From the IMG/VR virus record IMGVR_UViG_3300049433_000110, positions 1 to 64,000 of that record: DNA of 64,000 bases. One strand, written 5' to 3'. The notes below the pieces were generated by a model. That model was not told where the DNA came from. It ran no database searches and saw nothing but the letters and a program-made list of their open reading frames with translations. Made by a program: the position numbers and the translations under genes. This document shows positions 1 through 64,000 of the stretch, piece by piece; position 1 is the stretch's first letter, and each line of letters begins with the position of its first letter. Origin of the DNA: a virus.

Positions 1-1
1 G

Positions 2-109
2 TTGTTGGAGCAGCAGCAACCCAACATGTTGGAGCCTGTTGGGTTGGGGGATGCGCAGGTGGTTGAGAGGGCTGAGGTGGACGGAAGTACGCATGCTCTG
101 GATGAGTAG
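2..109 (+). CDS. C-terminal end of a gene cut by the left edge
   Basis: The frame is open from the window edge to TAG at 107-109, 35 codons, with an acidic end (AEVDGSTHALDE). No start is seen before the edge except an internal ATG at 26. It may be the gene before the recombinase group. It is too short to name and could be a chance open frame. Confidence 0.35.
   Translation: MLEQQQPNMLEPVGLGDAQVVERAEVDGSTHALDE
17..46. repeat. Perfect 10-bp inverted repeat
   Basis: CAACCCAACA at 17-26 is the exact reverse complement of TGTTGGGTTG at 37-46, with a 10-base loop. The loop-side sequence CAACATGTTG (22-31) is itself a palindrome. No T-run follows, so it is a poor terminator. It lies some 300 bases upstream of a serine recombinase and could be a recombination or regulatory site; this is inference from position only. 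Confidence 0.6.
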
Positions 110-137
110 TCAATGCAATCGATGCCCATCTAGGTGC

Positions 138-166
138 TTGACACGTAGGCCAGCGTGTGCGAGGAT
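138..166 (+). promoter_or_regulatory. Weak promoter candidate
   Basis: A consensus -35 TTGACA sits at 138-143. The hexamer 17 bases further on, GAGGAT at 161-166, matches the -10 consensus at only three positions. It would drive the 173-334 gene and the recombinase. Confidence 0.25.
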
Positions 167-172
167 GCACGC

Positions 173-334
173 ATGGTTGATACAACACACAAGCCGCTGG
201 CCCAGGAGCTCGACCTGGCGCCTATTAGGCAAAAAACAGGGGGTGAGCCCCCCTTGCTGCAGTGCGGGTCCCTCCCGAGACCGGTCCTGAGCGCCGAATC
301 GGTATACACACGACCTGTTGGTTTTGGCTCATGA
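173..334 (+). CDS. Small unknown protein upstream of the recombinase
   Basis: 53 codons from ATG 173, starting [17 protein letters not shown]. Its TGA (332-334) overlaps the ATG of the recombinase in an ATGA junction, which supports both this gene and the recombinase start chosen. No domain is recognised. A strong hairpin (239-252) lies inside it. Confidence 0.45.
231..253 (-). terminator. Terminator-like hairpin in the leftward direction
   Basis: Read on the minus strand, a 5-bp all-GC stem (239-243 with 248-252, loop of four) is followed by TG and six T residues (231-236). It is a good intrinsic terminator shape for leftward transcripts such as those running out of terL, which would cross the small rightward genes antisense. 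It lies within a small plus-strand ORF, so the fit may be accidental. Confidence 0.45.
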
Positions 335-1023
335 ACGCGGTCGGATACTGCCGAGTCTCGACCCAAGAGCAGGGCCAGTCGGGACTGGGGCTCGAGGCGC
401 AGCGGGGCGACATCGAGAGATTCGCGGCGCGCGAACGGATCACGATCGATGCGTGGTACACGGAGGTTGAGACGGGCAAAGGAAGCAACGCGCTGGAGCG
501 CCGTCCGCAGTTGGCGCAGGCGTTGAAGCAGGCGCAACGACTCAAGGTGCCTGTGATGGTCGCAAAGTTGGACCGGCTGAGCCGGGATGTGCACTTCATC
601 TCGGGCCTCATGGCGCAGCGCGTTGAATTTATCGTGACAGAGTTGGGTCGGCAGGCCGACCCGTTCGTATTGCATCTGTTCGCCGCCCTGGCCGAGAAAG
701 AGCGGCAGATGATTTCGACGCGCACGAAGGCGGGGTTGGCTGCGGCAAAGGCGCGAGGCGTGAAGTTGGGCTCGCGGGGGCGTGTGATCAGTGCGCAGCA
801 GTACGCAGCGGCAGGAGAGGCTCAGACGGCCCGCGCGGACGAGTTTGCGAAAAGCGTGCGTCCGCATCTGGTGACGGCGCTGGCGGATGCTGAAGGCAAT
901 TACACGCGCGCGGCGGTGCTGCTGAATCAGGGCAAGCAGTTGTCGGCGGGCGAGAAGTCGTGGGAGCGGCGCAGTGTGGCGGCGGCGGTGCGCAGGCTGA
1001 AGGGGTTGGGGTTGTGGCCGTGA
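331..1023 (+). CDS. Serine recombinase, resolvase/invertase family
   Basis: 230 residues. The N-terminal half is a serine recombinase catalytic domain: YCRVS with nucleophile candidate Ser10, the DRLSRD motif at 81-86, and a long E-helix from about residue 119 ([12 protein letters not shown]). The C-terminal 80 residues are basic and probably form the DNA-binding part ([11 protein letters not shown]). The protein cuts and rejoins DNA at paired short sites through a 5'-phosphoserine link. It lacks the roughly 300-residue C-terminal extension of large serine integrases, so it more likely resolves or inverts DNA than integrates a prophage, although small serine recombinases can do either. The start at 331 is set by the ATGA overlap with the preceding ORF; an open frame runs further upstream to 262. 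Its TGA overlaps a GTG start of the next gene. Confidence 0.93.
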
Positions 1024-1235
1024 GCGTCATCGCCGAACGTCCGCTCGTCGTCACATGGAGCCTGAAGGGAATTCTTTTCGTGATGATGGAGGTGACTGCG
1101 GCCGACATGAAACGCATTCGCGACAAGGGTCCTGACATTGAAGGCATTCCAACCTACTACGCGATCGAGGATGACGATGTGCAGTGGTGGCCGTCGAGCA
1201 GAGAGGGCGAGCCTGTGTTGGGATACGATCGATGA
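1020..1235 (+). CDS. Small unknown protein
   Basis: GTG at 1020 overlaps the recombinase stop (GTGA). An internal ATG at 1083 would give a 50-residue form. The protein is acidic at the end ([11 protein letters not shown]). No domain is recognised. It is part of the overlapping rightward group 173-2352. Confidence 0.5.
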
Positions 1236-1390
1236 TCATCGTCGAAGTCTGGAATTCAAACCGCTCACGCTGCGGCGGTCGATTCAACAGATATTTTTTC
1301 TGGGTGTACATTCTGGTGTTGCCGCTCATCTTGACGTGGGATTTTCTGGAGTGGCTCGAACGGGCACTCACTCCCAACGGGAAGCGATAA
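1232..1390 (+). CDS. Small membrane protein
   Basis: 52 residues from ATG 1232, ATGA overlap with the previous stop. A single hydrophobic segment (YFFWVYILVLPLILTW, about residues 21-36) follows a basic N-terminus, so the N-terminus is probably inside. Function unknown. Confidence 0.55.
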   Translation: MIIVEVWNSNRSRCGGRFNRYFFWVYILVLPLILTWDFLEWLERALTPNGKR

Positions 1391-1731
1391 TGCCATTACT
1401 AACAGCCCACCAGTTGCGCGACCCGGCCTTTACCAAGGCACTGATCGATTGCATCAACAGTCAGCCGTTCAAGTTTGACACCCCGATCATGGACCTGCTG
1501 AAGCAACCGAAGTTTCGCCGCACGCGGGAGGTGCATGCCGCCCGTGCCCGCAAACTCCGCCGCCGCGGCGAATACGTGCATTTCCTGCGCTGGGAGCACG
1601 GCCATTGCATTTACGGCTGGAGCGGCCCGGCGCCGCAGACCATCACGCTACATCGCATGCCGCGCAAGAAGTCTGCGCCGGTCTACACGCAGGTCGAATA
1701 TAAAACCTCATGGGTGTCGCATGGCAAATAA
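1390..1731 (+). CDS. Small basic unknown protein
   Basis: 113 residues from ATG 1390, which overlaps the previous TAA (TAATG). The central part is strongly basic (ARARKLRRRGEYVHF), which could bind nucleic acid. No family is recognised. Confidence 0.6.
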   Translation: MPLLTAHQLRDPAFTKALIDCINSQPFKFDTPIMDLLKQPKFRRTREVHAARARKLRRRGEYVHFLRWEHGHCIYGWSGPAPQTITLHRMPRKKSAPVYTQVEYKTSWVSHGK

Positions 1732-2095
1732 TGTGGCCGATGTAATCGAACGCCTGAAAGGCACGATTGCCGACTGTGAAGAAACCAACCTAGATCAAGA
1801 CGCTCTCGAGGTTATCGAGCAGCTATGCGCAGCCCTGAAGAAGTTGGGCCGGCATCCCGAGGGCGACATGGAAGGGGTAGGCCGATGCGCGGGCTTTCTG
1901 CGGGCCGCGCCGTTCCGCGATGAACTTTGCGATTGTGGGCTCAATGCCGCCCTCGGGCCGTCCGACCAGAAAGGTGTGTTGACGATCACCCGCGATGTCA
2001 CGACGATGAGTCCGAACTTCAGGGTGACGGCGACGACGGTATCCGATGTGGCTCGCGGCCCATGTGTTCTGTGCGGCCGCACAGCCAACCCATGA
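1721..2095 (+). CDS. Unknown protein with paired cysteines
   Basis: 124 residues from ATG 1721, overlapping the preceding gene by 11 bases. The N-terminal half is helical (VADVIERLKGTIADCEE); the C-terminal half carries ELCDC and CVLC, a possible metal site. No family is recognised. Confidence 0.6.
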   Translation: MANNVADVIERLKGTIADCEETNLDQDALEVIEQLCAALKKLGRHPEGDMEGVGRCAGFLRAAPFRDELCDCGLNAALGPSDQKGVLTITRDVTTMSPNFRVTATTVSDVARGPCVLCGRTANP

Positions 2096-2352
2096 TTCAC
2101 ATGCTGTGGCAACTATTCGTCCTGGCGTCCTCTTTGGTCGGACTGCTGATAGCGTACTCGCTGTTGGTGCGACTGATTAGGACGGTCGTATCCTTCATCG
2201 GTGAACTGGTCGATACGGCGGTGGCGCTGTTTTTCTTTATCGTGATCGCACCCATGCTGTGGCTATGGGAGAAGGGGCGCCGGCCGATGTGGCGTACCCT
2301 GAGCAAACAACAATCGAAGGAGTTGGAGGCATGGCTTCGTCGTGGGTGTTGA
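2092..2352 (+). CDS. Small membrane protein, two spans
   Basis: 86 residues from ATG 2092 (ATGA overlap). Two hydrophobic segments are visible, about residues 4-24 and 41-59, then a basic tail (EKGRRPMWR). It could be a membrane anchor; no lysis role is suggested because the lysis genes lie 43 kb away. Confidence 0.55.
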   Translation: MIHMLWQLFVLASSLVGLLIAYSLLVRLIRTVVSFIGELVDTAVALFFFIVIAPMLWLWEKGRRPMWRTLSKQQSKELEAWLRRGC

Positions 2353-2510
2353 CGCCGCATTCGATCTGCTGTCGTGGCTGCTCGACGTGGCGACGTGTAT
2401 ATGGGCGTGCAGGTGGTTGCGTTGGCGCTAGACCGGATACAAGGGTGCGTCTTGACCTCGTGGGTAAACCTTTGCCTCCTGTAGCTCACTCTCTCGTTCC
2501 GGCTGCCTGA
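2331..2510 (+). CDS. Doubtful small ORF overlapping the end of terL
   Basis: ATG 2331 has an AAGGAG eight bases upstream and gives 59 residues, running 83 bases into the 3' end of terL on the other strand. A different frame, GTG 2342 to TAG 2431, gives a 29-residue hydrophobic peptide (FDLLSWLLDVATCIW) that ends at the terL stop. At most one of the two is real. Confidence 0.3.
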   Translation: MASSWVLTPHSICCRGCSTWRRVYGRAGGCVGARPDTRVRLDLVGKPLPPVAHSLVPAA

Positions 2511-4044
2511 CCAACAGCCCCATGTCGCGCAGCTTGCGCAGGCCCATCGAGGTCAAGTCAACGTACTCGTCGTGGCGAGCCTTGGGGAAGGCCCCCACCT
2601 GGGCGATGACCCCCTCCATCCACGGCCGGTCCGGTCCATAGATGATGCCTTCGGCAAATAGGTGTTGGACGCTATAGAGGCGGGCGGCCTTGTCCTGGCT
2701 CTTCGGGTCGAACAATTCGACGCCGAACCGCTCGCGCCAGTACAGTCGCCGGATCTCTTGACTGACACTGTGCCCGGAAGCCTTGTTCTCGATGAGGAGC
2801 AGGTCCACCTTCATCTTGATGCAGGTGTCGGCGACCTTCTCCACCAACTCATGCAGTTCGAGTCGCGCCGTCCAGGCGTACATGCACATGACGTGCGGGG
2901 CGAATTCGGAGTAGGTTGAATTCATGCGGTGCGGCGTGCCATCGGCGTCGATGATGCGCGTGGTCGCTGCTTTCACGTCGCCCGAGAAGATGCCCCAGAT
3001 GATCATCCCACTCGGATCGTTCATCCGGTCTTCCGTGTAGGCGCCATCCAATGTAGCCAGCACAAAGTCCATCGGCGGGTAGGAGTCGTGCTCCCAGAGC
3101 TTCCACCACTCCCGTTTGACAATTCCACCACCCTTGGGCTCGGGACGCTGCTGGATCTGGCCGGCGAAGGTGTACGGTCCCATGCTCTTTTCGAGCCGCT
3201 TGAGATACTCCTCGCTGAAGCGCTCCGGCCACAGCAACTCGTTAGGTTCCGTGCGCGGGTCTGTCCAGCCGATGACGGTGTGAAAGGAGCGTTCCGGCTC
3301 GTACCGGCCCGGCAGACACAGATGTGACCAGCCGTCCGCTTCGTGCTCCAGGATGTGTCCGGTCAGGTCATCTTCGCCCAAGCGCTGCTGAATGATGATG
3401 AACGCGCCCAACTCCGGATCATTCAGCCGCGTCGGCATGGCCGTGGTCCACCAGCTGATCGTAGCTTCGGTCGTGGCCTCGCTCTCCACATCGTTGGCCG
3501 CGTTCGGGTCGTCGATACAGATGATGTTGCCGCCTTCACCGGTCACACCGGCCCCGATGCTGGTGATGAGCCGGTCGCCGCCTTTGTCGTTGGTGAAGCG
3601 CGATTTCGTATTCTGATCGGTCGTCAGTTGGAATCGTGTGCCCCAGCGTGCCTGATACCAGGGCGATTCAATCAGTCGGCGGCATTTGACCGAGTCGCGC
3701 AGGCTCAACTTGTCGGCATAGGAGGCATACAGGAACGGAACGCCTGCGCCACAGGTGGGTGTTGAGTTAGGTTGCGCCCAGGTCCAGGCGGGGAAAGCGA
3801 CGGAGACGGTGTTGCTTTTCCCAATCCTCGGCGGGCAGTTGATGATGAGTCGCTTGATCTGTCCGTCGACGACGGCTTGCAAGTGTTCGCAGATGGCATC
3901 GACGGCCCAGGCATCCTTCCACTGCGCCGGATCGATATAGCGCCATGCCGATTTGAGGAACGTGTAGAGCGACTCCTCGCAATCGGCCCGATCCAGGTCC
4001 AAAAGTTGGGCCTCGCGGTCAAAGTTCGGCGGTAATTCGAGCAT
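2428..4044 (-). CDS. terL: Terminase large subunit
   Basis: 538 residues, usual length for TerL. It packages DNA into the prohead as an ATP-driven motor and cuts the concatemer. The ATPase half has a Walker A CPPRIGKS at 70-77 and a Walker B IICIDDP at 174-180 with the following acidic pair. The nuclease half has a first acidic strand (ATLDGAYTED, Asp333), a second (LLLIENKASG, Glu419) and a final HDEYVD (491-496), the RNase H-like set. AAGG lies about seven bases before the ATG. It is the only minus-strand gene among the late genes, divergent from the portal group; no small terminase is recognised next to it. Confidence 0.96.
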   Translation of the reverse strand: MLELPPNFDREAQLLDLDRADCEESLYTFLKSAWRYIDPAQWKDAWAVDAICEHLQAVVDGQIKRLIINCPPRIGKSNTVSVAFPAWTWAQPNSTPTCGAGVPFLYASYADKLSLRDSVKCRRLIESPWYQARWGTRFQLTTDQNTKSRFTNDKGGDRLITSIGAGVTGEGGNIICIDDPNAANDVESEATTEATISWWTTAMPTRLNDPELGAFIIIQQRLGEDDLTGHILEHEADGWSHLCLPGRYEPERSFHTVIGWTDPRTEPNELLWPERFSEEYLKRLEKSMGPYTFAGQIQQRPEPKGGGIVKREWWKLWEHDSYPPMDFVLATLDGAYTEDRMNDPSGMIIWGIFSGDVKAATTRIIDADGTPHRMNSTYSEFAPHVMCMYAWTARLELHELVEKVADTCIKMKVDLLLIENKASGHSVSQEIRRLYWRERFGVELFDPKSQDKAARLYSVQHLFAEGIIYGPDRPWMEGVIAQVGAFPKARHDEYVDLTSMGLRKLRDMGLLVRQPERESELQEAKVYPRGQDAPLYPV

Positions 4045-4057
4045 GGAACCTTGTTAT

Positions 4058-4086
4058 TTGCTCAAAGGTGAGACAAATCGTAGCAT
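4058..4086 (+). promoter_or_regulatory. Weak promoter candidate for the portal group
   Basis: In the 81-base gap between the divergent terL and portal groups, TTGCTC (4058-4063) and TAGCAT (4081-4086) are 17 bases apart. The match to the sigma70 consensus is modest (three and four of six). Confidence 0.3.
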
Positions 4087-4125
4087 CCATGGCTAATTTG
4101 GACCGCCAATGGAACAATAGCCCGT

Positions 4126-4377
4126 GTGACCCTCACCCTCGAGAACGCCACCCCCCGCTGCAAAGCCACGGTGAGATTGGTCTCCCGGGCCCAGCGTCCC
4201 TACGTCTTTCAGGTGACGGTGACCGGGGAATTCCCGCATGCGCACCGGCGCGTCTACCCGATCGCGGCCGATTCGGATGACTCCGCGGCCTTGAAGGGCA
4301 TGGAGCTGTTCGTGGCGGAATTCGGGCGCCCCGTGCCGGGCGTTGTGACGGTGGCTCCGAAGGCGAGGATTGCGTGA
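4126..4377 (+). CDS. Small unknown protein, head region
   Basis: 83 residues from GTG 4126. Beta-rich pattern (CKATVRLVSRAQRPYVFQVT). It is the first gene of the rightward group that leads into the portal, overlapping the next gene by GTGA. Function unknown. Confidence 0.55.
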   Translation: MTLTLENATPRCKATVRLVSRAQRPYVFQVTVTGEFPHAHRRVYPIAADSDDSAALKGMELFVAEFGRPVPGVVTVAPKARIA

Positions 4378-4568
4378 TCCTGATCGACGAACCTGCTCAG
4401 AAATCCCGCGCCGAGCAGGATGAGTGGTGGGCTCGCTGCATGGGCGCCAGAATTTCGGCCACCGGCAAAGTAATTATTGTCGAATCCCGACTCCACGAAT
4501 CTGACGAACCCGGCCACACGATGACCGACGGCGCATGCGATTGGCCGCATCTGGTGTTGCCTCCATGA
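4374..4568 (+). CDS. Small unknown protein
   Basis: 64 residues from GTG 4374. Pattern of two strands around ATGKVIIVESRLHESDEPGH. It overlaps both neighbours by four bases. No family is recognised. Confidence 0.5.
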   Translation: MILIDEPAQKSRAEQDEWWARCMGARISATGKVIIVESRLHESDEPGHTMTDGACDWPHLVLPP

Positions 4569-4774
4569 GCGTCACACGCATTCCTTGGACGACCATTGTC
4601 GAGTTGGGCGTCCCCCCTGCTTCCATCGCTCATTACTCCGTGAACGCCGATATGGCATGGGTGGATCGGCGCTGTATTCGGCGGCACATCCGCCGAGCGC
4701 GCGCGCGAGTCCAAGAGGGCATCTCTCGCGTGTTGTGGATTCATAGGCTTGATGCGCTGGAGCGACGCCTGTGA
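4565..4774 (+). CDS. Small basic protein before the portal
   Basis: 69 residues from ATG 4565. The C-terminal half is very basic (RRCIRRHIRRARARVQEG). The ends overlap both neighbours (ATGA, GTGA), so translation is probably coupled to the portal. Confidence 0.5.
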   Translation: MSVTRIPWTTIVELGVPPASIAHYSVNADMAWVDRRCIRRHIRRARARVQEGISRVLWIHRLDALERRL

Positions 4775-7161
4775 GCGGCCTCGCCGGCATGCACAACGCC
4801 AACCTGCGGATCGTGGGCAAGCCCGACCCCGAGTTGCCAGGGGCGGCCAAAGTCATCGTCGACCTGCAGGACGATCAGGCCGACAGCCCCGACATCGACG
4901 ACAGCGGCAACATCCTCAGAATCACCCACGGCGATGGGGCGATCACGGTCTCGCTCGACGGTAAGCCCTTGGGCAACGTGAATCCGGCCAACGACGGGCC
5001 CACCGAGTGGTTCGGGAATCTGGCCGAGAAGATCCCCGACGATGAGCTGTCCCGCCTCACCGAGGACCTGCTGCAGGGCATTGCCGATGATCTGCAATCG
5101 CGTTCGGAGTGGATCGAGGACCGCGCCCTCGGCGTGAAGCTGCTGGGGCTGAAGATCGAGATTCCCAATGTGGCCGGCGGGGCGGACGGCGCACCCGTGG
5201 AGGGCATGAGCAAGGTCCGCCACCCACTGCTGCTCGAGGCGGTGCTGCGCTTCCAGGCGAACGCCCGCTCGGAACTGCTGCCAACCGATGGACCGGTGAA
5301 GATCCGCAACGATGCCACCGCACCGGACCTCACCACCGACCAGCTGGCCACCGCGCTCGAGCAGGACTTCAATCACTACCTGACCGCCGTCGCCACCGAG
5401 TACTACCCCGACACCGACCGCATGCTGTTCATGACGGGGTTTGGCGGCGACGGGTTCAAAAAAGTCTACACGTGTCCGCTGCGTAACCGCCCGGTGTCCG
5501 AGTCGATCGACGCGGATGACCTGATTGTCAACATGACGGCCACCGACTTGGCCAACGCTCAGCGCGTCACCCATCGGGTCATGATGCGGCCCTCGACGTT
5601 GAAGCGCATGCAGATCCTGGGGGCGTATCGGGATGTCGAGCTCGGCGATGCGGTGACGCCCCAATCGGATGCGCTGCAAGCGGAAGAAAAAGCCCAGCAA
5701 GGCCTGTCGGATAACGGCATGCGGCGCCCCGCCGACCGCGAGCGCGAGTTGTATGAATGCTGCTGCGAGTTGGATATCGCCGGCTTCGAGCACAAACACA
5801 AGGGCAAGCTGACCGGGCTTGCCATCCCCTACGTGGTGACGATCGATGTCTCCTCCCGACAGGCCTTGTCGATTGTCAGGCGATTCGAGCAGGACACCCA
5901 GGCGCTCCCCGTCGCCCGGCAGCGCTTCGTGAAATTCCCATTCGTACCGGGACTGGGGTTCTACGGCATCGGCCTGCTGCACATCCTGGGCAACTCGACC
6001 AACGCCATCACGGCCGCCTGGCGCGAGATGTTGGACAACGGCATGTTTGCCAACTTCCCTGGATTCCTCCATGGCGATTCGGGACAACGCCAAAACACCA
6101 ACATTTTCCGAGTAGCCCCGGGCGCCGGTGTTCCGATCAAGACCGGCGGCATCCCGATTCGCGATTTCGCGATGCCGCTGCCCTACAGCACGCAGCAGAT
6201 GCCGGCCTTGATGGCCCTCGTGCAGGACATGGCCGAGACCGGCCGGCGCATCGGCGGCACCGCGGAAGTGCAGGTGGGTGAGGGCAGGGCGGACGTCCCG
6301 GTGGGCACCGTGATGGCCATGATCGATCAGGCGATCAAGGTCATGAACGCCGTGCACAAGCGCATGCATGCCGCGCAGGCGGAAGAATTCCAACTGTTGA
6401 AGCGCGAGTTCCGAGAGAACCCGGAAACATTCTGGTGCCGCGGCTGCAAGTCGAAAACCCAGTGGGACAAAGAGAAATTCTTAGCCGCGCTCAACAACTG
6501 CGACCTCGTGCCCCAAGCCGATCCCAACACGTCGTCTTCCGGCCAGCGCATGATGAAAGTGATGGGGCTAAAGCAACTCCAGCAAGCCAGTCCGAATCTG
6601 TACGACCCGATCAAGTGCGATACTGCGGCGCTGAACGCGATGGGATGGCCGAACCCGGAAGAGTTCTTCGTGCCGCCCGCGGCCCGCGCCGCCCCGCCGC
6701 CACAACTTCAGCAGGCGCAGGCGCAGATGAAGAACGAGGCCACGAAGGCAGCCGCCGATGATAAGCGCGCCACCGCTGATCTCATCGAGGCGCAGGCCGC
6801 CAACAAAGAGACCGAGACCAAGATCGCGGTCGGTCACTTCACTCCAAAGCAGGAATCGGCAGGATTGGCCGGATCTCAACAAGTCGATACGCCCGTGGAT
6901 AAGGCCACCGCGCAAGCCAAACTACTCGATGCGCATACCCGCGCGCGCGAGGCCACGGTGCACGAGCGGGTGGCGGCGGCCGAGGATCAGAACCGCGACC
7001 AAGACCGCGTGGCAAAAGAGCGTGAAGCGGCAATTAAGTTGGCATCCGATGTGATTCGGGCGCCTACTCATCCGATGAGCGGCAAGCCGGTCGACGTGGG
7101 TGATGCGGGTCACAAGGCGCACAAGATCATCCAGGATGTGGATCGAGGCATCACGCAATGA
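4771..7161 (+). CDS. Portal protein, P22-like
   Basis: 796 residues from GTG 4771. The portal is the dodecameric ring at one head vertex through which DNA enters and leaves; TerL docks on it. The core shows the pattern of large podovirus portals: RMLFMTGFGGDGFKKVY, then RPVSESIDADDLIVNMTA, then a long helical part around FVPGLGFYGIGLLHILG. The last 150 residues are a charged, Ala-rich helical stretch (ATADLIEAQAANKETETK), which fits the C-terminal barrel of P22-type portals. The length is close to P22 gp1 (725). The family is assigned from pattern, not by alignment. Confidence 0.9.
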   Translation: MSGLAGMHNANLRIVGKPDPELPGAAKVIVDLQDDQADSPDIDDSGNILRITHGDGAITVSLDGKPLGNVNPANDGPTEWFGNLAEKIPDDELSRLTEDLLQGIADDLQSRSEWIEDRALGVKLLGLKIEIPNVAGGADGAPVEGMSKVRHPLLLEAVLRFQANARSELLPTDGPVKIRNDATAPDLTTDQLATALEQDFNHYLTAVATEYYPDTDRMLFMTGFGGDGFKKVYTCPLRNRPVSESIDADDLIVNMTATDLANAQRVTHRVMMRPSTLKRMQILGAYRDVELGDAVTPQSDALQAEEKAQQGLSDNGMRRPADRERELYECCCELDIAGFEHKHKGKLTGLAIPYVVTIDVSSRQALSIVRRFEQDTQALPVARQRFVKFPFVPGLGFYGIGLLHILGNSTNAITAAWREMLDNGMFANFPGFLHGDSGQRQNTNIFRVAPGAGVPIKTGGIPIRDFAMPLPYSTQQMPALMALVQDMAETGRRIGGTAEVQVGEGRADVPVGTVMAMIDQAIKVMNAVHKRMHAAQAEEFQLLKREFRENPETFWCRGCKSKTQWDKEKFLAALNNCDLVPQADPNTSSSGQRMMKVMGLKQLQQASPNLYDPIKCDTAALNAMGWPNPEEFFVPPAARAAPPPQLQQAQAQMKNEATKAAADDKRATADLIEAQAANKETETKIAVGHFTPKQESAGLAGSQQVDTPVDKATAQAKLLDAHTRAREATVHERVAAAEDQNRDQDRVAKEREAAIKLASDVIRAPTHPMSGKPVDVGDAGHKAHKIIQDVDRGITQ

Positions 7162-7718
7162 GAGTCAAAATAATTCGCTGGACCGATCCGACGAGTTCTC
7201 TCGTAAATCTCCGCGTGTTGCGTTGGTGTGATGGACAGTGGGAGCCGGTCGGACCTCCGGGCGAGTTCCCGTTGAACGAATCCGAGCGGGCCAACGAGTT
7301 CGCAATGAAACTGTCGCTGACAAAGCGGGTTCCGGTCGAGTTGGCGATGTTTGAAGACGGCGAGAAGTTAGAGGGGCGCATTGGTCCACTTGTTACCGTG
7401 CCGGATTGCGAGAACGGCGAGAAAATTTCGGGAGAGCCGGGCACGAGTCCGGCAGTCCAGTACAAACCGCTATCGGTACCCTCTGACTGTTGCGTCGTGT
7501 CTATTGAGGAAGCTCTCTATCAAATTGGCGAAGAGGCCAAGCACGTATCTTCAGATGTGCACGTTTCAGACAGGTGGACGCCGGCAGCCATATCTGAGTT
7601 GAAATCCGCTCTGCGAGATTCTCTCGCCAATCGGGTCAGTGTAGACCGTAGATTGAAACCGTCCGAATGGTACGTCGAGTGTTGTGGTACACGTGTCGGC
7701 AGTAACCCGCCGTGGTAA
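7158..7718 (+). CDS. Unknown protein
   Basis: 186 residues from ATG 7158, overlapping the portal stop. The N-terminal part reads as a small beta domain (RVKIIRWTDPTSSLVNLRVL). No family is recognised. Base use is slightly richer in A+T than the portal, so it may be a late addition to the head operon. Confidence 0.6.
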   Translation: MRVKIIRWTDPTSSLVNLRVLRWCDGQWEPVGPPGEFPLNESERANEFAMKLSLTKRVPVELAMFEDGEKLEGRIGPLVTVPDCENGEKISGEPGTSPAVQYKPLSVPSDCCVVSIEEALYQIGEEAKHVSSDVHVSDRWTPAAISELKSALRDSLANRVSVDRRLKPSEWYVECCGTRVGSNPPW

Positions 7719-7731
7719 TCGAGGGACAGTC

Positions 7732-8553
7732 ATGAGCACAGCATCAGAAGCAGCCCGCAGCGCCGCGAAATCGAAAGTCGAGCGGCTGATGAAATCCGAC
7801 CCTCATGCTCGGGTCGACGCCAGCGGATACTCTCCAGAGGGACCCATGGACGCCGGAGTGCAAACCGGCCCGCGCCCGATCTCGCGCCGCCAGTTCCGGC
7901 GCGGCGGACAGGTCGAGGGAGCGAAGGCAATTGCCCGGGCCGATCGCAAACCCCGCGCCTCGGGTGGCCGAACCCTGACGGCCGACTCGTACATCAATCG
8001 CGACGTCAAGGAAGCCAACGAGGAGCGCGACGGCATCAAGCATGTCGGCGGCATGAAGCGCGGGGGTCGCGCCGGCAAACTGGGCGGCGGCCCCCTCATG
8101 CAGGCCACCGGCAGCCCCTCGATGCCTCCCACGACCATCGGCCGCAAAGAAGGCGGCAAGGTGCACGCCTCCGGCTGCGAGTGCGCGAAGTGCGGTGGCG
8201 GGCGCGTGGAGCGAAAGGACGGTGGCGCCATTTACGGCGGCACGCGCCCCGTCGCCGGCCGCCTCGCACGCAAGGGCGGCGGTCGCACCAAGGGCAAGAC
8301 CAACGTCAACATCATCATCACGCAACCGGGCGGTATGGGCGGCCCGCCGATGCCGCCGCCGGGAGCCATGCCACCTCCAGGCGGACCGGTCGGGCTGCAT
8401 CAGGGTGCGCCGCCGCCCGCGCCGATGGGCCCGCCTGCGGGAGGGCCGCCGCCCATGATGGCGCGCAAGTCGGGGGGTCGAACGACCTATCCGATCGATT
8501 CGGGTGCTGGCGGCGGGTTGGGGCGGCTGGAGAAGGCCAAGGCGTATGGTTGA
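7732..8553 (+). CDS. Gly/Lys-rich virion-region protein with repeated GG motifs
   Basis: 273 residues from ATG 7732. It has many short basic-Gly motifs (MKRGGRAGK, RKEGGKVH, RKDGG, RKGGGRTKGK, RKSGGRT), a CECAKCGGG Cys pair and a Pro/Gly/Met-rich stretch near residues 200-250. The chain is probably disordered. The same motif type recurs in at least four other virion-region proteins here. A role in binding nucleic acid or in head assembly is possible but not shown. Confidence 0.75.
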   Translation: MSTASEAARSAAKSKVERLMKSDPHARVDASGYSPEGPMDAGVQTGPRPISRRQFRRGGQVEGAKAIARADRKPRASGGRTLTADSYINRDVKEANEERDGIKHVGGMKRGGRAGKLGGGPLMQATGSPSMPPTTIGRKEGGKVHASGCECAKCGGGRVERKDGGAIYGGTRPVAGRLARKGGGRTKGKTNVNIIITQPGGMGGPPMPPPGAMPPPGGPVGLHQGAPPPAPMGPPAGGPPPMMARKSGGRTTYPIDSGAGGGLGRLEKAKAYG

Positions 8554-8716
8554 TATAACCACGCTCAATCTGCCGCCGACTTATGGATGGCAGTGCGTAC
8601 TTTGCGGCCAACAAGTTGTAATTGCAGCATCTGGCATCCTGCATTATTGCCCCGCCGAGACTCGCATTCGAGAGATTATCCGCGAGGAATTGGATAAGCG
8701 CGCTCCAACCGGATAG
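8546..8716 (+). CDS. Small zinc-ribbon-like protein
   Basis: 56 residues from ATG 8546, overlapping the previous stop. CVLC (residues 17-20) and HYC (32-34) may bind zinc; a charged helix follows (RIREIIREELDKR). Function unknown. Confidence 0.55.
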   Translation: MVDITTLNLPPTYGWQCVLCGQQVVIAASGILHYCPAETRIREIIREELDKRAPTG

Positions 8717-8721
8717 ATGTA

Positions 8722-8925
8722 ATGCCCAACCTCAACACCCAGTTCGAATTCGAGCTGAAAAAGCTGGTCAGCGCCCGTATGGCCGATATTGCCGATATTC
8801 TGTGTGACGGTCAGGCCATCAAGGACTATGCCGACTACCGCCGTTACGTGGGCGAGTTCCAAGGCCTCAAACAGGTGCATGAAGGCTTCTGCGACCAAAT
8901 CAACACTACCTTAAACCAACGGTGA
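8722..8925 (+). CDS. Small helical head-region protein
   Basis: 67 residues, almost wholly helical (FEFELKKLVSARMADIADIL). It lies between the portal and the scaffold candidate. No function can be given. Confidence 0.65.
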   Translation: MPNLNTQFEFELKKLVSARMADIADILCDGQAIKDYADYRRYVGEFQGLKQVHEGFCDQINTTLNQR

Positions 8926-8934
8926 CGTATCTCT

Positions 8935-9378
8935 ATGTCCGCAGTGCTCAAAAGCAAACAGAACGACCCGGCCGCCCAACTCAAACGCGACATTCTGGCT
9001 AAAATCGGCGATGTGTCCGAGTTCGAGATTGCGCAGAACGAAATCCTGCTCGCCATCTATCAGCGGCCCGAGACGACTTCTGGCGGCATCATCCAGGTTG
9101 CGCAGACGCTGAAGGAGGACATCTACCAGGGAAAGGTGGGATTGGTGGTCAAAATCGGTGAGCACTGCCAGTTTGATCGCGCGGACCCGTATACCAACAT
9201 CGTGACGGGGATTCCGATCTCACTGCACGACTGGGTGGTGGTCCGTCCTTCCGACACCTGGGCGCTCGATGTCAACATGAAGTCCGACACGCTGTCGAAA
9301 AAGGATTTCGTGCCCTGCCGGCTGGTCAAAGACAAAGATATTCGAGCGAAAATCCCTCATCCGGGGAGCGTGTGGTGA
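8935..9378 (+). CDS. GroES-like co-chaperonin fold protein
   Basis: 147 residues. The central part follows the GroES pattern: a first strand (ILLAIYQRPE), a mobile-loop-like TTSGGII with flanking residues, then QGKVGLVVKIG and later a strand (HDWVVVRPSDTW). Phages such as T4 (gp31) make their own co-chaperonin to fold the coat protein, and the place just before scaffold and coat would suit this. It could instead be a structural protein with a GroES-like barrel. It lies downstream of the portal, and the next gene starts within its stop. Confidence 0.6.
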   Translation: MSAVLKSKQNDPAAQLKRDILAKIGDVSEFEIAQNEILLAIYQRPETTSGGIIQVAQTLKEDIYQGKVGLVVKIGEHCQFDRADPYTNIVTGIPISLHDWVVVRPSDTWALDVNMKSDTLSKKDFVPCRLVKDKDIRAKIPHPGSVW

Positions 9379-9560
9379 TTGGCTTGGCGCACTTAAAGGG
9401 CGAAGGCGCGCCGATGCATCCCGACGAATTCGACAATGAGGACGAAATGTCAGATGCACAGTATTTGCGCCAGCTTCAGGCGTACAAGGACCATTACAAA
9501 CTCGGGATCTCTGACTTTACAGGCATCGTTCGCGACCGACTGATACCGGAACTAAAATAA
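9372..9560 (+). CDS. Small acidic protein
   Basis: 62 residues from GTG 9372 (GTG 9375 and ATG 9414 also possible). Acidic middle (HPDEFDNEDEMSDAQYLRQ), helical end. It overlaps the GroES-like gene and abuts the scaffold candidate (TAATG). Confidence 0.5.
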   Translation: MVIGLAHLKGEGAPMHPDEFDNEDEMSDAQYLRQLQAYKDHYKLGISDFTGIVRDRLIPELK

Positions 9561-10546
9561 TGTCAACACCCACAGACGAAATTGCAATCGATTTGGAGGC
9601 GGCAGACGCCAAAGCGGCTGCGGAAGCTGCCAAAAAGACCGCTAACGGCGCGAATGCAGCCGCTGAGGACGATTCCAACACGGCCGCACCGGACATTGAT
9701 GTCGTCAATGACGATATGCAGCCTCAAAAGGCCGACAAAACGGCCGTTTCACCGGAAGAAGGGCTCGAAAAGCTCAAAAAGCAGCTCGAGGACGAGCGCT
9801 CAGGCCGACTGGCGGCGGAACAACGGGCGAACGATGCCTCTCGCGGCGAGGCAGCGGCCCGTGGCGAGGTTCAAACCTCGCAACTCGACCTCGTCAAGGG
9901 CGCAATCGAGCGCTTGACCGAGTCCAGTGACACGTTGGAAGGTCAATACGCCGATGCGATGGCCGCGCAGGACTGGAAAGCCGCCGCCAAGGCCCATCGG
10001 CAGATGTCGGACAACTCCGCGAAGCTGACCCAGCTCGAAGCCGGCAAAAAGGCGCTCGAAGCGGCCCCGAAACCGACCCCGCGCGTCGCTGCCGATCCGG
10101 TGGAGCAATTCGCCTCGGCACTATCGCCCGCCTCGGCAACCTGGGTCCGCGCCCATCCTGAATTCGTGCGCGATCCGCACAAGAATCGCCAGATGATCGC
10201 CGCTCACGAGCTCGCACTGGCCCGCGGGCACAAGGCCGACACCGCTGAGTACTTCGCCTCGGTCGAGAAAACACTGGATCTGACGGCGCCAGCGGTTGCG
10301 AAAGTCGATCCCGAGCCCGATGCAACGGCGGATGCCGCGCAAGCCGTCGGCGGTCGAGCCGCGCCCGCCGCCGCACCTGTCAGCCGCAGAAATGGCGCGC
10401 ACGGCAATCGTCCCGGCGTGGTAACACTGACGCCTGAGCAAGCGGATCAGGCGCACTTTTCATTTCCCGATCTGGATCCGAAGAAGGCCGAAATCGAATA
10501 CGCCCGCAACATGGTGGCACTGAGAAAAGAGGGGAAACTATCGTGA
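9560..10546 (+). CDS. Scaffold candidate
   Basis: 328 residues. Acidic, Ala-rich N-terminus, then a coiled coil at about 68-180 (EEGLEKLKKQLEDERSGRLA), then a helical tail (PEQADQAHFSFPDLDPKK). Scaffold proteins form an inner core that guides coat assembly and then leave; they are typically acidic, helical and lie between portal and coat genes, as here. No sequence family is recognised, so the call rests on composition and place. Confidence 0.6.
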   Translation: MSTPTDEIAIDLEAADAKAAAEAAKKTANGANAAAEDDSNTAAPDIDVVNDDMQPQKADKTAVSPEEGLEKLKKQLEDERSGRLAAEQRANDASRGEAAARGEVQTSQLDLVKGAIERLTESSDTLEGQYADAMAAQDWKAAAKAHRQMSDNSAKLTQLEAGKKALEAAPKPTPRVAADPVEQFASALSPASATWVRAHPEFVRDPHKNRQMIAAHELALARGHKADTAEYFASVEKTLDLTAPAVAKVDPEPDATADAAQAVGGRAAPAAAPVSRRNGAHGNRPGVVTLTPEQADQAHFSFPDLDPKKAEIEYARNMVALRKEGKLS

Positions 10547-11163
10547 GTGTTGATAATTCGAAGACAGCCGCCGCGGTCACCGAGGGCTTGAGGCGCGTTG
10601 AAGAAAGATTTAATGATCCGAAAACCGGCGTTGCCGCCGCAGTCGCCGCCGGCCTGAGTGCCGCCCAACCACCCGCTCCCCAGCCGAAGCCGCGCGAGGA
10701 AGACCCACGGGCCCGCGCCGCGCGCCGCGCGTTGGAATTGCGCGAGCAGGCCTCCTCCGATGACGACGGTGTCGACAAGTTCTTTATCGATCCCAGGATA
10801 ATTCCGGATGGCTGGGGCTACGAGTGGAAGACCTTCACCGTGTTGGGCAAGGAGAATCCGTCCTATCAGGTTGCGATGGCGCACAAGGGCTGGGAAGCGG
10901 TGCCCCGCTCCCGTCATCCGCACCTGATGCCGATCAACTACCAGGGCGAGACCATCGAGCGCGAAGGGATGGTCCTGATGGAGCGTCCGCTCGAGATTAC
11001 CCAGGAGGCGAAGGCACGCGACCTGCGCATTGCGCGCGCTCAGGTGCGCGGTAAGGAGGAGCAGTTGGGAGGCGCGCCCAACGGGACCTTCGAACGGTCA
11101 AATAAGGACCAGCCGCTCGTGAAGGTGAAGAAGAGTTTCGAGAACATGCCAATTCCAGAGTAA
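10543..11163 (+). CDS. Conserved head-region phage protein
   Basis: 206 residues from GTG 10543 (GTGA overlap). Disordered Pro/Ala-rich N-terminus, then a compact domain (IDPRIIPDGWGYEWKTFTVL ... HKGWEAVPRSRHPHLMP) that I recall from other podovirus genomes beside scaffold genes, and a long basic helix at the end. Function unknown. Confidence 0.65.
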   Translation: MSVDNSKTAAAVTEGLRRVEERFNDPKTGVAAAVAAGLSAAQPPAPQPKPREEDPRARAARRALELREQASSDDDGVDKFFIDPRIIPDGWGYEWKTFTVLGKENPSYQVAMAHKGWEAVPRSRHPHLMPINYQGETIEREGMVLMERPLEITQEAKARDLRIARAQVRGKEEQLGGAPNGTFERSNKDQPLVKVKKSFENMPIPE

Positions 11164-11289
11164 CCTGCGAACTCCATGAAAAAGCGTCTCGCTTGGTTCT
11201 GGTGCCACAGGCCAAAGCACCATCACACATCAGCCCGGGCCGGCCATTTGTGCCTGACCCGCATCAACGTCACACGAGGAAATAAAGTC

Positions 11290-11592
11290 ATGTCCACGGT
11301 TACCGGTACGTACACCTTCCCTGCCACCCGCAAGAGCGGTGCGGCGCTCGCACTCACCGATATCAACTTCGCCAGTCTGACGAGAAACGGCACGGAGATC
11401 AGCAAGCTTGCCCCCTCGGCCGCGACGGTGAATTTCACCGATAGCAGCCCGCTCACCGGCAGTGATGTTTACGAGGCGATCACTATCACCAATGACGGCT
11501 TTCAGGGTGACCCATCGAACGATGTGTCTATCGTGATCGCGGCAGCCGATCCGGCCAGCGCCGGTACGCTCACCGCCACACTCAATCCCTGA
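11290..11592 (+). CDS. Small beta-rich structural protein
   Basis: 100 residues from ATG 11290, with GAGGAA nine bases upstream; an open frame begins earlier at 11176 but its N-terminus is not protein-like. All-beta pattern (VTGTYTFPATRKSG, YEAITITNDGFQG) resembling an Ig/FN3-type domain. Possibly a head decoration protein. Confidence 0.6.
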   Translation: MSTVTGTYTFPATRKSGAALALTDINFASLTRNGTEISKLAPSAATVNFTDSSPLTGSDVYEAITITNDGFQGDPSNDVSIVIAAADPASAGTLTATLNP

Positions 11593-11597
11593 GTTGA

Positions 11598-11606
11598 TGT
11601 TATAAT
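11598..11606 (+). promoter_or_regulatory. Extended -10 promoter for the first homing endonuclease
   Basis: TGTTATAAT is a perfect extended -10 element (TGnTATAAT). No good -35 is seen, as is usual for this class. It would start a transcript just inside or before the hairpin at 11608-11641. Confidence 0.5.
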
Positions 11607-11607
11607 C

Positions 11608-11641
11608 GGATGGCGCAGTGTTACTAGCACTGGCGCCATCC
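11608..11641 (+). other. Long leader hairpin before the homing endonuclease
   Basis: The arms 11608-11620 and 11628-11641 pair over 13 bp with one bulged base and a 7-base loop. No T-run follows, so it is more likely a leader structure or pause than a terminator. It sits between the extended -10 and the ribosome binding site. Confidence 0.55.
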
Positions 11642-11650
11642 TAAACACAA

Positions 11651-11668
11651 CGATCTGTAAGGAGATCG
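11651..11668 (+). promoter_or_regulatory. Ribosome binding site in a hairpin loop
   Basis: CGATCT (11651-11656) pairs with AGATCG (11663-11668) and leaves GTAAGG in the loop, so the Shine-Dalgarno core is at or in the hairpin just before ATG 11671. This could hold back translation of the endonuclease; inference only. Confidence 0.4.
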
Positions 11669-11670
11669 CG

Positions 11671-12348
11671 ATGTCTGCCATAAATGCTATCACACCAGGC
11701 GCTCGCTTCGGACGTTGGACCGCACTGGAATTAGTCGAGTTTCGTCCCTTCCCGTGCGGAAAGAAGCACCCTTTCAGGGTATGTCAATGTGATTGCGGAA
11801 CAGTTCAATGGGTAAACCAATACAATCTTTTGTCCGGGAAGACTGAAAGCTGTGGTTGCCTACAGGCGGAAATAACCGAAAAAAGAAGCCTGAAGCATGG
11901 CAATGCACGCAGAAAGAAAACAACTCGGGCATATAGAATATGGAATGGGATGATAAAAAGATGCTCGAATTCTAAGATGCCCTCTTATAAAAATTATGGC
12001 GGTCGAGGGATTACCGTATGTAATCGATGGTTGGACAGCTTCGAAAATTTTCTCGTAGATATGGGTGAGCCGACAGCTGATCTAACTTTGGATCGATTAG
12101 ACAATGACGGTTCTTATTGCAAAGAAAATTGCGCTTGGCGTACACCTATTGACCAAGCCAGAAATAGACGCAATACAATAAGATGGACATTCAATGGACT
12201 CACTCTCACTCTCTCGGAGTGGGCTGAAAAGGTCGGAATTTCTCAGAAATCTCTCGATGCTCGTTATCGCAGAGGTTGGTCCATTGAAAGAATACTCACG
12301 TCTCCATTGGACATGACTAGGCTCGGTCGCTTGACTTCTACAGAATGA
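11671..12348 (+). CDS. Homing endonuclease, HNH-type
   Basis: 225 residues, visibly richer in A+T than its neighbours. Cysteines at 38, 40, 42, 61 and 63 suggest a zinc site. The middle holds NYGGRGITVCNRWLDSFENF (109-128) and LDRLDNDGSYCKENCAW, the pattern of an HNH-like nuclease seen in phage homing enzymes. The end is a helix-turn-helix (LSEWAEKVGISQKSLDARYR) that would bind target DNA. Such genes spread by cutting copies of the phage that lack them. It stands free between two structural genes, with its own promoter-like sequence and leader hairpins. Confidence 0.85.
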   Translation: MSAINAITPGARFGRWTALELVEFRPFPCGKKHPFRVCQCDCGTVQWVNQYNLLSGKTESCGCLQAEITEKRSLKHGNARRKKTTRAYRIWNGMIKRCSNSKMPSYKNYGGRGITVCNRWLDSFENFLVDMGEPTADLTLDRLDNDGSYCKENCAWRTPIDQARNRRNTIRWTFNGLTLTLSEWAEKVGISQKSLDARYRRGWSIERILTSPLDMTRLGRLTSTE

Positions 12349-12449
12349 TGTGCATAAATTCCTGCGAGCTACCCGGCGTAGTTTGAGTTTTATTTTAGGT
12401 CCCTCCTAGCTCCGGCAGCCATGGCAGACCTCCACTTGGAGCTACTGCT

Positions 12450-13070
12450 TTGGCAAATTCCAATAGTCCGTTTGGATTTAGGCAATATCGCGGCCGCGGC
12501 ACGACTCCATCCTTCGAGCAGGTCGCGTTCCGCAATGGCGGTATCGACTACAACGCGACCGTCATCTACAACGGCGACCCCGTCGTCCGCGCAGGCACAG
12601 GCGACGGCACGATCAAGCAAGCCGCGGGCGCGGCGGGCGGCAGCACGGTCACCATGGCCGGCATCTTCCAGGGCTGCAAATACCTCTCCACGGTGACCAA
12701 GAAGACCGAGTGGTCCAACTACTGGCCCGGTGGCAGTCCCGTCACGAGCGGCAACCAGTCCACCATCGAAGCCTACGTCATCAACGATCCCAACGCGCAG
12801 TTCGTCGTGCAGAGCGACGCGACGGGCGTAACGCAGGCGGACGTCGGCGCCAACTTCGATTTCAACATCGGCACTGGAACCGCGGCCAACGGGCTCTCTG
12901 GGGCATACCTACTTCACACGGGCGTGACGACAGCCGCGTATCCCTTCACGTTCCAGGAATTGGTGTTGGACCCGCCGGGGGCGAATGGCACGCAGGCAGG
13001 CGCGTACAACCTCGCGGTCGTGTCGTATAATAACATCGAAACCCGCCAGCTGACGGCTGTCAATACCTGA
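12450..13070 (+). CDS. Head cement/decoration protein candidate
   Basis: 206 residues from TTG 12450, chosen because GGAG lies nine bases upstream and the product begins ANSNSPFGFRQYRG, like the N-terminus of phage cement proteins (PFGLRP type). The rest is beta-rich (GIFQGCKYLSTVTKKTEW, YNLAVVSYNNIETRQL). It lies just before the coat gene. The 100 bases before it hold no other gene; a weak stem (CTAC/GTAG near 12371-12383) followed by a T-rich stretch could end the endonuclease transcript. Confidence 0.65.
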   Translation: MANSNSPFGFRQYRGRGTTPSFEQVAFRNGGIDYNATVIYNGDPVVRAGTGDGTIKQAAGAAGGSTVTMAGIFQGCKYLSTVTKKTEWSNYWPGGSPVTSGNQSTIEAYVINDPNAQFVVQSDATGVTQADVGANFDFNIGTGTAANGLSGAYLLHTGVTTAAYPFTFQELVLDPPGANGTQAGAYNLAVVSYNNIETRQLTAVNT

Positions 13071-13108
13071 TATGTATAAGGCTCTCAACACTGTTGAAGA
13101 AGCCGCAC

Positions 13109-13642
13109 ATGGGTAAGTCATTCGACATCGATATGACTGAGTACGTGCCGTTTGAGCGTGTGTCGGACAGTGATCTACAGCGCGCACGCATTTTCAATAA
13201 ATGCCGCATGTCTGACACCGGCTGTTGGTTGTGGACCGGTCCCACCAACGGTAAAGGATACGGTGTCTTTTACGTTGGCACGAAGAATCGCCACGCGCAC
13301 CGGTGCAGTTACGAAGTCTTCAAGGGATCAATCCCCGAAGGGCTGCATGTCCTTCATGCGTGCGATACGCCGCTGTGCGTGAATCCTGCGCATCTTCGGG
13401 CGGGCACGCATCGCGAAAACATGACAGATCGAGATACGCGGAAACGCAGAGATGTTCGCGGAAATCAGATCGGGACCTCAAAGCTAACTGAGCAGCAAGC
13501 GCGAGAGATAAAGTCATCTCCGCATGTCAAGCCGAAGATCCTCGCAGAGAAGTATGGAATTCGGCCAGAACACATTTGGCGTATTCGGACTGGCAAGAGC
13601 TGGGCACATGTGAAGCCCGCGGAGAATGTAGATGGCGATTAA
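13109..13642 (+). CDS. HNH homing endonuclease
   Basis: 177 residues from ATG 13109 (TTG 13094 also possible). The HNH motif is at about 80-104: LHVLHACDTPLCVNPAHL then GTHREN, with His and paired Cys as in the HNH_3 group. The end is a helix-turn-helix (ILAEKYGIRPEHIWRIRTG). It overlaps the coat gene start by 11 bases, so the coat ATG lies inside this gene. It is the second of two endonucleases that flank the cement gene. Confidence 0.9.
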   Translation: MGKSFDIDMTEYVPFERVSDSDLQRARIFNKCRMSDTGCWLWTGPTNGKGYGVFYVGTKNRHAHRCSYEVFKGSIPEGLHVLHACDTPLCVNPAHLRAGTHRENMTDRDTRKRRDVRGNQIGTSKLTEQQAREIKSSPHVKPKILAEKYGIRPEHIWRIRTGKSWAHVKPAENVDGD

Positions 13643-14546
13643 TCTCTCGGCCATTAAGGACCTGTTGTTGCCAGGTCTCCGGGGTGTCACTGGCAAGTAC
13701 GAATCCATAGCAAGCCAGCATGACAAGGTATTTACTAAATACACCTCCAAGATGGCGCTCGAGCGCACGGCTGAGATGCGCTACCTGGGGCTCGCGCAGC
13801 TGAAGACCGAAGGCGGCCAGACCGGCTTCGACAACAGCGCCGGTGAGCGCTACGTCTATAACCAGGAGCACATCGAGATCGGCTTAGGCTACGCGATCAC
13901 GCGCAAGGCCATCGATGACAACCTGTACAAGACGCAGTTCCACCCGTCGAACCTGGGGTTGATGGAGTCATTTCACCAATTCCAGGAGATCTACGCCGCG
14001 AACGTGCTCAACACGGGGACCACCTACAACTCCTCTGTGGGTGGTGACGGTGTAGCGCTCTTTTCCGCATCCCATCCGATCGATGGCAATGTCATTGCCA
14101 ACACGCCTACCACGCAGGTGGATCTGAACGAAGCGACATTGCTGAATGCGATGGTGGCCGTCCGGACGAACTTCAAAGATCAGGCCGGCTTGAAGATGTT
14201 CGCGCGCTTCCGCAAGCTCATGGTGCCGCCGCAGCTGGAGCCGGTTGCGATCCGTCTCACGAAGACCGAGTTACGTCCGGGAACGGCGGACAACGACGTC
14301 AACGCGATCATGTCTACGGCCGGCGGCATCCCCGAAGGCTACATGGTGATGGATTTCCTCACCTCGCAGTTCGCGTGGTTTGGACTCACCAACATTCCGG
14401 GACTCGCCTTCATGGATCGCATCCCGTTTGAGACGGATATGCAGGTTGACTTCGTGACGGATAATTTGCTCGTGAAGGGATATTCGAGGTGGAGCTATTC
14501 GTACTTTAATTGGAGATCGGCGTGGGGAACCTTCCCGACTTCGTGA
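13632..14546 (+). CDS. Major capsid protein, Mu gpT-like
   Basis: 304 residues. It shows the pattern of the Mu gpT group of HK97-fold coat proteins: LFSASHP in the middle, then LNEATLLNAMVAVRTNFKD, then KLMVPPQLEPVAIRLTKTE and a C-terminal strand set. It builds the head shell. It starts inside the HNH gene and has only a weak ribosome site there, so its translation may depend on the upstream ribosome. No protease is seen nearby. Confidence 0.88.
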   Translation: MAINLSAIKDLLLPGLRGVTGKYESIASQHDKVFTKYTSKMALERTAEMRYLGLAQLKTEGGQTGFDNSAGERYVYNQEHIEIGLGYAITRKAIDDNLYKTQFHPSNLGLMESFHQFQEIYAANVLNTGTTYNSSVGGDGVALFSASHPIDGNVIANTPTTQVDLNEATLLNAMVAVRTNFKDQAGLKMFARFRKLMVPPQLEPVAIRLTKTELRPGTADNDVNAIMSTAGGIPEGYMVMDFLTSQFAWFGLTNIPGLAFMDRIPFETDMQVDFVTDNLLVKGYSRWSYSYFNWRSAWGTFPTS

Positions 14547-14559
14547 GTGAGGCCCTCCC

Positions 14560-15144
14560 ATGACCCAGTACATCTTCCCCACCAGCGGACAAACACTTCC
14601 CGACATTCAACCGGGCATGCTCACGCAGCCCAACGGCAGCCCGGCGCTTCCCGGTACGGAGACGCAGGGCCCCCTGATCGTAGGGAGCGTGCTCGCCTCA
14701 GATGGCACGGGCAACCTCGCGGGCATCGGCGGCACGATTGGCACCTGCAATCAGGGCTATGTCGCCATGACCCAGTCCTGCGTGATCACGCAGGCGACCA
14801 ATGACGGCGTCGCCGGCCAGTTTGCCTGTCCGATTGTGATTCCGGCGCAGAGCCAGATCAGGGCCATCAAACTCATGGTCACGACTGCCTGGACGGGCGG
14901 AGCGACGACCCTGGGAATCGGTACCGGGGCCTCCGCGACCGCCCTGACAGCCGCCAATGCGGTCGTGACCTCCGGCGCGTTGGGCCAAGTGACCATCGTG
15001 CCGGGCGCCGGCGCGACCCAGATCGGCAATTGGGACAACGTGGGCACGCAGGACGTGCAGATTGTGGTGTTGTCCACCAACACAGGCTCGGGCGTCGGCA
15101 CGCTGACGGTCGACTATACCCAGGGAATAAATTTGGCCTCCTAA
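14560..15144 (+). CDS. Beta-rich structural protein after the coat gene
   Basis: 194 residues. Gly/Thr/Ala-rich beta pattern (AWTGGATTLGIGTGASATAL). Its place next to the coat gene suggests a head fibre or decoration protein. Confidence 0.65.
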   Translation: MTQYIFPTSGQTLPDIQPGMLTQPNGSPALPGTETQGPLIVGSVLASDGTGNLAGIGGTIGTCNQGYVAMTQSCVITQATNDGVAGQFACPIVIPAQSQIRAIKLMVTTAWTGGATTLGIGTGASATALTAANAVVTSGALGQVTIVPGAGATQIGNWDNVGTQDVQIVVLSTNTGSGVGTLTVDYTQGINLAS

Positions 15145-15161
15145 AGGCTGGAGACTCAGAC

Positions 15162-15488
15162 ATGAAAGGCGGACGACGATCACGAGCGACGGGGGGCGAA
15201 AATACGGCCGAAGAGGACGTGAAGGACAAGCCCGAGGCGCGCACGAACGCGAAGAAGATCGACGAAGAGGCCGAGGAGATGAAGAAGGGCGGCCGTGCCA
15301 AACGCAAGCACGGTGGCAAGACCGAGGTCGGTCATATCGAGGGCCACAAGGAAAAGATGCATGCGGGTCGCAAGCCGCGCAAGAGTGGTGGCCGCGCGTC
15401 GGATTCGAACCCTTTCACCAGCGCGAAGTCAGGTAAGGACGCGCCGGGCCGCAAGCTGATGGAGCAGGGAGTCGGGGAAAAAGGTTGA
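15162..15488 (+). CDS. Small basic GG-motif protein
   Basis: 108 residues from ATG 15162. Very basic, with MKGGRRSR, MKKGGRAKRK, HGGKTE and RKSGGRASD, the same motif type as in the 7732-8553 protein. It is the last gene before the 15529 terminator. Probably disordered; may bind nucleic acid. Confidence 0.7.
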   Translation: MKGGRRSRATGGENTAEEDVKDKPEARTNAKKIDEEAEEMKKGGRAKRKHGGKTEVGHIEGHKEKMHAGRKPRKSGGRASDSNPFTSAKSGKDAPGRKLMEQGVGEKG

Positions 15489-15528
15489 GACGTTGCCGCG
15501 TTAGTCCGTAGCCCACTTCGGGCAGTCG

Positions 15529-15557
15529 AACGGGGCCTGGCGCCCCGTTCTGTTTTT
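15529..15557 (+). terminator. Intrinsic terminator of the head operon
   Basis: AACGGGGC (15529-15536) pairs with GCCCCGTT (15542-15549) around a 5-base loop and is followed by TGTTTTT (15551-15557). It separates the portal-to-coat genes from the receptor and tail genes. Confidence 0.85.
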
Positions 15558-15575
15558 GGCCGAGGACGAAACTAG

Positions 15576-16220
15576 ATGAGACCGATCACTGCGAGCGTAG
15601 GGCCGCTGACCGCCGCCAGCGCGAATAATATCGCGTTGTCTCAGACACCGGGTGCCGCAGGGGCGCTGACGCTGAACGGCTCGCTCGTATCGGGCGGTGT
15701 CGCGGTGATCGGCAATCCCCAGCGCATCACGATCACGACGACCGACAACACGCACTCGTTCACCATCACGGGGACCACGTCGACCGGGTCGGTACTGACC
15801 GAAACGGTGACCGGCAATGGCACGAGCGCGACATCGCTGCTCGACTACGCCAAGGTGTCTTCCATCACGATCTCGGGCGCCGCTACAGGGGCGGTCACTG
15901 TCGGGACCAGTGGCACCGGAAGCACGCCGTGGGTGCGATTGGACGAGTGGGCCAGCCCCCCGGTCGGCATTCAGTGCAACGCCACCGGGACGGTGAACTA
16001 TACGGTGCAATCTACAAACGATGACCCGAACAGCCCTACCGATCCAGTATCACCATCCTCCACGACGTGGATCAACACCAACGATGCGAATGCGGTGAAT
16101 GCCACGGGCAACGTGCAGACCAATTACCTGTTTGCGCCGACCTTCGTACGCGTGTTGCTGAATAGCGGGTCCGGGTCAGTCAAAGCCACAGTGATCCAAT
16201 ACAATGTGGCCAGTCGGTAA
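15576..16220 (+). CDS. Beta-rich structural protein
   Basis: 214 residues from ATG 15576, GAGGA upstream. Ser/Thr/Gly-rich, all beta (TITGTTSTGSVLTETVTGNG). First gene after the terminator. Probably a virion surface or head-fibre protein; no family is recognised. Confidence 0.65.
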   Translation: MRPITASVGPLTAASANNIALSQTPGAAGALTLNGSLVSGGVAVIGNPQRITITTTDNTHSFTITGTTSTGSVLTETVTGNGTSATSLLDYAKVSSITISGAATGAVTVGTSGTGSTPWVRLDEWASPPVGIQCNATGTVNYTVQSTNDDPNSPTDPVSPSSTTWINTNDANAVNATGNVQTNYLFAPTFVRVLLNSGSGSVKATVIQYNVASR

Positions 16221-17970
16221 ATTGTTTCGCAGCGCAATACTACTCTGCGCGTCCCTGCTGTGGATCTCAGCGTCCGCGCAGAATAGTCAGAGTGGGAATG
16301 CCTATACGCCGAACGTAGGTTCTCTTTCACAGTTACCGTCGATTGCCTCCGGCACCCTCCTCGGCAACTCCAGCGGCTCGACGGCGGCGCCGAGTGGATT
16401 GACAGCGATTCCGGGTGGAGTAGGACTGCCGGTGCTATCCAACGTCGGCACCAGTCTTTACCCGATCTACCAGAACCAGTTAGCGGCAACAATCACTGCG
16501 ACGAACGGTTCCAATACATTCACGTGCGTGACCGGCTGCTCTGGCTTCTACGTCGGTGCACTGTTGTATCAGTCTACCGCATTCCCCCTCAATGCTACGG
16601 TCACGGACATCAGCGGTAGCCCTTCCATCGTCGTTACGAAGAATGCTTCAGCGGATGTTACCGCTGGAATCATGAGCATCGGATTCAACAAATTCAACAC
16701 GACGAGCGCGATTCTGGCCAACAACGTGGCCACCAAGAATCTATATGCGGGACAAGCCTCGCAGAACGGTTCCAACTGGACGGACGAGCAACTGCCGAAC
16801 TACTGCAATCGGGCGGCAGTCTGTACGTTGGGCGTTTCGGGTAGTCAGGCCAATGCGACGTTTGGCCTCCGAACGAGCGATAACACTTTCTCTGCTCCCA
16901 CTGGCTCGATCAACGAAACGATCCTGTCCATCAACGACAACACGGGCACCTCCCACGACATGTGGGGTCTGTATATCCAGACCGAGGCGCTCGCCGGTGC
17001 CGGGACTAGTTCGGTTATTTTCGGTGTAGAGAATGACGTTGTAAACCAACACACCCCGGTTAACACCGATCCTTTCAGCGTTAATCAGATCAGCATGATC
17101 AACGCCTATCGCTTAGGGTGCGGCGCTGGCGTAGCGAATCAGACCTCGTGTACTACCGCCCTCGACATCGTCAACAACGGGCAGGCGTTCCGCACGGGGA
17201 TCAATTTCGGCAGTACTGCATTGGACCATTCGGTGCTCACCCATCCTTCAGCTGTGTCGATGCCATCGGGGGCGAATGGCGATGCTCTATCTTGGTATCG
17301 TCAAACCGGATACTCGTTGCCCGCATGGCAGTTATATGCGACCAACACAACGACGGATGGCAACTTCATATCAGAGGGTGATGCGGCCCTTGCGGTAGGA
17401 GGAACGACCGGGAACTGGGCCAGTATTGGCAAAACGGCCACTACCGTCGGCAATGCAACGGATAATCCTACTTTCTCGGTGCTCGGGAGCGGCTCTGTCA
17501 GCTTTAACGGCGGCGGAGTGGTCACCGTACAGGCGCTCAATGCCTCTTATGTCAACGTATCCTCTGCAAGCACCATCCCCACCACGGGCATCTACAGACC
17601 GGCCTCTAACCAGTTGGGGTTTTCATCTGCAAGCATCTTGAGAGGTCTGTTCGATGCCAATGGCATTTTGGATATCAACTATGCGGTCGCATCCACCGGA
17701 ACAAAGCCGACCGTTACCGGATGTTCCAATACGTCCACTCTGGGCGGAGCGACTGCCGGCTCTTACGTGTCTGGTACAACAGGAACTTGCACGGTGACGA
17801 TAACACTTCCGACCGGCCCCACGAACGGTTACGCCTGTTTTGCCCATGATGACACGACGGCTGCGGATTACACCCACTCAGCCATTGTTACCACCGTGAC
17901 CACACTGACGATCAGCGGCACTACTGTCAGCGGCGACAAAGTAGTGTGGGGGTGCCCGCTGGGCTATTGA
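16204..17970 (+). CDS. Secreted-type fibre-like protein with signal peptide
   Basis: 588 residues, overlapping the previous gene by 17 bases. The first 26 residues read as a Sec signal peptide: basic start, SAILLCASLLWIS, then SAQ before the likely cut. The rest is Ser/Thr/Asn-rich beta structure; Cys pairs (CVTGC) and the C-terminal part (TVTGCSNTSTLGGATAG ... VTITLPTGPTNGYACF) look like a fibre tip seen in phage-derived proteins. A signal peptide on a phage fibre is unusual and would send it to the periplasm or outside. Function unknown. Confidence 0.7.
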   Translation: MWPVGKLFRSAILLCASLLWISASAQNSQSGNAYTPNVGSLSQLPSIASGTLLGNSSGSTAAPSGLTAIPGGVGLPVLSNVGTSLYPIYQNQLAATITATNGSNTFTCVTGCSGFYVGALLYQSTAFPLNATVTDISGSPSIVVTKNASADVTAGIMSIGFNKFNTTSAILANNVATKNLYAGQASQNGSNWTDEQLPNYCNRAAVCTLGVSGSQANATFGLRTSDNTFSAPTGSINETILSINDNTGTSHDMWGLYIQTEALAGAGTSSVIFGVENDVVNQHTPVNTDPFSVNQISMINAYRLGCGAGVANQTSCTTALDIVNNGQAFRTGINFGSTALDHSVLTHPSAVSMPSGANGDALSWYRQTGYSLPAWQLYATNTTTDGNFISEGDAALAVGGTTGNWASIGKTATTVGNATDNPTFSVLGSGSVSFNGGGVVTVQALNASYVNVSSASTIPTTGIYRPASNQLGFSSASILRGLFDANGILDINYAVASTGTKPTVTGCSNTSTLGGATAGSYVSGTTGTCTVTITLPTGPTNGYACFAHDDTTAADYTHSAIVTTVTTLTISGTTVSGDKVVWGCPLGY

Positions 17971-18076
17971 TGGCACCCCTCCTACGACCTGAAGCCGTGT
18001 TTGACTACGACTGCGACGGATATTGACAAAATAGTTAACTGACATGACACCCACTAAATCCATGAGGTATTAAGCA

Positions 18077-18331
18077 ATGACACAGGTATACAAGGCTCCC
18101 AACGGCCGCAACTGCGTGATCGCCGAGGGCGCAAAGCCAGCGAATCCCCACACGCTGATCGATGATCCCAAGCACAGCAGCGCTCACACGGACCTGGGCC
18201 GGCAGGCAATGCAGTCGATGACGGAGAACAAATTGCAGGCCGAACACGTGATTGTGAACTACGTAGGACCCAATGGCGAAGTGCTGGGTAGTGAAGAGAT
18301 TCGGCGCGACTCACTGACGCCAGCATCCTGA
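18077..18331 (+). CDS. Small unknown protein
   Basis: 84 residues. Helical middle (HTDLGRQAMQSMTENKLQAE) and a short beta pair. The 106 bases before it hold only -35-like TTGACT/TTGACA sequences (18001, 18023) without good -10 partners. Confidence 0.6.
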   Translation: MTQVYKAPNGRNCVIAEGAKPANPHTLIDDPKHSSAHTDLGRQAMQSMTENKLQAEHVIVNYVGPNGEVLGSEEIRRDSLTPAS

Positions 18332-18356
18332 AGATCGAAGAGGAAAGAAAGCCGTC

Positions 18357-21300
18357 GTGGCAAGCTTCCCGGGGCAGAAGGGCACTGGTCCGCCGCTACC
18401 GAACCCGGTGACGGGATTGATAGCGGTCGTGGTGAGCGCCGCGCAGGTGAATCTGTCGTGGGCGATCGTCTCGAATGCCACGAGCTACAACGTGCTGCGC
18501 GGCGGTGTGTTGATCAGCTCCCCAGTAGTCCCCGCCTTGTCGGACACGACGGTGTCGGCCAACACGACCTATCTGTACACGGTGCAGGGGGTCAATTCCA
18601 ATGGGGTGGGCGCGCCCAGTGCACCGGTCAGTGCGACGACGCCGCCCGCGCAGGTGACGGGGCTCACGGCGACGGTGTTGAGTTCCAGTTCGATCAGGTT
18701 GGATTGGAATGCCACGAGCGGGGCGAACACGTACACGGTCGACCGCGGCGGTTCGCCAGTCGGCACGGCGGGGGCCAACAGTTTTACGGACACGGGATTG
18801 GCGCCGAGCACGTCGTACACGTACGCGGTGGCGGCCAATGGGGCGGGAGGTCAGGGCGCTTTTTCTAGCCCTGCGAGTGCGACGACGCAGGCGGCCTCCG
18901 GTGGCACGATCATCTTTAATCCCCACGGGTCCGGCTTTGGGGGCACGGTGGGCAACATCGGCGGGGCCTCGCAGTTCACCGCCTCCGGAGCCAATGCCGA
19001 CTGGCTCACGCAGATGACCAGCCTGGACAATGACAACAGCGTTGTCATGGCGGATGGGACGCATCCGATCAAACACATCAAGGTCGTGGTGAGTTGGCAG
19101 TTGTTGTTTCCCGTCACGCAAGGGGACTGGGCGAACAGTCAGGGGATCGGGCTGCTGACGACGCTGTTCAATAACGTCGCAGCGCTCAATCACGGGCCTT
19201 ATACGGTCTCGGTCGAATGCAATTCCGTGGGAAACACGTTTGGCACGGTCTCCTCCGGGGATGCGAAAAACATGATCCCGCTGTGGTGGTACAACAATGC
19301 CACCTATGGACCGGTTGGAGGCAACAACTATGGCGGTGTCTCATGGCGCACCTCGCCCGCCTACGGACCCAATCTTCGCATCGACAATGCCAATGTGCTG
19401 TCGGAGATGGTCTCGGTGATGAGCGCGATCTACACCGCACTGGAAGCGGCCGGCCATCACATCTATATCTTCAATCCGTTTCAGGAGTTGTCACTCGGGG
19501 CCGCTGGCTGGATCAATATGGGCCTGACGGACACCAGTTTTAAAACCGCCAATGCGGTGTTTGCAGCCAATCTGCGCGCGGCGATGCCCAAGAGCATGTT
19601 GGCCGTTGATCTCACCTATCCTTCGCAAAGCGGCATGCCGGGCGTTCCGGCCATGTTGGAAACGTTTCTGCCCAACAAGTGGTCTTGCAGTAACTACGAT
19701 GCCTGCAACCCGAATGTCCCTTCCGATATCACATCCACGCAGGCATTGCCGCGCATCGCGCAAGGAGATTTGGCATTCTGCGGCCAGAACACGCTCAACG
19801 GATCGGTGGTCACTAAGAATTACAAGGCGCTGGGATATGACTTCCAGTGTGACTCGTGCACAGACGAGTTAGGATTGAGGAATGCACCGCACAGCGTACT
19901 GCCGGCGCAGATCGGATCGGGAAGAATCCCGGACGTACTGACCAATGATACGTATTGCGGATCATCACATCACTTCTTCCAGTGGGCCAACAACGGGCCG
20001 CCCTGTAACGCGAACAGCGGCGGTTCCGGCCCTGCAAACTATGCGGTGAACGGCGTGACGGTGACGGCGAGCAATCTCGCCGCGTATCTTGCGCAGATCG
20101 GGGTCGGCGCACTCAATCCGACCAGGCCGTCGACATTCGGCACAGGTGGCACGTTAGCAGCGCCGGCGAACTTACGGTGGATCAATCAGGGCGGCCCGAA
20201 TAACTTCGATAGCGGGCATCCCAGTTCCAGCTCGAGCACGAATGCCATTCAGTGGGATCCGGTAACTACAGGCACGGGCTACAACGTCTACCGATCCAAG
20301 AACGGGGGTGCGTTTACCCTTCTGGCCACTAACGTTCAGCCCCAGACGTTCGTGGGTTCGATCGCGCTGGGCCCGGGTGGGATCGGTGGACGGCTGACGG
20401 TCACCACTGACAACACCGGTGGCAAGATCTTCCCGGGCACCGTCCTCGATGGCAACGCAGGCGTCACCGCTGAGACCACGATCAGCGACCGGTACACCGG
20501 GGGCAACCAGAACGGCACGACGACGGGGACGGGAGGTACGGGTACTTATCCTCTCAACATCCCTCAGACGCTCAGCTCGCGCACCTTCACGGTGTGTATG
20601 TTCATCGACACGACAGCGACGAATTCGAACAATGACCTGTACACCGGGCCAAACGACATCTATGACTACAACGTCTCTACTCTGAACGCAGCAGGCGAGG
20701 GGCCACAGACTACCAACATCACGATGTGGGGCTATCGCAACGGCTACACCTTGTGGCACGGCCTGCAGTCGCTTCCTCACGGAGAAGAGGTTTCTTTCGG
20801 GATGCCCAACTCGTTCTACAACTCGACTAACGGTAACCCGCAGGGCGGCCCGTTTTGTTGGGAGTACACGGTCAACCAGGGATTACAGCCCGGCACTGAT
20901 ACTCCCCAGGTCCCGGAATGGACGCTGGAAACCGGTTGGGCTGGGTACATGATGTTCGACTTCAATCCGGGCGCGGCCTATACGGGCTGGCCGCTGGATG
21001 GAATGGGAAGTGTCTCCCGAGTCCCGCCCGGGGACGTATTCGGCAAGCTTCCGCAGTTTGATGCTCTCGCCTATGCGCAAGGCGCGGTAGCTGCCAATAC
21101 CTGGGTGACAGTCAAGATTCCCATGGGCGTGTTCGGCATGACGCGCAACAGTTTCACCGGCAGCATTTCGAACGGCTCCGGAGGCGCCGGCTCCACGTGC
21201 TCCGTGACTGCGGTAGGCGGTGGATTGTTTGGAGGCGCGGGAACGTTTGATAATTCCGGTTACATCACGGGCACGGGAATCCCTGCCGGTAGCTGGGTCA

Positions 21301-21521
21301 ATTCGAATCTGACATTGGGAACGGGTCCCGGCGGCTCAGGCCCCGGCAGCACGTGGCAGATCCTCAACGGAACAGGCGCGGGCACTCCAGTCAGTGTCAA
21401 CGTGACTTCCGATGGAACATGGGCGTATTCCCGAACGAGCTTGTACAAATTCCCCCTCTACACCCGAAGCGGGCCAACTCAGCAGTCATTTCTCAATAAC
21501 CTCCGGTTTTCGAGGACCTGA
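18357..21521 (+). CDS. FN3/CBM multidomain receptor-type protein
   Basis: 1,054 residues from GTG 18357 with GAAGAGGAAAG upstream. Two FN3 domains at about 14-95 and 96-178 (NVLRGG and YTVDRGG strands). Then a long domain of about 180-560 with HHIYIFNPFQELSLG, which may be a TIM-barrel-like sugar-active domain (uncertain). A third FN3 (about 610-800) is split by an inserted beta domain (666-748). A jelly-roll CBM-like domain ends the chain (NTWVTVKIPMGVFGM ... YKFPLYTRSG), again split by an inserted beta domain (about 933-1021). It probably binds or degrades a cell-surface glycan. Confidence 0.7.
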   Translation: MASFPGQKGTGPPLPNPVTGLIAVVVSAAQVNLSWAIVSNATSYNVLRGGVLISSPVVPALSDTTVSANTTYLYTVQGVNSNGVGAPSAPVSATTPPAQVTGLTATVLSSSSIRLDWNATSGANTYTVDRGGSPVGTAGANSFTDTGLAPSTSYTYAVAANGAGGQGAFSSPASATTQAASGGTIIFNPHGSGFGGTVGNIGGASQFTASGANADWLTQMTSLDNDNSVVMADGTHPIKHIKVVVSWQLLFPVTQGDWANSQGIGLLTTLFNNVAALNHGPYTVSVECNSVGNTFGTVSSGDAKNMIPLWWYNNATYGPVGGNNYGGVSWRTSPAYGPNLRIDNANVLSEMVSVMSAIYTALEAAGHHIYIFNPFQELSLGAAGWINMGLTDTSFKTANAVFAANLRAAMPKSMLAVDLTYPSQSGMPGVPAMLETFLPNKWSCSNYDACNPNVPSDITSTQALPRIAQGDLAFCGQNTLNGSVVTKNYKALGYDFQCDSCTDELGLRNAPHSVLPAQIGSGRIPDVLTNDTYCGSSHHFFQWANNGPPCNANSGGSGPANYAVNGVTVTASNLAAYLAQIGVGALNPTRPSTFGTGGTLAAPANLRWINQGGPNNFDSGHPSSSSSTNAIQWDPVTTGTGYNVYRSKNGGAFTLLATNVQPQTFVGSIALGPGGIGGRLTVTTDNTGGKIFPGTVLDGNAGVTAETTISDRYTGGNQNGTTTGTGGTGTYPLNIPQTLSSRTFTVCMFIDTTATNSNNDLYTGPNDIYDYNVSTLNAAGEGPQTTNITMWGYRNGYTLWHGLQSLPHGEEVSFGMPNSFYNSTNGNPQGGPFCWEYTVNQGLQPGTDTPQVPEWTLETGWAGYMMFDFNPGAAYTGWPLDGMGSVSRVPPGDVFGKLPQFDALAYAQGAVAANTWVTVKIPMGVFGMTRNSFTGSISNGSGGAGSTCSVTAVGGGLFGGAGTFDNSGYITGTGIPAGSWVNSNLTLGTGPGGSGPGSTWQILNGTGAGTPVSVNVTSDGTWAYSRTSLYKFPLYTRSGPTQQSFLNNLRFSRT

Positions 21522-23146
21522 TGGCCGCGGACATCCGACAAAGCGCATTCAGCCAGTCGCAACCCGGCAGTGCGTTTGTAAACCCGATTCCGGTTTGCGA
21601 ACCGTCCGCCACGGTGTCCGGCAACGCCATCATTGCTTTCGGCGCCAGTTCTTATGACGTCTCGGCCCAGACATTTACTTGCACCGACACTCTGGGGCAG
21701 ACCTACACCCAGATCGACTACCTGTCGCAATCGGGTGCGTACAACTTTGCGACGTTCATCTGCCAGAACGCGCTGTCGCTGCCCGCCCCGGTCGCGATCA
21801 CTTTTACGGGCTCTGTTGCAATCAGTGCAGCTTCGACCACGCTCTCATCGCCATGGGCTGGGACGACTGCCACTTACATCATTCGGTTCAGCACCGGGGA
21901 ATGCAGGGCATCCACACTCACCAACGGCTCTACTACTTGCACATGGAGCCAAGGCTTGGGGCAAGCTGCCACTGCCTCGGCAACGGCAGGTAGCGGCCCG
22001 TACTTCAACCAAAGCGGTGGCAACGGGGATGCTACGGTTGCAGGTATTCTTGAAATAGAGAACGTGCCCCCATCGGGCGTTCTGGTCGCGCACAACGCAG
22101 CGATTAGAAACAGCATCACGAATGGCGCCAACACGCTCAACCCGGGAAGTCTGGCTTGCGGATCGGGCAATGGCCTGTTGGTCATGCTCGTTGCCAATGC
22201 CACCAATAACACCGGCTCACCCTCTTACACGCCTCTCGTGGGTACTTCGCCGGTCTCCTTCACCCAGTTCGGCAGTTCGTTTGTCAACTACGGCGGAGAC
22301 ATCGCAACCAATGCCTTTATCTGGCAGTCTGCGCATCTCACAGCTCCTGGCACGATCACGCCGACGGCCGGTACGCAAGAGACCGGGGCTGAGACCTATT
22401 ACGTTTTCGGGATGTTCTTTGCGGATGCGGCGCCCATCGTTCGCAAGTGGCACGGCACCGTTGCGCGCGGAAGCGGTTCCGTCACGCCCACCACGAACGG
22501 CAGTTATGCGGCCGGCGACACACTGATCTATTACACGTATCAGGATTCTGCAGGCACCAACGGCAGTGCGGTGGTGTCCGGCATCAACTCGCCCTGGACG
22601 GCGATTGATTTTGATACCAACGCGCCGCAACTGCGGGCCTTTCGCCTCAATGTGGTGACGGGAAGCGAGTCGATTCCGACGGCGACGTGGGGTACCGGGC
22701 AGCCCTGCGGTGCCAAGTTGGTGTGTTTATCCGGGGTGGACCCCAGTGCCACGGGCGGTACGCCGGTGGATCGCGTGACCAACACGACGGGGAATATCGT
22801 ATCCCCGACCGTGGGTCGTACGCCGAGCGTGGATGGGTGTTATTGCTCGTGGTACGGCACGCACGTCAAAACCGCGACCTCCAACACCAACTCGTGGACC
22901 CCACCCACGAGCTTCACGCTGCTGGATTCTGACAATCCGCCCGGCGGCGCAGCCGCCTTTGTGCTGGGTGAGTGGATCCAGAGCACGGCCACCGCGATCG
23001 GGGCCAGCATCGTGTTCACGGCCGCGACCCCCGATACCAGCGCGGCGATGCAGTCGGCGTTCTTCATCCTGGCGCCGGCCAGGACGGCACCACCACCCTC
23101 ACCGCCGACCTCAAAGGGCGGCATGAACGTACAGGTGTGCATGTGA
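21521..23146 (+). CDS. Large beta-rich virion protein
   Basis: 541 residues, ATG overlapping the previous TGA. Ser/Thr/Gly-rich beta-sandwich pattern in two halves (SGNAIIAFGASSYD; GNGLLVMLVANATNN), each followed by similar strands. A Pro-rich linker and GGMN end close it. Probably part of the receptor-binding set. Confidence 0.6.
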   Translation: MAADIRQSAFSQSQPGSAFVNPIPVCEPSATVSGNAIIAFGASSYDVSAQTFTCTDTLGQTYTQIDYLSQSGAYNFATFICQNALSLPAPVAITFTGSVAISAASTTLSSPWAGTTATYIIRFSTGECRASTLTNGSTTCTWSQGLGQAATASATAGSGPYFNQSGGNGDATVAGILEIENVPPSGVLVAHNAAIRNSITNGANTLNPGSLACGSGNGLLVMLVANATNNTGSPSYTPLVGTSPVSFTQFGSSFVNYGGDIATNAFIWQSAHLTAPGTITPTAGTQETGAETYYVFGMFFADAAPIVRKWHGTVARGSGSVTPTTNGSYAAGDTLIYYTYQDSAGTNGSAVVSGINSPWTAIDFDTNAPQLRAFRLNVVTGSESIPTATWGTGQPCGAKLVCLSGVDPSATGGTPVDRVTNTTGNIVSPTVGRTPSVDGCYCSWYGTHVKTATSNTNSWTPPTSFTLLDSDNPPGGAAAFVLGEWIQSTATAIGASIVFTAATPDTSAAMQSAFFILAPARTAPPPSPPTSKGGMNVQVCM

Positions 23147-23424
23147 ATGCCTTCGACTACATGCTTCCTCCCAAGGAGCAGTTTCACCTCACCGAGAATT
23201 ACGTCTCGAGCCCGCCTGCGCTCACCATCTTTGATGAGGCCGGAGCGGTGTGGTGTCTCGACACTGACATGCAACCGGGGCCGTTTGGCGAGTATGCTTT
23301 TTCCGTGCTGCGCAATGGTGTGCGCACTGGCGCCGTGGCGTCTCGGATTGAAAGACGTAACGGCAAGATCCGCGTTTTCACCGTCGATGGCTGGCGCCAA
23401 TGGACGGGACGATCGTTTGCTTAG
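23143..23424 (+). CDS. Small virion-region protein
   Basis: 93 residues from GTG 23143 (GTGA overlap). Compact alpha/beta pattern (VWCLDTDMQPGPFGEYAFSV). Followed by 54 bases with two overlapping inverted repeats (CTCAA/TTGAG and GAGCG/CGCTC, 23446-23466) that may be a pause site. Confidence 0.6.
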   Translation: MNAFDYMLPPKEQFHLTENYVSSPPALTIFDEAGAVWCLDTDMQPGPFGEYAFSVLRNGVRTGAVASRIERRNGKIRVFTVDGWRQWTGRSFA

Positions 23425-23478
23425 GCCCTGTTTTATCGAGTACTCTCAAACTTGAGCGTTACGCTCTGGAGTTGATTT

Positions 23479-23967
23479 ATGGCACGAGTTTACACACTGG
23501 CGGGAGCGAACCTGACTCTTGCCAACCAAGCCGTCACCCTCGCGTTCGTGAATGTCGGCGCGACGACCTCCCTTGAGTTTTTGCGCGCGTGGGCGTCGCA
23601 GTCGAGCTCGAACAACACGGCTCAGCAGCGCGTGCAACTCAATACTCAGGTGTCGGCGTTTCCCACCCTGACCTCACAGACCCCATCGAAGAACTGGACT
23701 CTGGATCCCGCATCGCAAATCGTGGGCGGTGCGGCGGGTGCGGCAGGCACTTCGGGTGTCAACGCATCGGCGGAGGGCGCCGGCGCGAAGTCGATTATCT
23801 ACCCGGATGCCTTCTCGATCGTGAATGGATATCTTTGGGTGCCCACACCGCCTGAGACTCTGACGCTGAATGCGAGCGCCACCTCGGGCCTGGGACTCCA
23901 TTTTCCGGCAGCACCAGGCTCGCTCGGCAACTGGAACGGCGGCCTCGTGTTTAGAGAAACCGCGTAA
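23479..23967 (+). CDS. Structural protein candidate
   Basis: 162 residues. Beta-rich with helical break (RVYTLAGANLTLANQAVTLA). Resembles small virion proteins that occur near tail genes of podoviruses, by pattern only. Confidence 0.6.
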   Translation: MARVYTLAGANLTLANQAVTLAFVNVGATTSLEFLRAWASQSSSNNTAQQRVQLNTQVSAFPTLTSQTPSKNWTLDPASQIVGGAAGAAGTSGVNASAEGAGAKSIIYPDAFSIVNGYLWVPTPPETLTLNASATSGLGLHFPAAPGSLGNWNGGLVFRETA

Positions 23968-23998
23968 TCCACGCTCGCTAGGTCATTAGGAGAGGCCA

Positions 23999-25207
23999 GT
24001 GGGGCACTGGTATAACCCGCCGCCTCCGCAACCGGCCGCCGTTCACCTTCCGCCGAATGCGACGGCGTCGGCCAATATCCCGCCCAATCCTGTTGGGTCG
24101 GGATCGCTGTTGATTCGATCGACGTGGCCCCAAGAGTCATGGCCAAGTCAGGTGTTGATTGGCGGCGGCGTCGGAGCGCTCACGGCTGCTGTCTTTACGC
24201 CTCCGACGGCTATTGCAGCGACCAATCCGGCCCTGTTGGCAGCGATCCGGCAGGCATGGCCACCCGAGCTATGGGCGACACAGCGCGCCGCTCAAATCGC
24301 GAGCCTCCTCGCTGCAGTGATCAATCCGCCAGTGGCGTATCCGTCGCCACCCGCCTCTCTCGGATCCTTGCGAGGCAGTTGGCCGCAGGAATCGTGGTAC
24401 GCGCAATCGGAATCGGGCATTGCCTCGGGGCTCGCGCAGACTCAACTGCCCGCGGTCTATTCGCCGAACTGGTACGGCGACACGCTTCTGCTACTGGTGT
24501 CGACGTGGCCTCGGGAGGATTGGCGGGCACAGACCGGCGCACGGTATGCGGCATGGATACCACCCCCCGCAACGGCCATCCCGACTGCGATCCGACATCC
24601 GGAAATCCTGCTTTGGACGCCGGACACGTGGGGAGCTCAATCCGGCACGAGGGCAGCCCCCATTCTCGCCCAGGCACCCGCGTCGCAGCCGTATGTAAAC
24701 CGATGGCTCTCGGCGGCTTTGCGTTCGACATGGTTGCCCGAGGATTGGCCCGCGCAGACTTTCCCCGATATCGCAGGCGGCCAGTCGCCGTTGGCACCGC
24801 CGCTGCCGCTGCCGCCGTCACAATTCACAATCTCTCTGTGGCCCGTCGAATTCTGGGGACCCCAAGGCGGCACGCGAGACGCCGCGATTCTCGCCAGCCC
24901 CCAGATCCTCATATTCATGCCGTTCGTGGTGGGCGAGTTGCGGGACGTGGCGATCGCGCAGTTGCAGTCCCTATTCGCGCCGACCATCACCCTGCAGTAT
25001 GTTTTCTCAGGCGCCCCCGTACTGACCGTTGTCGCCCAATCAATCCCTGTGGGTACGCTGGTATTCCCAGGGGAGGCCGTTACCCTGCAAATATCCCTTG
25101 GGCATCGACACGGCCCGCTACCGTGCCCCATCGTTGAGAGTATCCTCATCAGCAACATTCCGGTGGTTCTGAGCATCTTGCCCCCCAACAAGACGGTGAT
25201 CCATTGA
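23999..25207 (+). CDS. Seven-repeat WPxExW protein with PASTA-like end
   Basis: 402 residues from GTG 23999 with AGGAG upstream. Seven copies of a W-x4-W motif (consensus WPxExWxxQ) begin at Trp43, 87, 128, 170, 206, 245 and 281, spaced 36-44 residues apart, each followed by an Ala/Pro-rich helix or linker. The end (about 338-368, VVAQSIPVGTLVFPGEAVTL) follows the PASTA pattern of a strand, a QSxPxGT turn and a final strand. PASTA units bind peptidoglycan fragments in other proteins. I know no family with the WPxExW array. The following TTG start overlaps its stop. Confidence 0.65.
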   Translation: MGHWYNPPPPQPAAVHLPPNATASANIPPNPVGSGSLLIRSTWPQESWPSQVLIGGGVGALTAAVFTPPTAIAATNPALLAAIRQAWPPELWATQRAAQIASLLAAVINPPVAYPSPPASLGSLRGSWPQESWYAQSESGIASGLAQTQLPAVYSPNWYGDTLLLLVSTWPREDWRAQTGARYAAWIPPPATAIPTAIRHPEILLWTPDTWGAQSGTRAAPILAQAPASQPYVNRWLSAALRSTWLPEDWPAQTFPDIAGGQSPLAPPLPLPPSQFTISLWPVEFWGPQGGTRDAAILASPQILIFMPFVVGELRDVAIAQLQSLFAPTITLQYVFSGAPVLTVVAQSIPVGTLVFPGEAVTLQISLGHRHGPLPCPIVESILISNIPVVLSILPPNKTVIH

Positions 25208-25593
25208 ACTGCGCGTGCTCCTCCTCGTGTGAGGCATTTGCCTTCGATTTGTGCATCCAGCAGTGGGCGACCTACAGCCAAGCGTTCACGTGGCTGTCGC
25301 CGCAAGTCGTCGCCAATGGGGGGCAGCAGGTGTTGCCGGTTGATCTGACGGGGTACACGGCAACATTGCAGATTCTCCCGTATCCGCTCGCGACGGCCAT
25401 CCTTTACGATGCCAGTTCAAACATCACGCTCGGGGGACCCACGGGGATCATTACTATCAACATTCCTGCGGCAGTGACGGGCGCCTTCACGTGGTGGGCT
25501 GGCGTGTATGACCTGCTGTTGACAGACCTCGCTGGGACTGTGACGCGGTTCACGCAGGGGAATGTGACAGTGTCTCCGGGGGTGTCTACGTGA
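25204..25593 (+). CDS. BppU-like Ig-fold tail protein
   Basis: 129 residues from TTG 25204 (TTGA overlap), beginning NCACSSSCEAF. The body follows a common phage pattern: a strand with PVDLTGYTATLQI, a loop, INIPAAVTGAFTW, then YDLLLTDLAGTVTRFTQGNV. This is the small beta-sandwich used in baseplate or fibre-attachment proteins. It precedes the first adaptor. Confidence 0.65.
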   Translation: MNCACSSSCEAFAFDLCIQQWATYSQAFTWLSPQVVANGGQQVLPVDLTGYTATLQILPYPLATAILYDASSNITLGGPTGIITINIPAAVTGAFTWWAGVYDLLLTDLAGTVTRFTQGNVTVSPGVST

Positions 25594-26282
25594 GCATGAA
25601 GACATCAGGTACCTACGCCTTCGCACCCTCGATGGGAGAGGCAGTTCTGTACGCTTTCGGGTTGTGCGGCGTGCGCCGTACCGCAATCACCCAACAGCAC
25701 ATGGAAGACGCCCGCATGGCGACCAACATGTTGATGGGGCGCTGGAGCGCGGATGGAGTCAACTTATGGCAGGTTGACTTGGTCAGCTTTCCTCTTATTA
25801 AAGGGCAACCGACATACCCCGTCCCCTGCAACACGATCGTGATGCTCGATATGTACTACACGATCAACAATGGCGCACAGTCTATAGACCGAATCGTCAC
25901 TCCAGTGAGTCGTACGGAGTACGCGAGCTATCCCAACAAGAATCAGCAGGGAAGCCCGACCGTAGCATGGTTCAACAGACTGCTATCTCCCACTGTTACC
26001 TTGTGGTTGGTACCTAACGGACAGCAAGCCTCCTTCAGTTACTATCGACTGCGACAAACACAGGATTCTGAATTTAAGAATGGAACTAACGTCGAGATTC
26101 CCCCGTACTTTTTGGAATCTTATGTATTCGGTCTGGCAACTCGACTGGCTGCTATTTGGGCGCCTGACAGAGCGGTGGGACTGAAAGCAATGGCGGATGA
26201 GGCTTGGGGGATCGCAAGCAGACAAAACATCGAGCAATCGAATTTTTACGTCTCTCCTAGTGTGGGAGGATATTTCCGGTGA
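25590..26282 (+). CDS. Head-tail adaptor, P22 gp4-like
   Basis: 230 residues. Helical start with EAVLYAFGLCGVRRTAITQQ, then LMGRWSADGVNLWQVDLVSF, a beta core and a helical end (FGLATRLAAIWAPDRAVGLK). This is the pattern of podovirus adaptor proteins that sit under the portal and close the head (P22 gp4, SU10 adaptor). Its stop overlaps the GTG of a GIY-YIG gene. Confidence 0.75.
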   Translation: MSMKTSGTYAFAPSMGEAVLYAFGLCGVRRTAITQQHMEDARMATNMLMGRWSADGVNLWQVDLVSFPLIKGQPTYPVPCNTIVMLDMYYTINNGAQSIDRIVTPVSRTEYASYPNKNQQGSPTVAWFNRLLSPTVTLWLVPNGQQASFSYYRLRQTQDSEFKNGTNVEIPPYFLESYVFGLATRLAAIWAPDRAVGLKAMADEAWGIASRQNIEQSNFYVSPSVGGYFR

Positions 26283-27226
26283 CAGAGGAGAACGTATTCT
26301 ACGTATACGAACACTGGCGTCCTGACAAGAACGTCTGTTTCTACGTTGGCAAGGGGAAAGGTAAGCGCGCCTGGAGTTTGGTGCGTGTACGAAACAGGTG
26401 GCACACTGGCGTGGTGTCTAAACTCACGTCAATTGGACTCACGGTTGATGTGCGCATCATAGCATCCAACCTATCAGCGCAGGATGCTCTGGCCATGGAA
26501 ATAGAGCGCATTGCCATGTACGGCAGGGGAAATCTGACCAATTTAACTAGAGGGGGCGATGGTCTTGTTGATCCCTCTCCTGAGGTTGTGCGCCGCATAT
26601 CAGAATCTCAAAAGGCTAGATATGCCAAAATGACACCAGAAGAGCGCGCTAAGTTTTTTGAATGTTTCAAAAACAGACCTCCAATTTCTGAGGAGACGAG
26701 AAAAAAATTATCCCTGTCGAGTACGGGGAGGTGTCATGACGCTAACGCAAGAGAGCGCATCAGTACAGCTCGAAAGGCAGCAGGTATGCCTCGCCATGTT
26801 ATAGAGGCATCCATTAGGGCTAAGACTGGAAAGAAGCTCGCCCCCTTCAAGGATTCAACTATCGAAAAGATGAGATTGGCATCTATTGAACGAGAACGCA
26901 GAAAAAAGGAGAAGAGACTGGCCGATTGTTTGCCACATCTAACTGTAAAGTCTAGATCTGTAGTATGCCTAGATGATGGGAAAATATTCCCTAGCATAGC
27001 AGTAGCTTCCGAATATTACGGAATACACCGAACTACGATTAATCAGGTATGCAAGGGCGTCCGTAGCCACAAAACGGCCGGTGGAAAAAGGTTCGCCTAT
27101 GAGGAAGAAAGGGAAATCAGGCTGAATGCCCCGTTTCAACTTCGCTCCCCTATTACAGAAGAAGCTAGACGAAACATTTCCGAAGCTGCGAAGTTGGGCT
27201 GGTTGAAGAGGAAAAAGGCAGCGTAA
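26279..27226 (+). CDS. GIY-YIG homing endonuclease
   Basis: 315 residues from GTG 26279. The GIY-YIG domain begins at residue 6: FYVYEH then FYVGKGKGKR, with a later Glu in AMEIERIAMYG. A long basic tail carries NUMOD-type DNA-binding units (PISEETRKKLSLSSTG; VVCLDDGKIFPSIAVASEYY, then an HTH GIHRTTINQVCKG). Clearly richer in A+T than its neighbours. It fills the junction between two tail genes exactly: GTGA at one end, TAATG at the other. Confidence 0.93.
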   Translation: MTEENVFYVYEHWRPDKNVCFYVGKGKGKRAWSLVRVRNRWHTGVVSKLTSIGLTVDVRIIASNLSAQDALAMEIERIAMYGRGNLTNLTRGGDGLVDPSPEVVRRISESQKARYAKMTPEERAKFFECFKNRPPISEETRKKLSLSSTGRCHDANARERISTARKAAGMPRHVIEASIRAKTGKKLAPFKDSTIEKMRLASIERERRKKEKRLADCLPHLTVKSRSVVCLDDGKIFPSIAVASEYYGIHRTTINQVCKGVRSHKTAGGKRFAYEEEREIRLNAPFQLRSPITEEARRNISEAAKLGWLKRKKAA

Positions 27227-27963
27227 TGGCCTACGCATCCAAAGCAGGCAGGTGCAGGACATCGGCCAAATCCCCCGTTGCACAATCTGTTTGTGATCGT
27301 TGCGGCATCTGGTTTTCGATTACGGACACCTCTTTTCAGAGTGACTGGCGAGGCACGAGCTTGCAGTGTCTCTGGCTGCGCGTATGTCGGCGATGTTTGG
27401 ACGTTCCACAGGCCCAACTTCGCGCAATCCAGTTGCCTGCCGATCCAACACCTGTCTGGCAGCCTCGCGTTGAGAACTTCATCACCGCCGAAGTGGACTC
27501 GAATCAGCCCATCGGCATCCCAACCGGCCTCGATCAGAACGCGGTGATGCCCTACAACGGCACCGTGCAAAAAGCCTTCGCCGTGCCGCTCTTGCTGCTC
27601 TCGGTTACCTCCAACGGCACAACGACGATCTTCGTAACCTGCTCTCAACCGCATGGGCTGAACAACGACGATCAGATTGCAGTCCAGGGACTGTCGGATC
27701 GCAATGCCTGCGGATTCTTCAGCATCACGATGTTCACAGCCACGGTGTTCACCTACACGACCGGGAATCCAGTCACCGCGGCATCGCTGCTGACACCCAC
27801 GACGCGCATGATCACGTGCTTGGTCGGTTTGCCACGGGGATCGACACAGATCCCGCAGATATCGACAGCGTCGCCCCCACAGCCCTCCGTCACTCTCGTA
27901 ACCGAGACCGGACTATTCCTAGAGACGGAGACGGGGCAGACACTCCGGACTGAAATACCATGA
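27226..27963 (+). CDS. Zinc-site tail-region protein
   Basis: 245 residues, ATG 27226 overlapping the HEG stop. The N-terminus has CDRCGIWF (23-30) and CRRC (54-57), a treble-clef-like zinc site, then PQAQLRAIQLPADPTP, a pattern I recall from podovirus tail regions. The C-terminal half is a beta domain. Probably a minor virion protein. Confidence 0.7.
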   Translation: MAYASKAGRCRTSAKSPVAQSVCDRCGIWFSITDTSFQSDWRGTSLQCLWLRVCRRCLDVPQAQLRAIQLPADPTPVWQPRVENFITAEVDSNQPIGIPTGLDQNAVMPYNGTVQKAFAVPLLLLSVTSNGTTTIFVTCSQPHGLNNDDQIAVQGLSDRNACGFFSITMFTATVFTYTTGNPVTAASLLTPTTRMITCLVGLPRGSTQIPQISTASPPQPSVTLVTETGLFLETETGQTLRTEIP

Positions 27964-30083
27964 AGAAACTGTTCGTGTGGATCGTCTTGTTGCCTCTGTC
28001 CGCGTGGGCACAGCAGAAGCTTTCGACGTTACCGCCGGCTCAGACTCAGACGGGCACGGAGATCATCCCGGAATATCAAGCGGGAAGCTGCATTACCACA
28101 GGAGGAACCTGCGGCGTCACGCCAGCACAGCTTGCGAACTATGCGGTCGCGCAGATTCCTGTTTCCGCTGCAAACGCGTTTACTGCGTTGTTGCTGGCGA
28201 ACAATGTCGATATCACGGGCACCATAGAAAGCTCATCCGGACTTCAGGCTGCGTTGAACGCCTGTACCCAGTCAGTTCACTGTGTCGCTACATTTCCGCC
28301 CAACGCCATCATCAAGATCAACAACGGCATCACTATTACGAGCGGCGTGCAGAGCATCGATTCCAGCGGCTTGAATCTGAATGCAACAGGCATGACCACG
28401 GGATGCATCTCCGTGCTCGAGGCGAGTTTCACGGCCTCGATTACGGGTACCGTGATGACGGTGACAGCGATCAGCCAGGGCACGGTACGAGCTGGAGATG
28501 TGCTCTCAGGCTCCGGAATCACCGCCGGTACCACCATCACGGCCGTTCCTGGGACGGGCGCCGGCCTGAGCGGCACCTACAACCTGAGTCAATCGCAGTC
28601 CGTGGGGAGTGAAACGATGACGATCAGCGGCTGCTTTGCGATGGTCGTAAGCGCGAATGCCAGCTCCCCTTATTGGATTGGCGCTCCGGCGCAACCGATC
28701 GGACAGTTCTCTTTGTCCGGTCCAACCGCAAACACCAGCAACGTTGACGGGATCTTCATCGGTCGTACCGCTGGCAATGGCAACGTCACCGGGCAGTCGC
28801 TCTCGAATTTCTTCACCAATGGCTTCCGCGATGCAATGGTCATTGGCAGCGATGTGTACGTGGATTCGGTCTGGAATGGGAACATCCAGGGCGCATGGCG
28901 CAATGGACTGTTCTACAACGCGGCCCTGGTCTCGGGCGAGAACTTCTCCTGGCATGGCGGCGGCATCTCCGGGTGTGTGAATCCGGTCACGGTGACATTC
29001 ACAGGCTCCCCGAGCGGCACCAGCGCGTCGCTAGCCTCTACCTGGATCCTTCCAACCAACTTCTATCCAGTGAAATTCAGTGACGGAGAGTTGCGCCCGG
29101 TCACATTGACCAACGGGGCCACGACAGCGACATGGGCGGCCTCGCTCACCGGGACACCGACCGCGATAGCCACCACATCCTATGGCGCTGCGGGCGTCTA
29201 CCTACCGAACTCGCAAGGCAACGGCGGGACGAAGGAACTGTTTCTGGCTGGGGTCTCGCTCGATTACAACGATCAGCAGATTGTGGACTTGGGCGGCATC
29301 GTGGATTGCACCCCTTGCCACATCGAGGACAATCACTACCAGGGCCAGCTCATTACCATCGTGCAGGGGACCAACTCCCAGCCGACCGGTGTGCAGTTGG
29401 ACGGTGGAACGGTCGCTCTGTTTGACCTGTCTCCGCGCTCCTCTTTGATCAGCGTATCCGCTCCGCAGAACGGTGCCTTCTTCCGGGCTCGGGCTCGTTT
29501 CGCTAACTCGGCGGCTTCGACCTACTTCACCGTGAGCAGCGGGACTCCTGCGATCAATGTTCATGGCAGCAACTTCAACGACTTCGGCGCAGGTGGCGCG
29601 TCCGCCTCTCTCGGGACGCAGCTCAACCTGCTACACAACCCCGGGTTCGAGACCGGTACGCTGGCTGGCTGGCAAGCCACAGGTAACTCAACTGGCCCTG
29701 GCTGGCAGGTCACGGTGGATACCGTCACGGTCCATTCCGGCACCTACTCCATGCAGGTGATTTCAACGACCACGGGCACGAACACTTTCTCTCAATCGAT
29801 CCCGTGCCAGCCCGGCGATCAGTTGAAGATGCGCGAGTGGATAAACATCTCAGCTTATACGTCGGGGACACTCAACGCCTCGGTCTATTTCTACGATTCT
29901 GCAGGAGTGGATAAAGTTAGTTCGACCGTCCTGCGACCTAGCACGGGGACCACCCCAGGTTGGCTCGCTGTCCAAGGTTCCATCTGGGTACCTTCTGGGA
30001 CACAGTCCTGTTGGCTCGGCATCGACTCGACCGACTTCATCGGCACTTTCAACCTGGATGACGCTGAATTCAATGACATCTAA
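27960..30083 (+). CDS. Tailspike-like beta-helix protein with CBM-like end
   Basis: 707 residues. It starts with a clear signal peptide (MKKLFVWIVLLPLSAWAQQ). The middle has the short repeated strands of a right-handed beta helix (GLQAALNACTQSVHCVATFP; DGIFIGRTAGNGNVTGQ), as in tailspikes that cut surface polysaccharide. About residues 155-225 form an inserted beta domain. The end from about residue 555 (NLLHNPGFETGTLAGWQ) is a jelly-roll of the CBM4/9 type that would bind sugar. Catalytic residues cannot be picked out. A signal peptide is not expected on a virion tailspike. Confidence 0.75.
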   Translation: MKKLFVWIVLLPLSAWAQQKLSTLPPAQTQTGTEIIPEYQAGSCITTGGTCGVTPAQLANYAVAQIPVSAANAFTALLLANNVDITGTIESSSGLQAALNACTQSVHCVATFPPNAIIKINNGITITSGVQSIDSSGLNLNATGMTTGCISVLEASFTASITGTVMTVTAISQGTVRAGDVLSGSGITAGTTITAVPGTGAGLSGTYNLSQSQSVGSETMTISGCFAMVVSANASSPYWIGAPAQPIGQFSLSGPTANTSNVDGIFIGRTAGNGNVTGQSLSNFFTNGFRDAMVIGSDVYVDSVWNGNIQGAWRNGLFYNAALVSGENFSWHGGGISGCVNPVTVTFTGSPSGTSASLASTWILPTNFYPVKFSDGELRPVTLTNGATTATWAASLTGTPTAIATTSYGAAGVYLPNSQGNGGTKELFLAGVSLDYNDQQIVDLGGIVDCTPCHIEDNHYQGQLITIVQGTNSQPTGVQLDGGTVALFDLSPRSSLISVSAPQNGAFFRARARFANSAASTYFTVSSGTPAINVHGSNFNDFGAGGASASLGTQLNLLHNPGFETGTLAGWQATGNSTGPGWQVTVDTVTVHSGTYSMQVISTTTGTNTFSQSIPCQPGDQLKMREWINISAYTSGTLNASVYFYDSAGVDKVSSTVLRPSTGTTPGWLAVQGSIWVPSGTQSCWLGIDSTDFIGTFNLDDAEFNDI

Positions 30084-30984
30084 AAAATTCATTGCCGGAC
30101 TCGTTGTCGGCCTAGTTGGTGCGCTATCGATCTCCTTGTTCGGTGCTCAGCAGACGCTGAACTCGCCAGTTAGCGGCCCATATGTAGGGCAAGGGCAGCA
30201 TACAGGCACAGCAAACTTCTATGGCGGTTCCCTACAGGATGTCATCGCCAAACAGCAGGCGATGAATACGGAGTTGTATAGCGGCTCCGAATTGACATTC
30301 TCGGGGCTGGCCGGACCAATTCATGTCGGTAATTCGACGGACAATCAGGGCTTCCTATTCGACAGCACGGGTAACTACACCTTTGCTGGCGCGGTTATTA
30401 CGACCGGCGTCAAGGTCACGGGCAGCGGCTGCGTCAACACGGCCGGCATCAATCTGCCGACGACGACGACGCTCGGGATTTGCACGTTTTCAGTGCTGCG
30501 TGGCATCTGGGATGCAAGCAACAACGCCGTTCCCATCGTTGCCGCAAGCACGACGTCTGAGACGAACGGATTCCTGTACTACCCCGGCGCGTCCGGCGTT
30601 CCCACGGGCGTCCCGGCGAACCTTGCGGGTAACTACGCCAACTCGTTTCCGACCTATTACGACAGCGCACATCATCGGATGTATGCCTACGATGGCGCGG
30701 CATGGCACAACATAGCCGACAGTGCGACTGCGCCAGTGCTGTCGGGCACGACTGGCTCCATCGGCGGGGGCGCCTTGACGGCCGGACAATGCACATCGGG
30801 CACCGTCGCCGTGGCTGGCTCTACCAATGCGATGGCGGTCTCCGCAAGTCCCGTGGCCGATCCGGGCACCGGTTTTACGTGGGGCGCGTTTGTCAGCTCC
30901 GCCGGTACGGTCACGGTGCGCGTATGCGCGGTGGCCGCCGGCACGCCCACAACCTCCAATTACAACGTGCGCGTCCAGCAGTAG
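30073..30984 (+). CDS. Membrane-anchored or secreted fibre-like protein
   Basis: 303 residues from ATG 30073 (ATG 30058 is in frame). The first 27 residues hold a hydrophobic segment (FIAGLVVGLVGALSISLFGA), a signal or anchor. The rest is beta-rich with a motif typical of phage/host fibre fragments (RMYAYDGAAWHNIAD) and a strand-rich end. It overlaps the tailspike stop. Confidence 0.65.
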   Translation: MTSKKFIAGLVVGLVGALSISLFGAQQTLNSPVSGPYVGQGQHTGTANFYGGSLQDVIAKQQAMNTELYSGSELTFSGLAGPIHVGNSTDNQGFLFDSTGNYTFAGAVITTGVKVTGSGCVNTAGINLPTTTTLGICTFSVLRGIWDASNNAVPIVAASTTSETNGFLYYPGASGVPTGVPANLAGNYANSFPTYYDSAHHRMYAYDGAAWHNIADSATAPVLSGTTGSIGGGALTAGQCTSGTVAVAGSTNAMAVSASPVADPGTGFTWGAFVSSAGTVTVRVCAVAAGTPTTSNYNVRVQQ

Positions 30985-30986
30985 CC

Positions 30987-31775
30987 ATGACCTCACCCGC
31001 CCTCAATCCGCTCTCCTTCAACGCCTGGGTGCAAACGGTCGGCGTCATGGCGGTTGCTCAGACGCAAGTGAGTGCCGGCGTGTGGGGGTTCGTGGATGCA
31101 CCACTTCAAGCCGTCGTTGGCCAAATGCTGAATTATGCCGAGGCGAGGATTCAGCGCGATATCGACGCTCTGCAGGCTCGCTCATCCAACACGTATGCAT
31201 TGACAGTGGGAAATAGTCTACTGTCGATTCCGATCAACGACTTTCTGGCTATTGAAACCTTAGAGACGACCCAAGTCAGTAACGGCATTGTTGTCAACAG
31301 CACGCCGTTGATACCCGTATCGAAGGAGTTTATACAGAATTGCTACTCCGGCGTGTTCAGCACCGGCATGCCGAAGTACTACGCGATGTACGGGGATACC
31401 TTCGGAGACGGCGCCAACACCAACGTCAACGTGCTGCTGGGACCACCACCGAACTTCGCCTACCCGGTTCGAGTGACGGGTGTCATTCGCATGCCGTCTC
31501 TGTTCCAGTTCGCAACTCCAGGGCCTGCGGATACGTCCTACACTTACATATCACAGTGGCTTCCAGACCTCTTGTTGCTTGCTAGTATGATATTCATCAG
31601 CGCATACCAGAGAAATTGGACTGCAAACAGCGACGATCCCGCGATGCCGGTCAACTACGAGAAGCAATATCGGACGCTGCTGGCGGGCGCCATTGCCGAG
31701 GAGAATCGAAAGAAGGGCCTCGGAAGTGGTTACTCGGCCTACTCGACGCCTGTGACGGCAACTCCTACTCGGTGA
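30987..31775 (+). CDS. Second head-tail adaptor, SU10-like
   Basis: 262 residues from ATG 30987. Helical N-terminus (QMLNYAEARIQRDIDALQAR), beta core with YYAMYGDTFGDGANTNV and PVRVTGVIRMPSL, then ISQWLPDLLLLASMIFISAY. This is the pattern of SU10-type adaptor proteins. It differs clearly from the 25590-26282 adaptor, so the two probably form successive rings. Confidence 0.7.
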   Translation: MTSPALNPLSFNAWVQTVGVMAVAQTQVSAGVWGFVDAPLQAVVGQMLNYAEARIQRDIDALQARSSNTYALTVGNSLLSIPINDFLAIETLETTQVSNGIVVNSTPLIPVSKEFIQNCYSGVFSTGMPKYYAMYGDTFGDGANTNVNVLLGPPPNFAYPVRVTGVIRMPSLFQFATPGPADTSYTYISQWLPDLLLLASMIFISAYQRNWTANSDDPAMPVNYEKQYRTLLAGAIAEENRKKGLGSGYSAYSTPVTATPTR

Positions 31776-31778
31776 TAT

Positions 31779-33875
31779 GTGCCGCACGCACTTCTTAGAC
31801 TCGTGCCGGGTGTTGATTCTCAAGAGACACCCGCGCTCAATGAAAACTCGGGCATTTCTCAGTCGCAGTTAATAAGGTTCTTTCCTGATCGTAACGGGTT
31901 GGCTTTGGTCGCAAAGTTGGGCGGCTGGAATCGTTTTTTTGGTCAACCGATGCCGGCCATCGCCCGAGCTCTCTGGGCATGGGAAGACCTGAATCTCAAC
32001 ACGCATCTTGCGGTAGGGACGCAGACGACTGCCAACGGATATGCACTGTTGGGCGTCATCACCAACGGCATCCTGCAGAACATAACGCCTCAGCAATCTG
32101 CTGAAGACATCGCGCCCGCGGTCGCGACGACCTCGGGAAGCTCCATTGTCACCATCACCGACAACACGACGCTGGGCATCACCGGCTACGATTCGGTTTA
32201 CATCGCGACGCAGATCGCCATTGGCGGCGTGGTGTTGTTCGGTCTGTACCAGTGCGGCTTGCTGAGCAACAATGCCTACACGGTGCAGGCGGTCGATATC
32301 CTGGGTAACCCGCTGCCGGCCACCAGTTCCTCGACGTCGCCCGTGTTGCCAGTCTTCACAACCGTCAGCGGCTCGTTGACAGTCACCGTCAATCTGCCGC
32401 ATTACATCTATCAAGTGGGAGGCACCTTTTCGGTATTGGTGGCCACGACCGTCGGCGGCATCACGCTGTACGGAAACTACGTGGTGCAGTCGCTGGTAGA
32501 CGCGAGCAACTTCACGATCATTGGCGGAAATCCGGCGAACGCTTCGACCAGCGGCACGTTGAACGGAGGCAACGCCCATCTCATCTACAGTTACGGCTAC
32601 GGCACGATTCCCGGCGGTATCGGATACGGCGCCGGGGCCTACGGGGCGGGTGGCTACGGCACGGGCAATGCGGTATCGCCGGCTTCGGGTACCTGGATTA
32701 CGGCGAACGATTGGACGCTGGATAACTGGGGTGAGATCCTGATCGCCTGCGCGGATCAGACACTCACGCCCGGCACGACACCGTTCCAACCGCTGTATCA
32801 ATGGGAAGAAAACGTGACGGGCGCCACGATCATCACGGCAGCGCCGCCGGTCAATGACGGCGCCTTTGTCGCGATGCCTCAACGGCAGATTGTGGCGTGG
32901 GGGAGCACGCAGACCGGGATTCAAGATCCGCTGCTGGTGAACTGGTGCGATGTCAACAACTTCAACCAGTGGATTGCGCTGCCCACCAACCAAGCCGGTT
33001 CCTATCGCATCCCGCGAGGATCTCGGATTGTGGGAGGGCTGCAGGGACCGCAGCAGGCCATCCTGTGGACCGACATCGACGCCTGGTCGATGCAGTACAT
33101 CGGGCCGCCGTACATCTACTCATTCAACGAGATCGGTTCAGGGTGTGGACTCATCGCGCGCAAGGCCGCAGCGTTCATGAACGGAATCGGGTATTGGATG
33201 GGACCGTCGCAATTCTTCACTCTGAGTGGGGCAGGCATACAGCCGCTACCCTGTACGGTCTGGGATGTTGTGTTTCAGAATTTGCACCCCAATACGGCAA
33301 ACCTCTACAAGATCAGAGTGGCCGTGAATTCCCTCTTTGGGGAGATCACGTGGTACTACCCATCCGCGAATGGAACAGGCGAGATCGACTCCTATGTGAA
33401 ATATACCGCGCTGCTCAATATATGGGATTACGGCACGCTGGGCCGTACGGCGTGGGTCGATCAATCTGTGCTGGGACCTCCCATTGGCGCTGATCCGGTG
33501 ACGGGGCTGCTGTATCAACACGAGACCTCCAACGATGCTGACTTGCAGGCCATGCAGCCGTACTTCCAGAGCGGCTACTTCACGCTCAGCGAAGGGGATC
33601 TGAAGACGTTCATTGACTTGATTTGGCCGGATATGAAGTGGGGCAAAGTTTCGCAATCGCCGACAGCGGTCGTGCAGGTCAGTTTTTACGTGGTTGACTA
33701 CCCTGGCGACACGCCGACGATTTACGGCCCGTACTCAGTGACGCAAGCGACTCAGTATTTCAACACTCGACTTCGGGGTCGATTGGTTTCCATCAGGATA
33801 TCGAGCAGTGACCTAGGTAGTTGGTGGAGGATCGGCGCGCTGCGCTATCGATACGCGGCCGACGGCAAATTTTGA
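31779..33875 (+). CDS. Tail nozzle / DNA stabilisation protein, P22 gp10-like
   Basis: 698 residues from GTG 31779. After a short N-terminal part and a beta insertion (about 110-290), the core has the known pattern: NWGEILIACADQ, VAMPQRQIVAWGS, DPLLVNWCDVNNFNQW, ILWTDIDAWSMQYIG, FNEIGSGCGLIARKAAAFMN, LYQHETSNDAD. In P22 gp10 forms the plug-holding hub below the adaptor. Gly/Tyr-rich stretch near residue 285 (GYGAGAYGAGGYG). Only the start codon overlaps are lacking; three bases separate it from the adaptor. Confidence 0.8.
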   Translation: MPHALLRLVPGVDSQETPALNENSGISQSQLIRFFPDRNGLALVAKLGGWNRFFGQPMPAIARALWAWEDLNLNTHLAVGTQTTANGYALLGVITNGILQNITPQQSAEDIAPAVATTSGSSIVTITDNTTLGITGYDSVYIATQIAIGGVVLFGLYQCGLLSNNAYTVQAVDILGNPLPATSSSTSPVLPVFTTVSGSLTVTVNLPHYIYQVGGTFSVLVATTVGGITLYGNYVVQSLVDASNFTIIGGNPANASTSGTLNGGNAHLIYSYGYGTIPGGIGYGAGAYGAGGYGTGNAVSPASGTWITANDWTLDNWGEILIACADQTLTPGTTPFQPLYQWEENVTGATIITAAPPVNDGAFVAMPQRQIVAWGSTQTGIQDPLLVNWCDVNNFNQWIALPTNQAGSYRIPRGSRIVGGLQGPQQAILWTDIDAWSMQYIGPPYIYSFNEIGSGCGLIARKAAAFMNGIGYWMGPSQFFTLSGAGIQPLPCTVWDVVFQNLHPNTANLYKIRVAVNSLFGEITWYYPSANGTGEIDSYVKYTALLNIWDYGTLGRTAWVDQSVLGPPIGADPVTGLLYQHETSNDADLQAMQPYFQSGYFTLSEGDLKTFIDLIWPDMKWGKVSQSPTAVVQVSFYVVDYPGDTPTIYGPYSVTQATQYFNTRLRGRLVSIRISSSDLGSWWRIGALRYRYAADGKF

Positions 33876-34243
33876 TGGCTAACCAACCACAACAAACCGG
33901 CGGTGCATCCCTCTCAGACGTCCTGACCGTCGCCAAGAACATTGTTCAGGCGATCAGCGCGCTTGCGCAAGGTTATCTCAACGTCCAGGGCGCGCAGAAC
34001 TTCGCGGGACTGGCAGCCGCCACGGTCGTGAAGTCCTCTGCGGGCCGCATCGCGAACATCAGTGTTATCGTTGCGGGCTCAGCGACGGGAGCCGTGTACG
34101 ATAGCGCGGCGACGGGAAACACGGCCAAGCCGTTGTTCATAATTCCAATGACCGTGGGAGTGACTGTGGTCAATCTGCCGGCGAGCTTCGGCATAACGAT
34201 TGTCCCCGGTACGGGCCAGACTGTGAGCGGGAGCTTTTCGTAG
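33875..34243 (+). CDS. Small virion protein after the nozzle
   Basis: 122 residues, TGATG junction. Helical start (VLTVAKNIVQAISALAQGY), then a beta domain with VVKSSAGRIANISVIVAGS, a pattern common next to gp10-like genes. Probably a virion protein. Confidence 0.65.
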   Translation: MANQPQQTGGASLSDVLTVAKNIVQAISALAQGYLNVQGAQNFAGLAAATVVKSSAGRIANISVIVAGSATGAVYDSAATGNTAKPLFIIPMTVGVTVVNLPASFGITIVPGTGQTVSGSFS

Positions 34244-35218
34244 ATGCCACTCGCACCGGGCAAACGCAACATCGGTCGGAACATTGAGACCGAACAGGAC
34301 GCAGGCAAGCCTCACGAGCAGGCGGTTGCCATTGCGCTCGATGTGGCACGCCGCAAGCGGGCCGAGGGCGGCTCGACTACCCACAAGTACCACTCGGGCC
34401 CGATCCACAGTTCTGTTGCGGGGCGTACCGACCATCTTCCAATTACTGTTGAGAGTGGCAGTTATGTTTTGCCGGCCGACGCGGTTTCCCATCTTGGAGA
34501 ATCGAATACGCTCGCCGGCTTCAAAGTGCTGCGCCGGATGTTCGGCGGGGAGCCGTATGGCGGGAACGGGCATCCTTACGGCCAGTCGGGCGGTCCCTAC
34601 GGAGCTTCCATGGGGCGGGCAACGGGCGGCAAGGTTGAGCGCCGCGCCGCCGGCATCCTCTTCGTCTCGCCCGAGAAAGAGGTGCTGTTGATGCGCCGCG
34701 CGGGCAAGGATCACTCGGGCGAATGGGCGCTCCCGGCCGGGGGGGTTGAAAAGGGCGAGACTCCCGAACAAGCAGCTCGGCGCGAGACGGAAGAGGAGGC
34801 CGGATACTCCCACGAGGGAGGGCTCTCTCCTTTCATGCACAGTGAGCGCGACGGCGTTGTATTTGATACATTTTTGGCTCAGTCTACCGACAAGTTCAAA
34901 CCCCAACTTAACGATGAACATGACGGTGCGATCTGGATCAAGCCATCTGAGGCAGAAAAAAAGCTTCCCTTGCATCCGGGGGTGCGCAGCGCGCTCGAGA
35001 AACTCTCTCGACGAACTGGCAAGGCGCATGGCGGGGAGACATCGGGAGTGCCGATCGTGGCGGCGGGGGGTGAGTGGGTGATTAGTCCACATCACGTTGA
35101 GCAGATTGGGGCGGGCGACATGGATCGAGGTCACCGCGTGCTCGATGCGTTTGTGCTCAAGATCCGCAAAGAACAGATTGGCAAGTTGCAGAAGATGTCT
35201 CCGCCGAGGAAGGACTGA
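34244..35218 (+). CDS. Virion-type protein with inserted Nudix hydrolase domain
   Basis: 324 residues. Residues 1-130 (with HSGPIHSSVAGRTDHLPITV and YVLPADAVSHLGESNTLAGF) and 265-324 (GVPIVAAGGEWVISPHH, GHRVLDAFV) look like two parts of one conserved podovirus protein that I recall as continuous elsewhere. Between them, 133-256 is a complete Nudix domain: Nudix box 166-188 with G-x5-E-x7-RE-x2-EE-xG, Glu residues at 172 and 181-185. Nudix enzymes cut nucleoside diphosphates linked to another group, such as NAD(H), ADP-ribose or RNA caps. GG motifs (RAEGG, RATGGK) mark the joints. If the protein enters the virion, the enzyme would be carried with it. The substrate cannot be read. Confidence 0.8.
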   Translation: MPLAPGKRNIGRNIETEQDAGKPHEQAVAIALDVARRKRAEGGSTTHKYHSGPIHSSVAGRTDHLPITVESGSYVLPADAVSHLGESNTLAGFKVLRRMFGGEPYGGNGHPYGQSGGPYGASMGRATGGKVERRAAGILFVSPEKEVLLMRRAGKDHSGEWALPAGGVEKGETPEQAARRETEEEAGYSHEGGLSPFMHSERDGVVFDTFLAQSTDKFKPQLNDEHDGAIWIKPSEAEKKLPLHPGVRSALEKLSRRTGKAHGGETSGVPIVAAGGEWVISPHHVEQIGAGDMDRGHRVLDAFVLKIRKEQIGKLQKMSPPRKD

Positions 35219-35219
35219 C

Positions 35220-35360
35220 ATGCAAAAGCTACTCTGCCACCTGTTGGGACATCGCGGAGCAACCGTGAGTGTGCTTGTCACAATCAATGGTCGCTATTGC
35301 CACAGTCATGACTACTGTGAGTTTTGCAGACAGGAGTACCCACCGGGGGTCCTTCTGTGA
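35220..35360 (+). CDS. Tiny His/Cys-rich peptide
   Basis: 46 residues from ATG 35220, two bases after the Nudix gene stop. LLCHLLGHRG and YCHSHDYCEFCRQEY could bind zinc. Its TGA overlaps the GTG of the next gene (GTGA). Function unknown. Confidence 0.5.
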   Translation: MQKLLCHLLGHRGATVSVLVTINGRYCHSHDYCEFCRQEYPPGVLL

Positions 35361-35863
35361 GCCTAACCCTCTCCATCTACGACGACCTCAAAATCCGCCT
35401 CGGCACTACGGCGGACATGGATGAGGTCATGCAACTCGCCATCATGGCAGCTGCAGAGAACGGCGCCATGTCGGCAAGTAAACTGTTGCTAGTCAAAATC
35501 GTCTGGCCCAAGTTGACTCTCCAGAACGGCATAATTGGCTGTATCGGTAAGCCGGGCGGCAAGATCGAGGGCATGGTGGTGCTGCAAGTTGGAACGTTGC
35601 CCTATACAGAAGAACCATGCGTGGAAGAAATTGTGCTCTTCGTGCATCCTGACTTTAGAAATGCCAAGGGTGGGCGCGCTACCAAATTACTCGAGTTCAG
35701 CCGATCGGCATCGCAGAAGTTGGAATTACCTCTGGTGATCGGAGTTTTTTCGACAATTGCCACGCGGCAGAAGTGCAAGTTGTATGAGCGTGTGTTAGGT
35801 CCGCCATCTGGTAATTATTGGATCTACGGGCGGAAAACGGGTGGGCATGAGGTAGGGGCGTGA
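35357..35863 (+). CDS. GNAT-family acetyltransferase
   Basis: 168 residues from GTG 35357. GNAT pattern: beta strand with VEEIVLFVHPDFRNAKGGRA (motif A, acetyl-CoA pocket), then helix and a last strand (YWIYGRK). It moves an acetyl group from acetyl-CoA to an unknown amine. Related phage GNATs sit among late genes; role unknown. Next to the Nudix-bearing gene it forms a small enzyme cargo. Confidence 0.75.
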   Translation: MSLTLSIYDDLKIRLGTTADMDEVMQLAIMAAAENGAMSASKLLLVKIVWPKLTLQNGIIGCIGKPGGKIEGMVVLQVGTLPYTEEPCVEEIVLFVHPDFRNAKGGRATKLLEFSRSASQKLELPLVIGVFSTIATRQKCKLYERVLGPPSGNYWIYGRKTGGHEVGA

Positions 35864-36066
35864 GCGATCCAGGTCCATTCGACGACGCAGATATCCTCAT
35901 GCGCTTGCGTGGCATCGTGTCTGAGTTGCTCACCAAGCATACAGATGCCAAGGAAACCGGGAATTCAGGCTGCGGCATGGGGTCCGCCGATGTTGAATTT
36001 GACCTCAATGGAGTAAAATTCACGGTGTCAATCAGTCTGTCTGAGGATGACGACGTTGAGCACTAG
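35860..36066 (+). CDS. Small acidic protein
   Basis: 68 residues from GTG 35860 (GTGA overlap). N-terminal helix (DDADILMRLRGIVSELL) and a beta pair (ADVEFDLNGVKFTVSISL). The next HEG starts within it, 20 bases before its stop. Confidence 0.5.
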   Translation: MSDPGPFDDADILMRLRGIVSELLTKHTDAKETGNSGCGMGSADVEFDLNGVKFTVSISLSEDDDVEH

Positions 36067-37204
36067 AAAAGCCAAGAAAAACACGCCGGAGCATAACGCT
36101 AAAATAGCGGCGGCGCACCGTGGCAAAAAGCTGTCCCCCGAGCATAGAGAAAAATGTCGACTGGCTTCCCTCGGTCGAAAACAGACTCCACAGGAAATCG
36201 AGGCTCGTCGTTTAGCAAATACTGGCAAAAAGCGTTCGCCGGAATTTTGCGAACTCATGCGGCAACTCCAGGCCAATCGGACACCGGAACAGAAAGCCGC
36301 GCAATCCGAACATATTCGTCAACGGAACTTAAATAAGACACCGGAACAGAAAGAAAAGGAACGGCTCGCATTGGTAGCTCGCAATAAAGCGAGAGCCGGA
36401 GAAAAGCGGCAGTTTCCGCCGACACGCGAGGCAGGAAGTACTGATCCCGTATTTTACGTATATGAGCATTGGCGCTCCGATACCGGGCAGCCATTTTATG
36501 TCGGCAAGGGATTTAAAAAACGCGCCTATCAGATGACGATGCGCAATCGGCATCACATGTTTGCGCAGGACTATCTGAAGCGAATTGGAGCCTTGATCGA
36601 AGTCAAGATAGTCGCCGTATATTTGACTGAGCGCGAAGCATTAGATTTGGAAATTGAGCTAATAGAGAAGTGGCTTACGTCTGGTTGTAAGTTAGTCAAT
36701 ATTACTAAAGGCGGTGATGGGCCTACGGGCAGAAAGCACACGGAAGAGTGGAAGCGAGCGATGAGTGAGCGAATGAAGGGACGAAAGATGTCACCCGAAG
36801 CGCGCGCAAAGATTGCGGCTTCTGCAATTGGCAATAAGAGAGGATTAGGTAAGAAAAAGCCGCAGCACGTGGTTGATGCCATGCGGGCGCTATTCACTGG
36901 AAAACCTAAATCCGAAGAGACCAAGAGGAAGATATCCGAATCGAAGAAGGGTAAGCCGTGGAATGGTGTGCACTCTCCTGAGCTTCTCGCGAGGAGAAGC
37001 GCAGAGATGACGGGCATCCCGTTCTCCGAAGAGAGGAAACTAACTATGCGCGGCATTCCGAAGAGTGAAACGCATAAACAGAAGCTGAGAGAGATCAATT
37101 TGGGGAAGACGCATGACGAGGAAACTCGCAAACTTCTTTCCGAAATTGCAAAAGCCGATTGGGCTCGTCGCAAGGCTAAAAAAGCCTTGGAAACAGGGGA
37201 GTAG
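36047..37204 (+). CDS. GIY-YIG homing endonuclease with NUMOD3 arrays at both ends
   Basis: 385 residues. N-terminal 120 residues are a row of NUMOD3-like units (TPEHNAKIAAAHRGKKLSP; SPEHREKCRLASLGRK). The GIY-YIG domain follows at about 134-225 (VFYVYEHWRSD, FYVGKGFKKRAYQM, ALDLEIELIEKW). Four or more further NUMOD3 units fill the C-terminus (KSEETKRKISESKKGKPWNG). Having DNA-binding arrays on both sides is uncommon; most GIY-YIG enzymes have them only at the end. It is A+T-rich compared with its flanks and lies in frame with the next gene, from which only one TAG separates it. Confidence 0.92.
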   Translation: MTTLSTRKAKKNTPEHNAKIAAAHRGKKLSPEHREKCRLASLGRKQTPQEIEARRLANTGKKRSPEFCELMRQLQANRTPEQKAAQSEHIRQRNLNKTPEQKEKERLALVARNKARAGEKRQFPPTREAGSTDPVFYVYEHWRSDTGQPFYVGKGFKKRAYQMTMRNRHHMFAQDYLKRIGALIEVKIVAVYLTEREALDLEIELIEKWLTSGCKLVNITKGGDGPTGRKHTEEWKRAMSERMKGRKMSPEARAKIAASAIGNKRGLGKKKPQHVVDAMRALFTGKPKSEETKRKISESKKGKPWNGVHSPELLARRSAEMTGIPFSEERKLTMRGIPKSETHKQKLREINLGKTHDEETRKLLSEIAKADWARRKAKKALETGE

Positions 37205-37249
37205 GCCGCCATCGGAGGAAAATCGGCGACGTCGACCCAGCAGGTCCAG

Positions 37250-40200
37250 GTGCCCGCCTCGGTACTTGCTGCCTATCAGTCTGTAAACGCCAACGCTGAA
37301 CAAGTCGCTCAAACACCATTCCAACAATACGGCGGCCAGTTCGTTGCGCCCGTCAATGCCGAACAGAGCGCGGGAATAGCCGGCACCAACGCGGCCGCCA
37401 ACGAAGCTCAACCTTACTACAGCGCTGCGACTGCCGGACTCGGCGCGGCCCAGTCAGCCGTCAACCCGATTAACGCCGCTGCGGAAGCAGGAACGACCGC
37501 CAGTTCATCTCCCCTGACGGGTCAACAGATAGACCAGTACCTGTCGCCTTATCTACAGACCGTGTTGGGCAGCACGGGAGCGTTGCTCAACCAAAACAAC
37601 CAACAGCAGCAAGCGGGGCAATTGGGCAACGCGATCACCTCAGGAGCCTTTGGAGGGGACCGCGCTGGCATTGCCGCTGCGAATCTGGAACAGCAACAGA
37701 ATCTGGCGAACGCGAATATTTACTCCGGAATAGCCAACCAGGGGTATCAATCGGCACTCAGCACCGCGCAGGGACAACAACAGATCGGACTCGCAGGAGC
37801 GCAGCAACTCGCCGGCATCGGGCAGATGGCATACGGCGAGGGTGCGAATACATCATCACAACTCGCCGGTCTCGGTGCTGGCGCGCAAACCGCAGGACTT
37901 CAGGGGGCGCAAGCGCAGATCGGCGCAGGCACGGTACAGCAACAAACACAACAGGCGCAGGACACTGCGCAGTATCAGCAGTTCCTGCAGCAGCAATCCT
38001 ATCCATTCCAGACCGCGCAGTTCCTGGCGAATATCGCCGAGGGTACCGGTGCGCTATCGGGTTCAACAACAACAACCACTCAACCCGGCGGCTTCTTCAG
38101 TGACGAGCGTCTGAAAGAAGACATGGAGCCCATCGGCAAAACCTTCGACGGCCAGCCGATCTACCGCTACAAGATGAAGGGCGATTCGCGTGATCGGATC
38201 GGACTGTCAGCCCAACAGGTCGAAAAGAAACATCCCGAGGCTGTGGGGCTGGCGGGCGGCTTCAAGTATGTCGATTACGGTCGCGCGACGGAGGAAGCGG
38301 CCAATCGTGCGCACTTCTACGAGGGCGGCGTCGTTCCGTTTCGTCGGCAGCGCTATGCCGATGGGGGATCGCCTGGCGGCGGCTTGGACGGGGTGCTCGA
38401 GGCGCAGCGAAACATGTACTCACCGCAAGGCGGTGGTGGAGCTCAGCGGAACATCCCCTCAACGGGCGCAAGTCACCAACTAGCCGTCGCGCAGGGAACT
38501 CCACAGCCGGGGCCCTCCGGTTCAGACAATGTCACCAAGGGCATCGGGTACGGCAAGGACATGTACAAGGCGTACAAGCATTTCACGACGCCGACGACGG
38601 GGACAACGGCCCCAACAACACCAACCGGGCTGAGTCCAGCCGGCGTCCAGCCGAGCGGTGCGACCACCTACGGAGCGGGCACGCCCGCGACTGCTTCTGC
38701 GGCTCCTCAATCGGGACTGGGATCCACAACCTATTTCGGGCCCGCGGCCGATACGGGCACAACCATTTATTTCGGACCTGCCGCAGCGGATGCCGGGACC
38801 ACGACGACGTTTGATGCCGGGTTGGGCGCTGCCGATACGGGCGCCACGGCGGCCAGTGCTGCCGCTCCAGCCGCTGCCAGCGGCGCCGCGGAGGGTGCTG
38901 CAGCAGAAGGGGCGGCTGGCGCTGCAGCCGGCGCCGGAGCGGGTGCCGCTGCTGGAGCTGCCGGAGGCGCTGCTGCGGCAGGGGCTGCTGATGCTGCGGC
39001 AACGGAAGCCGCGGCGCTGGCGGCGGAATACGCGGCCACCTATGCGGCCATGGCGGCCGTGGCGGCGAAACGGGGCGGGCGGATCAAAGACCGCGTCGGG
39101 CTCGCCGCGGGCGGGGATGTAGACCCTTACAGCAATCCACAAGGCGGACTCGTCATCCCGGACCAAGAGATCAGCAACGAGAAATTGCAAAGCCCCGGTC
39201 CACTGGTGAAGCATCCCAGCGGATTTTCATCCCTCCTAAAGGGCGGCCAACCCGATCAGGCGATGAACAATACGGGCGAGATCTTCAGCAACCAGGCGCT
39301 CGCTCGCGGGGGCCTGGCGGGACGGCGCGGATATGACGATGGCGGCACGCCGGATGACACTCCCGATGCGACTAGCGCGCCGAGCTCGCCCGCACCCGCC
39401 GCTGATGACACGGCGACGGGTGTCGCACCCGCGAAGGGCTCGCACTGGTGGCAGAAGTCCGAAAACATCCTCCCGATTCTGTCGGGGCTTGCGGCCATGG
39501 GCACTGCGAAGACGGTTCATCCCGGAGTAGCGCTTGCGGCGGGCCTGGGCGCCGGTGCCGACTCGTACCTGAACACGCGGCGATCGCAGGCGGGGACGGA
39601 GGAGATTCAGGCGAAGGCGCAGGGACAGCAGATACAGAATCAACTCGGCGCGCTGGGAGTCAAGGCAGCTCAGAAATACTTCAACCCGCCGAAAACTCCT
39701 CAGCAGAACGCCGCTCCATCCGATGCCGCACAGGCGACCGCGGATGGTGTTGATCAGATGTACAAGAACAAGTACCAGACGCTGCCATGGACGCCACAGG
39801 AAACTTCAGATATGAGCGCGGCGAGGGGGGCTGCAATCGCGCTGAAGAATGACCAACCCGTGCAAGACGTTCAGGCGAAGCGAGACCAGCGGTATCAAGA
39901 TGAGATTTACTCTAAGCAGAAAAATGCGCAGGTAGAGGCCAGCCAACTCTACAAACAAGCGACCGACCCGGGCGCCACCCAGCCGCAGCGCGACGCAGCT
40001 CTTGTGCGCTATAACGCGATTCGCCAATGGACAGGGGACACGCCGACTGAGATCGGTGGCCAACGATTGAATTCGCGGATGGCCGCGCCCGAGATCGGGG
40101 CGGCCGCGCAGGTTCAGACGCTCGGGCAGAAACAGGAAGCGTATGCGCGCGGCATGCAGCCTATAGTTCTCGGAAACGGTTTGCCGGGATTCGCATTCCA

Positions 40201-41017
40201 GAAAGCCGGATTCAACAAGATCGAAGATTTCGTAGCAGCGCAACCGGGAGCAGTGACCACGCAGCCTGCGGCTGGCCCTGCACCCGTCGGAGCAGCGGCT
40301 CCATCAGCCAGGCCCGCGACAGTAGCGCCGCCACGGGCGGCTCCCGCAACCGCTCCTGCGTCCTCGACCGGTGACAAGTACTTGGATAGCGCGCTATCCG
40401 ATTCGACATGGCGCCAGAAGCCATTACCGCCCGTGAACGATCAGTTGAGTCGCGATGCTGCGATGAAGCAGCAGGATCTCAATATTTCCAATCGCAATGC
40501 ACTGCTGAAGGAATCGGAAGCGGCGACCAACGCGGGCGCGACTGCGATGCAGTATCTGAAGGCTGCCAAGTCGATCATGGATTCCAAGGGCGCGACCGTT
40601 GGCGCATATGGCAGCCTGCTGACGAGCGCCAGCCGTTGGATGGGGGGCGGCCCTCAATCGACGAACTATCAGGAGTTGGCGAAGTATCTGGGCAACGCCG
40701 CAGCTCAACAGGCACAAGCCAATTTTCCGAGCGCCACCCAGTCCGAAGTGCACATGCAGTTCAACGAGTTGAGCCCGAATGTCAGCATGGATGACGCGAC
40801 TATCAAGAAGCTGCTCAATACCAACATTCGATCGACGGATTACGGATTGAAAAGCGCGAGCCACGTGAAAGACTACTTGGCGAAAGGAAACGAGCCGACG
40901 AACTTCGCGAAGTGGAATCAAACGTATTACGACCGCGATAAGTTGGTGAATGCGCCCATGGCGACGAATGCGCAGGGCGAGCGGTTGTATTTCGTCAATG
41001 GGAAGTGGGCGCCATGA
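37250..41017 (+). CDS. Giant ejection-type protein with internal S74 chaperone domain
   Basis: 1,255 residues from GTG 37250, but the likely start is ATC at 37211 (see findings): 13 more codons read IGGKSATSTQQVQ and AGGGGAG is nine bases before the ATC, while the GTG has no ribosome site. Gln/Ala-rich helical N-terminus (to about 275), then a Peptidase_S74 intramolecular chaperone domain at 281-350 (FSDERLKED, Ser284-Lys289 in the expected Ser-x4-Lys spacing), then GG motifs, an Ala-rich low-complexity stretch (about 530-605), a membrane-like segment (ILPILSGLAAMGTAK) and a long helical end. Gene place and length fit a DNA-ejection or internal virion protein. Confidence 0.75.
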   Translation: MPASVLAAYQSVNANAEQVAQTPFQQYGGQFVAPVNAEQSAGIAGTNAAANEAQPYYSAATAGLGAAQSAVNPINAAAEAGTTASSSPLTGQQIDQYLSPYLQTVLGSTGALLNQNNQQQQAGQLGNAITSGAFGGDRAGIAAANLEQQQNLANANIYSGIANQGYQSALSTAQGQQQIGLAGAQQLAGIGQMAYGEGANTSSQLAGLGAGAQTAGLQGAQAQIGAGTVQQQTQQAQDTAQYQQFLQQQSYPFQTAQFLANIAEGTGALSGSTTTTTQPGGFFSDERLKEDMEPIGKTFDGQPIYRYKMKGDSRDRIGLSAQQVEKKHPEAVGLAGGFKYVDYGRATEEAANRAHFYEGGVVPFRRQRYADGGSPGGGLDGVLEAQRNMYSPQGGGGAQRNIPSTGASHQLAVAQGTPQPGPSGSDNVTKGIGYGKDMYKAYKHFTTPTTGTTAPTTPTGLSPAGVQPSGATTYGAGTPATASAAPQSGLGSTTYFGPAADTGTTIYFGPAAADAGTTTTFDAGLGAADTGATAASAAAPAAASGAAEGAAAEGAAGAAAGAGAGAAAGAAGGAAAAGAADAAATEAAALAAEYAATYAAMAAVAAKRGGRIKDRVGLAAGGDVDPYSNPQGGLVIPDQEISNEKLQSPGPLVKHPSGFSSLLKGGQPDQAMNNTGEIFSNQALARGGLAGRRGYDDGGTPDDTPDATSAPSSPAPAADDTATGVAPAKGSHWWQKSENILPILSGLAAMGTAKTVHPGVALAAGLGAGADSYLNTRRSQAGTEEIQAKAQGQQIQNQLGALGVKAAQKYFNPPKTPQQNAAPSDAAQATADGVDQMYKNKYQTLPWTPQETSDMSAARGAAIALKNDQPVQDVQAKRDQRYQDEIYSKQKNAQVEASQLYKQATDPGATQPQRDAALVRYNAIRQWTGDTPTEIGGQRLNSRMAAPEIGAAAQVQTLGQKQEAYARGMQPIVLGNGLPGFAFQKAGFNKIEDFVAAQPGAVTTQPAAGPAPVGAAAPSARPATVAPPRAAPATAPASSTGDKYLDSALSDSTWRQKPLPPVNDQLSRDAAMKQQDLNISNRNALLKESEAATNAGATAMQYLKAAKSIMDSKGATVGAYGSLLTSASRWMGGGPQSTNYQELAKYLGNAAAQQAQANFPSATQSEVHMQFNELSPNVSMDDATIKKLLNTNIRSTDYGLKSASHVKDYLAKGNEPTNFAKWNQTYYDRDKLVNAPMATNAQGERLYFVNGKWAP

Positions 41018-43293
41018 GCACTCCTGCCCCGCCACCTGGATTTACGATGGAGTCGGATGACACGCCGGCTCAGCAGTCGATGCCAGCACCCCCGCCGGGA
41101 TTCAAGCTAGACGAAGAGTCGGCCGCGGCACCGAAGCAGAACGAAGGTGATAATTCTTGGTGGGGCGCCGTCAAAGGACTGGGCGATGCGGGACTCGCCG
41201 TCGGATCGAGCGGCCTGAAAGCAGTGACGCATGCGGTCAATGACATCCTGCCTGGTGCTGACAGTCGCGCGGCCCTCGAGAAAGAGATTCAAACCGACCC
41301 CGTCCTTAATTATCACCCGCAGACTGAGGGCGGCAAAACCGCCATGGATGCGCTGAGCACTGTTTTTTCGCCGGTCAGTTGGGCGGCTAAAAAGGCGCAT
41401 GAGGGCATCGCCAGTCTCACCAATGAGCGAACGGCGGATGTCGCTGGCGATATAGCGACGATGTTGGGAACTAAGGGCGGCGCGGAAGCAGCGGGAGCCG
41501 CGAAGGGCGCGGTGAGTGGGGCCGCGGGAAAAGTCGCTGATACTTGGCGTGATCTGGTAGCGAAAGGTCGCGAGGCGGATCAAGCGGTGCCTTCGGTGGC
41601 AGATGCAGGCTCGCGCCAATCCATGGGCGCAGCGCAGGTCAATCCATCGCCCTTCACGCTGACGGGCCAAGAGACGGGCCGCGGTTCACCCTCATTTCCG
41701 CAAGTGAAGTTGGCTAAAAACTCAGGCGATGTGCATCCTGACGAGCAATCCACGCGCGCCGGAATTGTGAGAGAAGTCCTCAACGACTCCAAAGAGGATG
41801 CGGGCATTCGCACGGGCGTCCTGACCGGCAATGAGCAGACTCTGCGCAGCGAGTATCAAGCGGCCAAAAACCCGAATCAGACACCGGCCAATGCGTTGAT
41901 GGCCGACCAGATTGGCGCCGAGCAGCGTGCGTTGCCGAAATTCGCGCAACAGCGCGTTGATGCCACGGGCGCTGACCCTACACTGACAAACGATTACCAG
42001 CGCGGGGAAACGATCAACAGCGCCTTTTATGGAGAAGGCGGTCTCAAGGACTACCTGAACCAACAGAAGTCTAAGGTTTATCAGGCGGCTCTCGAGAAGA
42101 ACGGCAACGATCAGATCCCCATCGATATCACTGAAGGGATGTTGAAAGACCCACAATTTACGGCGGGCGCCAAGCTCATGAAGCACGAGAGCGTTGTGGG
42201 TGGCGCCCAGGAGCTGCTGAGTCTCGCCAAGACCGTGGGATTCAAAGACCCGATCACGGGCGTTCAGTATGCTCCGGGCAGTGTGGCGGCCTATCAGGCA
42301 GTGACGAAAGCGCTCAATAAAGGCTGGACGCCTGAGAACAAGGCCACTATCGGCAAGATCAACGAGGCGATCAATCAGGATATCGCTAAATCTGGTGGTG
42401 GTGATCTCTACCAACTCGGGAACAAAATCCACCGTCTGGACAAAGGACTGCTGTCTGACTCGGCCGGCATCAGCGACGTGTTTGGTGAGGTAGATCCCAA
42501 CGGGATACAAACCGGAAAGGATTTCGATCGCATTCCGAAGATTCTAAACAACATGCCGTTGGATCAGTGGCGTCACATTCATGACACGCTGGATACCTTG
42601 TCACGAGGACACTTGCGCGATGCACCGGAGGGTATGGACCCAGTTCCACCGGAATTGATGCAGGCGGCTGCCAGCGCCAAGGCTGAAATGCATGGCGCGC
42701 TCGCTCGCGAGGTCTACTCGCAAGGCGCTAGCAATGCAGGGGGCTGGAATGCGAACTCTGCCAACAAGGCGCTGAATGGTCGCGTGGGTCAAAAGATACT
42801 CGACGCGCTGCCGCCGGATGAGATACGCAAATTCCAGGTCCTGAATGCGGCCGGGCACATCATGCCGGGCGCTCATCCCTACGAAGGGGCCGGCGCACAG
42901 ACTGCGCGCATGGGAAGTGAGCCGGGATTCATCGAGAAGTACGCGCCGAAGGCCGGAATATTGGCGGGAGCAAAAGTGCCCATACCCGGCGCCGCACTGG
43001 TCGGCGAAAAGATAGGCACCAAGGTATCGGGAATGACCAAGGGTCGGCGCGAGGCAAAGCATGCCGCGAGCGTCAGTCAGACGCTGCGTGACAATCTGAA
43101 TCGAAATGCTGGTGGACGGGTTGGTAGAGCATCAGGCGGCAAAGTTGATCACGAGGCATTGCTGGCTAGACTAATTCAACGCTGGCACGCCGCGAAGAAG
43201 ATGAACGATGCGGGCACAGAAACACTGTTGAAAGCGCCCGATGCATCGATCATTCGAGCGTTGGATATCGCGGGGCGGAGCGCGACTCTATGA
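41014..43293 (+). CDS. Large helical ejection-type protein
   Basis: 759 residues from ATG 41014 (ATGA). N-terminal Pro-rich PPPGF repeats (APPPGFTMESD; APPPGFKLDEE), then long helices throughout, and a GG motif near the end (NAGGRVGRASGGKVDHEA). No enzyme motif is visible. Position after the 37250 gene suggests a second internal or ejection protein, as in P22 gp16/gp20 or T7 gp15/gp16. Confidence 0.65.
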   Translation: MSTPAPPPGFTMESDDTPAQQSMPAPPPGFKLDEESAAAPKQNEGDNSWWGAVKGLGDAGLAVGSSGLKAVTHAVNDILPGADSRAALEKEIQTDPVLNYHPQTEGGKTAMDALSTVFSPVSWAAKKAHEGIASLTNERTADVAGDIATMLGTKGGAEAAGAAKGAVSGAAGKVADTWRDLVAKGREADQAVPSVADAGSRQSMGAAQVNPSPFTLTGQETGRGSPSFPQVKLAKNSGDVHPDEQSTRAGIVREVLNDSKEDAGIRTGVLTGNEQTLRSEYQAAKNPNQTPANALMADQIGAEQRALPKFAQQRVDATGADPTLTNDYQRGETINSAFYGEGGLKDYLNQQKSKVYQAALEKNGNDQIPIDITEGMLKDPQFTAGAKLMKHESVVGGAQELLSLAKTVGFKDPITGVQYAPGSVAAYQAVTKALNKGWTPENKATIGKINEAINQDIAKSGGGDLYQLGNKIHRLDKGLLSDSAGISDVFGEVDPNGIQTGKDFDRIPKILNNMPLDQWRHIHDTLDTLSRGHLRDAPEGMDPVPPELMQAAASAKAEMHGALAREVYSQGASNAGGWNANSANKALNGRVGQKILDALPPDEIRKFQVLNAAGHIMPGAHPYEGAGAQTARMGSEPGFIEKYAPKAGILAGAKVPIPGAALVGEKIGTKVSGMTKGRREAKHAASVSQTLRDNLNRNAGGRVGRASGGKVDHEALLARLIQRWHAAKKMNDAGTETLLKAPDASIIRALDIAGRSATL

Positions 43294-44063
43294 AGAGATG
43301 CAGGGTTCCCAATTGCGAGCGTGGCGGCCGTCACACCGCTGGATTGTGCAACATGCACTATCTGCGCTTCAGGAGATACGGCAATTTCGATGAGCCAGAC
43401 CACAGGCTTAAACCTGTGGTGCACGTCGATTCGAAAGTTTGTCCAAGTTGCAATCAAGACTTGCCCATCGCTGCGTTTCCGCGAAACTCGGATATCAGAG
43501 ATGTGCTCAGGAAGCACTCCATCTGTCGAAAATGCCGCGCGAAAAAATACAAAAAACACGTCGAATCTCAGAAGACAAAAGGGCTATGCGTTCACTGTAA
43601 TGAACCCGCCAAGCCAGGATTCGTCAAGTGCGAAGCGCACCTGAAGATGAGGTTGAATTGGCGCGCAACTCCCATATCCAGAGCAAAGGAACTATTGGCG
43701 GGAGCTAAAAAGAGGGCCGCAGACAATGGCACTATTTGTTCGATAGATTTGGAATGGGTGATGGAAAAACTTGCGGGAAGATGTGAGTTGACCGGGCTTC
43801 CGTTCGATCTTCAGCCGGGGAAACGACAAGGTCATTTCAACCCATATACACCTACGATCGACAAAAAACTCCCGGGGGATTATTCACCCGAAAATAGCAG
43901 GCTCGTTATTGCCGCTATCAACATGGGCATGAACTCGTGGGGCGAGGAAGTTTACCGAATTGTGGCGAGGGCCTACTTGCATCATCGGCGTAGCAGAAAG
44001 TCAGCTTCTCGGATCACGGGCCCGAGTTCGTATGAGATGTTCACAAACGAGAAGCTTCAATGA
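43290..44063 (+). CDS. Zinc-finger HNH-type homing endonuclease
   Basis: 257 residues from ATG 43290. Three Cys/His clusters come first (RCRVPNCERGGRH ... CNMHYLRFRRYG; CPSCNQDL ... CRKCRAKK; CVHCNEPAKPGFVKCEAH). The C-terminal part is HNH-like: GRCELTGLPFD, PTIDKKLPGDYSPENSRLV and AAINMGMNSWG. A+T-rich. It overlaps both neighbours by ATGA, so it fits the gene junction without loss. Confidence 0.85.
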   Translation: MKRCRVPNCERGGRHTAGLCNMHYLRFRRYGNFDEPDHRLKPVVHVDSKVCPSCNQDLPIAAFPRNSDIRDVLRKHSICRKCRAKKYKKHVESQKTKGLCVHCNEPAKPGFVKCEAHLKMRLNWRATPISRAKELLAGAKKRAADNGTICSIDLEWVMEKLAGRCELTGLPFDLQPGKRQGHFNPYTPTIDKKLPGDYSPENSRLVIAAINMGMNSWGEEVYRIVARAYLHHRRSRKSASRITGPSSYEMFTNEKLQ

Positions 44064-45430
44064 CCTCTTCCTTTTCGACCAACAAGGGCCTCGAGGAGCC
44101 GGCGAGCGGTGACTATGTGAACGCATGGGCTCAGCCCATGAATTCAAATTTCACCGCGATCGATGCTGCTCTCGGTGGCACAACATCGATCTCCGTCACG
44201 GGCATTTCGGCGCCCACGACCACGCTGACTCTTGCCCAATACCGCCCTCCCAACATCGAATTTACCGGAGTCCTGGGAGCTAATCTCAACTACCAAATCC
44301 CGACCGGAGTCGGCGGGATGTGGAGTATCAACAATGCGACGACCGGCGCGTTCAGCCTCTCGTTCTCGATTGCAGCCGGTAACGCGCGGTCGCTGGCTCC
44401 GGGGCGGACGCTGATCATCAGCGACGGCGCCACGGTGGCTCTCGCGACCCAGGGCGGCCAAGGGGGTACGTATACCCCGATATTTGAGTCCGGGTCCGTG
44501 CAGGTGGCCGGTCCCAATGGCGTGCCGCAGGGCTTCGGTGACTTTCAGTGGGGATTTTTACTGCCGAATGCGTCCGGTATCCCGAGCTCAGGGCTACTGG
44601 TCGGGGGCGCTGGCAAGACCCAGGTCGTTCATATCACGGATGCGCAGATTACGGGTCTGAAAGGAATCACCGTCATCCGCACGGCCGGGGATGCCGACAG
44701 CACTCCTGGAAATCCCGGCGCCGATCCCGGTGGCGACCTGCTGGACTTCGCGGGCGCATCATTAAACGGCGGCGGTGGGGCGGCAAAGTATCAGGGAGGT
44801 ACATCGGTCAACAACATTGCCGGCGATGCGACCTTGCAGGGCGGCAACGCAACGGGGACCAATCCCAACGCACAGTCCGGCAATGCCGTTGTCTCGAGCG
44901 GCGTAGTCGGGCAGAAATGCGGTATTGGCGTGATCCTGAGCGCCAATATCCCGCCGGGGGCCGCGGGTACTTCGGTCATTCGGCACCAATTCGGCACGGC
45001 CACCGGGACTATTCTCGTGGTCGATGAGTTTTTCGACGGCTCGAAGTTCCTCTACAACCTGTCTGCCTTTCCGTCCGTCGGTCGCGGTGGCTTCGGTACC
45101 GCCGGACAAGTCGAAATGTCGAATGGGATCAATCAGCCGACCTTTTGGGGTGGATTCGCGCAACTGGCAGGACTTCCCACCGCCACAGTCAACCCCAACG
45201 GAGTCGCCATCCCGCTGTGGTCCGGCTACTCCCTGCAATTCGGCAGTTGTAATCCGAATGGTGGCACGGTCATCGTGACGCTTCCTCAAGCTTTCACGAC
45301 TGTGGGCTCGTTCGTGATCGCAGGCGGTTCCTCTCGCCCCACGCAGCACAACGCCTCGTTTGTCGATCTGGCTCATATCAGCGTCACCAATACGGGCGGC
45401 ACGTCTTACTGGGCTGCCATAGGCAAGTGA
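44060..45430 (+). CDS. Tail fibre protein
   Basis: 456 residues. N-terminal attachment part (EPASGDYVNAWAQPMNSNFT), beta-rich Gly/Asn shaft (about 55-330), C-terminal knob (VTLPQAFTTVGSFVIAGGSS ... GTSYWAAIGK) like the gp53-type fibre tip. It probably binds the host surface. No S74 domain at the end. Confidence 0.7.
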   Translation: MTSSFSTNKGLEEPASGDYVNAWAQPMNSNFTAIDAALGGTTSISVTGISAPTTTLTLAQYRPPNIEFTGVLGANLNYQIPTGVGGMWSINNATTGAFSLSFSIAAGNARSLAPGRTLIISDGATVALATQGGQGGTYTPIFESGSVQVAGPNGVPQGFGDFQWGFLLPNASGIPSSGLLVGGAGKTQVVHITDAQITGLKGITVIRTAGDADSTPGNPGADPGGDLLDFAGASLNGGGGAAKYQGGTSVNNIAGDATLQGGNATGTNPNAQSGNAVVSSGVVGQKCGIGVILSANIPPGAAGTSVIRHQFGTATGTILVVDEFFDGSKFLYNLSAFPSVGRGGFGTAGQVEMSNGINQPTFWGGFAQLAGLPTATVNPNGVAIPLWSGYSLQFGSCNPNGGTVIVTLPQAFTTVGSFVIAGGSSRPTQHNASFVDLAHISVTNTGGTSYWAAIGK

Positions 45431-45470
45431 GTCAGCACATGGTTTACATGAATGCATCATCGGATGCGTG

Positions 45471-45731
45471 ATGCCAGAATGGATCATTCCCGCAATCAGT
45501 CTCATCGTGGGTCTCGTCGGAGGGTGGACCGGCGTGTATGTCGGCATGAAAGTAGGTCAGGCCAAGCTGGAATGGCAGATGGGGCAAGTGCTGGAGCGGA
45601 TCGAAGTGCTGAGTAAACGTTCGAACGCGCACAATGAGGATCTGTTGATGCACGACGTGGAGTTGGACGATGTGATGCGTAATCTCGACATCCCGCGCAA
45701 GAAGCGGCAGAACTGGAGGTTTGAGACGTGA
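45471..45731 (+). CDS. Small membrane coiled-coil protein, lysis region
   Basis: 86 residues from ATG 45471 (GTG 45468 also possible). One N-terminal span (IIPAISLIVGLVGGWTGVYV), then a helical, charged tail (QMGQVLERIEVLSKR). Could be a holin partner or inner spanin-like protein, but no outer partner is seen. Confidence 0.55.
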   Translation: MPEWIIPAISLIVGLVGGWTGVYVGMKVGQAKLEWQMGQVLERIEVLSKRSNAHNEDLLMHDVELDDVMRNLDIPRKKRQNWRFET

Positions 45732-46129
45732 CGGAAGACGAATCCATTCCGCTGCGCGATTACGTCAATGGTCGCTTTGAAGCGCAGGAGAAAGCCGTGG
45801 CGGCAGCACTTGCCGCTCAGGAGAAAGCGGTGGCTGCGGCGCTCACGGCAGCGGATCGGGCCGTGTTGAAAGCGGAGACGGCAACCGAGAAGCGCTTCGA
45901 GAACTCCAACGAGTGGCGCGCGACGGTGGAGACCTTGCAGCGCACGTACATGCCGCGGACTGAGTTTGAGCAGGTGATGAAGGGGCAGACGGAGAAGATC
46001 GACGCACTGACCACGCGCATCAACGCTCGCGATGATCGCGGCAAGGGCATGGGGGAAGTCGTGAGCACGATCATCAGCGTGGTGGCGTTGGCGGCTGCGC
46101 TGGTGGCGATTTTTCGGGTACACCCATGA
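45728..46129 (+). CDS. Coiled-coil protein with C-terminal membrane span
   Basis: 133 residues from GTG 45728. Two tandem copies of AQEKAVAAAL and a further ADRAVLKAE make a coiled coil; a membrane span ends the chain (TIISVVALAAALVAIF). This arrangement occurs next to lysis genes in many phages; function unknown. GTGA and ATGA overlaps to both sides. Confidence 0.6.
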   Translation: MTEDESIPLRDYVNGRFEAQEKAVAAALAAQEKAVAAALTAADRAVLKAETATEKRFENSNEWRATVETLQRTYMPRTEFEQVMKGQTEKIDALTTRINARDDRGKGMGEVVSTIISVVALAAALVAIFRVHP

Positions 46130-46527
46130 GCGCCGTCGATCTCGCACTGCCTCGAGTCGAGCAGGAAGAAGGCTTTCGAGCGCACGTCTATTTCGATACT
46201 CGCCGCTTGGAAACGATCGGGTTTGGCTTCCGAATTAGTGCCGGTATCAGTGAGCGCTGTGCCCGCGCTCTGCTACGAGAGCAGATGGCCGAGCGCCACG
46301 ACGAGCTGATAAAGCTCCCCTGGTACGCAGGACTGGATGAAGCGCGCCAAGGGGTGTGTTTGGACATCGCGATCAATTCGGGTACGACGGGTCTGCTGCG
46401 GTTCGATCGGATGATTGATGCGCTCGAAGTCGGCGACTGGGCGACTGCCGCGGCGGAGTGCAAGGTTTCGAATCCTGAACTCGCTGACCGCTATGCCGCG
46501 CTGGCTCAACTACTGCTGACGGGGTGA
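46126..46527 (+). CDS. Endolysin, T4-lysozyme-like (GH24)
   Basis: 133 residues. The catalytic triad spacing of T4 lysozyme is exact: Glu15, Asp24 and Thr30 (E-x8-D-x5-T), in EEGFRAHVYFDTRRLETIGF. It cuts the glycan strand of peptidoglycan. No signal peptide, so a holin must let it out. Shorter than T4 lysozyme (164) because the C-terminal lobe is trimmed. Confidence 0.9.
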   Translation: MSAVDLALPRVEQEEGFRAHVYFDTRRLETIGFGFRISAGISERCARALLREQMAERHDELIKLPWYAGLDEARQGVCLDIAINSGTTGLLRFDRMIDALEVGDWATAAAECKVSNPELADRYAALAQLLLTG

Positions 46528-46530
46528 AAA

Positions 46531-47055
46531 ATGTCCTTTGGCTCGAAAGCACTTCAGATCCTGCAAACGGTGGCTCCTACGGTGGCTCTGGCGGTCGGCG
46601 GACCGTTTGGACCGCTGGCCAGTGCTGCCATCTCGGCCGCCCTCGGAACGCCCAAAGGCGACGACAAAGCGGCTGAGGCCGCCTTGCTCAGTGCGACCCC
46701 GGACCAACTGCTCGCACTCACGAAGGAGAACGATGCGTTTCAGACCCAGATGAAGACGCTGGGTATCGAGGAGCAGAAGCTCGTCTTCGATGACGTGGCC
46801 AATGCGCGCTCACGCGAGGTTGCGGCCAAGGACAAACTGCCCGCTATCCTGGCGATCTCCGTGACCCTTGGATTTTTCTCAGTCCTGCTGATCATGCTGT
46901 TCAGAGGCGTTCCAGCGACAGGCTCAGAAGCCTTTCTGGTGATGCTGGGCTCGCTCGGCACGGCCTGGGCAGGTGTGATGGGCTATTACTTCGGTAGCTC
47001 GAGTGGATCCGCCAGTAAGACTGACACTATCAACAAGATTGCCGCCGCCAAATGA
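46531..47055 (+). CDS. Holin, three-span GTA_holin-like
   Basis: 174 residues. A hydrophobic start (TVAPTVALAVGGPFGPLASA), a soluble helical part (QKLVFDDVANARSREVAAKD), then two spans (LPAILAISVTLGFFSVLLIM; FLVMLGSLGTAWAGVMGYYF) and a SSSGSASKT end. This is the 3TM holin pattern of gene transfer agents and many phages. It would form the inner-membrane hole for the endolysin. Confidence 0.8.
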   Translation: MSFGSKALQILQTVAPTVALAVGGPFGPLASAAISAALGTPKGDDKAAEAALLSATPDQLLALTKENDAFQTQMKTLGIEEQKLVFDDVANARSREVAAKDKLPAILAISVTLGFFSVLLIMLFRGVPATGSEAFLVMLGSLGTAWAGVMGYYFGSSSGSASKTDTINKIAAAK

Positions 47056-47330
47056 CCGCATGGGACGCCACCTACAGCCACAACGTCCTACTGGCGCTGG
47101 ATCTCTTCGGTGCACTGGTGATTTTCAACGTCTCGGGTATCTCGATCAGCACCCTGTCGGGGATGGTCCGCGATGGCAAGGACGCGCCACTCAAGCTGTG
47201 GAAATGGCAAAAGGCGGCATTGCGCTGGCTCGAACCGAGGCTGGGTCGAGCTCACGTGACGGGCGCACTCAAAGCCGATCGCGCACGGGCGCAGTTCGTT
47301 CTCGATAACACTCCAGGAGCTACGCCATGA
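47052..47330 (+). CDS. Small membrane-associated lysis-region protein
   Basis: 92 residues (ATGA overlap). One moderately hydrophobic segment (HNVLLALDLFGALVIFNVSG), then a basic helix. No function known. Confidence 0.6.
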   Translation: MTAWDATYSHNVLLALDLFGALVIFNVSGISISTLSGMVRDGKDAPLKLWKWQKAALRWLEPRLGRAHVTGALKADRARAQFVLDNTPGATP

Positions 47331-47512
47331 TCTCAATGCTGCTCGTTGCCTTCATCGTCCTGTGTATCGTCGGACTGATACTTTGGGGCGTGAATCAAAT
47401 CCCCGGTATCCCACAAATCATCAAGGTGGTCATTTATGTGATTGTGGGTGTCGTTTTACTATTATGGCTGCTGCAGTTCGTGCAGGGCGGACACTCATTC
47501 AACATTCACTGA
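47327..47512 (+). CDS. Two-span small membrane protein, holin-like
   Basis: 61 residues (ATGA overlap). Two spans around a short loop: LLVAFIVLCIVGLILWGV, then IIKVVIYVIVGVVLLLWLL. Typical of small second holins or antiholins. Confidence 0.65.
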   Translation: MISMLLVAFIVLCIVGLILWGVNQIPGIPQIIKVVIYVIVGVVLLLWLLQFVQGGHSFNIH

Positions 47513-47519
47513 GAATCCC

Positions 47520-48188
47520 ATGAAAAAGCTCATCGCCTTACTGCTTCTGCCGCTCACCGCGCTAGCCCAGACCACGGTAACCATCCCTGCCAGGGTCATC
47601 ACGATCCCGCAGCAGGTGATCACGATCCCTGCCCAAACCCTCGTAGTCAGCACCACAACCCCGCCTGTGACCTGTGTGGCGCCCCAGGTGCTGACCAATG
47701 GCGTGTGCACGACACCGGTCGTTACTGCACCCGGGACGTTCTGGCTGTTTAACAACGGCGCGTTCGCAGGTGCGGGTGACTACTCCTATGGCAGCGGTAC
47801 GGTCACCTACGGCAAGCCTCCCAGCGGCGTCGTGACCGTGAGCGGCGATGAAGGCTGGCAACCGCGCATGCCGGGAGACGATTTCAACGCGACCGGGTAC
47901 AACTTCATCACGGTGTCCATCAAGCCGACGCAGGCGGGCAATACGTGGATCACCGGGGCGGAGATGATCGGCGACATTCCGTTTCCCGGCTGCCCTACCG
48001 CACCGAGCATCATGAAGTACGGCCCGAATCCTGCCGTCGTGGGTGTGTGGAATACGTACAAGATCCCGCTCTCGGCCTACTGCATCACGCCGGCCCTGCA
48101 TCCCTACAAAGTGATGTTCCTCGAGCAGAGCTCCACGAATAAGGCGGGGAATTCGGTTGCCTTCAATGCGCTGGGCTTCGTGCCATAG
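47520..48188 (+). CDS. Secreted CBM-like protein
   Basis: 222 residues from ATG 47520. A clear signal peptide (MKKLIALLLLPLTALAQ), then three copies of a VITIPxQ-type repeat (residues 18-42), then a jelly-roll with TFWLFNNGAFAGAGDYSYG and NTYKIPLSAYCI near the end, like sugar-binding modules. Last rightward gene; it stands apart from the virion genes. Possibly an exported moron that binds a surface glycan. Confidence 0.65.
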   Translation: MKKLIALLLLPLTALAQTTVTIPARVITIPQQVITIPAQTLVVSTTTPPVTCVAPQVLTNGVCTTPVVTAPGTFWLFNNGAFAGAGDYSYGSGTVTYGKPPSGVVTVSGDEGWQPRMPGDDFNATGYNFITVSIKPTQAGNTWITGAEMIGDIPFPGCPTAPSIMKYGPNPAVVGVWNTYKIPLSAYCITPALHPYKVMFLEQSSTNKAGNSVAFNALGFVP

Positions 48189-48278
48189 ATATTTATTTTC
48201 ACTAAGCGTACCCAATTCCCCTTCTCGTGGCGTCTATATAGATAGGGACTAAGGAGCCAGGGAGGGCGCTCTCCTCCG
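48189..48278. other. Convergent junction of late and early transcripts
   Basis: Ninety bases between the last rightward gene and the end of the leftward operon. It has a GGAG/CTCC stem near 48262-48275 and an A+T-rich start, but no hairpin with a T-run on either strand. A terminator is expected here; none is clear. Confidence 0.4.
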
Positions 48279-48401
48279 CTATGACCGGGTCTCTTGGATC
48301 AATTGCGCAATTCTCGACCGCGCGATAGCTGCCCAATCTCGGTGAGTGGCGGCGATATAACCCCAGTAGTGGATTGCCTGCTCACGTTCATAGTCGCTCA
48401 C
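48279..48401 (-). CDS. Last small ORF of the leftward operon
   Basis: 40 residues from GTG 48401 (GTGA overlap with the next gene up), DYEREQAIHYWGYIAATHRD. The only support is the overlap and a natural composition. Confidence 0.45.
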   Translation of the reverse strand: MSDYEREQAIHYWGYIAATHRDWAAIARSRIAQLIQETRS

Positions 48402-48724
48402 GACTGATCCGCTCCTCGACGCAGAGCGGGCGGTTCTGGCACGCGCATCAACTGCCAACCGGCGGGGATGGTGTCTCCTGGCGTCCAGATGCGCTGGAGG
48501 GTCACGACGTCGCCTGGCAGTAGCGACGTGAGGCGAGCAACGGGGCGTTTGTTCCAAGCGGCAACCGCAACGCCTTTCCCCTCACGCTCGATGGTCGGAC
48601 CAACCTCACAATCCTGATGTGGGCATGAGACGATCCACCATGCGGCATCGTTGTGAGCCTGAATCAAATCAGGCTGTAGCCCGCAGAATGGGCATGGGAG
48701 TAGCTCATTTAGTGTTGTAGACAT
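48398..48724 (-). CDS. Lar-like restriction-alleviation protein
   Basis: 108 residues from ATG 48724. It follows the Lar pattern: LPCPFCG (Cys11, Cys14), a second pair at Cys34 and Cys39, and AAWNKR at 55-60. Lar proteins of lambdoid phages weaken type I restriction by changing the host enzyme's modification balance. The family also contains many proteins of unknown role, so the function is probable only. C-terminal 45 residues are an added part. Confidence 0.7.
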   Translation of the reverse strand: MSTTLNELLPCPFCGLQPDLIQAHNDAAWWIVSCPHQDCEVGPTIEREGKGVAVAAWNKRPVARLTSLLPGDVVTLQRIWTPGDTIPAGWQLMRVPEPPALRRGADQS

Positions 48725-48807
48725 CGAATCACCACGCAGGCCGAAAGCCAGCCAAATATTGCGCCATAGAAGAATGACCAGCCAATTGCGCGCCATTCAA
48801 AGTCCAT
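48709..48807 (-). CDS. 32-residue membrane peptide
   Basis: MDFEWRAIGWSFF then a hydrophobic span (YGAIFGWLSACVVI). Overlaps both neighbours (16 and 11 bases). GGAGAG about 12 bases upstream. Confidence 0.45.
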   Translation of the reverse strand: MDFEWRAIGWSFFYGAIFGWLSACVVIRCLQH

Positions 48808-48910
48808 CGGAGGTTCTCTCCGCGTGCCATCGGCGGTACATCATGAGCAGGCATCGCCAATAGATCCAGCAAAGCCAAATGTTGGCTAGGGTCTCCATGT
48901 CGCTACTCAC
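48797..48910 (-). CDS. 37-residue peptide with hydrophobic start
   Basis: GTG 48910 overlaps the previous stop (GTGA); ATG 48898 gives 33 residues. Aromatic hydrophobic stretch (LANIWLCWIYWRCLLMMY), then a basic tail. Membrane insertion likely. Confidence 0.45.
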   Translation of the reverse strand: MSSDMETLANIWLCWIYWRCLLMMYRRWHAERTSDGL

Positions 48911-49584
48911 GATGGGTCTCCCGATTTCTCTGGATCGTTTGGCGCAGCTGATTCGGTCAGCAATCGCTTGAGCTCGTCGTGAAAGTAGGAGCCGGGACTA
49001 ATCGGCACATCCGCACCCAGCGCCTTCAGGGCGTTTTCGAGCAGCGGACGCAACTCGTGTGGCGGCCCGTTGGGATCGACAGGTAACGGTTCGTCGGCTG
49101 GCTGTTTGTTCCCCAAGGCATCCCGGGCCATCTGCGGAAGTTCCGGACATTCGTTGCTGTCAGCAATCTCTTGAAGCGCCATCCTCAACCTGACGTTCTC
49201 AGCATGCAGCGACGTTTGCGCCGCGTCCTGCAAGTCGATCAGGCTATTCTTGCGCTCGACCTCCAGCGCATAGTTCGCCAAGCCTTCCTCGGCCAGGCTC
49301 AGGTTGCCGCGCAGTTGCTCTTTGTCGAGCACGAGTCTCTCAACGACATTTGCGGCCTGCGCGACAAGAGACTGCAGCACTAGATGGCTCGCCGCAGACC
49401 CCAGTGCAGCGACACCCTCGAGTTGCGCCTGGAAAGAGACATACTCCCTTACCACAGAACGCTTATGCTGCTTGGCAGGGCACGAATCTGCATGCGGCTG
49501 CCAGTGCTCGGCCTTGCAGGTGCATTCACCTGTCATAACGCGCCTTGGCCAATTCCCGCTCAGCGGCGATTCCGTCATCCTCAT
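48907..49584 (-). CDS. Coiled-coil early protein with N-terminal Cys cluster
   Basis: 225 residues from ATG 49584 (ATG 49536 also good). CTCKAEHWQPHADSCPA near the start could bind zinc. A long coiled coil follows (KEQLRGNLSLAEEGLANYAL). Similar Cys-His start plus coil proteins are common in phage early regions; function unknown. Confidence 0.6.
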   Translation of the reverse strand: MRMTESPLSGNWPRRVMTGECTCKAEHWQPHADSCPAKQHKRSVVREYVSFQAQLEGVAALGSAASHLVLQSLVAQAANVVERLVLDKEQLRGNLSLAEEGLANYALEVERKNSLIDLQDAAQTSLHAENVRLRMALQEIADSNECPELPQMARDALGNKQPADEPLPVDPNGPPHELRPLLENALKALGADVPISPGSYFHDELKRLLTESAAPNDPEKSGDPS

Positions 49585-49587
49585 TTG

Positions 49588-49842
49588 TCATGTGTGCGAC
49601 TCCAGCGGTAGGTACTTGCCAGAGTCGTTCAGGAAGCACGCCTCGGCTCGATATGGCCACTCGGCCGCCCGATTCCGCGCGTAGTCCTTCGCCTCGTCCG
49701 CGCTGGTGAAAATCTCCGGTGGCGTGCTGCCGGGCTTCACCTCACTGCGGTCCACCCATTCGGTGATGACCCCATAGGACCAGTTTCCCATTCCGGACAA
49801 CTGGCGCCACGGCAATACGACGTAACGCAGAATGCAGTTCAT
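49588..49842 (-). CDS. Small early protein
   Basis: 84 residues from ATG 49842 with GGGAGGGAGAAG directly upstream. Pattern of a compact alpha/beta domain (EIFTSADEAKDYARNRAAEW). Function unknown. Confidence 0.65.
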   Translation of the reverse strand: MNCILRYVVLPWRQLSGMGNWSYGVITEWVDRSEVKPGSTPPEIFTSADEAKDYARNRAAEWPYRAEACFLNDSGKYLPLESHT

Positions 49843-49891
49843 TTCTTCTCCCTCCCGGAAGGTCGGCCTCTCCCACGTTTCGGCGCGCTGC

Positions 49892-50071
49892 TCACTGAGT
49901 CGGGTCCAATGCAGCGGCGAGATTCGTCTCAGCCTCTTCCCGCGTTCGCAGGTTGCCGCCGTCGTTGAAATCCTGGCCGAGCGCATCGGAAATCTGCCAG
50001 CGCCAGAAACCGCCCTCCTCGAAGACCTTCTTCTCGACCACTTCTCGACCATTGATCTTGTCCATCTTCAT
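49892..50071 (-). CDS. Small early protein, 59 residues
   Basis: ATG 50071 (or 50065). Basic start (MKMDKINGREVVEKK), then WRWQISDALGQ and a helical end. Natural composition; function unknown. Confidence 0.6.
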   Translation of the reverse strand: MKMDKINGREVVEKKVFEEGGFWRWQISDALGQDFNDGGNLRTREEAETNLAAALDPTQ

Positions 50072-50082
50072 CTCCCACGTGC

Positions 50083-50232
50083 TTATTTCGCATTCCTCCG
50101 CTTCGCCAAACGCTCTGCATACCGTTTAATCAGAGGCCAGTCCTTCGGGTGAGCCCAAACCTCGTGCGGCTTGAGCCCTTCCTCCCGGCGCCTGGCGCGT
50201 AGTTCGGCCAGGCGTTCGGCTCCAGTCTTCAT
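50083..50232 (-). CDS. Small basic helical protein
   Basis: 49 residues from ATG 50232. AERLAELRARRREEGLK, then EVWAHPKDWPLIKRYAERL: resembles small ribbon-helix-helix or DNA-binding proteins of phages. Starts at the stop of the next gene up. Confidence 0.5.
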   Translation of the reverse strand: MKTGAERLAELRARRREEGLKPHEVWAHPKDWPLIKRYAERLAKRRNAK

Positions 50233-50513
50233 CAGTACGCAAACATCGTTGTCTGCGACAGGTCCGGAGTGACGTTCCAAGGATCGCCAATCACGGGGCT
50301 GTGAACGCCGTCAATGCGCTCGCGGACCTGCGTCGCAATCGACTTGCCTTTCCAGAACTGAGCGCGGGCGCGATACATGGCCGCGTCAGCTTCCTGCTTG
50401 TCGAGGTCAGCACAGGTTCCGCACCGATGGCCGCAGTGCGGAATTGCATCAGGACCCGTGAACACATACATGCCGTGAGCACATTTAGCGGCAGTTCGAA
50501 CTGTGGAAAGCAT
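50232..50513 (-). CDS. Cys/His small early protein behind a regulated promoter
   Basis: 93 residues from ATG 50513 with a strong GTAAGGAG upstream. CAHGMYVF and HCGHRCGTCAD could bind zinc, then a helix (EADAAMYRARAQFWKGK). First gene behind the 50539-50567 promoter. Confidence 0.65.
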   Translation of the reverse strand: MLSTVRTAAKCAHGMYVFTGPDAIPHCGHRCGTCADLDKQEADAAMYRARAQFWKGKSIATQVRERIDGVHSPVIGDPWNVTPDLSQTTMFAY

Positions 50514-50538
50514 GTCGATCTCCTTACTTGGTGATGCC

Positions 50539-50567
50539 AATCTATCACCGTTACTGGTAACGGTCAA
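50539..50567 (-). promoter_or_regulatory. Leftward promoter with palindromic operator in the spacer
   Basis: Minus strand: TTGACC (plus 50562-50567) and TAGATT (50539-50544) are exactly 17 bases apart. An 18-bp inverted repeat with 8-bp perfect arms (ACCGTTAC-2-GTAACGGT, 50547-50564) fills the spacer and touches the -35. A repressor there would block RNA polymerase. It should drive 50513 down to 48279. Confidence 0.75.
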
Positions 50568-50570
50568 GTA

Positions 50571-50903
50571 CTACCTCGCACTTTCTGGAGCTGATCCCAC
50601 GGTTCTCTCGGTCGGTTCGTTCCCGGCCTGAAACCCCACGCGATCAAACTCCCAATGCGCAGGCATCTCGACTCGCCCATAACTGTCTGTCTGCGCTCGA
50701 TTGTGCTGACAGCGGATGTAGTAGCTTCCTGCGCCCTGGGAGAATAAGTCTCCCTCAAGTGCTTCGGCTGCCAGATCCTGCTCGATCGCATCGACCTCGC
50801 CCGAACGAATCGCTCCGCTAATACCCGTGATTAGAGGAGGCATATCCGGATCGCTGGTATAGAAAACCTCGATCCTCAACCTGTTCGTGATCCAGTTATT
50901 CAC
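50571..50903 (-). CDS. Small early protein
   Basis: 110 residues. First part is a beta strand plus turn (ITNRLRIEVFYTSDPD), then helix and strands; a compact fold is likely. Overlaps the next gene up by eight bases. Function unknown. Confidence 0.6.
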   Translation of the reverse strand: MNNWITNRLRIEVFYTSDPDMPPLITGISGAIRSGEVDAIEQDLAAEALEGDLFSQGAGSYYIRCQHNRAQTDSYGRVEMPAHWEFDRVGFQAGNEPTERTVGSAPESAR

Positions 50904-51120
50904 CGGGAGTTGCTCCTGCGCTGTCCGAGGACAGTTTGAGTTCGTGGCCGAGCGTTGCTATCTGAACCATCTGCTCGCCTAGCTGGCGCACTGCATCAGC
51001 GGCGATCACCAGAAAGCGAGCATCGATATCTGGCGTCCGGCTCGGCTTGCGGTCCGCGATCTGCACAGCAATCCGCTCGAGGTGATCAGCCAGAGCGTTG
51101 AACTTGTGGTTAGTTTCCAT
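50896..51120 (-). CDS. Small helical early protein
   Basis: 74 residues from ATG 51120. Helical (FNALADHLERIAVQIADRK; AADAVRQLGEQMVQIATLGH). Overlaps the next gene by 11 bases. Confidence 0.55.
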   Translation of the reverse strand: METNHKFNALADHLERIAVQIADRKPSRTPDIDARFLVIAADAVRQLGEQMVQIATLGHELKLSSDSAGATPGE

Positions 51121-51322
51121 TGACCGGTGTCCATTTGAGCCAAGCATCGCGTTCTGCCCGCACTTCAGTGACGATCTCATCGCGCGACTTCTGTCGGCCA
51201 TTGGGATGCTTGTTGAACGGGTTGACGGTCTGCATGAAGGTGCGTGTCAGTTGCCGTGGCTTACCGTTCTCGGTCCAGCGCCGCGTGCCTTTGACCTTCA
51301 CCTCTTCGAATGTGATTCTCAT
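51110..51322 (-). CDS. Small basic early protein
   Basis: 70 residues from ATG 51322 (ATGA overlap). Strand then basic helix (VKVKGTRRWTENGKPRQL; RDEIVTEVRAERDAWLK). May bind nucleic acid. Function unknown. Confidence 0.55.
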   Translation of the reverse strand: MRITFEEVKVKGTRRWTENGKPRQLTRTFMQTVNPFNKHPNGRQKSRDEIVTEVRAERDAWLKWTPVNGN

Positions 51323-51540
51323 GGTTGTTGCTCGCAGGATGTAATCGTGCACCGTCCCGCGTGCCCGCCGGTGGGTGTTTTGTGCATGCCGTGCTCGACG
51401 GGTAGCCCCTGGTGGCACAGCACGCAGAAGGGCATCTGTCCGCACTCGCTCACGAAGAAAGCGGCGCAGTCGCGGCAGAACGGCTCGTAAAAGCCTGTTG
51501 GGGCGCCACAGCCGGCACAGAGGATGCGCGGGCCGTTCAT
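51319..51540 (-). CDS. Small double zinc-ribbon-like protein
   Basis: 73 residues from ATG 51540. CAGC (9-12), CRDC (22-25), then CVLC (39-42) and a later Cys/His cluster, pairs spaced as in a zinc ribbon. Part of a run of Cys-rich proteins. Confidence 0.6.
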   Translation of the reverse strand: MNGPRILCAGCGAPTGFYEPFCRDCAAFFVSECGQMPFCVLCHQGLPVEHGMHKTPTGGHAGRCTITSCEQQP

Positions 51541-51785
51541 CAATACTCCGGCCGGCAAATAGGGCAACCCATCCAGCCGCCTTCGCCCTCGCAGATGTCG
51601 CAGCATATGTTGTCTTCCGGGTCCAGACAGCAGCAGCAATCCTCGCCACAGTCGTGACCGTCGACGCCTTCGCCAAGGCACTGGGTGCATTCCTGCCACT
51701 CCAGTTCAGTGCCGCACGGGCAGACCTTGCAGTCATCAACTGGATCGCCGAGCGGACGATCGCCGCCAGTCATCAGGATTGTCAC
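51540..51785 (-). CDS. Cys-rich DnaJ-type zinc-finger protein
   Basis: 81 residues from GTG 51785 (GTGA overlap). Six or more CxxC or CxC pairs, several in CxxCxGxG form (CTQCLGEG, CCDICEGEG), as in the DnaJ zinc-finger. Could act as a binding scaffold; no J domain is present. Confidence 0.65.
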   Translation of the reverse strand: MTILMTGGDRPLGDPVDDCKVCPCGTELEWQECTQCLGEGVDGHDCGEDCCCCLDPEDNICCDICEGEGGWMGCPICRPEY

Positions 51786-51997
51786 CGCGGCTTCCTCCAA
51801 GCATCTGCCTGCGCACACGTTGCGAAGTGCGAGGTATGCCGCTTCAGGTCCAACTGGTGCTCAGCATCAGTGGGCTTCGTCGTCTCGGCGTTGACCGGCA
51901 TGCGCTTGCCAGATTTGGTTTTGAACCAGACAATCGGCTGCCCGCAGGATTGGCAGAACACCTCGAAGGGATGCTTCTGGCGGATCTCGTCATTCAT
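51782..51997 (-). CDS. Small zinc-binding early protein
   Basis: 71 residues. CQSCGQPIVWFKTKSGKRMP then SHFATCAQADAWRK, a pattern I recall from early regions of other phages (CxxC plus HFATC). Function unknown. Confidence 0.65.
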   Translation of the reverse strand: MNDEIRQKHPFEVFCQSCGQPIVWFKTKSGKRMPVNAETTKPTDAEHQLDLKRHTSHFATCAQADAWRKPR

Positions 51998-52024
51998 GAC
52001 GTTGCTCGCTGTGCGGTTGAGTGT

Positions 52025-52144
52025 TCACAGGATAAAAGCCAGAAGGAGGAGTGCCCACAGTGGGTCGGCACTGTGCGTTGCCCAGCAGACGATGCCGATC
52101 AAGGCCATGCCACCGATGAGGACAGAAGCTTCCTGGGTAGTCAT
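52025..52144 (-). CDS. 39-residue membrane peptide
   Basis: Two hydrophobic segments (SVLIGGMALIGIVCWA; LWALLLLAFIL). ATGA overlap with the next gene up. Not long enough to be sure, but the composition is natural. Confidence 0.5.
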   Translation of the reverse strand: MTTQEASVLIGGMALIGIVCWATHSADPLWALLLLAFIL

Positions 52145-52365
52145 TCGGGCTTGCCCAGTGCGGCTCTAATCTCTTCACGGACGATCTGGCGCATCTGCTC
52201 GGGAGTAACACCGAGATAGCGCAAGGTGGTCTCTTTGGACTTCGCGCACGTCTCAGACCCATGGATACCGCCGAGGGCATACGCTTGCCCGCAGATACCA
52301 CAATGGGCATTTGCTCCGGCGGTGCCTCGTACAAATTCAAAGTCCAACATGCTATGCGTCCTCAC
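52141..52365 (-). CDS. Small Cys-pair early protein
   Basis: 74 residues from GTG 52365 (ATG 52350 gives 69). HCGICGQAYALGG then a helix EQMRQIVREEIRAALG, which is the mark of phage/host small C-terminal helical domains. Function unknown. Confidence 0.55.
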   Translation of the reverse strand: MRTHSMLDFEFVRGTAGANAHCGICGQAYALGGIHGSETCAKSKETTLRYLGVTPEQMRQIVREEIRAALGKPE

Positions 52366-52452
52366 TCATCCCAACCCCACCCAAATCCGCCGCACCGCGC
52401 GCCACGGGATCGCCAGCAGATTCACCAGCAGCAGGAGTGCTTTGCCGATCAT
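52366..52452 (-). CDS. 28-residue membrane peptide
   Basis: MIGKALLLLVNLLAIPW then RAVRRIW: one short span plus a basic tail. ATGA overlap with the next gene's stop. Confidence 0.4.
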   Translation of the reverse strand: MIGKALLLLVNLLAIPWRAVRRIWVGLG

Positions 52453-53444
52453 GGCGCGACCACATCACAATCGCCCCCATGCCCCGCCGGACGGATGCAC
52501 TGCTGCGGGCTTGCTTTTACGCAGACTGGGAATGCGCTGGCTGTCTCAGGGGGTCCGACGTATTGATCGCCCACGAACCCAGATTGTTGTTCGCTGGCTT
52601 TCTCCGATGAACTTTGCTCAATTCGCGCTGTAGACCGGCGCACGAAGTCCGCAATCTCCGGCCACTCCCCCTCGTATCCAGTGTTTACCTGTTGCAACAG
52701 GCGCAGCGCCTCATCGTGCCAACGAACATGCCTCTCAATTATTCGGCGGTCGCGCTCCGCTCGTATTCCGGCCTGTGCAAGCCCGGATACGTAGGGATCC
52801 GGCTGGTTGCCCGCTCCCGTCTCGTTACCGTGCGCTTCGTTTCCGAGCCCGCATGTGCACCGCTCGCCGCCATATTTCAGGCCGCAGGTATCCGTGTGTG
52901 GCAGTCCAGCGATGCTCGGCTCATTCGCCTTACGATCTAACTCCATGATGACCTGCGTCACTCGGTCGCAGACCGTATCGAGCGCCCGGTTGAGGCTGCG
53001 CGCGTCGCTTGAGTCATAGGCCAGCGTGGTCGCCTTCCGTAATTCCTCTGCCCACATCTTAAGAACGTTGTTCCCATTTGAGGTCCGAAGTATTGGTGAG
53101 TCGCTCATAGTGACGCCCGGTAACGTCTCGTGCGAATGACGTTGCTCGATTTGCGCAGCCTGCATAGCGATGGTTGCCGCTCGCAGGTACGGGTCGCCGC
53201 GCTCCATCTGTTCGACTGAATCGCAAGTCCCACCATGAAACTCGATGCGTTCCTTTCCGGACTCCAGCAACCTGACATACGCGCGATACAGGTCGCGCAT
53301 TGGCCTTAGCAGCGGATTCTCATTTGAGGTGAGCGTTCGCTCATCCGATTTCCAATGCATGGCGCAGTTTGGATCAGGGCATCTGCCTTTAACCATTGGA
53401 GTGCAGCAATGCGGGCAGGCGTTCGCATCCGATGAACTAACCAC
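52449..53444 (-). CDS. Multi-Cys early protein
   Basis: 331 residues from GTG 53444. N-terminal zinc-ribbon-like CPHCCTPM ... CPDPNC, helical middle (RALDTVCDRVTQVIMELD), Cys clusters at about 189-200 (CGLKYGGERCTCG), and a C-terminal CVKASPQQCIRPAGHGGDC, a pattern seen at the end of small phage proteins. Looks like a mosaic of several small phage domains. It begins in a 12-bp repeat also present at the start of the next gene up. Confidence 0.6.
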   Translation of the reverse strand: MVSSSDANACPHCCTPMVKGRCPDPNCAMHWKSDERTLTSNENPLLRPMRDLYRAYVRLLESGKERIEFHGGTCDSVEQMERGDPYLRAATIAMQAAQIEQRHSHETLPGVTMSDSPILRTSNGNNVLKMWAEELRKATTLAYDSSDARSLNRALDTVCDRVTQVIMELDRKANEPSIAGLPHTDTCGLKYGGERCTCGLGNEAHGNETGAGNQPDPYVSGLAQAGIRAERDRRIIERHVRWHDEALRLLQQVNTGYEGEWPEIADFVRRSTARIEQSSSEKASEQQSGFVGDQYVGPPETASAFPVCVKASPQQCIRPAGHGGDCDVVAP

Positions 53445-53679
53445 GGCTCATCTCCTTTTTGCAGAGCATGCAATCAGGCCCGCATTCCGACTCAGTCCAG
53501 TCAGGCCACAGCCGCGTCATCATCTCCTCAACCGCTGGATCGTCAGCCATGCAGGAATGCTTCACCTGAAAAACAAGCTCCCGATCGCTGAGCTTTTCGA
53601 GGCGCATGCTTTCGACGACTCTGTCCGCCAGCGCGGCATACGCAGCGTTGGAGTCGTTCTCATCTTCGGAACTAACCAC
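53437..53679 (-). CDS. Small early protein with Cys tail
   Basis: 80 residues from GTG 53679. Helical, acidic (EDENDSNAAYAALADRVVES), ends ESECGPDCMLCKKE. Its first codons (MVSSEDEN) match those of the 53444 gene (MVSSSDAN), so the start regions are a duplication. Confidence 0.6.
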   Translation of the reverse strand: MVSSEDENDSNAAYAALADRVVESMRLEKLSDRELVFQVKHSCMADDPAVEEMMTRLWPDWTESECGPDCMLCKKEMSRG

Positions 53680-53938
53680 GTCCGTCCTCCTCGATGGCTC
53701 GGCGCAGTGAGTCGATACCCCACTGGCTGCTCGTGCCGTAACTGAATCCCCTGTAGGAAATCCGAGCCGCTACGAAAGATCGATCTCGTGCGTGCTTCAG
53801 TTCATCGCGCAGGCGCTCAATCTCATCCGCCGAACAACAATAACCGCAGCCCTCTACGCTGCGCGAGTCGTGGCCGCACTGCCGGCGCAGCCAAGCAGTG
53901 TTCGTTTCTGCAGTCCGAGCAACTGTTTCATTTGGCAT
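53672..53938 (-). CDS. Small Cys-containing early protein
   Basis: 88 residues from ATG 53938. CGHDSRSVEGCGYCCS, then a coiled helix (DEIERLRDELKHARDRS). Overlaps both neighbours. Confidence 0.6.
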   Translation of the reverse strand: MPNETVARTAETNTAWLRRQCGHDSRSVEGCGYCCSADEIERLRDELKHARDRSFVAARISYRGFSYGTSSQWGIDSLRRAIEEDGRG

Positions 53939-54281
53939 GGGGAGGCTCCAACGCGGCTAAGGCGATCACGAGCGCGGTTCGATGCGCCAACTCACCCTCG
54001 GACCATTCCTTGCGAACCTCCTCGCGCCACAAGTCAGGGCAGAGCGTCTCGTCGGCGATCATCGTGAGGGCCTCGCGCAGTCGCCCGATCTCAATCAGCA
54101 GAACGCCGCAATCGTGGTGGCAATTCGCCCAGGCGATGTTCCCGTGAGTCGGCCTCGCGCTCGCATGGGCGCGGCGGATTTGCTCAATCGGATCATCCCG
54201 CTTCATCCGCTGCACCGTCTCCCGGCACTCCCCGCAGTCCTCGCCCAGCGGGGTGCCGTGAGGGCATTTGTCAGTCGTCAT
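53928..54281 (-). CDS. Small Cys/His early protein
   Basis: 117 residues from ATG 54281. CPHGTPLGEDCGECRE near the start is a zinc-knuckle-like pattern; a helical domain follows (VLLIEIGRLREALTMIADE). Confidence 0.6.
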   Translation of the reverse strand: MTTDKCPHGTPLGEDCGECRETVQRMKRDDPIEQIRRAHASARPTHGNIAWANCHHDCGVLLIEIGRLREALTMIADETLCPDLWREEVRKEWSEGELAHRTALVIALAALEPPHAK

Positions 54282-54534
54282 TGAGCGCCCTCTGTGTTTC
54301 TTTTTCATTCAGACCGACAGCCCTGCATCCGGCGTAGGTCGCGTGGTAGTAGTCCCGGTGTCCGCGACGCACGAGACCAACCGTCAACAATCGCTCCAGT
54401 GACGGGTAGTCGGATGACTCCGGCCCGCAGTTGAAATAATTGCGAAAGCCCCAGTCCCGCTTCTTGTCTGTGCTGCGAGCGCCGAGCATGTGCCGGAGGT
54501 TGTTCATGTCCTCGACGATTTCCTCCGCGCTCAC
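54271..54534 (-). CDS. Small early protein
   Basis: 87 residues. Pattern of a winged-helix-like domain (NNLRHMLGARSTDKKRDWGF ... LERLLTVGLVRRGH), frequent in phage early regions. Function unknown. Confidence 0.6.
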   Translation of the reverse strand: MSAEEIVEDMNNLRHMLGARSTDKKRDWGFRNYFNCGPESSDYPSLERLLTVGLVRRGHRDYYHATYAGCRAVGLNEKETQRALNDD

Positions 54535-54791
54535 TTCAGCCTCTTGGCTTGCGCCTGTTGCTCAGCCAAGGCGCTTGCGTACTCGGTGCCGCGGTACATG
54601 GGTTCCTCCATACTGCGATCGTAGGCAGCCTCGGCCTTGTTGCGCCGGAACTGGAAGTACGTCTCTACAATGTCCTGCAGGTCACTGGCGAGTTCATCAA
54701 TCTCGTGCTCGCTCAACTGCTCGTCCGGGTCGCCTGTGCCGAAGTGCTGGGCGAGCTCCAGGCATTTGGAATCGTAGGTACGCTTGGTCAT
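54531..54791 (-). CDS. Small acidic helical protein
   Basis: 86 residues from ATG 54791. Acidic helix (LSEHEIDELASDLQDIVETY), then charged end. Overlaps both neighbours by four bases. Confidence 0.6.
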   Translation of the reverse strand: MTKRTYDSKCLELAQHFGTGDPDEQLSEHEIDELASDLQDIVETYFQFRRNKAEAAYDRSMEEPMYRGTEYASALAEQQAQAKRLK

Positions 54792-54967
54792 AAAACCTCC
54801 GCGAGCCACTGTCGAAGCGCTTCGGCTTCTTCCGGCTCAAGAATGATGGTGGCGCGGTCGGAGCGATCGATAATCACGACGCATCCGCCTCGAAGCGCCC
54901 AATCGATTGAAGAGGACGGCTGGACTTCCTCCTCAGTGGGGAGCGGGTCTAACTCGGATGTGCTCAT
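54788..54967 (-). CDS. Small early protein, 59 residues
   Basis: Acidic start (ELDPLPTEEEVQPSSS), then strand-loop-strand (GGCVVIIDRSDRATIILEPE) and a helix. ATGA overlaps on both sides. Not recognised. Confidence 0.6.
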   Translation of the reverse strand: MSTSELDPLPTEEEVQPSSSIDWALRGGCVVIIDRSDRATIILEPEEAEALRQWLAEVL

Positions 54968-55164
54968 GGCAGTTCAATCTCCTCGTAAGCCATCGCAACC
55001 ACCGGAGGCGGCAGCAACGGCAGTGCTCTCTCGACACGCTCTCGGGCTTCTGCTGTGCCTCGAATGTCGATCGCTTCACCCACGAGTACCTGCTCCTCGG
55101 GCGTCAGGCGTCTGCGGACGTGGTAAGCGCCCGGTCGATCCTGTTCCCACTGCAACTCAGTCAT
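54964..55164 (-). CDS. Small early protein
   Basis: 66 residues from ATG 55164 with GGGAGTTGGT upstream. Basic middle (YHVRRRLTPEEQVLVGEAID), acidic end. Not recognised. Confidence 0.6.
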   Translation of the reverse strand: MTELQWEQDRPGAYHVRRRLTPEEQVLVGEAIDIRGTAEARERVERALPLLPPPVVAMAYEEIELP

Positions 55165-55175
55165 ACCAACTCCCT

Positions 55176-55277
55176 TCAGTGCTTCAAACGCGAGCCGTCT
55201 TCGAACATTCGGGGCGCACGCGCCACCCACGCTGGCGTGCCACACCGGGCCGCCGAAGCGCAGCTCGATTCACTCAT
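55176..55277 (-). CDS. Doubtful 33-residue ORF
   Basis: ATG 55277 overlaps the stop of the gene above. MSESSCASAARCGTPAWVAR has a natural look but low support; it fills the gap up to the next ribosome site. Confidence 0.3.
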   Translation of the reverse strand: MSESSCASAARCGTPAWVARAPRMFEDGSRLKH

Positions 55278-55401
55278 AGCCACTGTTCACGGTCAGGACG
55301 AGCGAGGCGCCGTACCGTATTCGGCTTGCAAAGTGCGGTTGCGCGGTCTCGAAGGCGAACCGGCAGTGGTTGCGGATCGCGGTTTTCTGTTCAGGTGTCA
55401 T
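55270..55401 (-). CDS. Small early protein, 43 residues
   Basis: MTPEQKTAIRNHCRFAFETA, then a beta-like end. ATGA overlap with the next gene up; GAGGG upstream. Not recognised. Confidence 0.5.
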   Translation of the reverse strand: MTPEQKTAIRNHCRFAFETAQPHFASRIRYGASLVLTVNSGYE

Positions 55402-55559
55402 GCTGATTCCCTCGATTCGAAGCGACTCGGAGACCAATCACAATGGGTTTGCCCGAGTTCGGTTACACCGAGAACGACGCTGCAGCGCAGCCACCAAATG
55501 CAGTCCACGCACGTCTTGCCAACCGGCAGCCAAGGGACTTGATTGCTCGTCTCGGCCAT
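55398..55559 (-). CDS. Small Cys-rich early protein, 53 residues
   Basis: KTCVDCIWWLRCS, then THCDW: four or more Cys with aromatic residues, zinc-ribbon-like. Confidence 0.55.
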   Translation of the reverse strand: MAETSNQVPWLPVGKTCVDCIWWLRCSVVLGVTELGQTHCDWSPSRFESRESA

Positions 55560-55573
55560 GCGAGCAACGTCGT

Positions 55574-55957
55574 TCACAACTCAACTCCGCGAGCCCGAAC
55601 ATCGCCGGCCTTGAAGCGCCGATACCACTCGTCACCCCAACGCATCTTTGGCTTGCCGGCGCGGTAGTTGATCTGGTGGCAGCGCTCGTAGTACTTCGCG
55701 GCTTCATCGCCCTTGCCGGCTTCGACCAGTGCTCGCAGCTCATTCGCCTCATTGAGCGAACCGGGCCCAGTCGCACGCATGAGGCGTTGGGGCTGCTTTT
55801 TGGCAGGACGGGCACCCTTGGATATCCGGCGCTTGTTGTTGCGCTCCATCCAGGCCCCAAGGCCTGCAGGGCGCGGTACAACCTCGGCTGACTGACCCAT
55901 GTCTGCCCCCATGGCCGCTGCCACCAGAGCGCCTAAACCGAGTACTGAATTTCTCAT
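55574..55957 (-). CDS. Small basic protein with hydrophobic start
   Basis: 127 residues. N-terminal SVLGLGALVAAAMGADMGQS could be a signal or a buried helix; the rest is basic (RNNKRRISKGARPAKKQPQR). Not recognised. Confidence 0.55.
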   Translation of the reverse strand: MRNSVLGLGALVAAAMGADMGQSAEVVPRPAGLGAWMERNNKRRISKGARPAKKQPQRLMRATGPGSLNEANELRALVEAGKGDEAAKYYERCHQINYRAGKPKMRWGDEWYRRFKAGDVRARGVEL

Positions 55958-56000
55958 CGTTGTTCTCCAAAGTAGGGGCTCGAATTCGTCCAGAGTTGGC

Positions 56001-56147
56001 TCACCGCAGTCGCCTGTTGGGCTTCGGCTTCTGCAGCCGCTTCAACTCGCGATACGCTTCGCGAAACAGCGGCTTGATTTGGTTGAGCTCCACGATGCCG
56101 CCGCCGGCCCAGTGCAGGCGCAGCAGGAGGTTGTCGGGTTTCTTCAT
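56001..56147 (-). CDS. Small basic protein, 48 residues
   Basis: ATG 56147 (ATGA overlap). KPDNLLLRLHWAGGG, then a basic helix (FREAYRELKRLQKPKPNRR). Confidence 0.5.
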   Translation of the reverse strand: MKKPDNLLLRLHWAGGGIVELNQIKPLFREAYRELKRLQKPKPNRRLR

Positions 56148-56374
56148 GGGTGGGCCTTCGGGGGCTGGGATGCGATCCATTTGGCATAAGCAGGATCGGC
56201 CATGGCGCAATCTGGACAGACGGGCGTGCAATACGGGTTCGGACTGAGCGCGACTCCCTCATCCAACTTGCACTGTTGCCCACATCCGCAGATAAAGTTC
56301 TCACCGCATACGTTCTCATCGGCCCAGCGCTCGGCACTGGCCTCGGCGTTTTCAATCGGGTCAGGGATTCTCAT
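56144..56374 (-). CDS. Small zinc-ribbon-like protein
   Basis: 76 residues. CGENFICGCGQQCKL and CTPVCPDC near the end give at least seven Cys. Not recognised. Confidence 0.6.
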   Translation of the reverse strand: MRIPDPIENAEASAERWADENVCGENFICGCGQQCKLDEGVALSPNPYCTPVCPDCAMADPAYAKWIASQPPKAHP

Positions 56375-56742
56375 TTGGGCTGTGCCTGCGCGGGAGCTGG
56401 GAGGCCGTAGATGTAGGCGAGCAATTCCTCGATCGCCTGTTTCAGCTGCGGTGGATGCGCGCCTGAACCCCGTCGCCAGCCAGCCGCACAGCCAACCACG
56501 TGAGCGATGTAGGCTTCGAGCTTGGGATCGGGAACAGGCATCTTCCCCACCTGTGCCCGCAAGCTCTGGATCTCCTGCTGCAAATCCATGATTTGACCCA
56601 TCAAGCCATGAATGCGGCGGTAGTCGATTTGGCGCTGTTCTTCGGCATCCGCGAAGTAGACGTATTCGCCCAAATCCTCCTCAACCATCTTGTAAACCGG
56701 GTCCCGGCCTCGACTGATGTTTTCCATGTCGAAGCGCTTCAC
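56371..56742 (-). CDS. Coiled-coil early protein
   Basis: 123 residues from ATG 56742. Acidic start, coil at about 45-65 (GLMGQIMDLQQEIQSLRAQV), helical end. Not recognised. Confidence 0.6.
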   Translation of the reverse strand: MKRFDMENISRGRDPVYKMVEEDLGEYVYFADAEEQRQIDYRRIHGLMGQIMDLQQEIQSLRAQVGKMPVPDPKLEAYIAHVVGCAAGWRRGSGAHPPQLKQAIEELLAYIYGLPAPAQAQPK

Positions 56743-56888
56743 GGCCTCACCGGCCGTTTCTCAGTCGCACTGCGCGCGTGATTGCCGCAGCGCGGGACCT
56801 CTTTGCCCAACTGCATCACCATCCACTGGGCCGGTTTGTCGCAGCGGACCCACCAGCCGTTCTTTTGGACCATGCGGGTGCAGGTCAT
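56739..56888 (-). CDS. Small Cys/His protein, 49 residues
   Basis: ATG 56888. CTRMVQKNGWWVRCDKPAQW then CGNH: zinc-finger-like. The whole protein is short. Confidence 0.5.
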   Translation of the reverse strand: MTCTRMVQKNGWWVRCDKPAQWMVMQLGKEVPRCGNHARSATEKRPVRP

Positions 56889-57004
56889 GGATGCTGACTC
56901 AGGTTGACGTAACCTGCGACCGCACCCACGATCAGCCCGGCAATGGTTAGAACGATCTCGAGACACAGCCGTATGCGGGCCCAGCGCGTCATACTAATAG
57001 TCAT
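56885..57004 (-). CDS. 39-residue membrane peptide
   Basis: ATG 57004. Basic start (MTRWARIRL), one span (EIVLTIAGLIVGAVAGYV). ATGA overlap. Confidence 0.5.
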   Translation of the reverse strand: MTISMTRWARIRLCLEIVLTIAGLIVGAVAGYVNLSQHP

Positions 57005-57146
57005 CGTGGCTCCCGCATCGGCCGCACTCTGCGACCGCTCCGATATCCAACTTGGCCGCGCAGTTACCGCAGCGCGTTTTATCGCCAAACAGCCATAGCG
57101 CGCACCCGCCGAACAAACCCAACATGAGGGTGAGGATGGTTTTCAT
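56994..57146 (-). CDS. Membrane peptide with zinc ribbon, 50 residues
   Basis: ATG 57146. One span (TILTLMLGLFGGCALWLF) followed by CGNCAAKLDIGAVAECGRCG, two CxxC pairs. This is a well-formed zinc ribbon on a membrane anchor. Confidence 0.55.
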   Translation of the reverse strand: MKTILTLMLGLFGGCALWLFGDKTRCGNCAAKLDIGAVAECGRCGSHDDY

Positions 57147-57349
57147 CGCGGCCGGCTCCCCTCATAGGATGAATGGCTCAGAGCGGCCACCCATCCGCCT
57201 TCGCCGTCGAGCATGTCGCGGAAAAACGAGCGCAAGTACACGAAACCATTGCGGGCGCCCGCGGGGCTGCGTTTTCGCCACTCGCGCCATTCTTGGGCCC
57301 GCCGCGCGCGGATCACCGGATCGGCTGGATTGAGTCCCTTGCGTTTCAT
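57143..57349 (-). CDS. Small basic protein
   Basis: 68 residues (ATGA overlap). Very basic first half (RARRAQEWREWRKRSPAG). Not recognised. Confidence 0.5.
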   Translation of the reverse strand: MKRKGLNPADPVIRARRAQEWREWRKRSPAGARNGFVYLRSFFRDMLDGEGGWVAALSHSSYEGSRPR

Positions 57350-57471
57350 GGCGAGCGCTCACTCGCCTGGATGTTGAAATGCGCGAAAGCCCATACAATC
57401 AAAACCGTGGCCGCAATCGTGAGCAGCGCGCATAGGGCAAATTTCAGGCGGTGGTTCATCGCGGTTTTCAT
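57346..57471 (-). CDS. 41-residue membrane peptide
   Basis: ATG 57471. Basic start then one span (FALCALLTIAATVLIVWAF). Overlaps both neighbours. Confidence 0.5.
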   Translation of the reverse strand: MKTAMNHRLKFALCALLTIAATVLIVWAFAHFNIQASERSP

Positions 57472-57890
57472 GACAGAGTCCCTGTTGTTGTTGTGTTGAC
57501 AGCGCTGATGCCGCGCTTGTTGATTCGTATCCCGCGCGCCGCCCCTTCGATGAGCGTAAGGACGCCACGTTTGGACAGGCGCACGAGATGCTCATGCGCG
57601 CCGTTGGCGGACTTGAAGCCGAGCGCATTGGCGATCTCTTTGCGCGTCGGGGGCCAGCCGTGCTCGTGGGTGAACTGGCGCACGAAGGTGAGCACGCGCG
57701 CTTGGGCGGGTGGCAGGCGATCGAGGCGCCGGTTCTGCGCGACGAGCTCGCCCAAGGCGGCGAGGGATTCGGCGTAGTCCTTCAGCTCGGCGATGGCGGG
57801 CGTGTCGAGGGTGGCGAATTCCGCGGCGGCGGCGTCCAGGTCGCGGCTGATGGATTGCAGGCGGGTGGCGAGGGCGGCGTAGGTGGTCAT
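57468..57890 (-). CDS. LexA-like DNA-binding regulator without peptidase
   Basis: 140 residues from ATG 57890. Residues 60-123 follow the LexA N-terminal winged helix: PPAQARVLTFVRQF, WPPTRKEIANALGF (recognition part), ANGAHEHLVRLSKRGVL, then the wing. The first 58 residues are a helical extension. No C-terminal S24 peptidase is present, so it cannot cut itself like LexA or CI. An inverted repeat (57899-57915) lies just before its start, which suggests self-control. Confidence 0.75.
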   Translation of the reverse strand: MTTYAALATRLQSISRDLDAAAAEFATLDTPAIAELKDYAESLAALGELVAQNRRLDRLPPAQARVLTFVRQFTHEHGWPPTRKEIANALGFKSANGAHEHLVRLSKRGVLTLIEGAARGIRINKRGISAVNTTTTGTLS

Positions 57891-57898
57891 GGCGTCAC

Positions 57899-57915
57899 CT
57901 GAAAAATATTTTCAG
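57899..57915 (-). promoter_or_regulatory. Inverted-repeat operator before the LexA-like gene
   Basis: Perfect 7-bp arms around 3 bases (CTGAAAA-3-TTTTCAG), ending nine bases before the start codon. It has the CTG...CAG ends of a LexA box, with 11 instead of 10 bases between. Binding here would cover the ribosome site region. Confidence 0.6.
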
Positions 57916-57939
57916 CGGCGCGCGTTGCGAGGTCGCGAA

Positions 57940-58323
57940 TTATTTGATGGCGATTTCCCACTGGGTCGGGAGGGGTTGATCGATGAAGCCGGACGCCTGT
58001 GACTCGAGGTGTCGCACAGCGGCCTTCAGGGACTCGTTCTCGCGCCGGTAGACGCCCAGGGTGGCGTTCATCATCTTCATGGCCCGCACATGGCCCGGGG
58101 TCGCTTCCCAGCCCTCGGGCGAGATCAGCAAGCCCTTGCGGACTACCCAGCCGGACCAGACCGGGTCCAGCATCCCCAAGTCCCCGGCGATCAATTTCAG
58201 GGCGGCCGGTGGCGGGGAACTTGCCCCGCGTTTCCAGCGCCGAGCGGTCGAAATGTCCACCCCACAAATACGCGCTATCTCGCTGATATTTATGCCGTAA
58301 AGCGGGGAGGACGGATCTCTCAT
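57940..58323 (-). CDS. HTH regulator, DUF3653-like
   Basis: 127 residues from ATG 58323. The N-terminal HTH (ISEIARICGVDISTARRWKR) is followed by ALKLIAGDLGMLDPVWSGW and a strand (LLISPEGWEATPGHVRAM), a pattern like the DUF3653 phage group. Long helical tail. First gene behind the 58377-58404 promoter. Probably a control protein of lysogeny or early genes. Confidence 0.65.
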   Translation of the reverse strand: MRDPSSPLYGINISEIARICGVDISTARRWKRGASSPPPAALKLIAGDLGMLDPVWSGWVVRKGLLISPEGWEATPGHVRAMKMMNATLGVYRRENESLKAAVRHLESQASGFIDQPLPTQWEIAIK

Positions 58324-58376
58324 TGCCCCAGATTAGCGCTCTTGCGAGTTGCGCATAATGTATAGTGATTGAAATC

Positions 58377-58404
58377 ATTATAGTTTTTCTCCGCGATATC
58401 GCAA
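58377..58404 (-). promoter_or_regulatory. Leftward promoter with operators over the -35
   Basis: Minus strand: TTGCGA (plus 58399-58404) and TATAAT (58377-58382) are 16 bases apart. The -35 overlaps a CGCAAGTT site and a 10-bp palindrome (58393-58402). It would drive the regulator and all genes downstream. Confidence 0.7.
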
Positions 58405-58456
58405 GTTACAGGTCTTTTTCTGCATGATCAACTTGCGTATTGGCATCTCGCAAGTT
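58400..58456. repeat. Three CGCAAGTT operator-like sites
   Basis: Exact 8-mers at 58400-58407, 58430-58437 (inverted) and 58449-58456; a looser copy (CTTGCGAGTTGCGC) lies at 58341-58354. The sites fall in the 3' end of the 58406-58672 gene and in the promoter. Probably regulator binding sites. Confidence 0.6.
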
Positions 58457-58672
58457 GGATTGCAGCATGGGGCGGGCAAGCTGCCTGCGGTTGCGCGGCA
58501 GCGTTTCTGCGCCGAATTTCTTGCGCATTTCAGCGAGCGCGCGATGGATCGTGGCCATGTGAACGTTGAAATAGCTGGAGAGCTGCTGAATCGACATCCC
58601 GGCTTCCCGGAATTGGCGGATGGAGAACTTCTCGACAGGGGTCAGATCCCCCTCGGGACGACGCTCATTCAT
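58406..58672 (-). CDS. Small HTH DNA-binding protein
   Basis: 88 residues from ATG 58672. TPVEKFSIRQFREAGMSIQQ, then LSSYFNVHMATIHRALAEMR is a clear HTH. Its last 20 codons lie in the CGCAAGTT array, so its end is under two constraints. It could bind those sites itself. Confidence 0.65.
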   Translation of the reverse strand: MNERRPEGDLTPVEKFSIRQFREAGMSIQQLSSYFNVHMATIHRALAEMRKKFGAETLPRNRRQLARPMLQSNLRDANTQVDHAEKDL

Positions 58673-58746
58673 GGGGATATCCTCGCGACGATGCTCTTGA
58701 CCGTCTCGATGGCCAGATCACGGTCGCAGTTGACCAGCGTTCTCAT
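58669..58746 (-). CDS. 25-residue ORF between regulators
   Basis: ATG 58746 overlaps the previous stop; MRTLVNCDRDLAIETVKSIV. Support comes only from overlaps at both ends. Confidence 0.35.
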   Translation of the reverse strand: MRTLVNCDRDLAIETVKSIVARISP

Positions 58747-58982
58747 ACAACCTCCCGCCTCGCCGTGATTCGCACCAGCCACACCGATCCGAAGGCAAGC
58801 CCGGTTTGCCACCAAGCGGCATGCAGTGAGCCCAGGATCGCCAAGATGACCAGCACGGCGGTCCAGAAGACGATCACGGAGAGCTTCGTGCGCGGCTCGG
58901 TGTGGGGGAGGCAGCGCAGGATCTGCGACGGTTGGCCCGGATGCCAGCGCGCGCACGAGGAGACCGGGGTGAGGTCAGTCAT
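58743..58982 (-). CDS. Small membrane protein
   Basis: 79 residues from ATG 58982. Soluble start, then two close hydrophobic segments (SVIVFWTAVLVILAILGSLH; TGLAFGSVWLV). Overlaps the next gene by eight bases. Confidence 0.6.
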   Translation of the reverse strand: MTDLTPVSSCARWHPGQPSQILRCLPHTEPRTKLSVIVFWTAVLVILAILGSLHAAWWQTGLAFGSVWLVRITARREVV

Positions 58983-59250
58983 CCTGCACATCCGGCGGCC
59001 GACCACTGCGAGGATGGGCCACGGTTCTGCGATGCCCCACCGCAGGCGGGATATCGGCGCGCCCGGCTTCGGTCACGATCTTCGCCCTGTCGTGATCCAA
59101 GAAGGCGACCGTGATCGCGTATTCGCCGTCCTCGTTCCAGCCGATCTGACCCACCAGCATGCCCGGTGAGCCCATCGCGGCCGAGGCGCGCACGCGGTCG
59201 AAATAGGGCAGCAGTTGCTCGATCTGCTTGGCGTTGAGTTTGATTCTCAC
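58975..59250 (-). CDS. Small early protein
   Basis: 91 residues from ATG 59250. Strand-helix start (RIKLNAKQIEQLLPYFDRV), then strands (EYAITVAFLDHDRAKIV). Not recognised. Confidence 0.6.
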   Translation of the reverse strand: MRIKLNAKQIEQLLPYFDRVRASAAMGSPGMLVGQIGWNEDGEYAITVAFLDHDRAKIVTEAGRADIPPAVGHRRTVAHPRSGRPPDVQDD

Positions 59251-60692
59251 GGCAGTTGTTCCACCACCGCCAGCAAATTAGCCTCCGCCTCTTTCGCCTG
59301 CGAAGCCAACTTGCGATCCTTCTTCTGATCCAACTTGCTGTCGCGGTTCTGAAAGACAGCCCATTCCTTGGCGAATTTGCATACGGATTCCATCAACAGG
59401 TACACCTTCAGGTCGAGGCTGGCGGTCAGGGGTTCGGAATCGCTTTGCAGCGAAGTTGGCTCCTCAGCAGGCGGGGAGAGGGCGTCGCACGGGGTATCGC
59501 GCGCTTGCCTCACGGAGTCCTCACGGATATCCGCGCCCTCAGAAACGGTTGTTACGATTGCGGGCTTCTCCCGCTCCGCCTTCAGCGCTTCCTGGTCGCG
59601 CTCCAACGCAGCCCGATCCTCCGCGATCTGTTGCGCCCATGCCTGTTGCGCCGCTTCGACCAGCTCCCGCTGACGAGTTTCCTCCTGGCGCTGGGCTTCT
59701 ACCCGCCGTTCCTCGGCCAACTGCGCTTCCTGACGAGCCAGTAGCGCCGAGTTCTCTTCCGCCATGCGTTTGGCATTGGCCTCGGCCGCTGCTGCGATCT
59801 CGCGCCGTATACGCTCGTTCTCAGCCGCTTGCCGAGCCGCTTCGGCATCTCGTGCAGCCTTCGCTACCCGTTCCTCCTCGGCGATTCGAGCCCGCTCCAC
59901 ATCGGCCGCCGCCTGCTGCCGCAACCGCTCGCGTTCCAATTCCTCGCGGGCCAGGCGCTGTACCTCCGCCAACCTTTCCCGCTCAACCTTCGCGGCAGCC
60001 TCATTGGCCAGCCGCACCCGCTCGTTCTCGGCCCGCTCCTCAGCCAAACGCTTCTGCTCCGTCTCCACCGCGACCGCATTCGCGTGAGCGGCCCGCAGCC
60101 GGATCAGCGTCGTGGCCTTCGCGCCTTCGGCCTCCTTTTGGAACTCGGCAAACGTATGGTCGACAACAATCGACTCGATATCCTTGATGAAAATGGTGAT
60201 GTCGGTCGAACTGCGATTCGCGACCGCCAACGCGGCGTAACGGATGTCATCCTCGATGCGGCCTCGGATGGTGGCGATGCGCTGGGCTTCGGCCGCAGCC
60301 TTCGCTTGGCGCTCGTTTTCCTTGCGCGTCTCCTCGGTTTTAATCTGCAAGTCAACCGGTCCCTCGATCACCAGCAACTCGTTGGTGATGCGCTCGGCCT
60401 CAGTGTCGAGTTTCTTGCCGAGGTCCAGGATCGGCCGCTTAGCCGCCTTGCGCAGTTTCTCCACTTCGTAGCGCGGCTCGCGGATCTCGGCGCGTGCTTC
60501 GCAGGCTTCCTTCATGCCCTTTGCGGTCGCAACATCAAACACAACGCTGCCGTACTTCGCGCGCAGATCCGCAATGCCGGCGGCGACCTTGTCAATCTTG
60601 ACGAGCGCGGTGGAGACGGCTTCGAGTTGGGTGGCGAGCGAAGTGTCTTCCGGGGACGCGACGGGCTCGACAGCAGTGGGCTGGGCGCTCAT
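59247..60692 (-). CDS. Long coiled-coil protein of the recombination group
   Basis: 481 residues from ATG 60692. N-terminal domain of about 110 residues with EPRYEVEKLRKAAKRPILDL, a conserved pattern in phage proteins found beside RecT/exonuclease genes, then a very long Glu/Arg/Ala coiled coil (about 205-400), then a helical tail. It probably helps organise DNA pairing at ends; role inferred from place. Confidence 0.7.
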   Translation of the reverse strand: MSAQPTAVEPVASPEDTSLATQLEAVSTALVKIDKVAAGIADLRAKYGSVVFDVATAKGMKEACEARAEIREPRYEVEKLRKAAKRPILDLGKKLDTEAERITNELLVIEGPVDLQIKTEETRKENERQAKAAAEAQRIATIRGRIEDDIRYAALAVANRSSTDITIFIKDIESIVVDHTFAEFQKEAEGAKATTLIRLRAAHANAVAVETEQKRLAEERAENERVRLANEAAAKVERERLAEVQRLAREELERERLRQQAAADVERARIAEEERVAKAARDAEAARQAAENERIRREIAAAAEANAKRMAEENSALLARQEAQLAEERRVEAQRQEETRQRELVEAAQQAWAQQIAEDRAALERDQEALKAEREKPAIVTTVSEGADIREDSVRQARDTPCDALSPPAEEPTSLQSDSEPLTASLDLKVYLLMESVCKFAKEWAVFQNRDSKLDQKKDRKLASQAKEAEANLLAVVEQLP

Positions 60693-61342
60693 TCCTGTTG
60701 CTCCAGAGTTTCGCGGTGCTCATTCGCCGCCGCCTCAACTTCCAGAGGCACTTCGGCACCGGCAGCGGCATACAGTGCCCATACCGATTTGCGAGTCTTG
60801 AGTAACGAGTCCATCGTCTGCTGGCCACGCAGGGCTTTGATCGATTCGTCGTCCGACGGTTTCTCAGCAGTGTTTCCCGACGTCGTCGCGGTATTGGTCG
60901 AAGCACCGTTGCCGCCGGCAGATTGAGGCACGGTGCGATGCATCGTCATCTGAAATGGGCGCTTGCGAGGCAACGCGATCGTAACCGGCTTATCGGCCTC
61001 AATGTCCGGAGACCCCCATACACGGATACAATCGTCGTCGTTGTACGTCGTCGGGAACAGCGTGACGCGCTTACCGATCCACTCCTGCACCTTCTTGCCA
61101 AACATGTCCTTCAGGCAAATGCCGTTGGTCTTGTTGAGCGCGAGTTGCTTCTCGGTGCGGTCGAAGCTGATGAGCCCCTTGACCTGCGGACCTTTGTCGC
61201 CGATCAACTCCTCGAGCTTCACGCCCGCGATCTTCAGTGTGACTTTTTTGCCTTTGAGGTCCGCGGCTTTCAGGAAGCGGCCGGGATACAATTCATCCCA
61301 GTCCACCGGTGTTGGAAACACTTTTGCTTGTTGTTCAGCCAT
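60689..61342 (-). CDS. ssDNA-binding-type OB-fold candidate
   Basis: 217 residues from ATG 61342. A beta core (KGKKVTLKIAGVKLEELIG; LALNKTNGICLKDMFGKKVQ; WIGKRVTLFPTTYNDDDCI) fits an OB fold, followed by a Ser/Thr-rich linker. I recall this family next to phage exonucleases. It may coat single strands or be the pairing protein. No RecT or Erf is otherwise visible. Confidence 0.6.
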   Translation of the reverse strand: MAEQQAKVFPTPVDWDELYPGRFLKAADLKGKKVTLKIAGVKLEELIGDKGPQVKGLISFDRTEKQLALNKTNGICLKDMFGKKVQEWIGKRVTLFPTTYNDDDCIRVWGSPDIEADKPVTIALPRKRPFQMTMHRTVPQSAGGNGASTNTATTSGNTAEKPSDDESIKALRGQQTMDSLLKTRKSVWALYAAAGAEVPLEVEAAANEHRETLEQQE

Positions 61343-61343
61343 G

Positions 61344-62216
61344 TTATGCGGCCTCCAGGCCTAAGTCGTTTATGTCGTCCTGCTGACCGTAGTACCAAGT
61401 CGGCAGGCTTACGTTGTGTTCTTCATCACGCCCTGGGCCCGGCCACTTTCCAGCGGCTTCGCATTCGCCGAGGATCTTCAATAGCTCGAGATAGCGGTCG
61501 CGTCCCTCGATCAACACGTCTTCGGTGATGTTGTAGACTATGACGGCATGCGGCGCCTTTGGTTCGACCACGATTTCCTTCATGCGCGGCGCGATACCGG
61601 TGATGGCCTCGTAACCATCATGGTAGAACGCCCACTGCATGGCGTAGCCGTAGCGTGCGCATGCGGCCCCAAAGGGATGCTCGCGGCAGTCGGCCGATGT
61701 CTTGAGTCCCACAACGTAGCGCTCACCGTCGATGCGCGTCAGCCAGTCGGCCCGGCCTTTGCAGCGACGCACAGGCAGCCCCCATTCGACCGACAAATCC
61801 CATTCCATCGAGACTTCCGGGTCACCCTGCTCGAGATAGCGCATCGCCGTTGCATCGGCGCGGATGGCTTCTTGAATCGCCATGGCCGCGTCGCGCTCCT
61901 GGATTGTCAGAATCGACTTTCCCGGATGCTCCGCGACGAACGTCTTCCACTGCTCGCCGCTTTGAGGCGCGATGTTGCCGCTGCCGTTCTTCGTCAGCTT
62001 GTCCCAGATGATGAACTCGGTATCGAATCGTTCGGGCTCCAACACGGAAACATGGGCGGCCTTCCCCAGCGACAACGGCTTGGTCTGGATCGGATGCGTT
62101 CCGCGATAGATGTAGCGCTGGGGCGAATGCTCCAACTCCTTCAGCCGCGACATGTTGACCGCATCAATCTCGCGGTAACTCTCGTACGGAACGCGCGATG
62201 TGATCAGGCCGCCCAT
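61344..62216 (-). CDS. PD-(D/E)XK exonuclease-like protein with altered catalytic residue
   Basis: 290 residues from ATG 62216. Fold pattern of RecE/DUF3799-like exonucleases: N-terminal LGKAAHVSVLEPERFD, the first metal ligand in KGRADWL (Asp157), then YVVGLKTSADCREHPF and YAMQWAFYHDGY. The second motif is normally (D/E)xK; here it is Gly170-Leu-Lys172, so the acidic residue is missing. The enzyme may be inactive or use another residue. Otherwise full length. Confidence 0.8.
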   Translation of the reverse strand: MGGLITSRVPYESYREIDAVNMSRLKELEHSPQRYIYRGTHPIQTKPLSLGKAAHVSVLEPERFDTEFIIWDKLTKNGSGNIAPQSGEQWKTFVAEHPGKSILTIQERDAAMAIQEAIRADATAMRYLEQGDPEVSMEWDLSVEWGLPVRRCKGRADWLTRIDGERYVVGLKTSADCREHPFGAACARYGYAMQWAFYHDGYEAITGIAPRMKEIVVEPKAPHAVIVYNITEDVLIEGRDRYLELLKILGECEAAGKWPGPGRDEEHNVSLPTWYYGQQDDINDLGLEAA

Positions 62217-62218
62217 GA

Positions 62219-62428
62219 TTACACCTTCACCTGTTCGATCTCGCCACCCGAGACCGCCAGCGCCATGAAATCCTGTGGCGTCGCCTTGCGCACCGTGATG
62301 GTGGCCTGAATGATGTGCGCGGTCGCCTGCGCCTCGTTTTTGGCTTCCACGATGCGCAGGGGTATCGGGTCTCCCTCGGCGGTGCGGAAGTCGTCTTTTT
62401 GCTTGTGTTCGAATGCGTAATGAGGCAT
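62219..62428 (-). CDS. Small early protein
   Basis: 69 residues from ATG 62428. Pattern of a small strand-helix protein (PLRIVEAKNEAQATAHIIQA), often next to phage exonucleases. Not recognised. Confidence 0.6.
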   Translation of the reverse strand: MPHYAFEHKQKDDFRTAEGDPIPLRIVEAKNEAQATAHIIQATITVRKATPQDFMALAVSGGEIEQVKV

Positions 62429-62445
62429 GTGTGTCTCTTGTTGTG

Positions 62446-62652
62446 TTAACTAGCTTGTCTACGAAGGGCTGTGGGCGCCGTCAACGCATGCCACCGGCTC
62501 AGCACGCGCCGGCCCTCGCGCTGCCTGACGCCCTCGTCAAACCGCTCCTGCAGCGCCTTGTCAGCGCGCGCCTGCTCCAACGCTCGGGCCGCTTCCAACT
62601 CGCGGGGGCCGCGGCGGTCAGTGTATCCAACGACGTTGAATCGAATCTTCAT
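62446..62652 (-). CDS. Small basic helical protein
   Basis: 68 residues from ATG 62652. One long Arg/Glu/Ala helix (RRGPRELEAARALEQARADK). Not recognised. Confidence 0.55.
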   Translation of the reverse strand: MKIRFNVVGYTDRRGPRELEAARALEQARADKALQERFDEGVRQREGRRVLSRWHALTAPTALRRQAS

Positions 62653-62945
62653 TTCGCCTCCGGATAAATCGTGGGCACTTCCAACACCCGCTGCAGCCGC
62701 TCGCGCTTCTTCAGCGCTTCCAACTCCCAGCGCATTTTGTCGACCAACTCGGCATCGGTGAGTCGATAGGTCTCGCGGACATCCAGCGCCCAATCAGCCA
62801 GGTAAGGCGATCCCGCCGACTCGGTGATGTCCTGCGCCCCGCCAAGAGCGCAGGGGGAGGAGTTGGAAGCCGGCGGGATCGGGTCAACCGGGAGCAGCGC
62901 TCGTTGCGCCAATTCTTGGAGGTATTCGTGTAGGTGTTCGTTCAT
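62649..62945 (-). CDS. Small helical early protein
   Basis: 98 residues from ATG 62945. Helix (HEYLQELAQRALLPVDPIPP), Pro/Ser linker, then a second helix. Not recognised. Confidence 0.6.
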   Translation of the reverse strand: MNEHLHEYLQELAQRALLPVDPIPPASNSSPCALGGAQDITESAGSPYLADWALDVRETYRLTDAELVDKMRWELEALKKRERLQRVLEVPTIYPEAK

Positions 62946-63121
62946 TGCACCGTCCTCGATATCGGAACGGTCACGCGCGTGCCGATGCCAATCACCGATT
63001 CCAGCTCGTATTGCATCCGCGAGACCTTCAGGCGACGCCGCTCGACCTCCATTTCGAGGTCCTGCAGCTCCAGCGCCTCACGGATCAACTCGGCGAACTG
63101 TTTGCCGAATTCGGTGCTCAT
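62942..63121 (-). CDS. Small coiled-coil protein, 59 residues
   Basis: ATG 63121. FAELIREALELQDLEMEVER is a coiled coil, then a short strand. Not recognised. Confidence 0.55.
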   Translation of the reverse strand: MSTEFGKQFAELIREALELQDLEMEVERRRLKVSRMQYELESVIGIGTRVTVPISRTVQ

Positions 63122-63513
63122 GGCCTTGTCACCTCGACGCCACGCGGTTCCAACTTCGCGACCAGGGTTTCGAATTCGCGCGGCGACAACCGAAATGACG
63201 CCTCGCCCGCATACAGGCAGTAGACGACTTTGTGCGCCTGCACAGTGCTGATGTCGTGCGCCATGAGGGATATTTCGGCATGTTTGACGCGCGTTTCTGC
63301 GAGGCAATCATGGTTGCGAGTGCGCACATAGACCGACGCGCGCAACGGACCCCAGTCGATGTACAGCCGCCGCGGGAAGCCTTTGCAGGGCTTCAACTCG
63401 ATCTCTTCGCGCTCGGGGAGAGGGTCCGCATCGCAAATCGCCCCGCCGGCTCCTGACGATTGTGGTGACGGATTGTTCACGATCGGACCCAAACTTGTTG
63501 ATTCGGTGCTCAT
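63118..63513 (-). CDS. Small early protein
   Basis: 131 residues from ATG 63513. Disordered N-terminus, then alpha/beta domain (RRLYIDWGPLRASVYVRTRN). Not recognised. Confidence 0.6.
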   Translation of the reverse strand: MSTESTSLGPIVNNPSPQSSGAGGAICDADPLPEREEIELKPCKGFPRRLYIDWGPLRASVYVRTRNHDCLAETRVKHAEISLMAHDISTVQAHKVVYCLYAGEASFRLSPREFETLVAKLEPRGVEVTRP

Positions 63514-63671
63514 GGCGCCTTCACCTGCGCAGCCAGCCAACGATGCGCGGCCTCGGTATCGCGCCGAGCTAGCTCCACCACCATCGCCTGCAGCGGGTCA
63601 GCGGCGTAGGCGGCAGACTGCGCGGCGTAGGCTGCGGCGCGGGCGGTGAGGTCGTTGGTGGGGGTGCTCAC
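63510..63671 (-). CDS. Small Ala-rich protein, 53 residues
   Basis: GTG 63671 (GTGA overlap), ARAAAYAAQSAAYAADPLQA, a regular helix; overlaps both neighbours. Confidence 0.5.
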   Translation of the reverse strand: MSTPTNDLTARAAAYAAQSAAYAADPLQAMVVELARRDTEAAHRWLAAQVKAP

Positions 63672-63889
63672 GAGAGTAATTTCCGATAACGGCAGCTCGC
63701 CGGGTGATACGCCACGTCCAGTCGATCCGCATGCTGAGTGCGACAGGTACAGAAGTGCGTCACCAGGAGGGTGCGTAGCTTCGAGACTTCGGCCTCAGCA
63801 TCGGCCAACAGGTCCGCGAGCAGGCGCACGGAGTTGGGTCGGGAGATTTTGCAGGCGGCGCTCACAGCAGTGGGGATGTGCTTAACCAT
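63668..63889 (-). CDS. Small early protein with Cys/His end
   Basis: 73 residues from ATG 63889. Coiled middle (LADLLADAEAEVSKLRTLLV), then HFCTCRTQHADR and a later Cys, a possible zinc site. Confidence 0.55.
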   Translation of the reverse strand: MVKHIPTAVSAACKISRPNSVRLLADLLADAEAEVSKLRTLLVTHFCTCRTQHADRLDVAYHPASCRYRKLLS

Positions 63890-64000
63890 GGGTCCAGCCC
63901 TCAAACCATTCCTGAGCATCTTGGAGAGGGCCAGTGCGGTAGGAACTGTTGAAACAGTCCGTGGCTCCGGTCTGAGCCATGTACGCATCAATGCCGAGTT
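63882..64000 (-). CDS. RMF-like C-terminus, cut by the right edge
   Basis: Open from the window end to TAA at 63882-63884, 39 codons. The end reads YRTGPLQDAQEWFEGWTHG, like the last part of ribosome modulation factor-type small proteins that occur in phage early regions. The 5' part is outside the window. Confidence 0.5.
   Translation of the reverse strand, partial: LGIDAYMAQTGATDCFNSSYRTGPLQDAQEWFEGWTHG

Follow-up and report, generated by a model that had tools for sequence, protein, structure and literature searches.

Tryptophan pairs that recur along a protein at nearly even distances raise the question of what such a protein does, and here it is posed by a viral gene. The window under study, by which we mean the whole stretch of DNA that was analysed, consists of the first 64,000 nucleotides of IMG/VR virus record IMGVR_UViG_3300049433_000110 (phage G000), a record of 69,591 bases that closes on itself through a 127-base end overlap. 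The gene product, referred to here as the W protein, has the following parts, and AGGAGAGG lies a few bases 5' of its start codon.

23999-25207, + strand: open reading frame of the W protein, 402 aa, GTG start; gene 5 of the cassette described below
23999-24088, + strand: conserved Pro-rich N-terminus, MGHWYNPPPPQPAAVH..., residues 1-30 (pN 0.06 and 0.18)
24125-24151, + strand: core of repeat unit 1, WPQESWPSQ (W43)
24257-24283, + strand: core of repeat unit 2, WPPELWATQ (W87)
24380-24406, + strand: core of repeat unit 3, WPQESWYAQ (W128)
24506-24532, + strand: core of repeat unit 4, WPREDWRAQ (W170)
24614-24640, + strand: core of repeat unit 5, WTPDTWGAQ (W206)
24731-24757, + strand: core of repeat unit 6, WLPEDWPAQ (W245)
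24839-24865, + strand: core of repeat unit 7, WPVEFWGPQ (W281)
24917-25096, + strand: single PASTA-like domain, residues 307-366 (Pfam, 15.2 bits)
25109-25204, + strand: conserved C-terminal tail, residues 371-402 (pN 0.10 and 0.15)

The seven W-x4-W pairs begin at residues 43, 87, 128, 170, 206, 245 and 281, with spacings of 44, 41, 42, 36, 39 and 36 residues, exactly as an earlier sequence-only reading had placed them (36-44 residues apart); none of 20,000 shuffles of the protein reached seven pairs (the maximum was five), and a DNA pattern spanning two units matches four times in the window with none expected. Across the 30 units of four homologous proteins, the first tryptophan (W0), the second (W5) and a glutamine (Q8) are invariant, while E3 is found in 27 units and A14 in 28. 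The consensus WPxExWxxQ proposed earlier is thus borne out in its W0, W5 and Q8 positions and has to be relaxed at its proline, which is absent at +1 from the units at residues 206 (WTPDTW) and 245 (WLPEDW). The units match no family in Pfam, PHROG or NCBIfam, in agreement with the earlier remark that the repeat has no named family.

Is the repeat maintained in other phages? A search of IMG/VR with the protein recovered two full-length homologues, L001 (68% identity) and L002 (67%), together with a cut copy, L004, whose reading frames read as those of L002 over the part seen; a distant homologue, L011 (hereafter G003), was found by the two-unit DNA pattern, and its W protein is 33% identical to that of the window. 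The proteins of the window, L001 and L002 have seven units each and that of G003 has nine; the spacings are 42, 41, 42, 36, 39 and 36 in both L001 and L002, and 43, 40, 42, 42, 36, 39, 36 and 40 in G003, so that the run 42, 36, 39, 36 is common to all four. The Pro-rich N-terminus is also still recognisable in G003. The sequence-only reading had staked the repeat on homologues that keep its number and spacing and had proposed a profile search as a check: number and spacing are kept, and a profile built from the units of G003 alone finds the window protein (3.3e-35), as the reverse search finds G003 (1.5e-44). Among the three closest homologues dN/dS is 0.12-0.21, because of which we regard the reading frame as real, and by this sequence measure the W protein is under purifying selection.

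The family is known from four phages. It has no homologue in 50,697 reference phage genomes at the search sensitivity used (where the only match was to a Gp77-like domain, E 0.2), nor in 84,980 GTDB species at the scan sensitivity used; the collection scans use short conserved peptides, which more diverged members may escape. A relaxed DNA pattern drew in about 20 further contigs, none of which passes the unit profile; those examined (L009, L010, L020, L023 and L029) carry pentapeptide repeats or repeats of short period, or are such repeats read in antisense. The literature searched yielded no report of a phage tail protein with Trp repeats or a PASTA domain.

Structure prediction gives a partial picture of how the units might be arranged. 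AlphaFold2 on the whole W protein with four sequences reached a pLDDT of only 27; a two-unit model built from 26 repeat-pair rows reached a pLDDT of 62 with a pTM of 0.23, and showed in each unit a helix, a W-P-x-E-x-W turn, a second helix and a Pro-rich linker, with no confidence in the packing between units. Foldseek with the two-unit model found nothing in the PDB. These predictions bear on the notion that the protein is a pure spacer, a set of small self-contained helical beads or a solenoid whose only job is to set how far the adhesin stands from the tail on its stalk, with W, E and Q forming the core of each unit. The varying number of units (7 or 9) at regular spacing, the helix-turn-helix predicted for each unit and the suitability of invariant residues for a core would all fit; on the other side stand the absent confidence in inter-unit packing and, for a stiff solenoid, the high proline content (13-15%) and variable linkers. 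We read the two-unit model, weakly, as favouring separate beads along a flexible chain over a solenoid. A spacer alone would also leave unexplained the constant company of two small proteins described below, and we consider it unlikely.

The C-terminal end is the part for which known domains can be named. The sequence-only reading saw a PASTA-like unit at residues 338-368; such a domain is present, at 307-366, and in the window protein it scores below the Pfam cut-off (PF03793, 15.2 bits against 23.2). Because the domain of L002 lies above that cut-off (26.9 bits) and a four-sequence family profile finds the PASTA of PknB (E 1.5e-5), the window domain is probably a diverged PASTA, the window protein itself not being filed as a member. 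PASTA domains of PknB-type kinases and penicillin-binding proteins offer the nearest likeness; the window gene differs in having neither kinase nor transpeptidase, in its single weak copy, in its place in a phage virion gene cluster, and in belonging to a family whose PASTA copy has been replaced in its distant member. That member, the W protein of G003, retains the W units and has at residues 407-488 a match to PF23148, Gp77, the podophage GP4 fibre-tail adaptor (30.3 bits, cut-off 27), the only Gp77 match in the G003 genome. PDB entry 8jou, which we take to be GP4, has a chain named only 'virion-associated phage protein' that matches the Gp77 end of G003 weakly (E 0.07). Relatives of Gp77 such as UOF82048.1 (105 aa, in MW202796, adjoining a tail-fibre gene) stand alone without W repeats, and no match to PF23148 was found anywhere in phage G000 at E up to 1.

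This exchange of domains bears on whether the protein touches the cell wall, as the sequence-only reading had supposed. As a tail part, it might bind peptidoglycan or a surface glycan directly through exposed Trp pairs and the PASTA domain: Trp pairs at the surface are a frequent feature of glycan-binding modules, and the PASTA-like domain is above cut-off in L002 and profile-similar to that of PknB. One weak PASTA copy is, however, little for wall binding and is the sole hint of wall contact; family searches of the W protein found no catalytic or known glycan-binding domain, and the distant homologue keeps its W units while dispensing with PASTA in favour of an adaptor. We therefore hold direct wall binding to be quite unlikely, and the C-terminal end to be more likely a docking part, because Gp77 occupies that position in G003.

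The gene context is more telling about what such an end would dock. The W gene is the last of five adjacent genes, of which the first four are as follows.

18357-21521, + strand: cassette gene 1, adhesin-like, with an MASFPGQK N-terminus, fn3 (Pfam, 2.5e-10) and a variable remainder
21521-23146, + strand: cassette gene 2, variable protein with a conserved C-terminal tag, GG[MI]xVQVC
23117-23143, + strand: C-terminal tag of gene 2, GGMNVQVCM, a possible anchor peptide
23143-23424, + strand: cassette gene 3, 93 aa, no known family, overlapping gene 2 by four bases
23479-23967, + strand: cassette gene 4, 162 aa, no known family

In the two large proteins the ends are kept and the bodies vary. The N-terminus of gene 1 is retained in L001, L002 and G003 and its remainder mostly is not; the tag of gene 2 ends a protein in each of the four phages, the lengths being 541, 232, 233 and 443 aa. 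Otherwise variable adhesin-like proteins of the four phages thus share constant end peptides, an MASFPGQKxTG start (18357-18420) and a GG[MI]NVQVC end (23117-23143), a pattern resembling that of exchangeable host-contact proteins. The small proteins are more uniform: the 93-aa protein shares 72-89% identity with its counterparts in the other three phages, and the 162-aa protein 78-87%. The former has no match in the 50,697 reference phage genomes, and the latter, at the search sensitivity, has no family match and none in those genomes, in the 84,980 GTDB species or in plasmids. In the family searches, neither the W repeat nor either of the two small proteins fell into a named family.

The cassette is found on unlike phage backbones. 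G003, whose record also closes on itself with a 127-base overlap, has all five genes in unchanged order, with the fn3 gene spanning the record's end; between G003 and the window the portal proteins are 25% and the major capsid proteins 29% identical, the 93-aa proteins 75% and the 162-aa proteins 79%. Conversely, phage MW202675, with a capsid protein 80% and an adaptor 54% identical to those of the window, lacks the cassette despite its window-type capsid. When 2.9 million viral contigs were scanned separately for the W protein, the 162-aa and 93-aa proteins, the tag and the MASFPGQK start, every scan returned members of the same small set of contigs, once false matches of the relaxed DNA pattern are set aside, and the tag was found only in cassette-bearing contigs. 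L001 was missed by the tag and MASFPGQK scans, most likely because its peptides (GGMVVQVCQ and MASFPGQKST) differ at pattern positions. Because the five genes co-occur in a kept order on unlike backbones, because the scans agree and because MW202675 is without the set, the cassette, by these comparisons, behaves as one transferable unit.

The same distribution bears on a further reading. In the window the cassette has the capsid gene on one side and the adaptor gene on the other, from which one might suppose that the W protein belongs to the head, as a decoration protein or a head fibre, with every W unit gripping one subunit of the capsid. That the cassette is common to G000 and G003 when their capsids are so unlike, that it is missing beside the closely related capsid of MW202675, and that Gp77 is a tail part, make this highly improbable.

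Downstream, the W gene is followed by two genes of the backbone side.

25204-25593, + strand: 129-aa neighbour, overlapping the W gene by four bases (phrog_1084, 1.1e-20; phrog_3304, 6.5e-7)
25590-26282, + strand: SU10-type head-tail adaptor (PF24175, 28.7 bits, cut-off 27)

The adaptor that the sequence-only reading placed nearby is indeed there, two genes after the W gene and above cut-off, but the supposed BppU-like neighbour is not: the 129-aa protein has no Pfam or BppU match and hits only phrog_1084, of unknown function, and, more weakly, phrog_3304, annotated for T5-type L-shaped-fibre assembly. It is 80% identical in phage G001 and is conserved with the backbone. The weak phrog_3304 match is a likeness to T5-like tail-fibre modules, in which, however, the W protein has no relative. 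Gene neighbourhoods of phrog_1084 in Acidovorax and Pseudomonas phages showed no linked Gp77 domain.

Several other features of the window may be recorded. Directly behind the adaptor gene, an ORF at 26279-27226 resembles, by eye, a GIY-YIG homing endonuclease; it is missing at that place in L001, and MW202675 has there a 39% identical gene annotated as an intron-associated endonuclease. A second homing endonuclease lies at 36047-37204 (phrog_314, 1.8e-31). The 1255-aa protein encoded at 37250-41017 resembles DNA-ejection/virion proteins over residues 12-351; its Peptidase_S74 chaperone domain lies at 284-332, a position unusually distant from the C-terminus. The 707-aa protein at 27960-30083 carries a CBM_4_9 carbohydrate-binding domain and, because it has no counterpart at that place in L001, may be an additional variable adhesin or spike. 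Finally, the reading frame at 8935-9378 is a 36% homologue of a MW202675 gene annotated as co-chaperonin GroES, and probably represents a phage-borne GroES.

Taking these lines together, we hypothesize, with a probability of roughly 0.55, that the W protein is the virion-anchored backbone or adaptor of a five-gene adhesion module in a short-tailed phage. That it is a tail part at all, as the sequence-only reading had suggested, is probable from the adhesion-module context and the Gp77 fibre-tail adaptor of the distant homologue. We infer a virion location, with the C-terminal end docking the protein to the tail through the Gp77-type adaptor domain in G003 and through the PASTA-like domain and conserved tail in the others; this role is suggested by the PASTA/Gp77 swap and, for the window protein, by position only. 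The N-terminal two thirds consists of 7-9 equivalent units, each about 30 residues long, with Pro-rich linkers between them, and would carry or space the adhesins; for every unit the prediction, a weak one, is of two helices, the first of them short, joined by a W-P-x-E-x-W turn. The W, E, W and Q that recur so strictly from unit to unit most likely make the same contact each time, whether this is the core of the unit itself or a docking face for the two small partners, which would sit on the repeats; one backbone would then carry several adhesin heads via the 93-aa and 162-aa proteins. The two large variable proteins may attach by the ends that stay constant, MASFPGQK at the N-terminus of one and GG[MI]NVQVC at the C-terminus of the other.

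A stronger form of this hypothesis, possible but on balance doubtful, would make the W protein a multivalent scaffold in which each W-P-x-E-x-W-x-A-Q unit docks one small partner (the 162- or 93-aa protein). The docked partner would hold exchangeable adhesins by the constant peptides at their ends, so that one backbone would bear a branching array of receptor-binding heads; the module would pass as a whole between unlike phages. Cellulosome scaffoldins, which are multi-docking scaffold proteins, provide an analogy from general knowledge only: they share the repeated equivalent units, the Pro-rich chain, the anchoring end and the small conserved partners, but no sequence relation to the W protein was found, and docking by the W protein is putative.

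The job that the W protein probably does, attaching fibres or adhesins to the tail of a podophage, is a known one; its build is new. Receptor-binding parts set the host range of phages and are usually trimeric fibres or spikes; if our hypothesis is true, a repeat-bearing backbone with end-tagged variable adhesins, shared by phages of unlike capsids, would mount adhesins in a different way, one that is modular by nature. The repeat also supplies a defined, testable motif for protein families that are blank in current libraries.

Follow-up and report, generated by a model that had tools for sequence, protein, structure and literature searches.

How a complete Nudix hydrolase domain comes to lie inside a protein encoded among the tail and ejection genes of a podovirus-like phage, and what it would do there, is the question raised by one locus in the window, by which we mean the whole 64,000-nucleotide stretch of viral DNA that was analysed. 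The first-pass annotation had described a virion-type protein interrupted by the enzyme and had proposed that the enzyme acts on NAD, ADP-ribose or NAD-capped RNA. The insertion into a conserved protein of the ejection module is borne out by comparison with relatives; the specificity for NAD, ADP-ribose or NAD caps is not.

Architecture of the carrier protein

The carrier ORF encodes 324 aa and starts directly 3' of the stop of the preceding gene (Table 1). Pfam returns a single domain, Nudix (PF00293, 85.8 bits against a cut-off of 21.1), and PHROGs returns Nudix families together with phrog_2423 at residues 1-42. The complete domain and near-perfect box noted at the outset are thus confirmed; the domain coordinates first given (34640-35011) are right within a few residues, the piece inserted relative to the relatives being 34631-35035. 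With respect to the superfamily pattern GX5EX7REUXEEXGU, all catalytic positions of the box GGVEKGETPEQAARRETEEEAGY fit and the first hydrophobic (U) position alone deviates, being T. In the AlphaFold2 model (one row from the annotated-phage collection was excluded from the input), the Nudix domain is a confident, independent fold (pLDDT about 90-96, residues 141-250) that matches PDB Nudix enzymes and is flanked on both sides by low-confidence linkers, residues 103-129 being mostly below 50. An antisense ORF of 402 aa (34079-35287, minus strand) also covers the carrier; since relatives conserve the plus-strand frame, it looks like a GC-rich shadow ORF.

Table 1. Features of the carrier gene and its neighbours in the window.
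Feature	Position	Strand	Evidence
P22 gp10-like tail (tubeB / stabilization) protein	31779..33875	+	phrog_3287 E 2.5e-58
Small conserved protein between tail protein and carrier	33875..34243	+	homologue upstream in 8/8 Nudix and 91/99 other loci
Carrier protein with Nudix cargo	34244..35218	+	ORF and translation; Nudix also in 8 other complete orthologues
N module, residues 1-44, two predicted helices (phrog_2423)	34244..34375	+	phrog_2423 E 4.6e-12
M module, residues 48-106, HSGPIHSSVAGRTDHLP...NTLAGFKVLRRMF	34385..34561	+	family HMM E 6.5e-38; invariant columns in alignments A6/A7
PYG-rich linker, RATGG at its end	34562..34630	+	sequence
Inserted segment, residues 130-264: Nudix domain and KAHGG linker	34631..35035	+	comparison with L007 and L015; slot-length survey
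Nudix domain, residues 133-252	34640..34999	+	PF00293 E 3.5e-24; pLDDT; dN/dS
Nudix box, residues 166-188	34739..34807	+	pattern match
C module, residues 269-324 (VPIVAAGGEWV...GHRVLDAFV...), second copy of the M-type repeat	35048..35215	+	HMM E 4e-35
GNAT acetyltransferase-like protein	35324..35863	+	phrog_1249 E 0.001; Acetyltransf_7 E 0.0076, below cut-off
NUMOD3 homing endonuclease	36047..37204	+	PF07460 E 8.4e-15; phrog_314 E 1.8e-31
Ejection protein A, 1255 aa, S74 chaperone segment	37250..41017	+	phrog_4287 DNA ejection protein E 1.3e-12; phrog_6121 E 3.8e-15; PF13884

Members of the family share one order of parts: the N module (a predicted helical hairpin, with helices at residues 7-19 and 24-41 in the AlphaFold2 model), slot 1, the M module, the PYG linker, slot 2 and the C module. 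M and C align with each other at an hhalign probability of 90.9 (P 1.1e-6), the model of each weakly matches the other copy within the window protein, and the order strand, short helix, long helix is common to both in the AlphaFold2 prediction. By profile and predicted structure, a small module is present twice, as M and as C. Because its flanks are copies of one module, the Nudix domain is placed between repeats; an insertion inside a folded domain was considered and ruled out, the site being the linker between the two repeats. The modules are bounded by [KR]-x-A-x-G-G linkers, which occur 268 times in the 125 proteins surveyed below versus 15.5 times in shuffles, and the inserted segment, absent from the empty relatives, consists of the domain and one additional linker of this kind. 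No processing protease was identified.

The chassis itself corresponds to no Pfam or NCBIfam family, and a structure search of the empty carrier against the PDB gave no match (all E >= 2). The N module resembles the start of "head maturation protease" proteins in the Acinetobacter phage AP22 group and also opens a Nudix-DUF2213 fusion in L103 (5932-7926); virion proteins may thus share it as an N-terminal tag.

Empty-site relatives, other cargo and gene order

Megablast of the locus against phages found no match, so the locus was compared at the protein level throughout. The flanks had been held to be parts of one conserved phage protein, and homologues in which both are continuous, without a Nudix domain, were indeed found: a 193-aa protein in MW202675 (P0002; the one such record among annotated phages by tblastn) and a 164-aa protein in IMG/VR (L007). 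A profile built from these two has at least 592 relatives in IMG/VR. IMG/VR and a genome scan together supplied a survey set of 125 distinct proteins in which both flank modules are present. Slot 2 is an 11-46 aa linker without Nudix in 101 of the 125, measures 155-162 aa in nine Nudix carriers (window included) and holds segments of 98-310 aa rich in Gly, Ala, Ser, Pro and Asn in 15, proportions that are skewed by the choice of queries and do not represent population frequencies. Two more Nudix carriers (L005, L006) are both cut by contig ends. Presence of the Nudix domain in nine complete contigs rules out an assembly artefact. Among viral structures, an uncharacterised phage protein of 206 aa matches best, aligned across 339 columns; 206 aa are too few for both flanks and a Nudix domain, and we read the gap in this alignment as the Nudix domain.

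In another lineage, slot 2 holds Gly/Ala-rich segments of about 200 aa with repeats such as YTGLWDMVNGGGPGAG (L151, L153, L157, L161, L173, L175, L176, L182-L184, L192, L194, L202 and L203). Some Gly/Ala-rich slot-2 segments end in hydrophobic glycine-rich stretches.

The Nudix domain evolves under purifying selection, with pairwise dN/dS of 0.06-0.15 for the pairs where it could be computed; the flanks give comparable values and the PYG linker looser ones (0.19-0.46, window comparisons). Catalytic residues are all kept in the nine complete orthologues. In the tree of M and C the Nudix carriers group, and constraining them to one clade improves the likelihood (p-AU 0.63); their Nudix domains likewise form one clade (support 87/85, 90% of bootstrap trees), and several insertion origins are not required. 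This clade adjoins, with weak support (81/51), the Nudix domains of the Bcep781 portal protein and of the DUF2213-type protein of QDWS. The Bcep781 domain is among the closest cousins (48.6% identity), and others occur in DUF2213-type head proteins of QDWS, PdC23 and L103.

Slot 1, nearer the N-terminus and following the N module, is occupied in relatives by other enzymes. In 15 members that have an N module it is 156-551 aa long, small conserved modules counted, and it holds an ART-PolyVal domain in L039 (1e-21) and an InPase domain in L055 (4e-51); L100 bears a Zeta toxin domain (2e-9) and a Nudix domain on one protein. Several inserts matched no Pfam family. ART and InPase are domains of phage polyvalent proteins, which are thought to be packaged and injected (PMC5512222). 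Slot 1 of L034, L055, L068, L088 and others also contains a small recurrent module, GGGLYANIHAKxxRIxHGSxExMRKPG (phrog_16028), of which L055 has two copies.

The carrier gene lies in a tail/ejection module, as first read from the window, and this module is P22-like, with a gp10-like gene (phrog_3287) upstream and an ejection protein gene (phrog_4287) downstream. Among loci with enough sequence, the gp10-like gene is upstream of the carrier in 8/8 Nudix loci and 98/99 others, and GNAT followed by the ejection protein is downstream in 7/7 Nudix loci and 79/79 others; the order P22-gp10-like protein, small protein, carrier, GNAT, ejection protein is near-invariant. (For the small protein we chose the ATG at 33875; the ORF list begins at the TTG at 33821.) Both downstream genes named by the first-pass annotation are present. 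The GNAT match is weak when taken alone, and the NUMOD3 homing endonuclease lies outside the conserved module, GNAT directly abutting the ejection gene in L007 and L015. Because the position of GNAT is so constant, it suggests a morphogenetic role, for example acetylation of a virion protein. The GNAT gene lies at 5386-5928 in L007, 6592-7086 in L015 and 12957-13391 in L226, and a GNAT gene also precedes the ejection genes of Roseobacter phage CRP-901.

Elsewhere the window encodes a terminase (2428-4044, minus strand) and a portal (4771-7161), and a head-protein match lies at 13632-14546. The late structural genes are broken up by homing-endonuclease-like ORFs at 13094-13642, 26279-27226 and 36047-37204, with HNH_3 (E 5.8e-12) and NUMOD3 (E 8.4e-15) matches among them; the ORF at 26279 has a GIY-YIG-like start by eye and no Pfam match. 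A serine recombinase near the window start (262-1023; Resolvase PF00239, E 5.4e-26) may point to a temperate lifestyle. Nine genome-collection loci sit in metagenome bins from unrelated phyla, and for this reason no host is assigned.

Substrate and role of the Nudix domain

None of the Nudix equivalog models reaches its cut-off. Scores are 17.6 bits versus 248 needed for ADP-ribose diphosphatase (NF008003), 22.1 versus 79.55 for YffH/AdpP (TIGR00052), 19.3 versus 158 for NADH/NAD diphosphatase (NF001299), 33.4 versus 97.9 for mutt (TIGR00586) and, far below, 26.9 versus 169 for NudE (NF008736). ADP-ribose pyrophosphatases are marked by a proline about 15 residues past the Nudix box, and NADH/NAD diphosphatases by SQPWPFPxS after it; in the carrier, residue +15 is D and SQPWPFPxS is absent from the sequence. 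Structural matches in the PDB are led by Ap4A/Ap6A hydrolases, DR1025, RenU and MutT-type enzymes (best matches 1ktg, 1vc8, 1sjy and 4dyw, with E down to 1.3e-10 and TM-score on target up to 0.83), and many Nudix classes score alike. The NAD/ADP-ribose specificity proposed earlier is therefore unsupported by equivalog models, signature positions and structure. As no equivalog model is reached and the PDB matches are led by these other classes, NAD/ADP-ribose is one among several substrate options.

On balance, we favour the view that this protein serves the ejection module as a modular carrier of cargo, the Nudix domain being one such cargo and probably delivered at infection. Gene order and homology bear on this reading directly, and the later steps are ones that we infer. 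The N module and two strand-helix-helix repeats are joined by A-x-G-G linkers, with the Nudix domain spliced into the linker between the repeats; relatives keep slot 2 empty and may load other enzymes in the slot after the N module. The carrier would be assembled into the particle next to the gp10-like tail protein and ejection proteins and would enter the cell along with them. Its presence in the particle and entry into the cell are plausible given the synteny, the cargo of relatives and the Nudix cousins in portal and DUF2213 proteins. Once inside, the Nudix domain would hydrolyse a nucleoside-diphosphate-X compound as infection begins; the likeliest candidates are an RNA 5' end or a nucleotide that signals stress or defence, of dinucleoside-polyphosphate or ADP-ribose type.

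The same gene could serve the producing cell instead, the Nudix domain cleaning the nucleotide pool or RNA ends late in infection while the carrier awaits assembly, and the next host receiving none. We consider this unlikely: the gene does sit in a late structural cluster and MutT-type 8-oxo-dGTP hydrolases are among the nearest matches in sequence and structure, but housekeeping leaves unexplained why Nudix domains of this type recur in virion proteins (portal, DUF2213 protein, carrier) and why ART, InPase and Zeta toxin domains ride on the same carrier in relatives. The cargo pattern among relatives also argues against the carrier being an assembly helper or chaperone for the tail module that stays out of the virion, its Nudix fusion being incidental, as does the finding that M and C modules end larger proteins in clusters of the same type (L201, L213 and a 639-aa protein of MW202545). 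Such a helper would agree with a carrier known here from genes alone, with a phage, phiM5, that manages without one and with an empty fold that has no PDB match, yet we judge it improbable. Slot 2 accepts low-complexity inserts of similar length (98-310 aa in 15 other members), which would allow the Nudix domain to be a mere structural spacer; intact catalytic residues in nine complete orthologues and the low dN/dS of the domain make this very improbable.

For the family beyond the window, the cargo-carrier reading can be extended tentatively. P22-like ejection machinery may generally use carriers as its delivery chassis: short proteins of the virion whose two slots take interchangeable cargo and have A-x-G-G linkers, perhaps protease sites, at their borders. 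Different phages would load the slots with Nudix, ADP-ribosyltransferase, pyrophosphatase or Zeta-type enzymes, which would act on the host at the outset of infection. If the carrier is in the particle, the family offers a natural experiment, in which the same virion protein occurs with or without an enzyme or with different enzymes per slot, and the injected enzyme cargo of short-tailed phages becomes directly testable.

Relation to known systems

Sinorhizobium phage phiM5 has a P22-type ejection/tail module with the same neighbours, including homologous gp10-like and S74 ejection proteins, but without a carrier between the gp10-like and ejection genes. Its gp10-like protein, S74 ejection homologue and following internal virion proteins are annotated as part of the particle proteome. 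The relation of gp10-like (tubeB) proteins to P22 is discussed in PMC10386132. As an enzyme, the domain shares the Nudix fold with Ap4A/Ap6A and MutT-type hydrolases (1ktg, 1vc8, 1sjy, 4dyw); at about 22-32% identity, however, their substrates are not transferable to it.

Polyvalent proteins (Iyer et al., 2017, PMC5512222) resemble the carrier family in their effector types, ART-PolyVal and InPase being present in carrier relatives, and in being encoded among virion genes, as the carrier is between gp10-like and ejection genes. They are defined by at least two disparate effector domains; the window protein has one enzyme, whereas L100 carries two. In contrast to polyvalent proteins, the window protein is short (324 aa), no peptidase domain was identified in it, and it is built on a small conserved chassis in which the slots are defined.

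Fusions of Nudix domains to MuF, portal and capsid-processing peptidase proteins are also close to the present case; packaging and injection were proposed for them (Iyer et al., 2022, PMC9503650). As in the T4 NudE-like fusions described there, the Nudix domain is attached to a virion-morphogenesis protein, and the nearest cousins of the window domain are in the Bcep781 portal and DUF2213 proteins. The window domain differs in three respects: it scores 26.9 against the 169 required by NF008736; it is carried by a protein of the tail/ejection module rather than of the head; and it lies between two repeats, with clean empty-site relatives. Nudix fusions to head proteins, and the proposal that Nudix domains are packaged through fusion to virion proteins, are already in PMC9503650; a tail/ejection protein now joins the head proteins known as Nudix bearers. 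No description of the carrier chassis was found in the open-licence papers searched; what is new is the carrier, its comparison with empty sites and the swapping of cargo, which extend the concept of PMC9503650 to a P22-like tail/ejection chassis.
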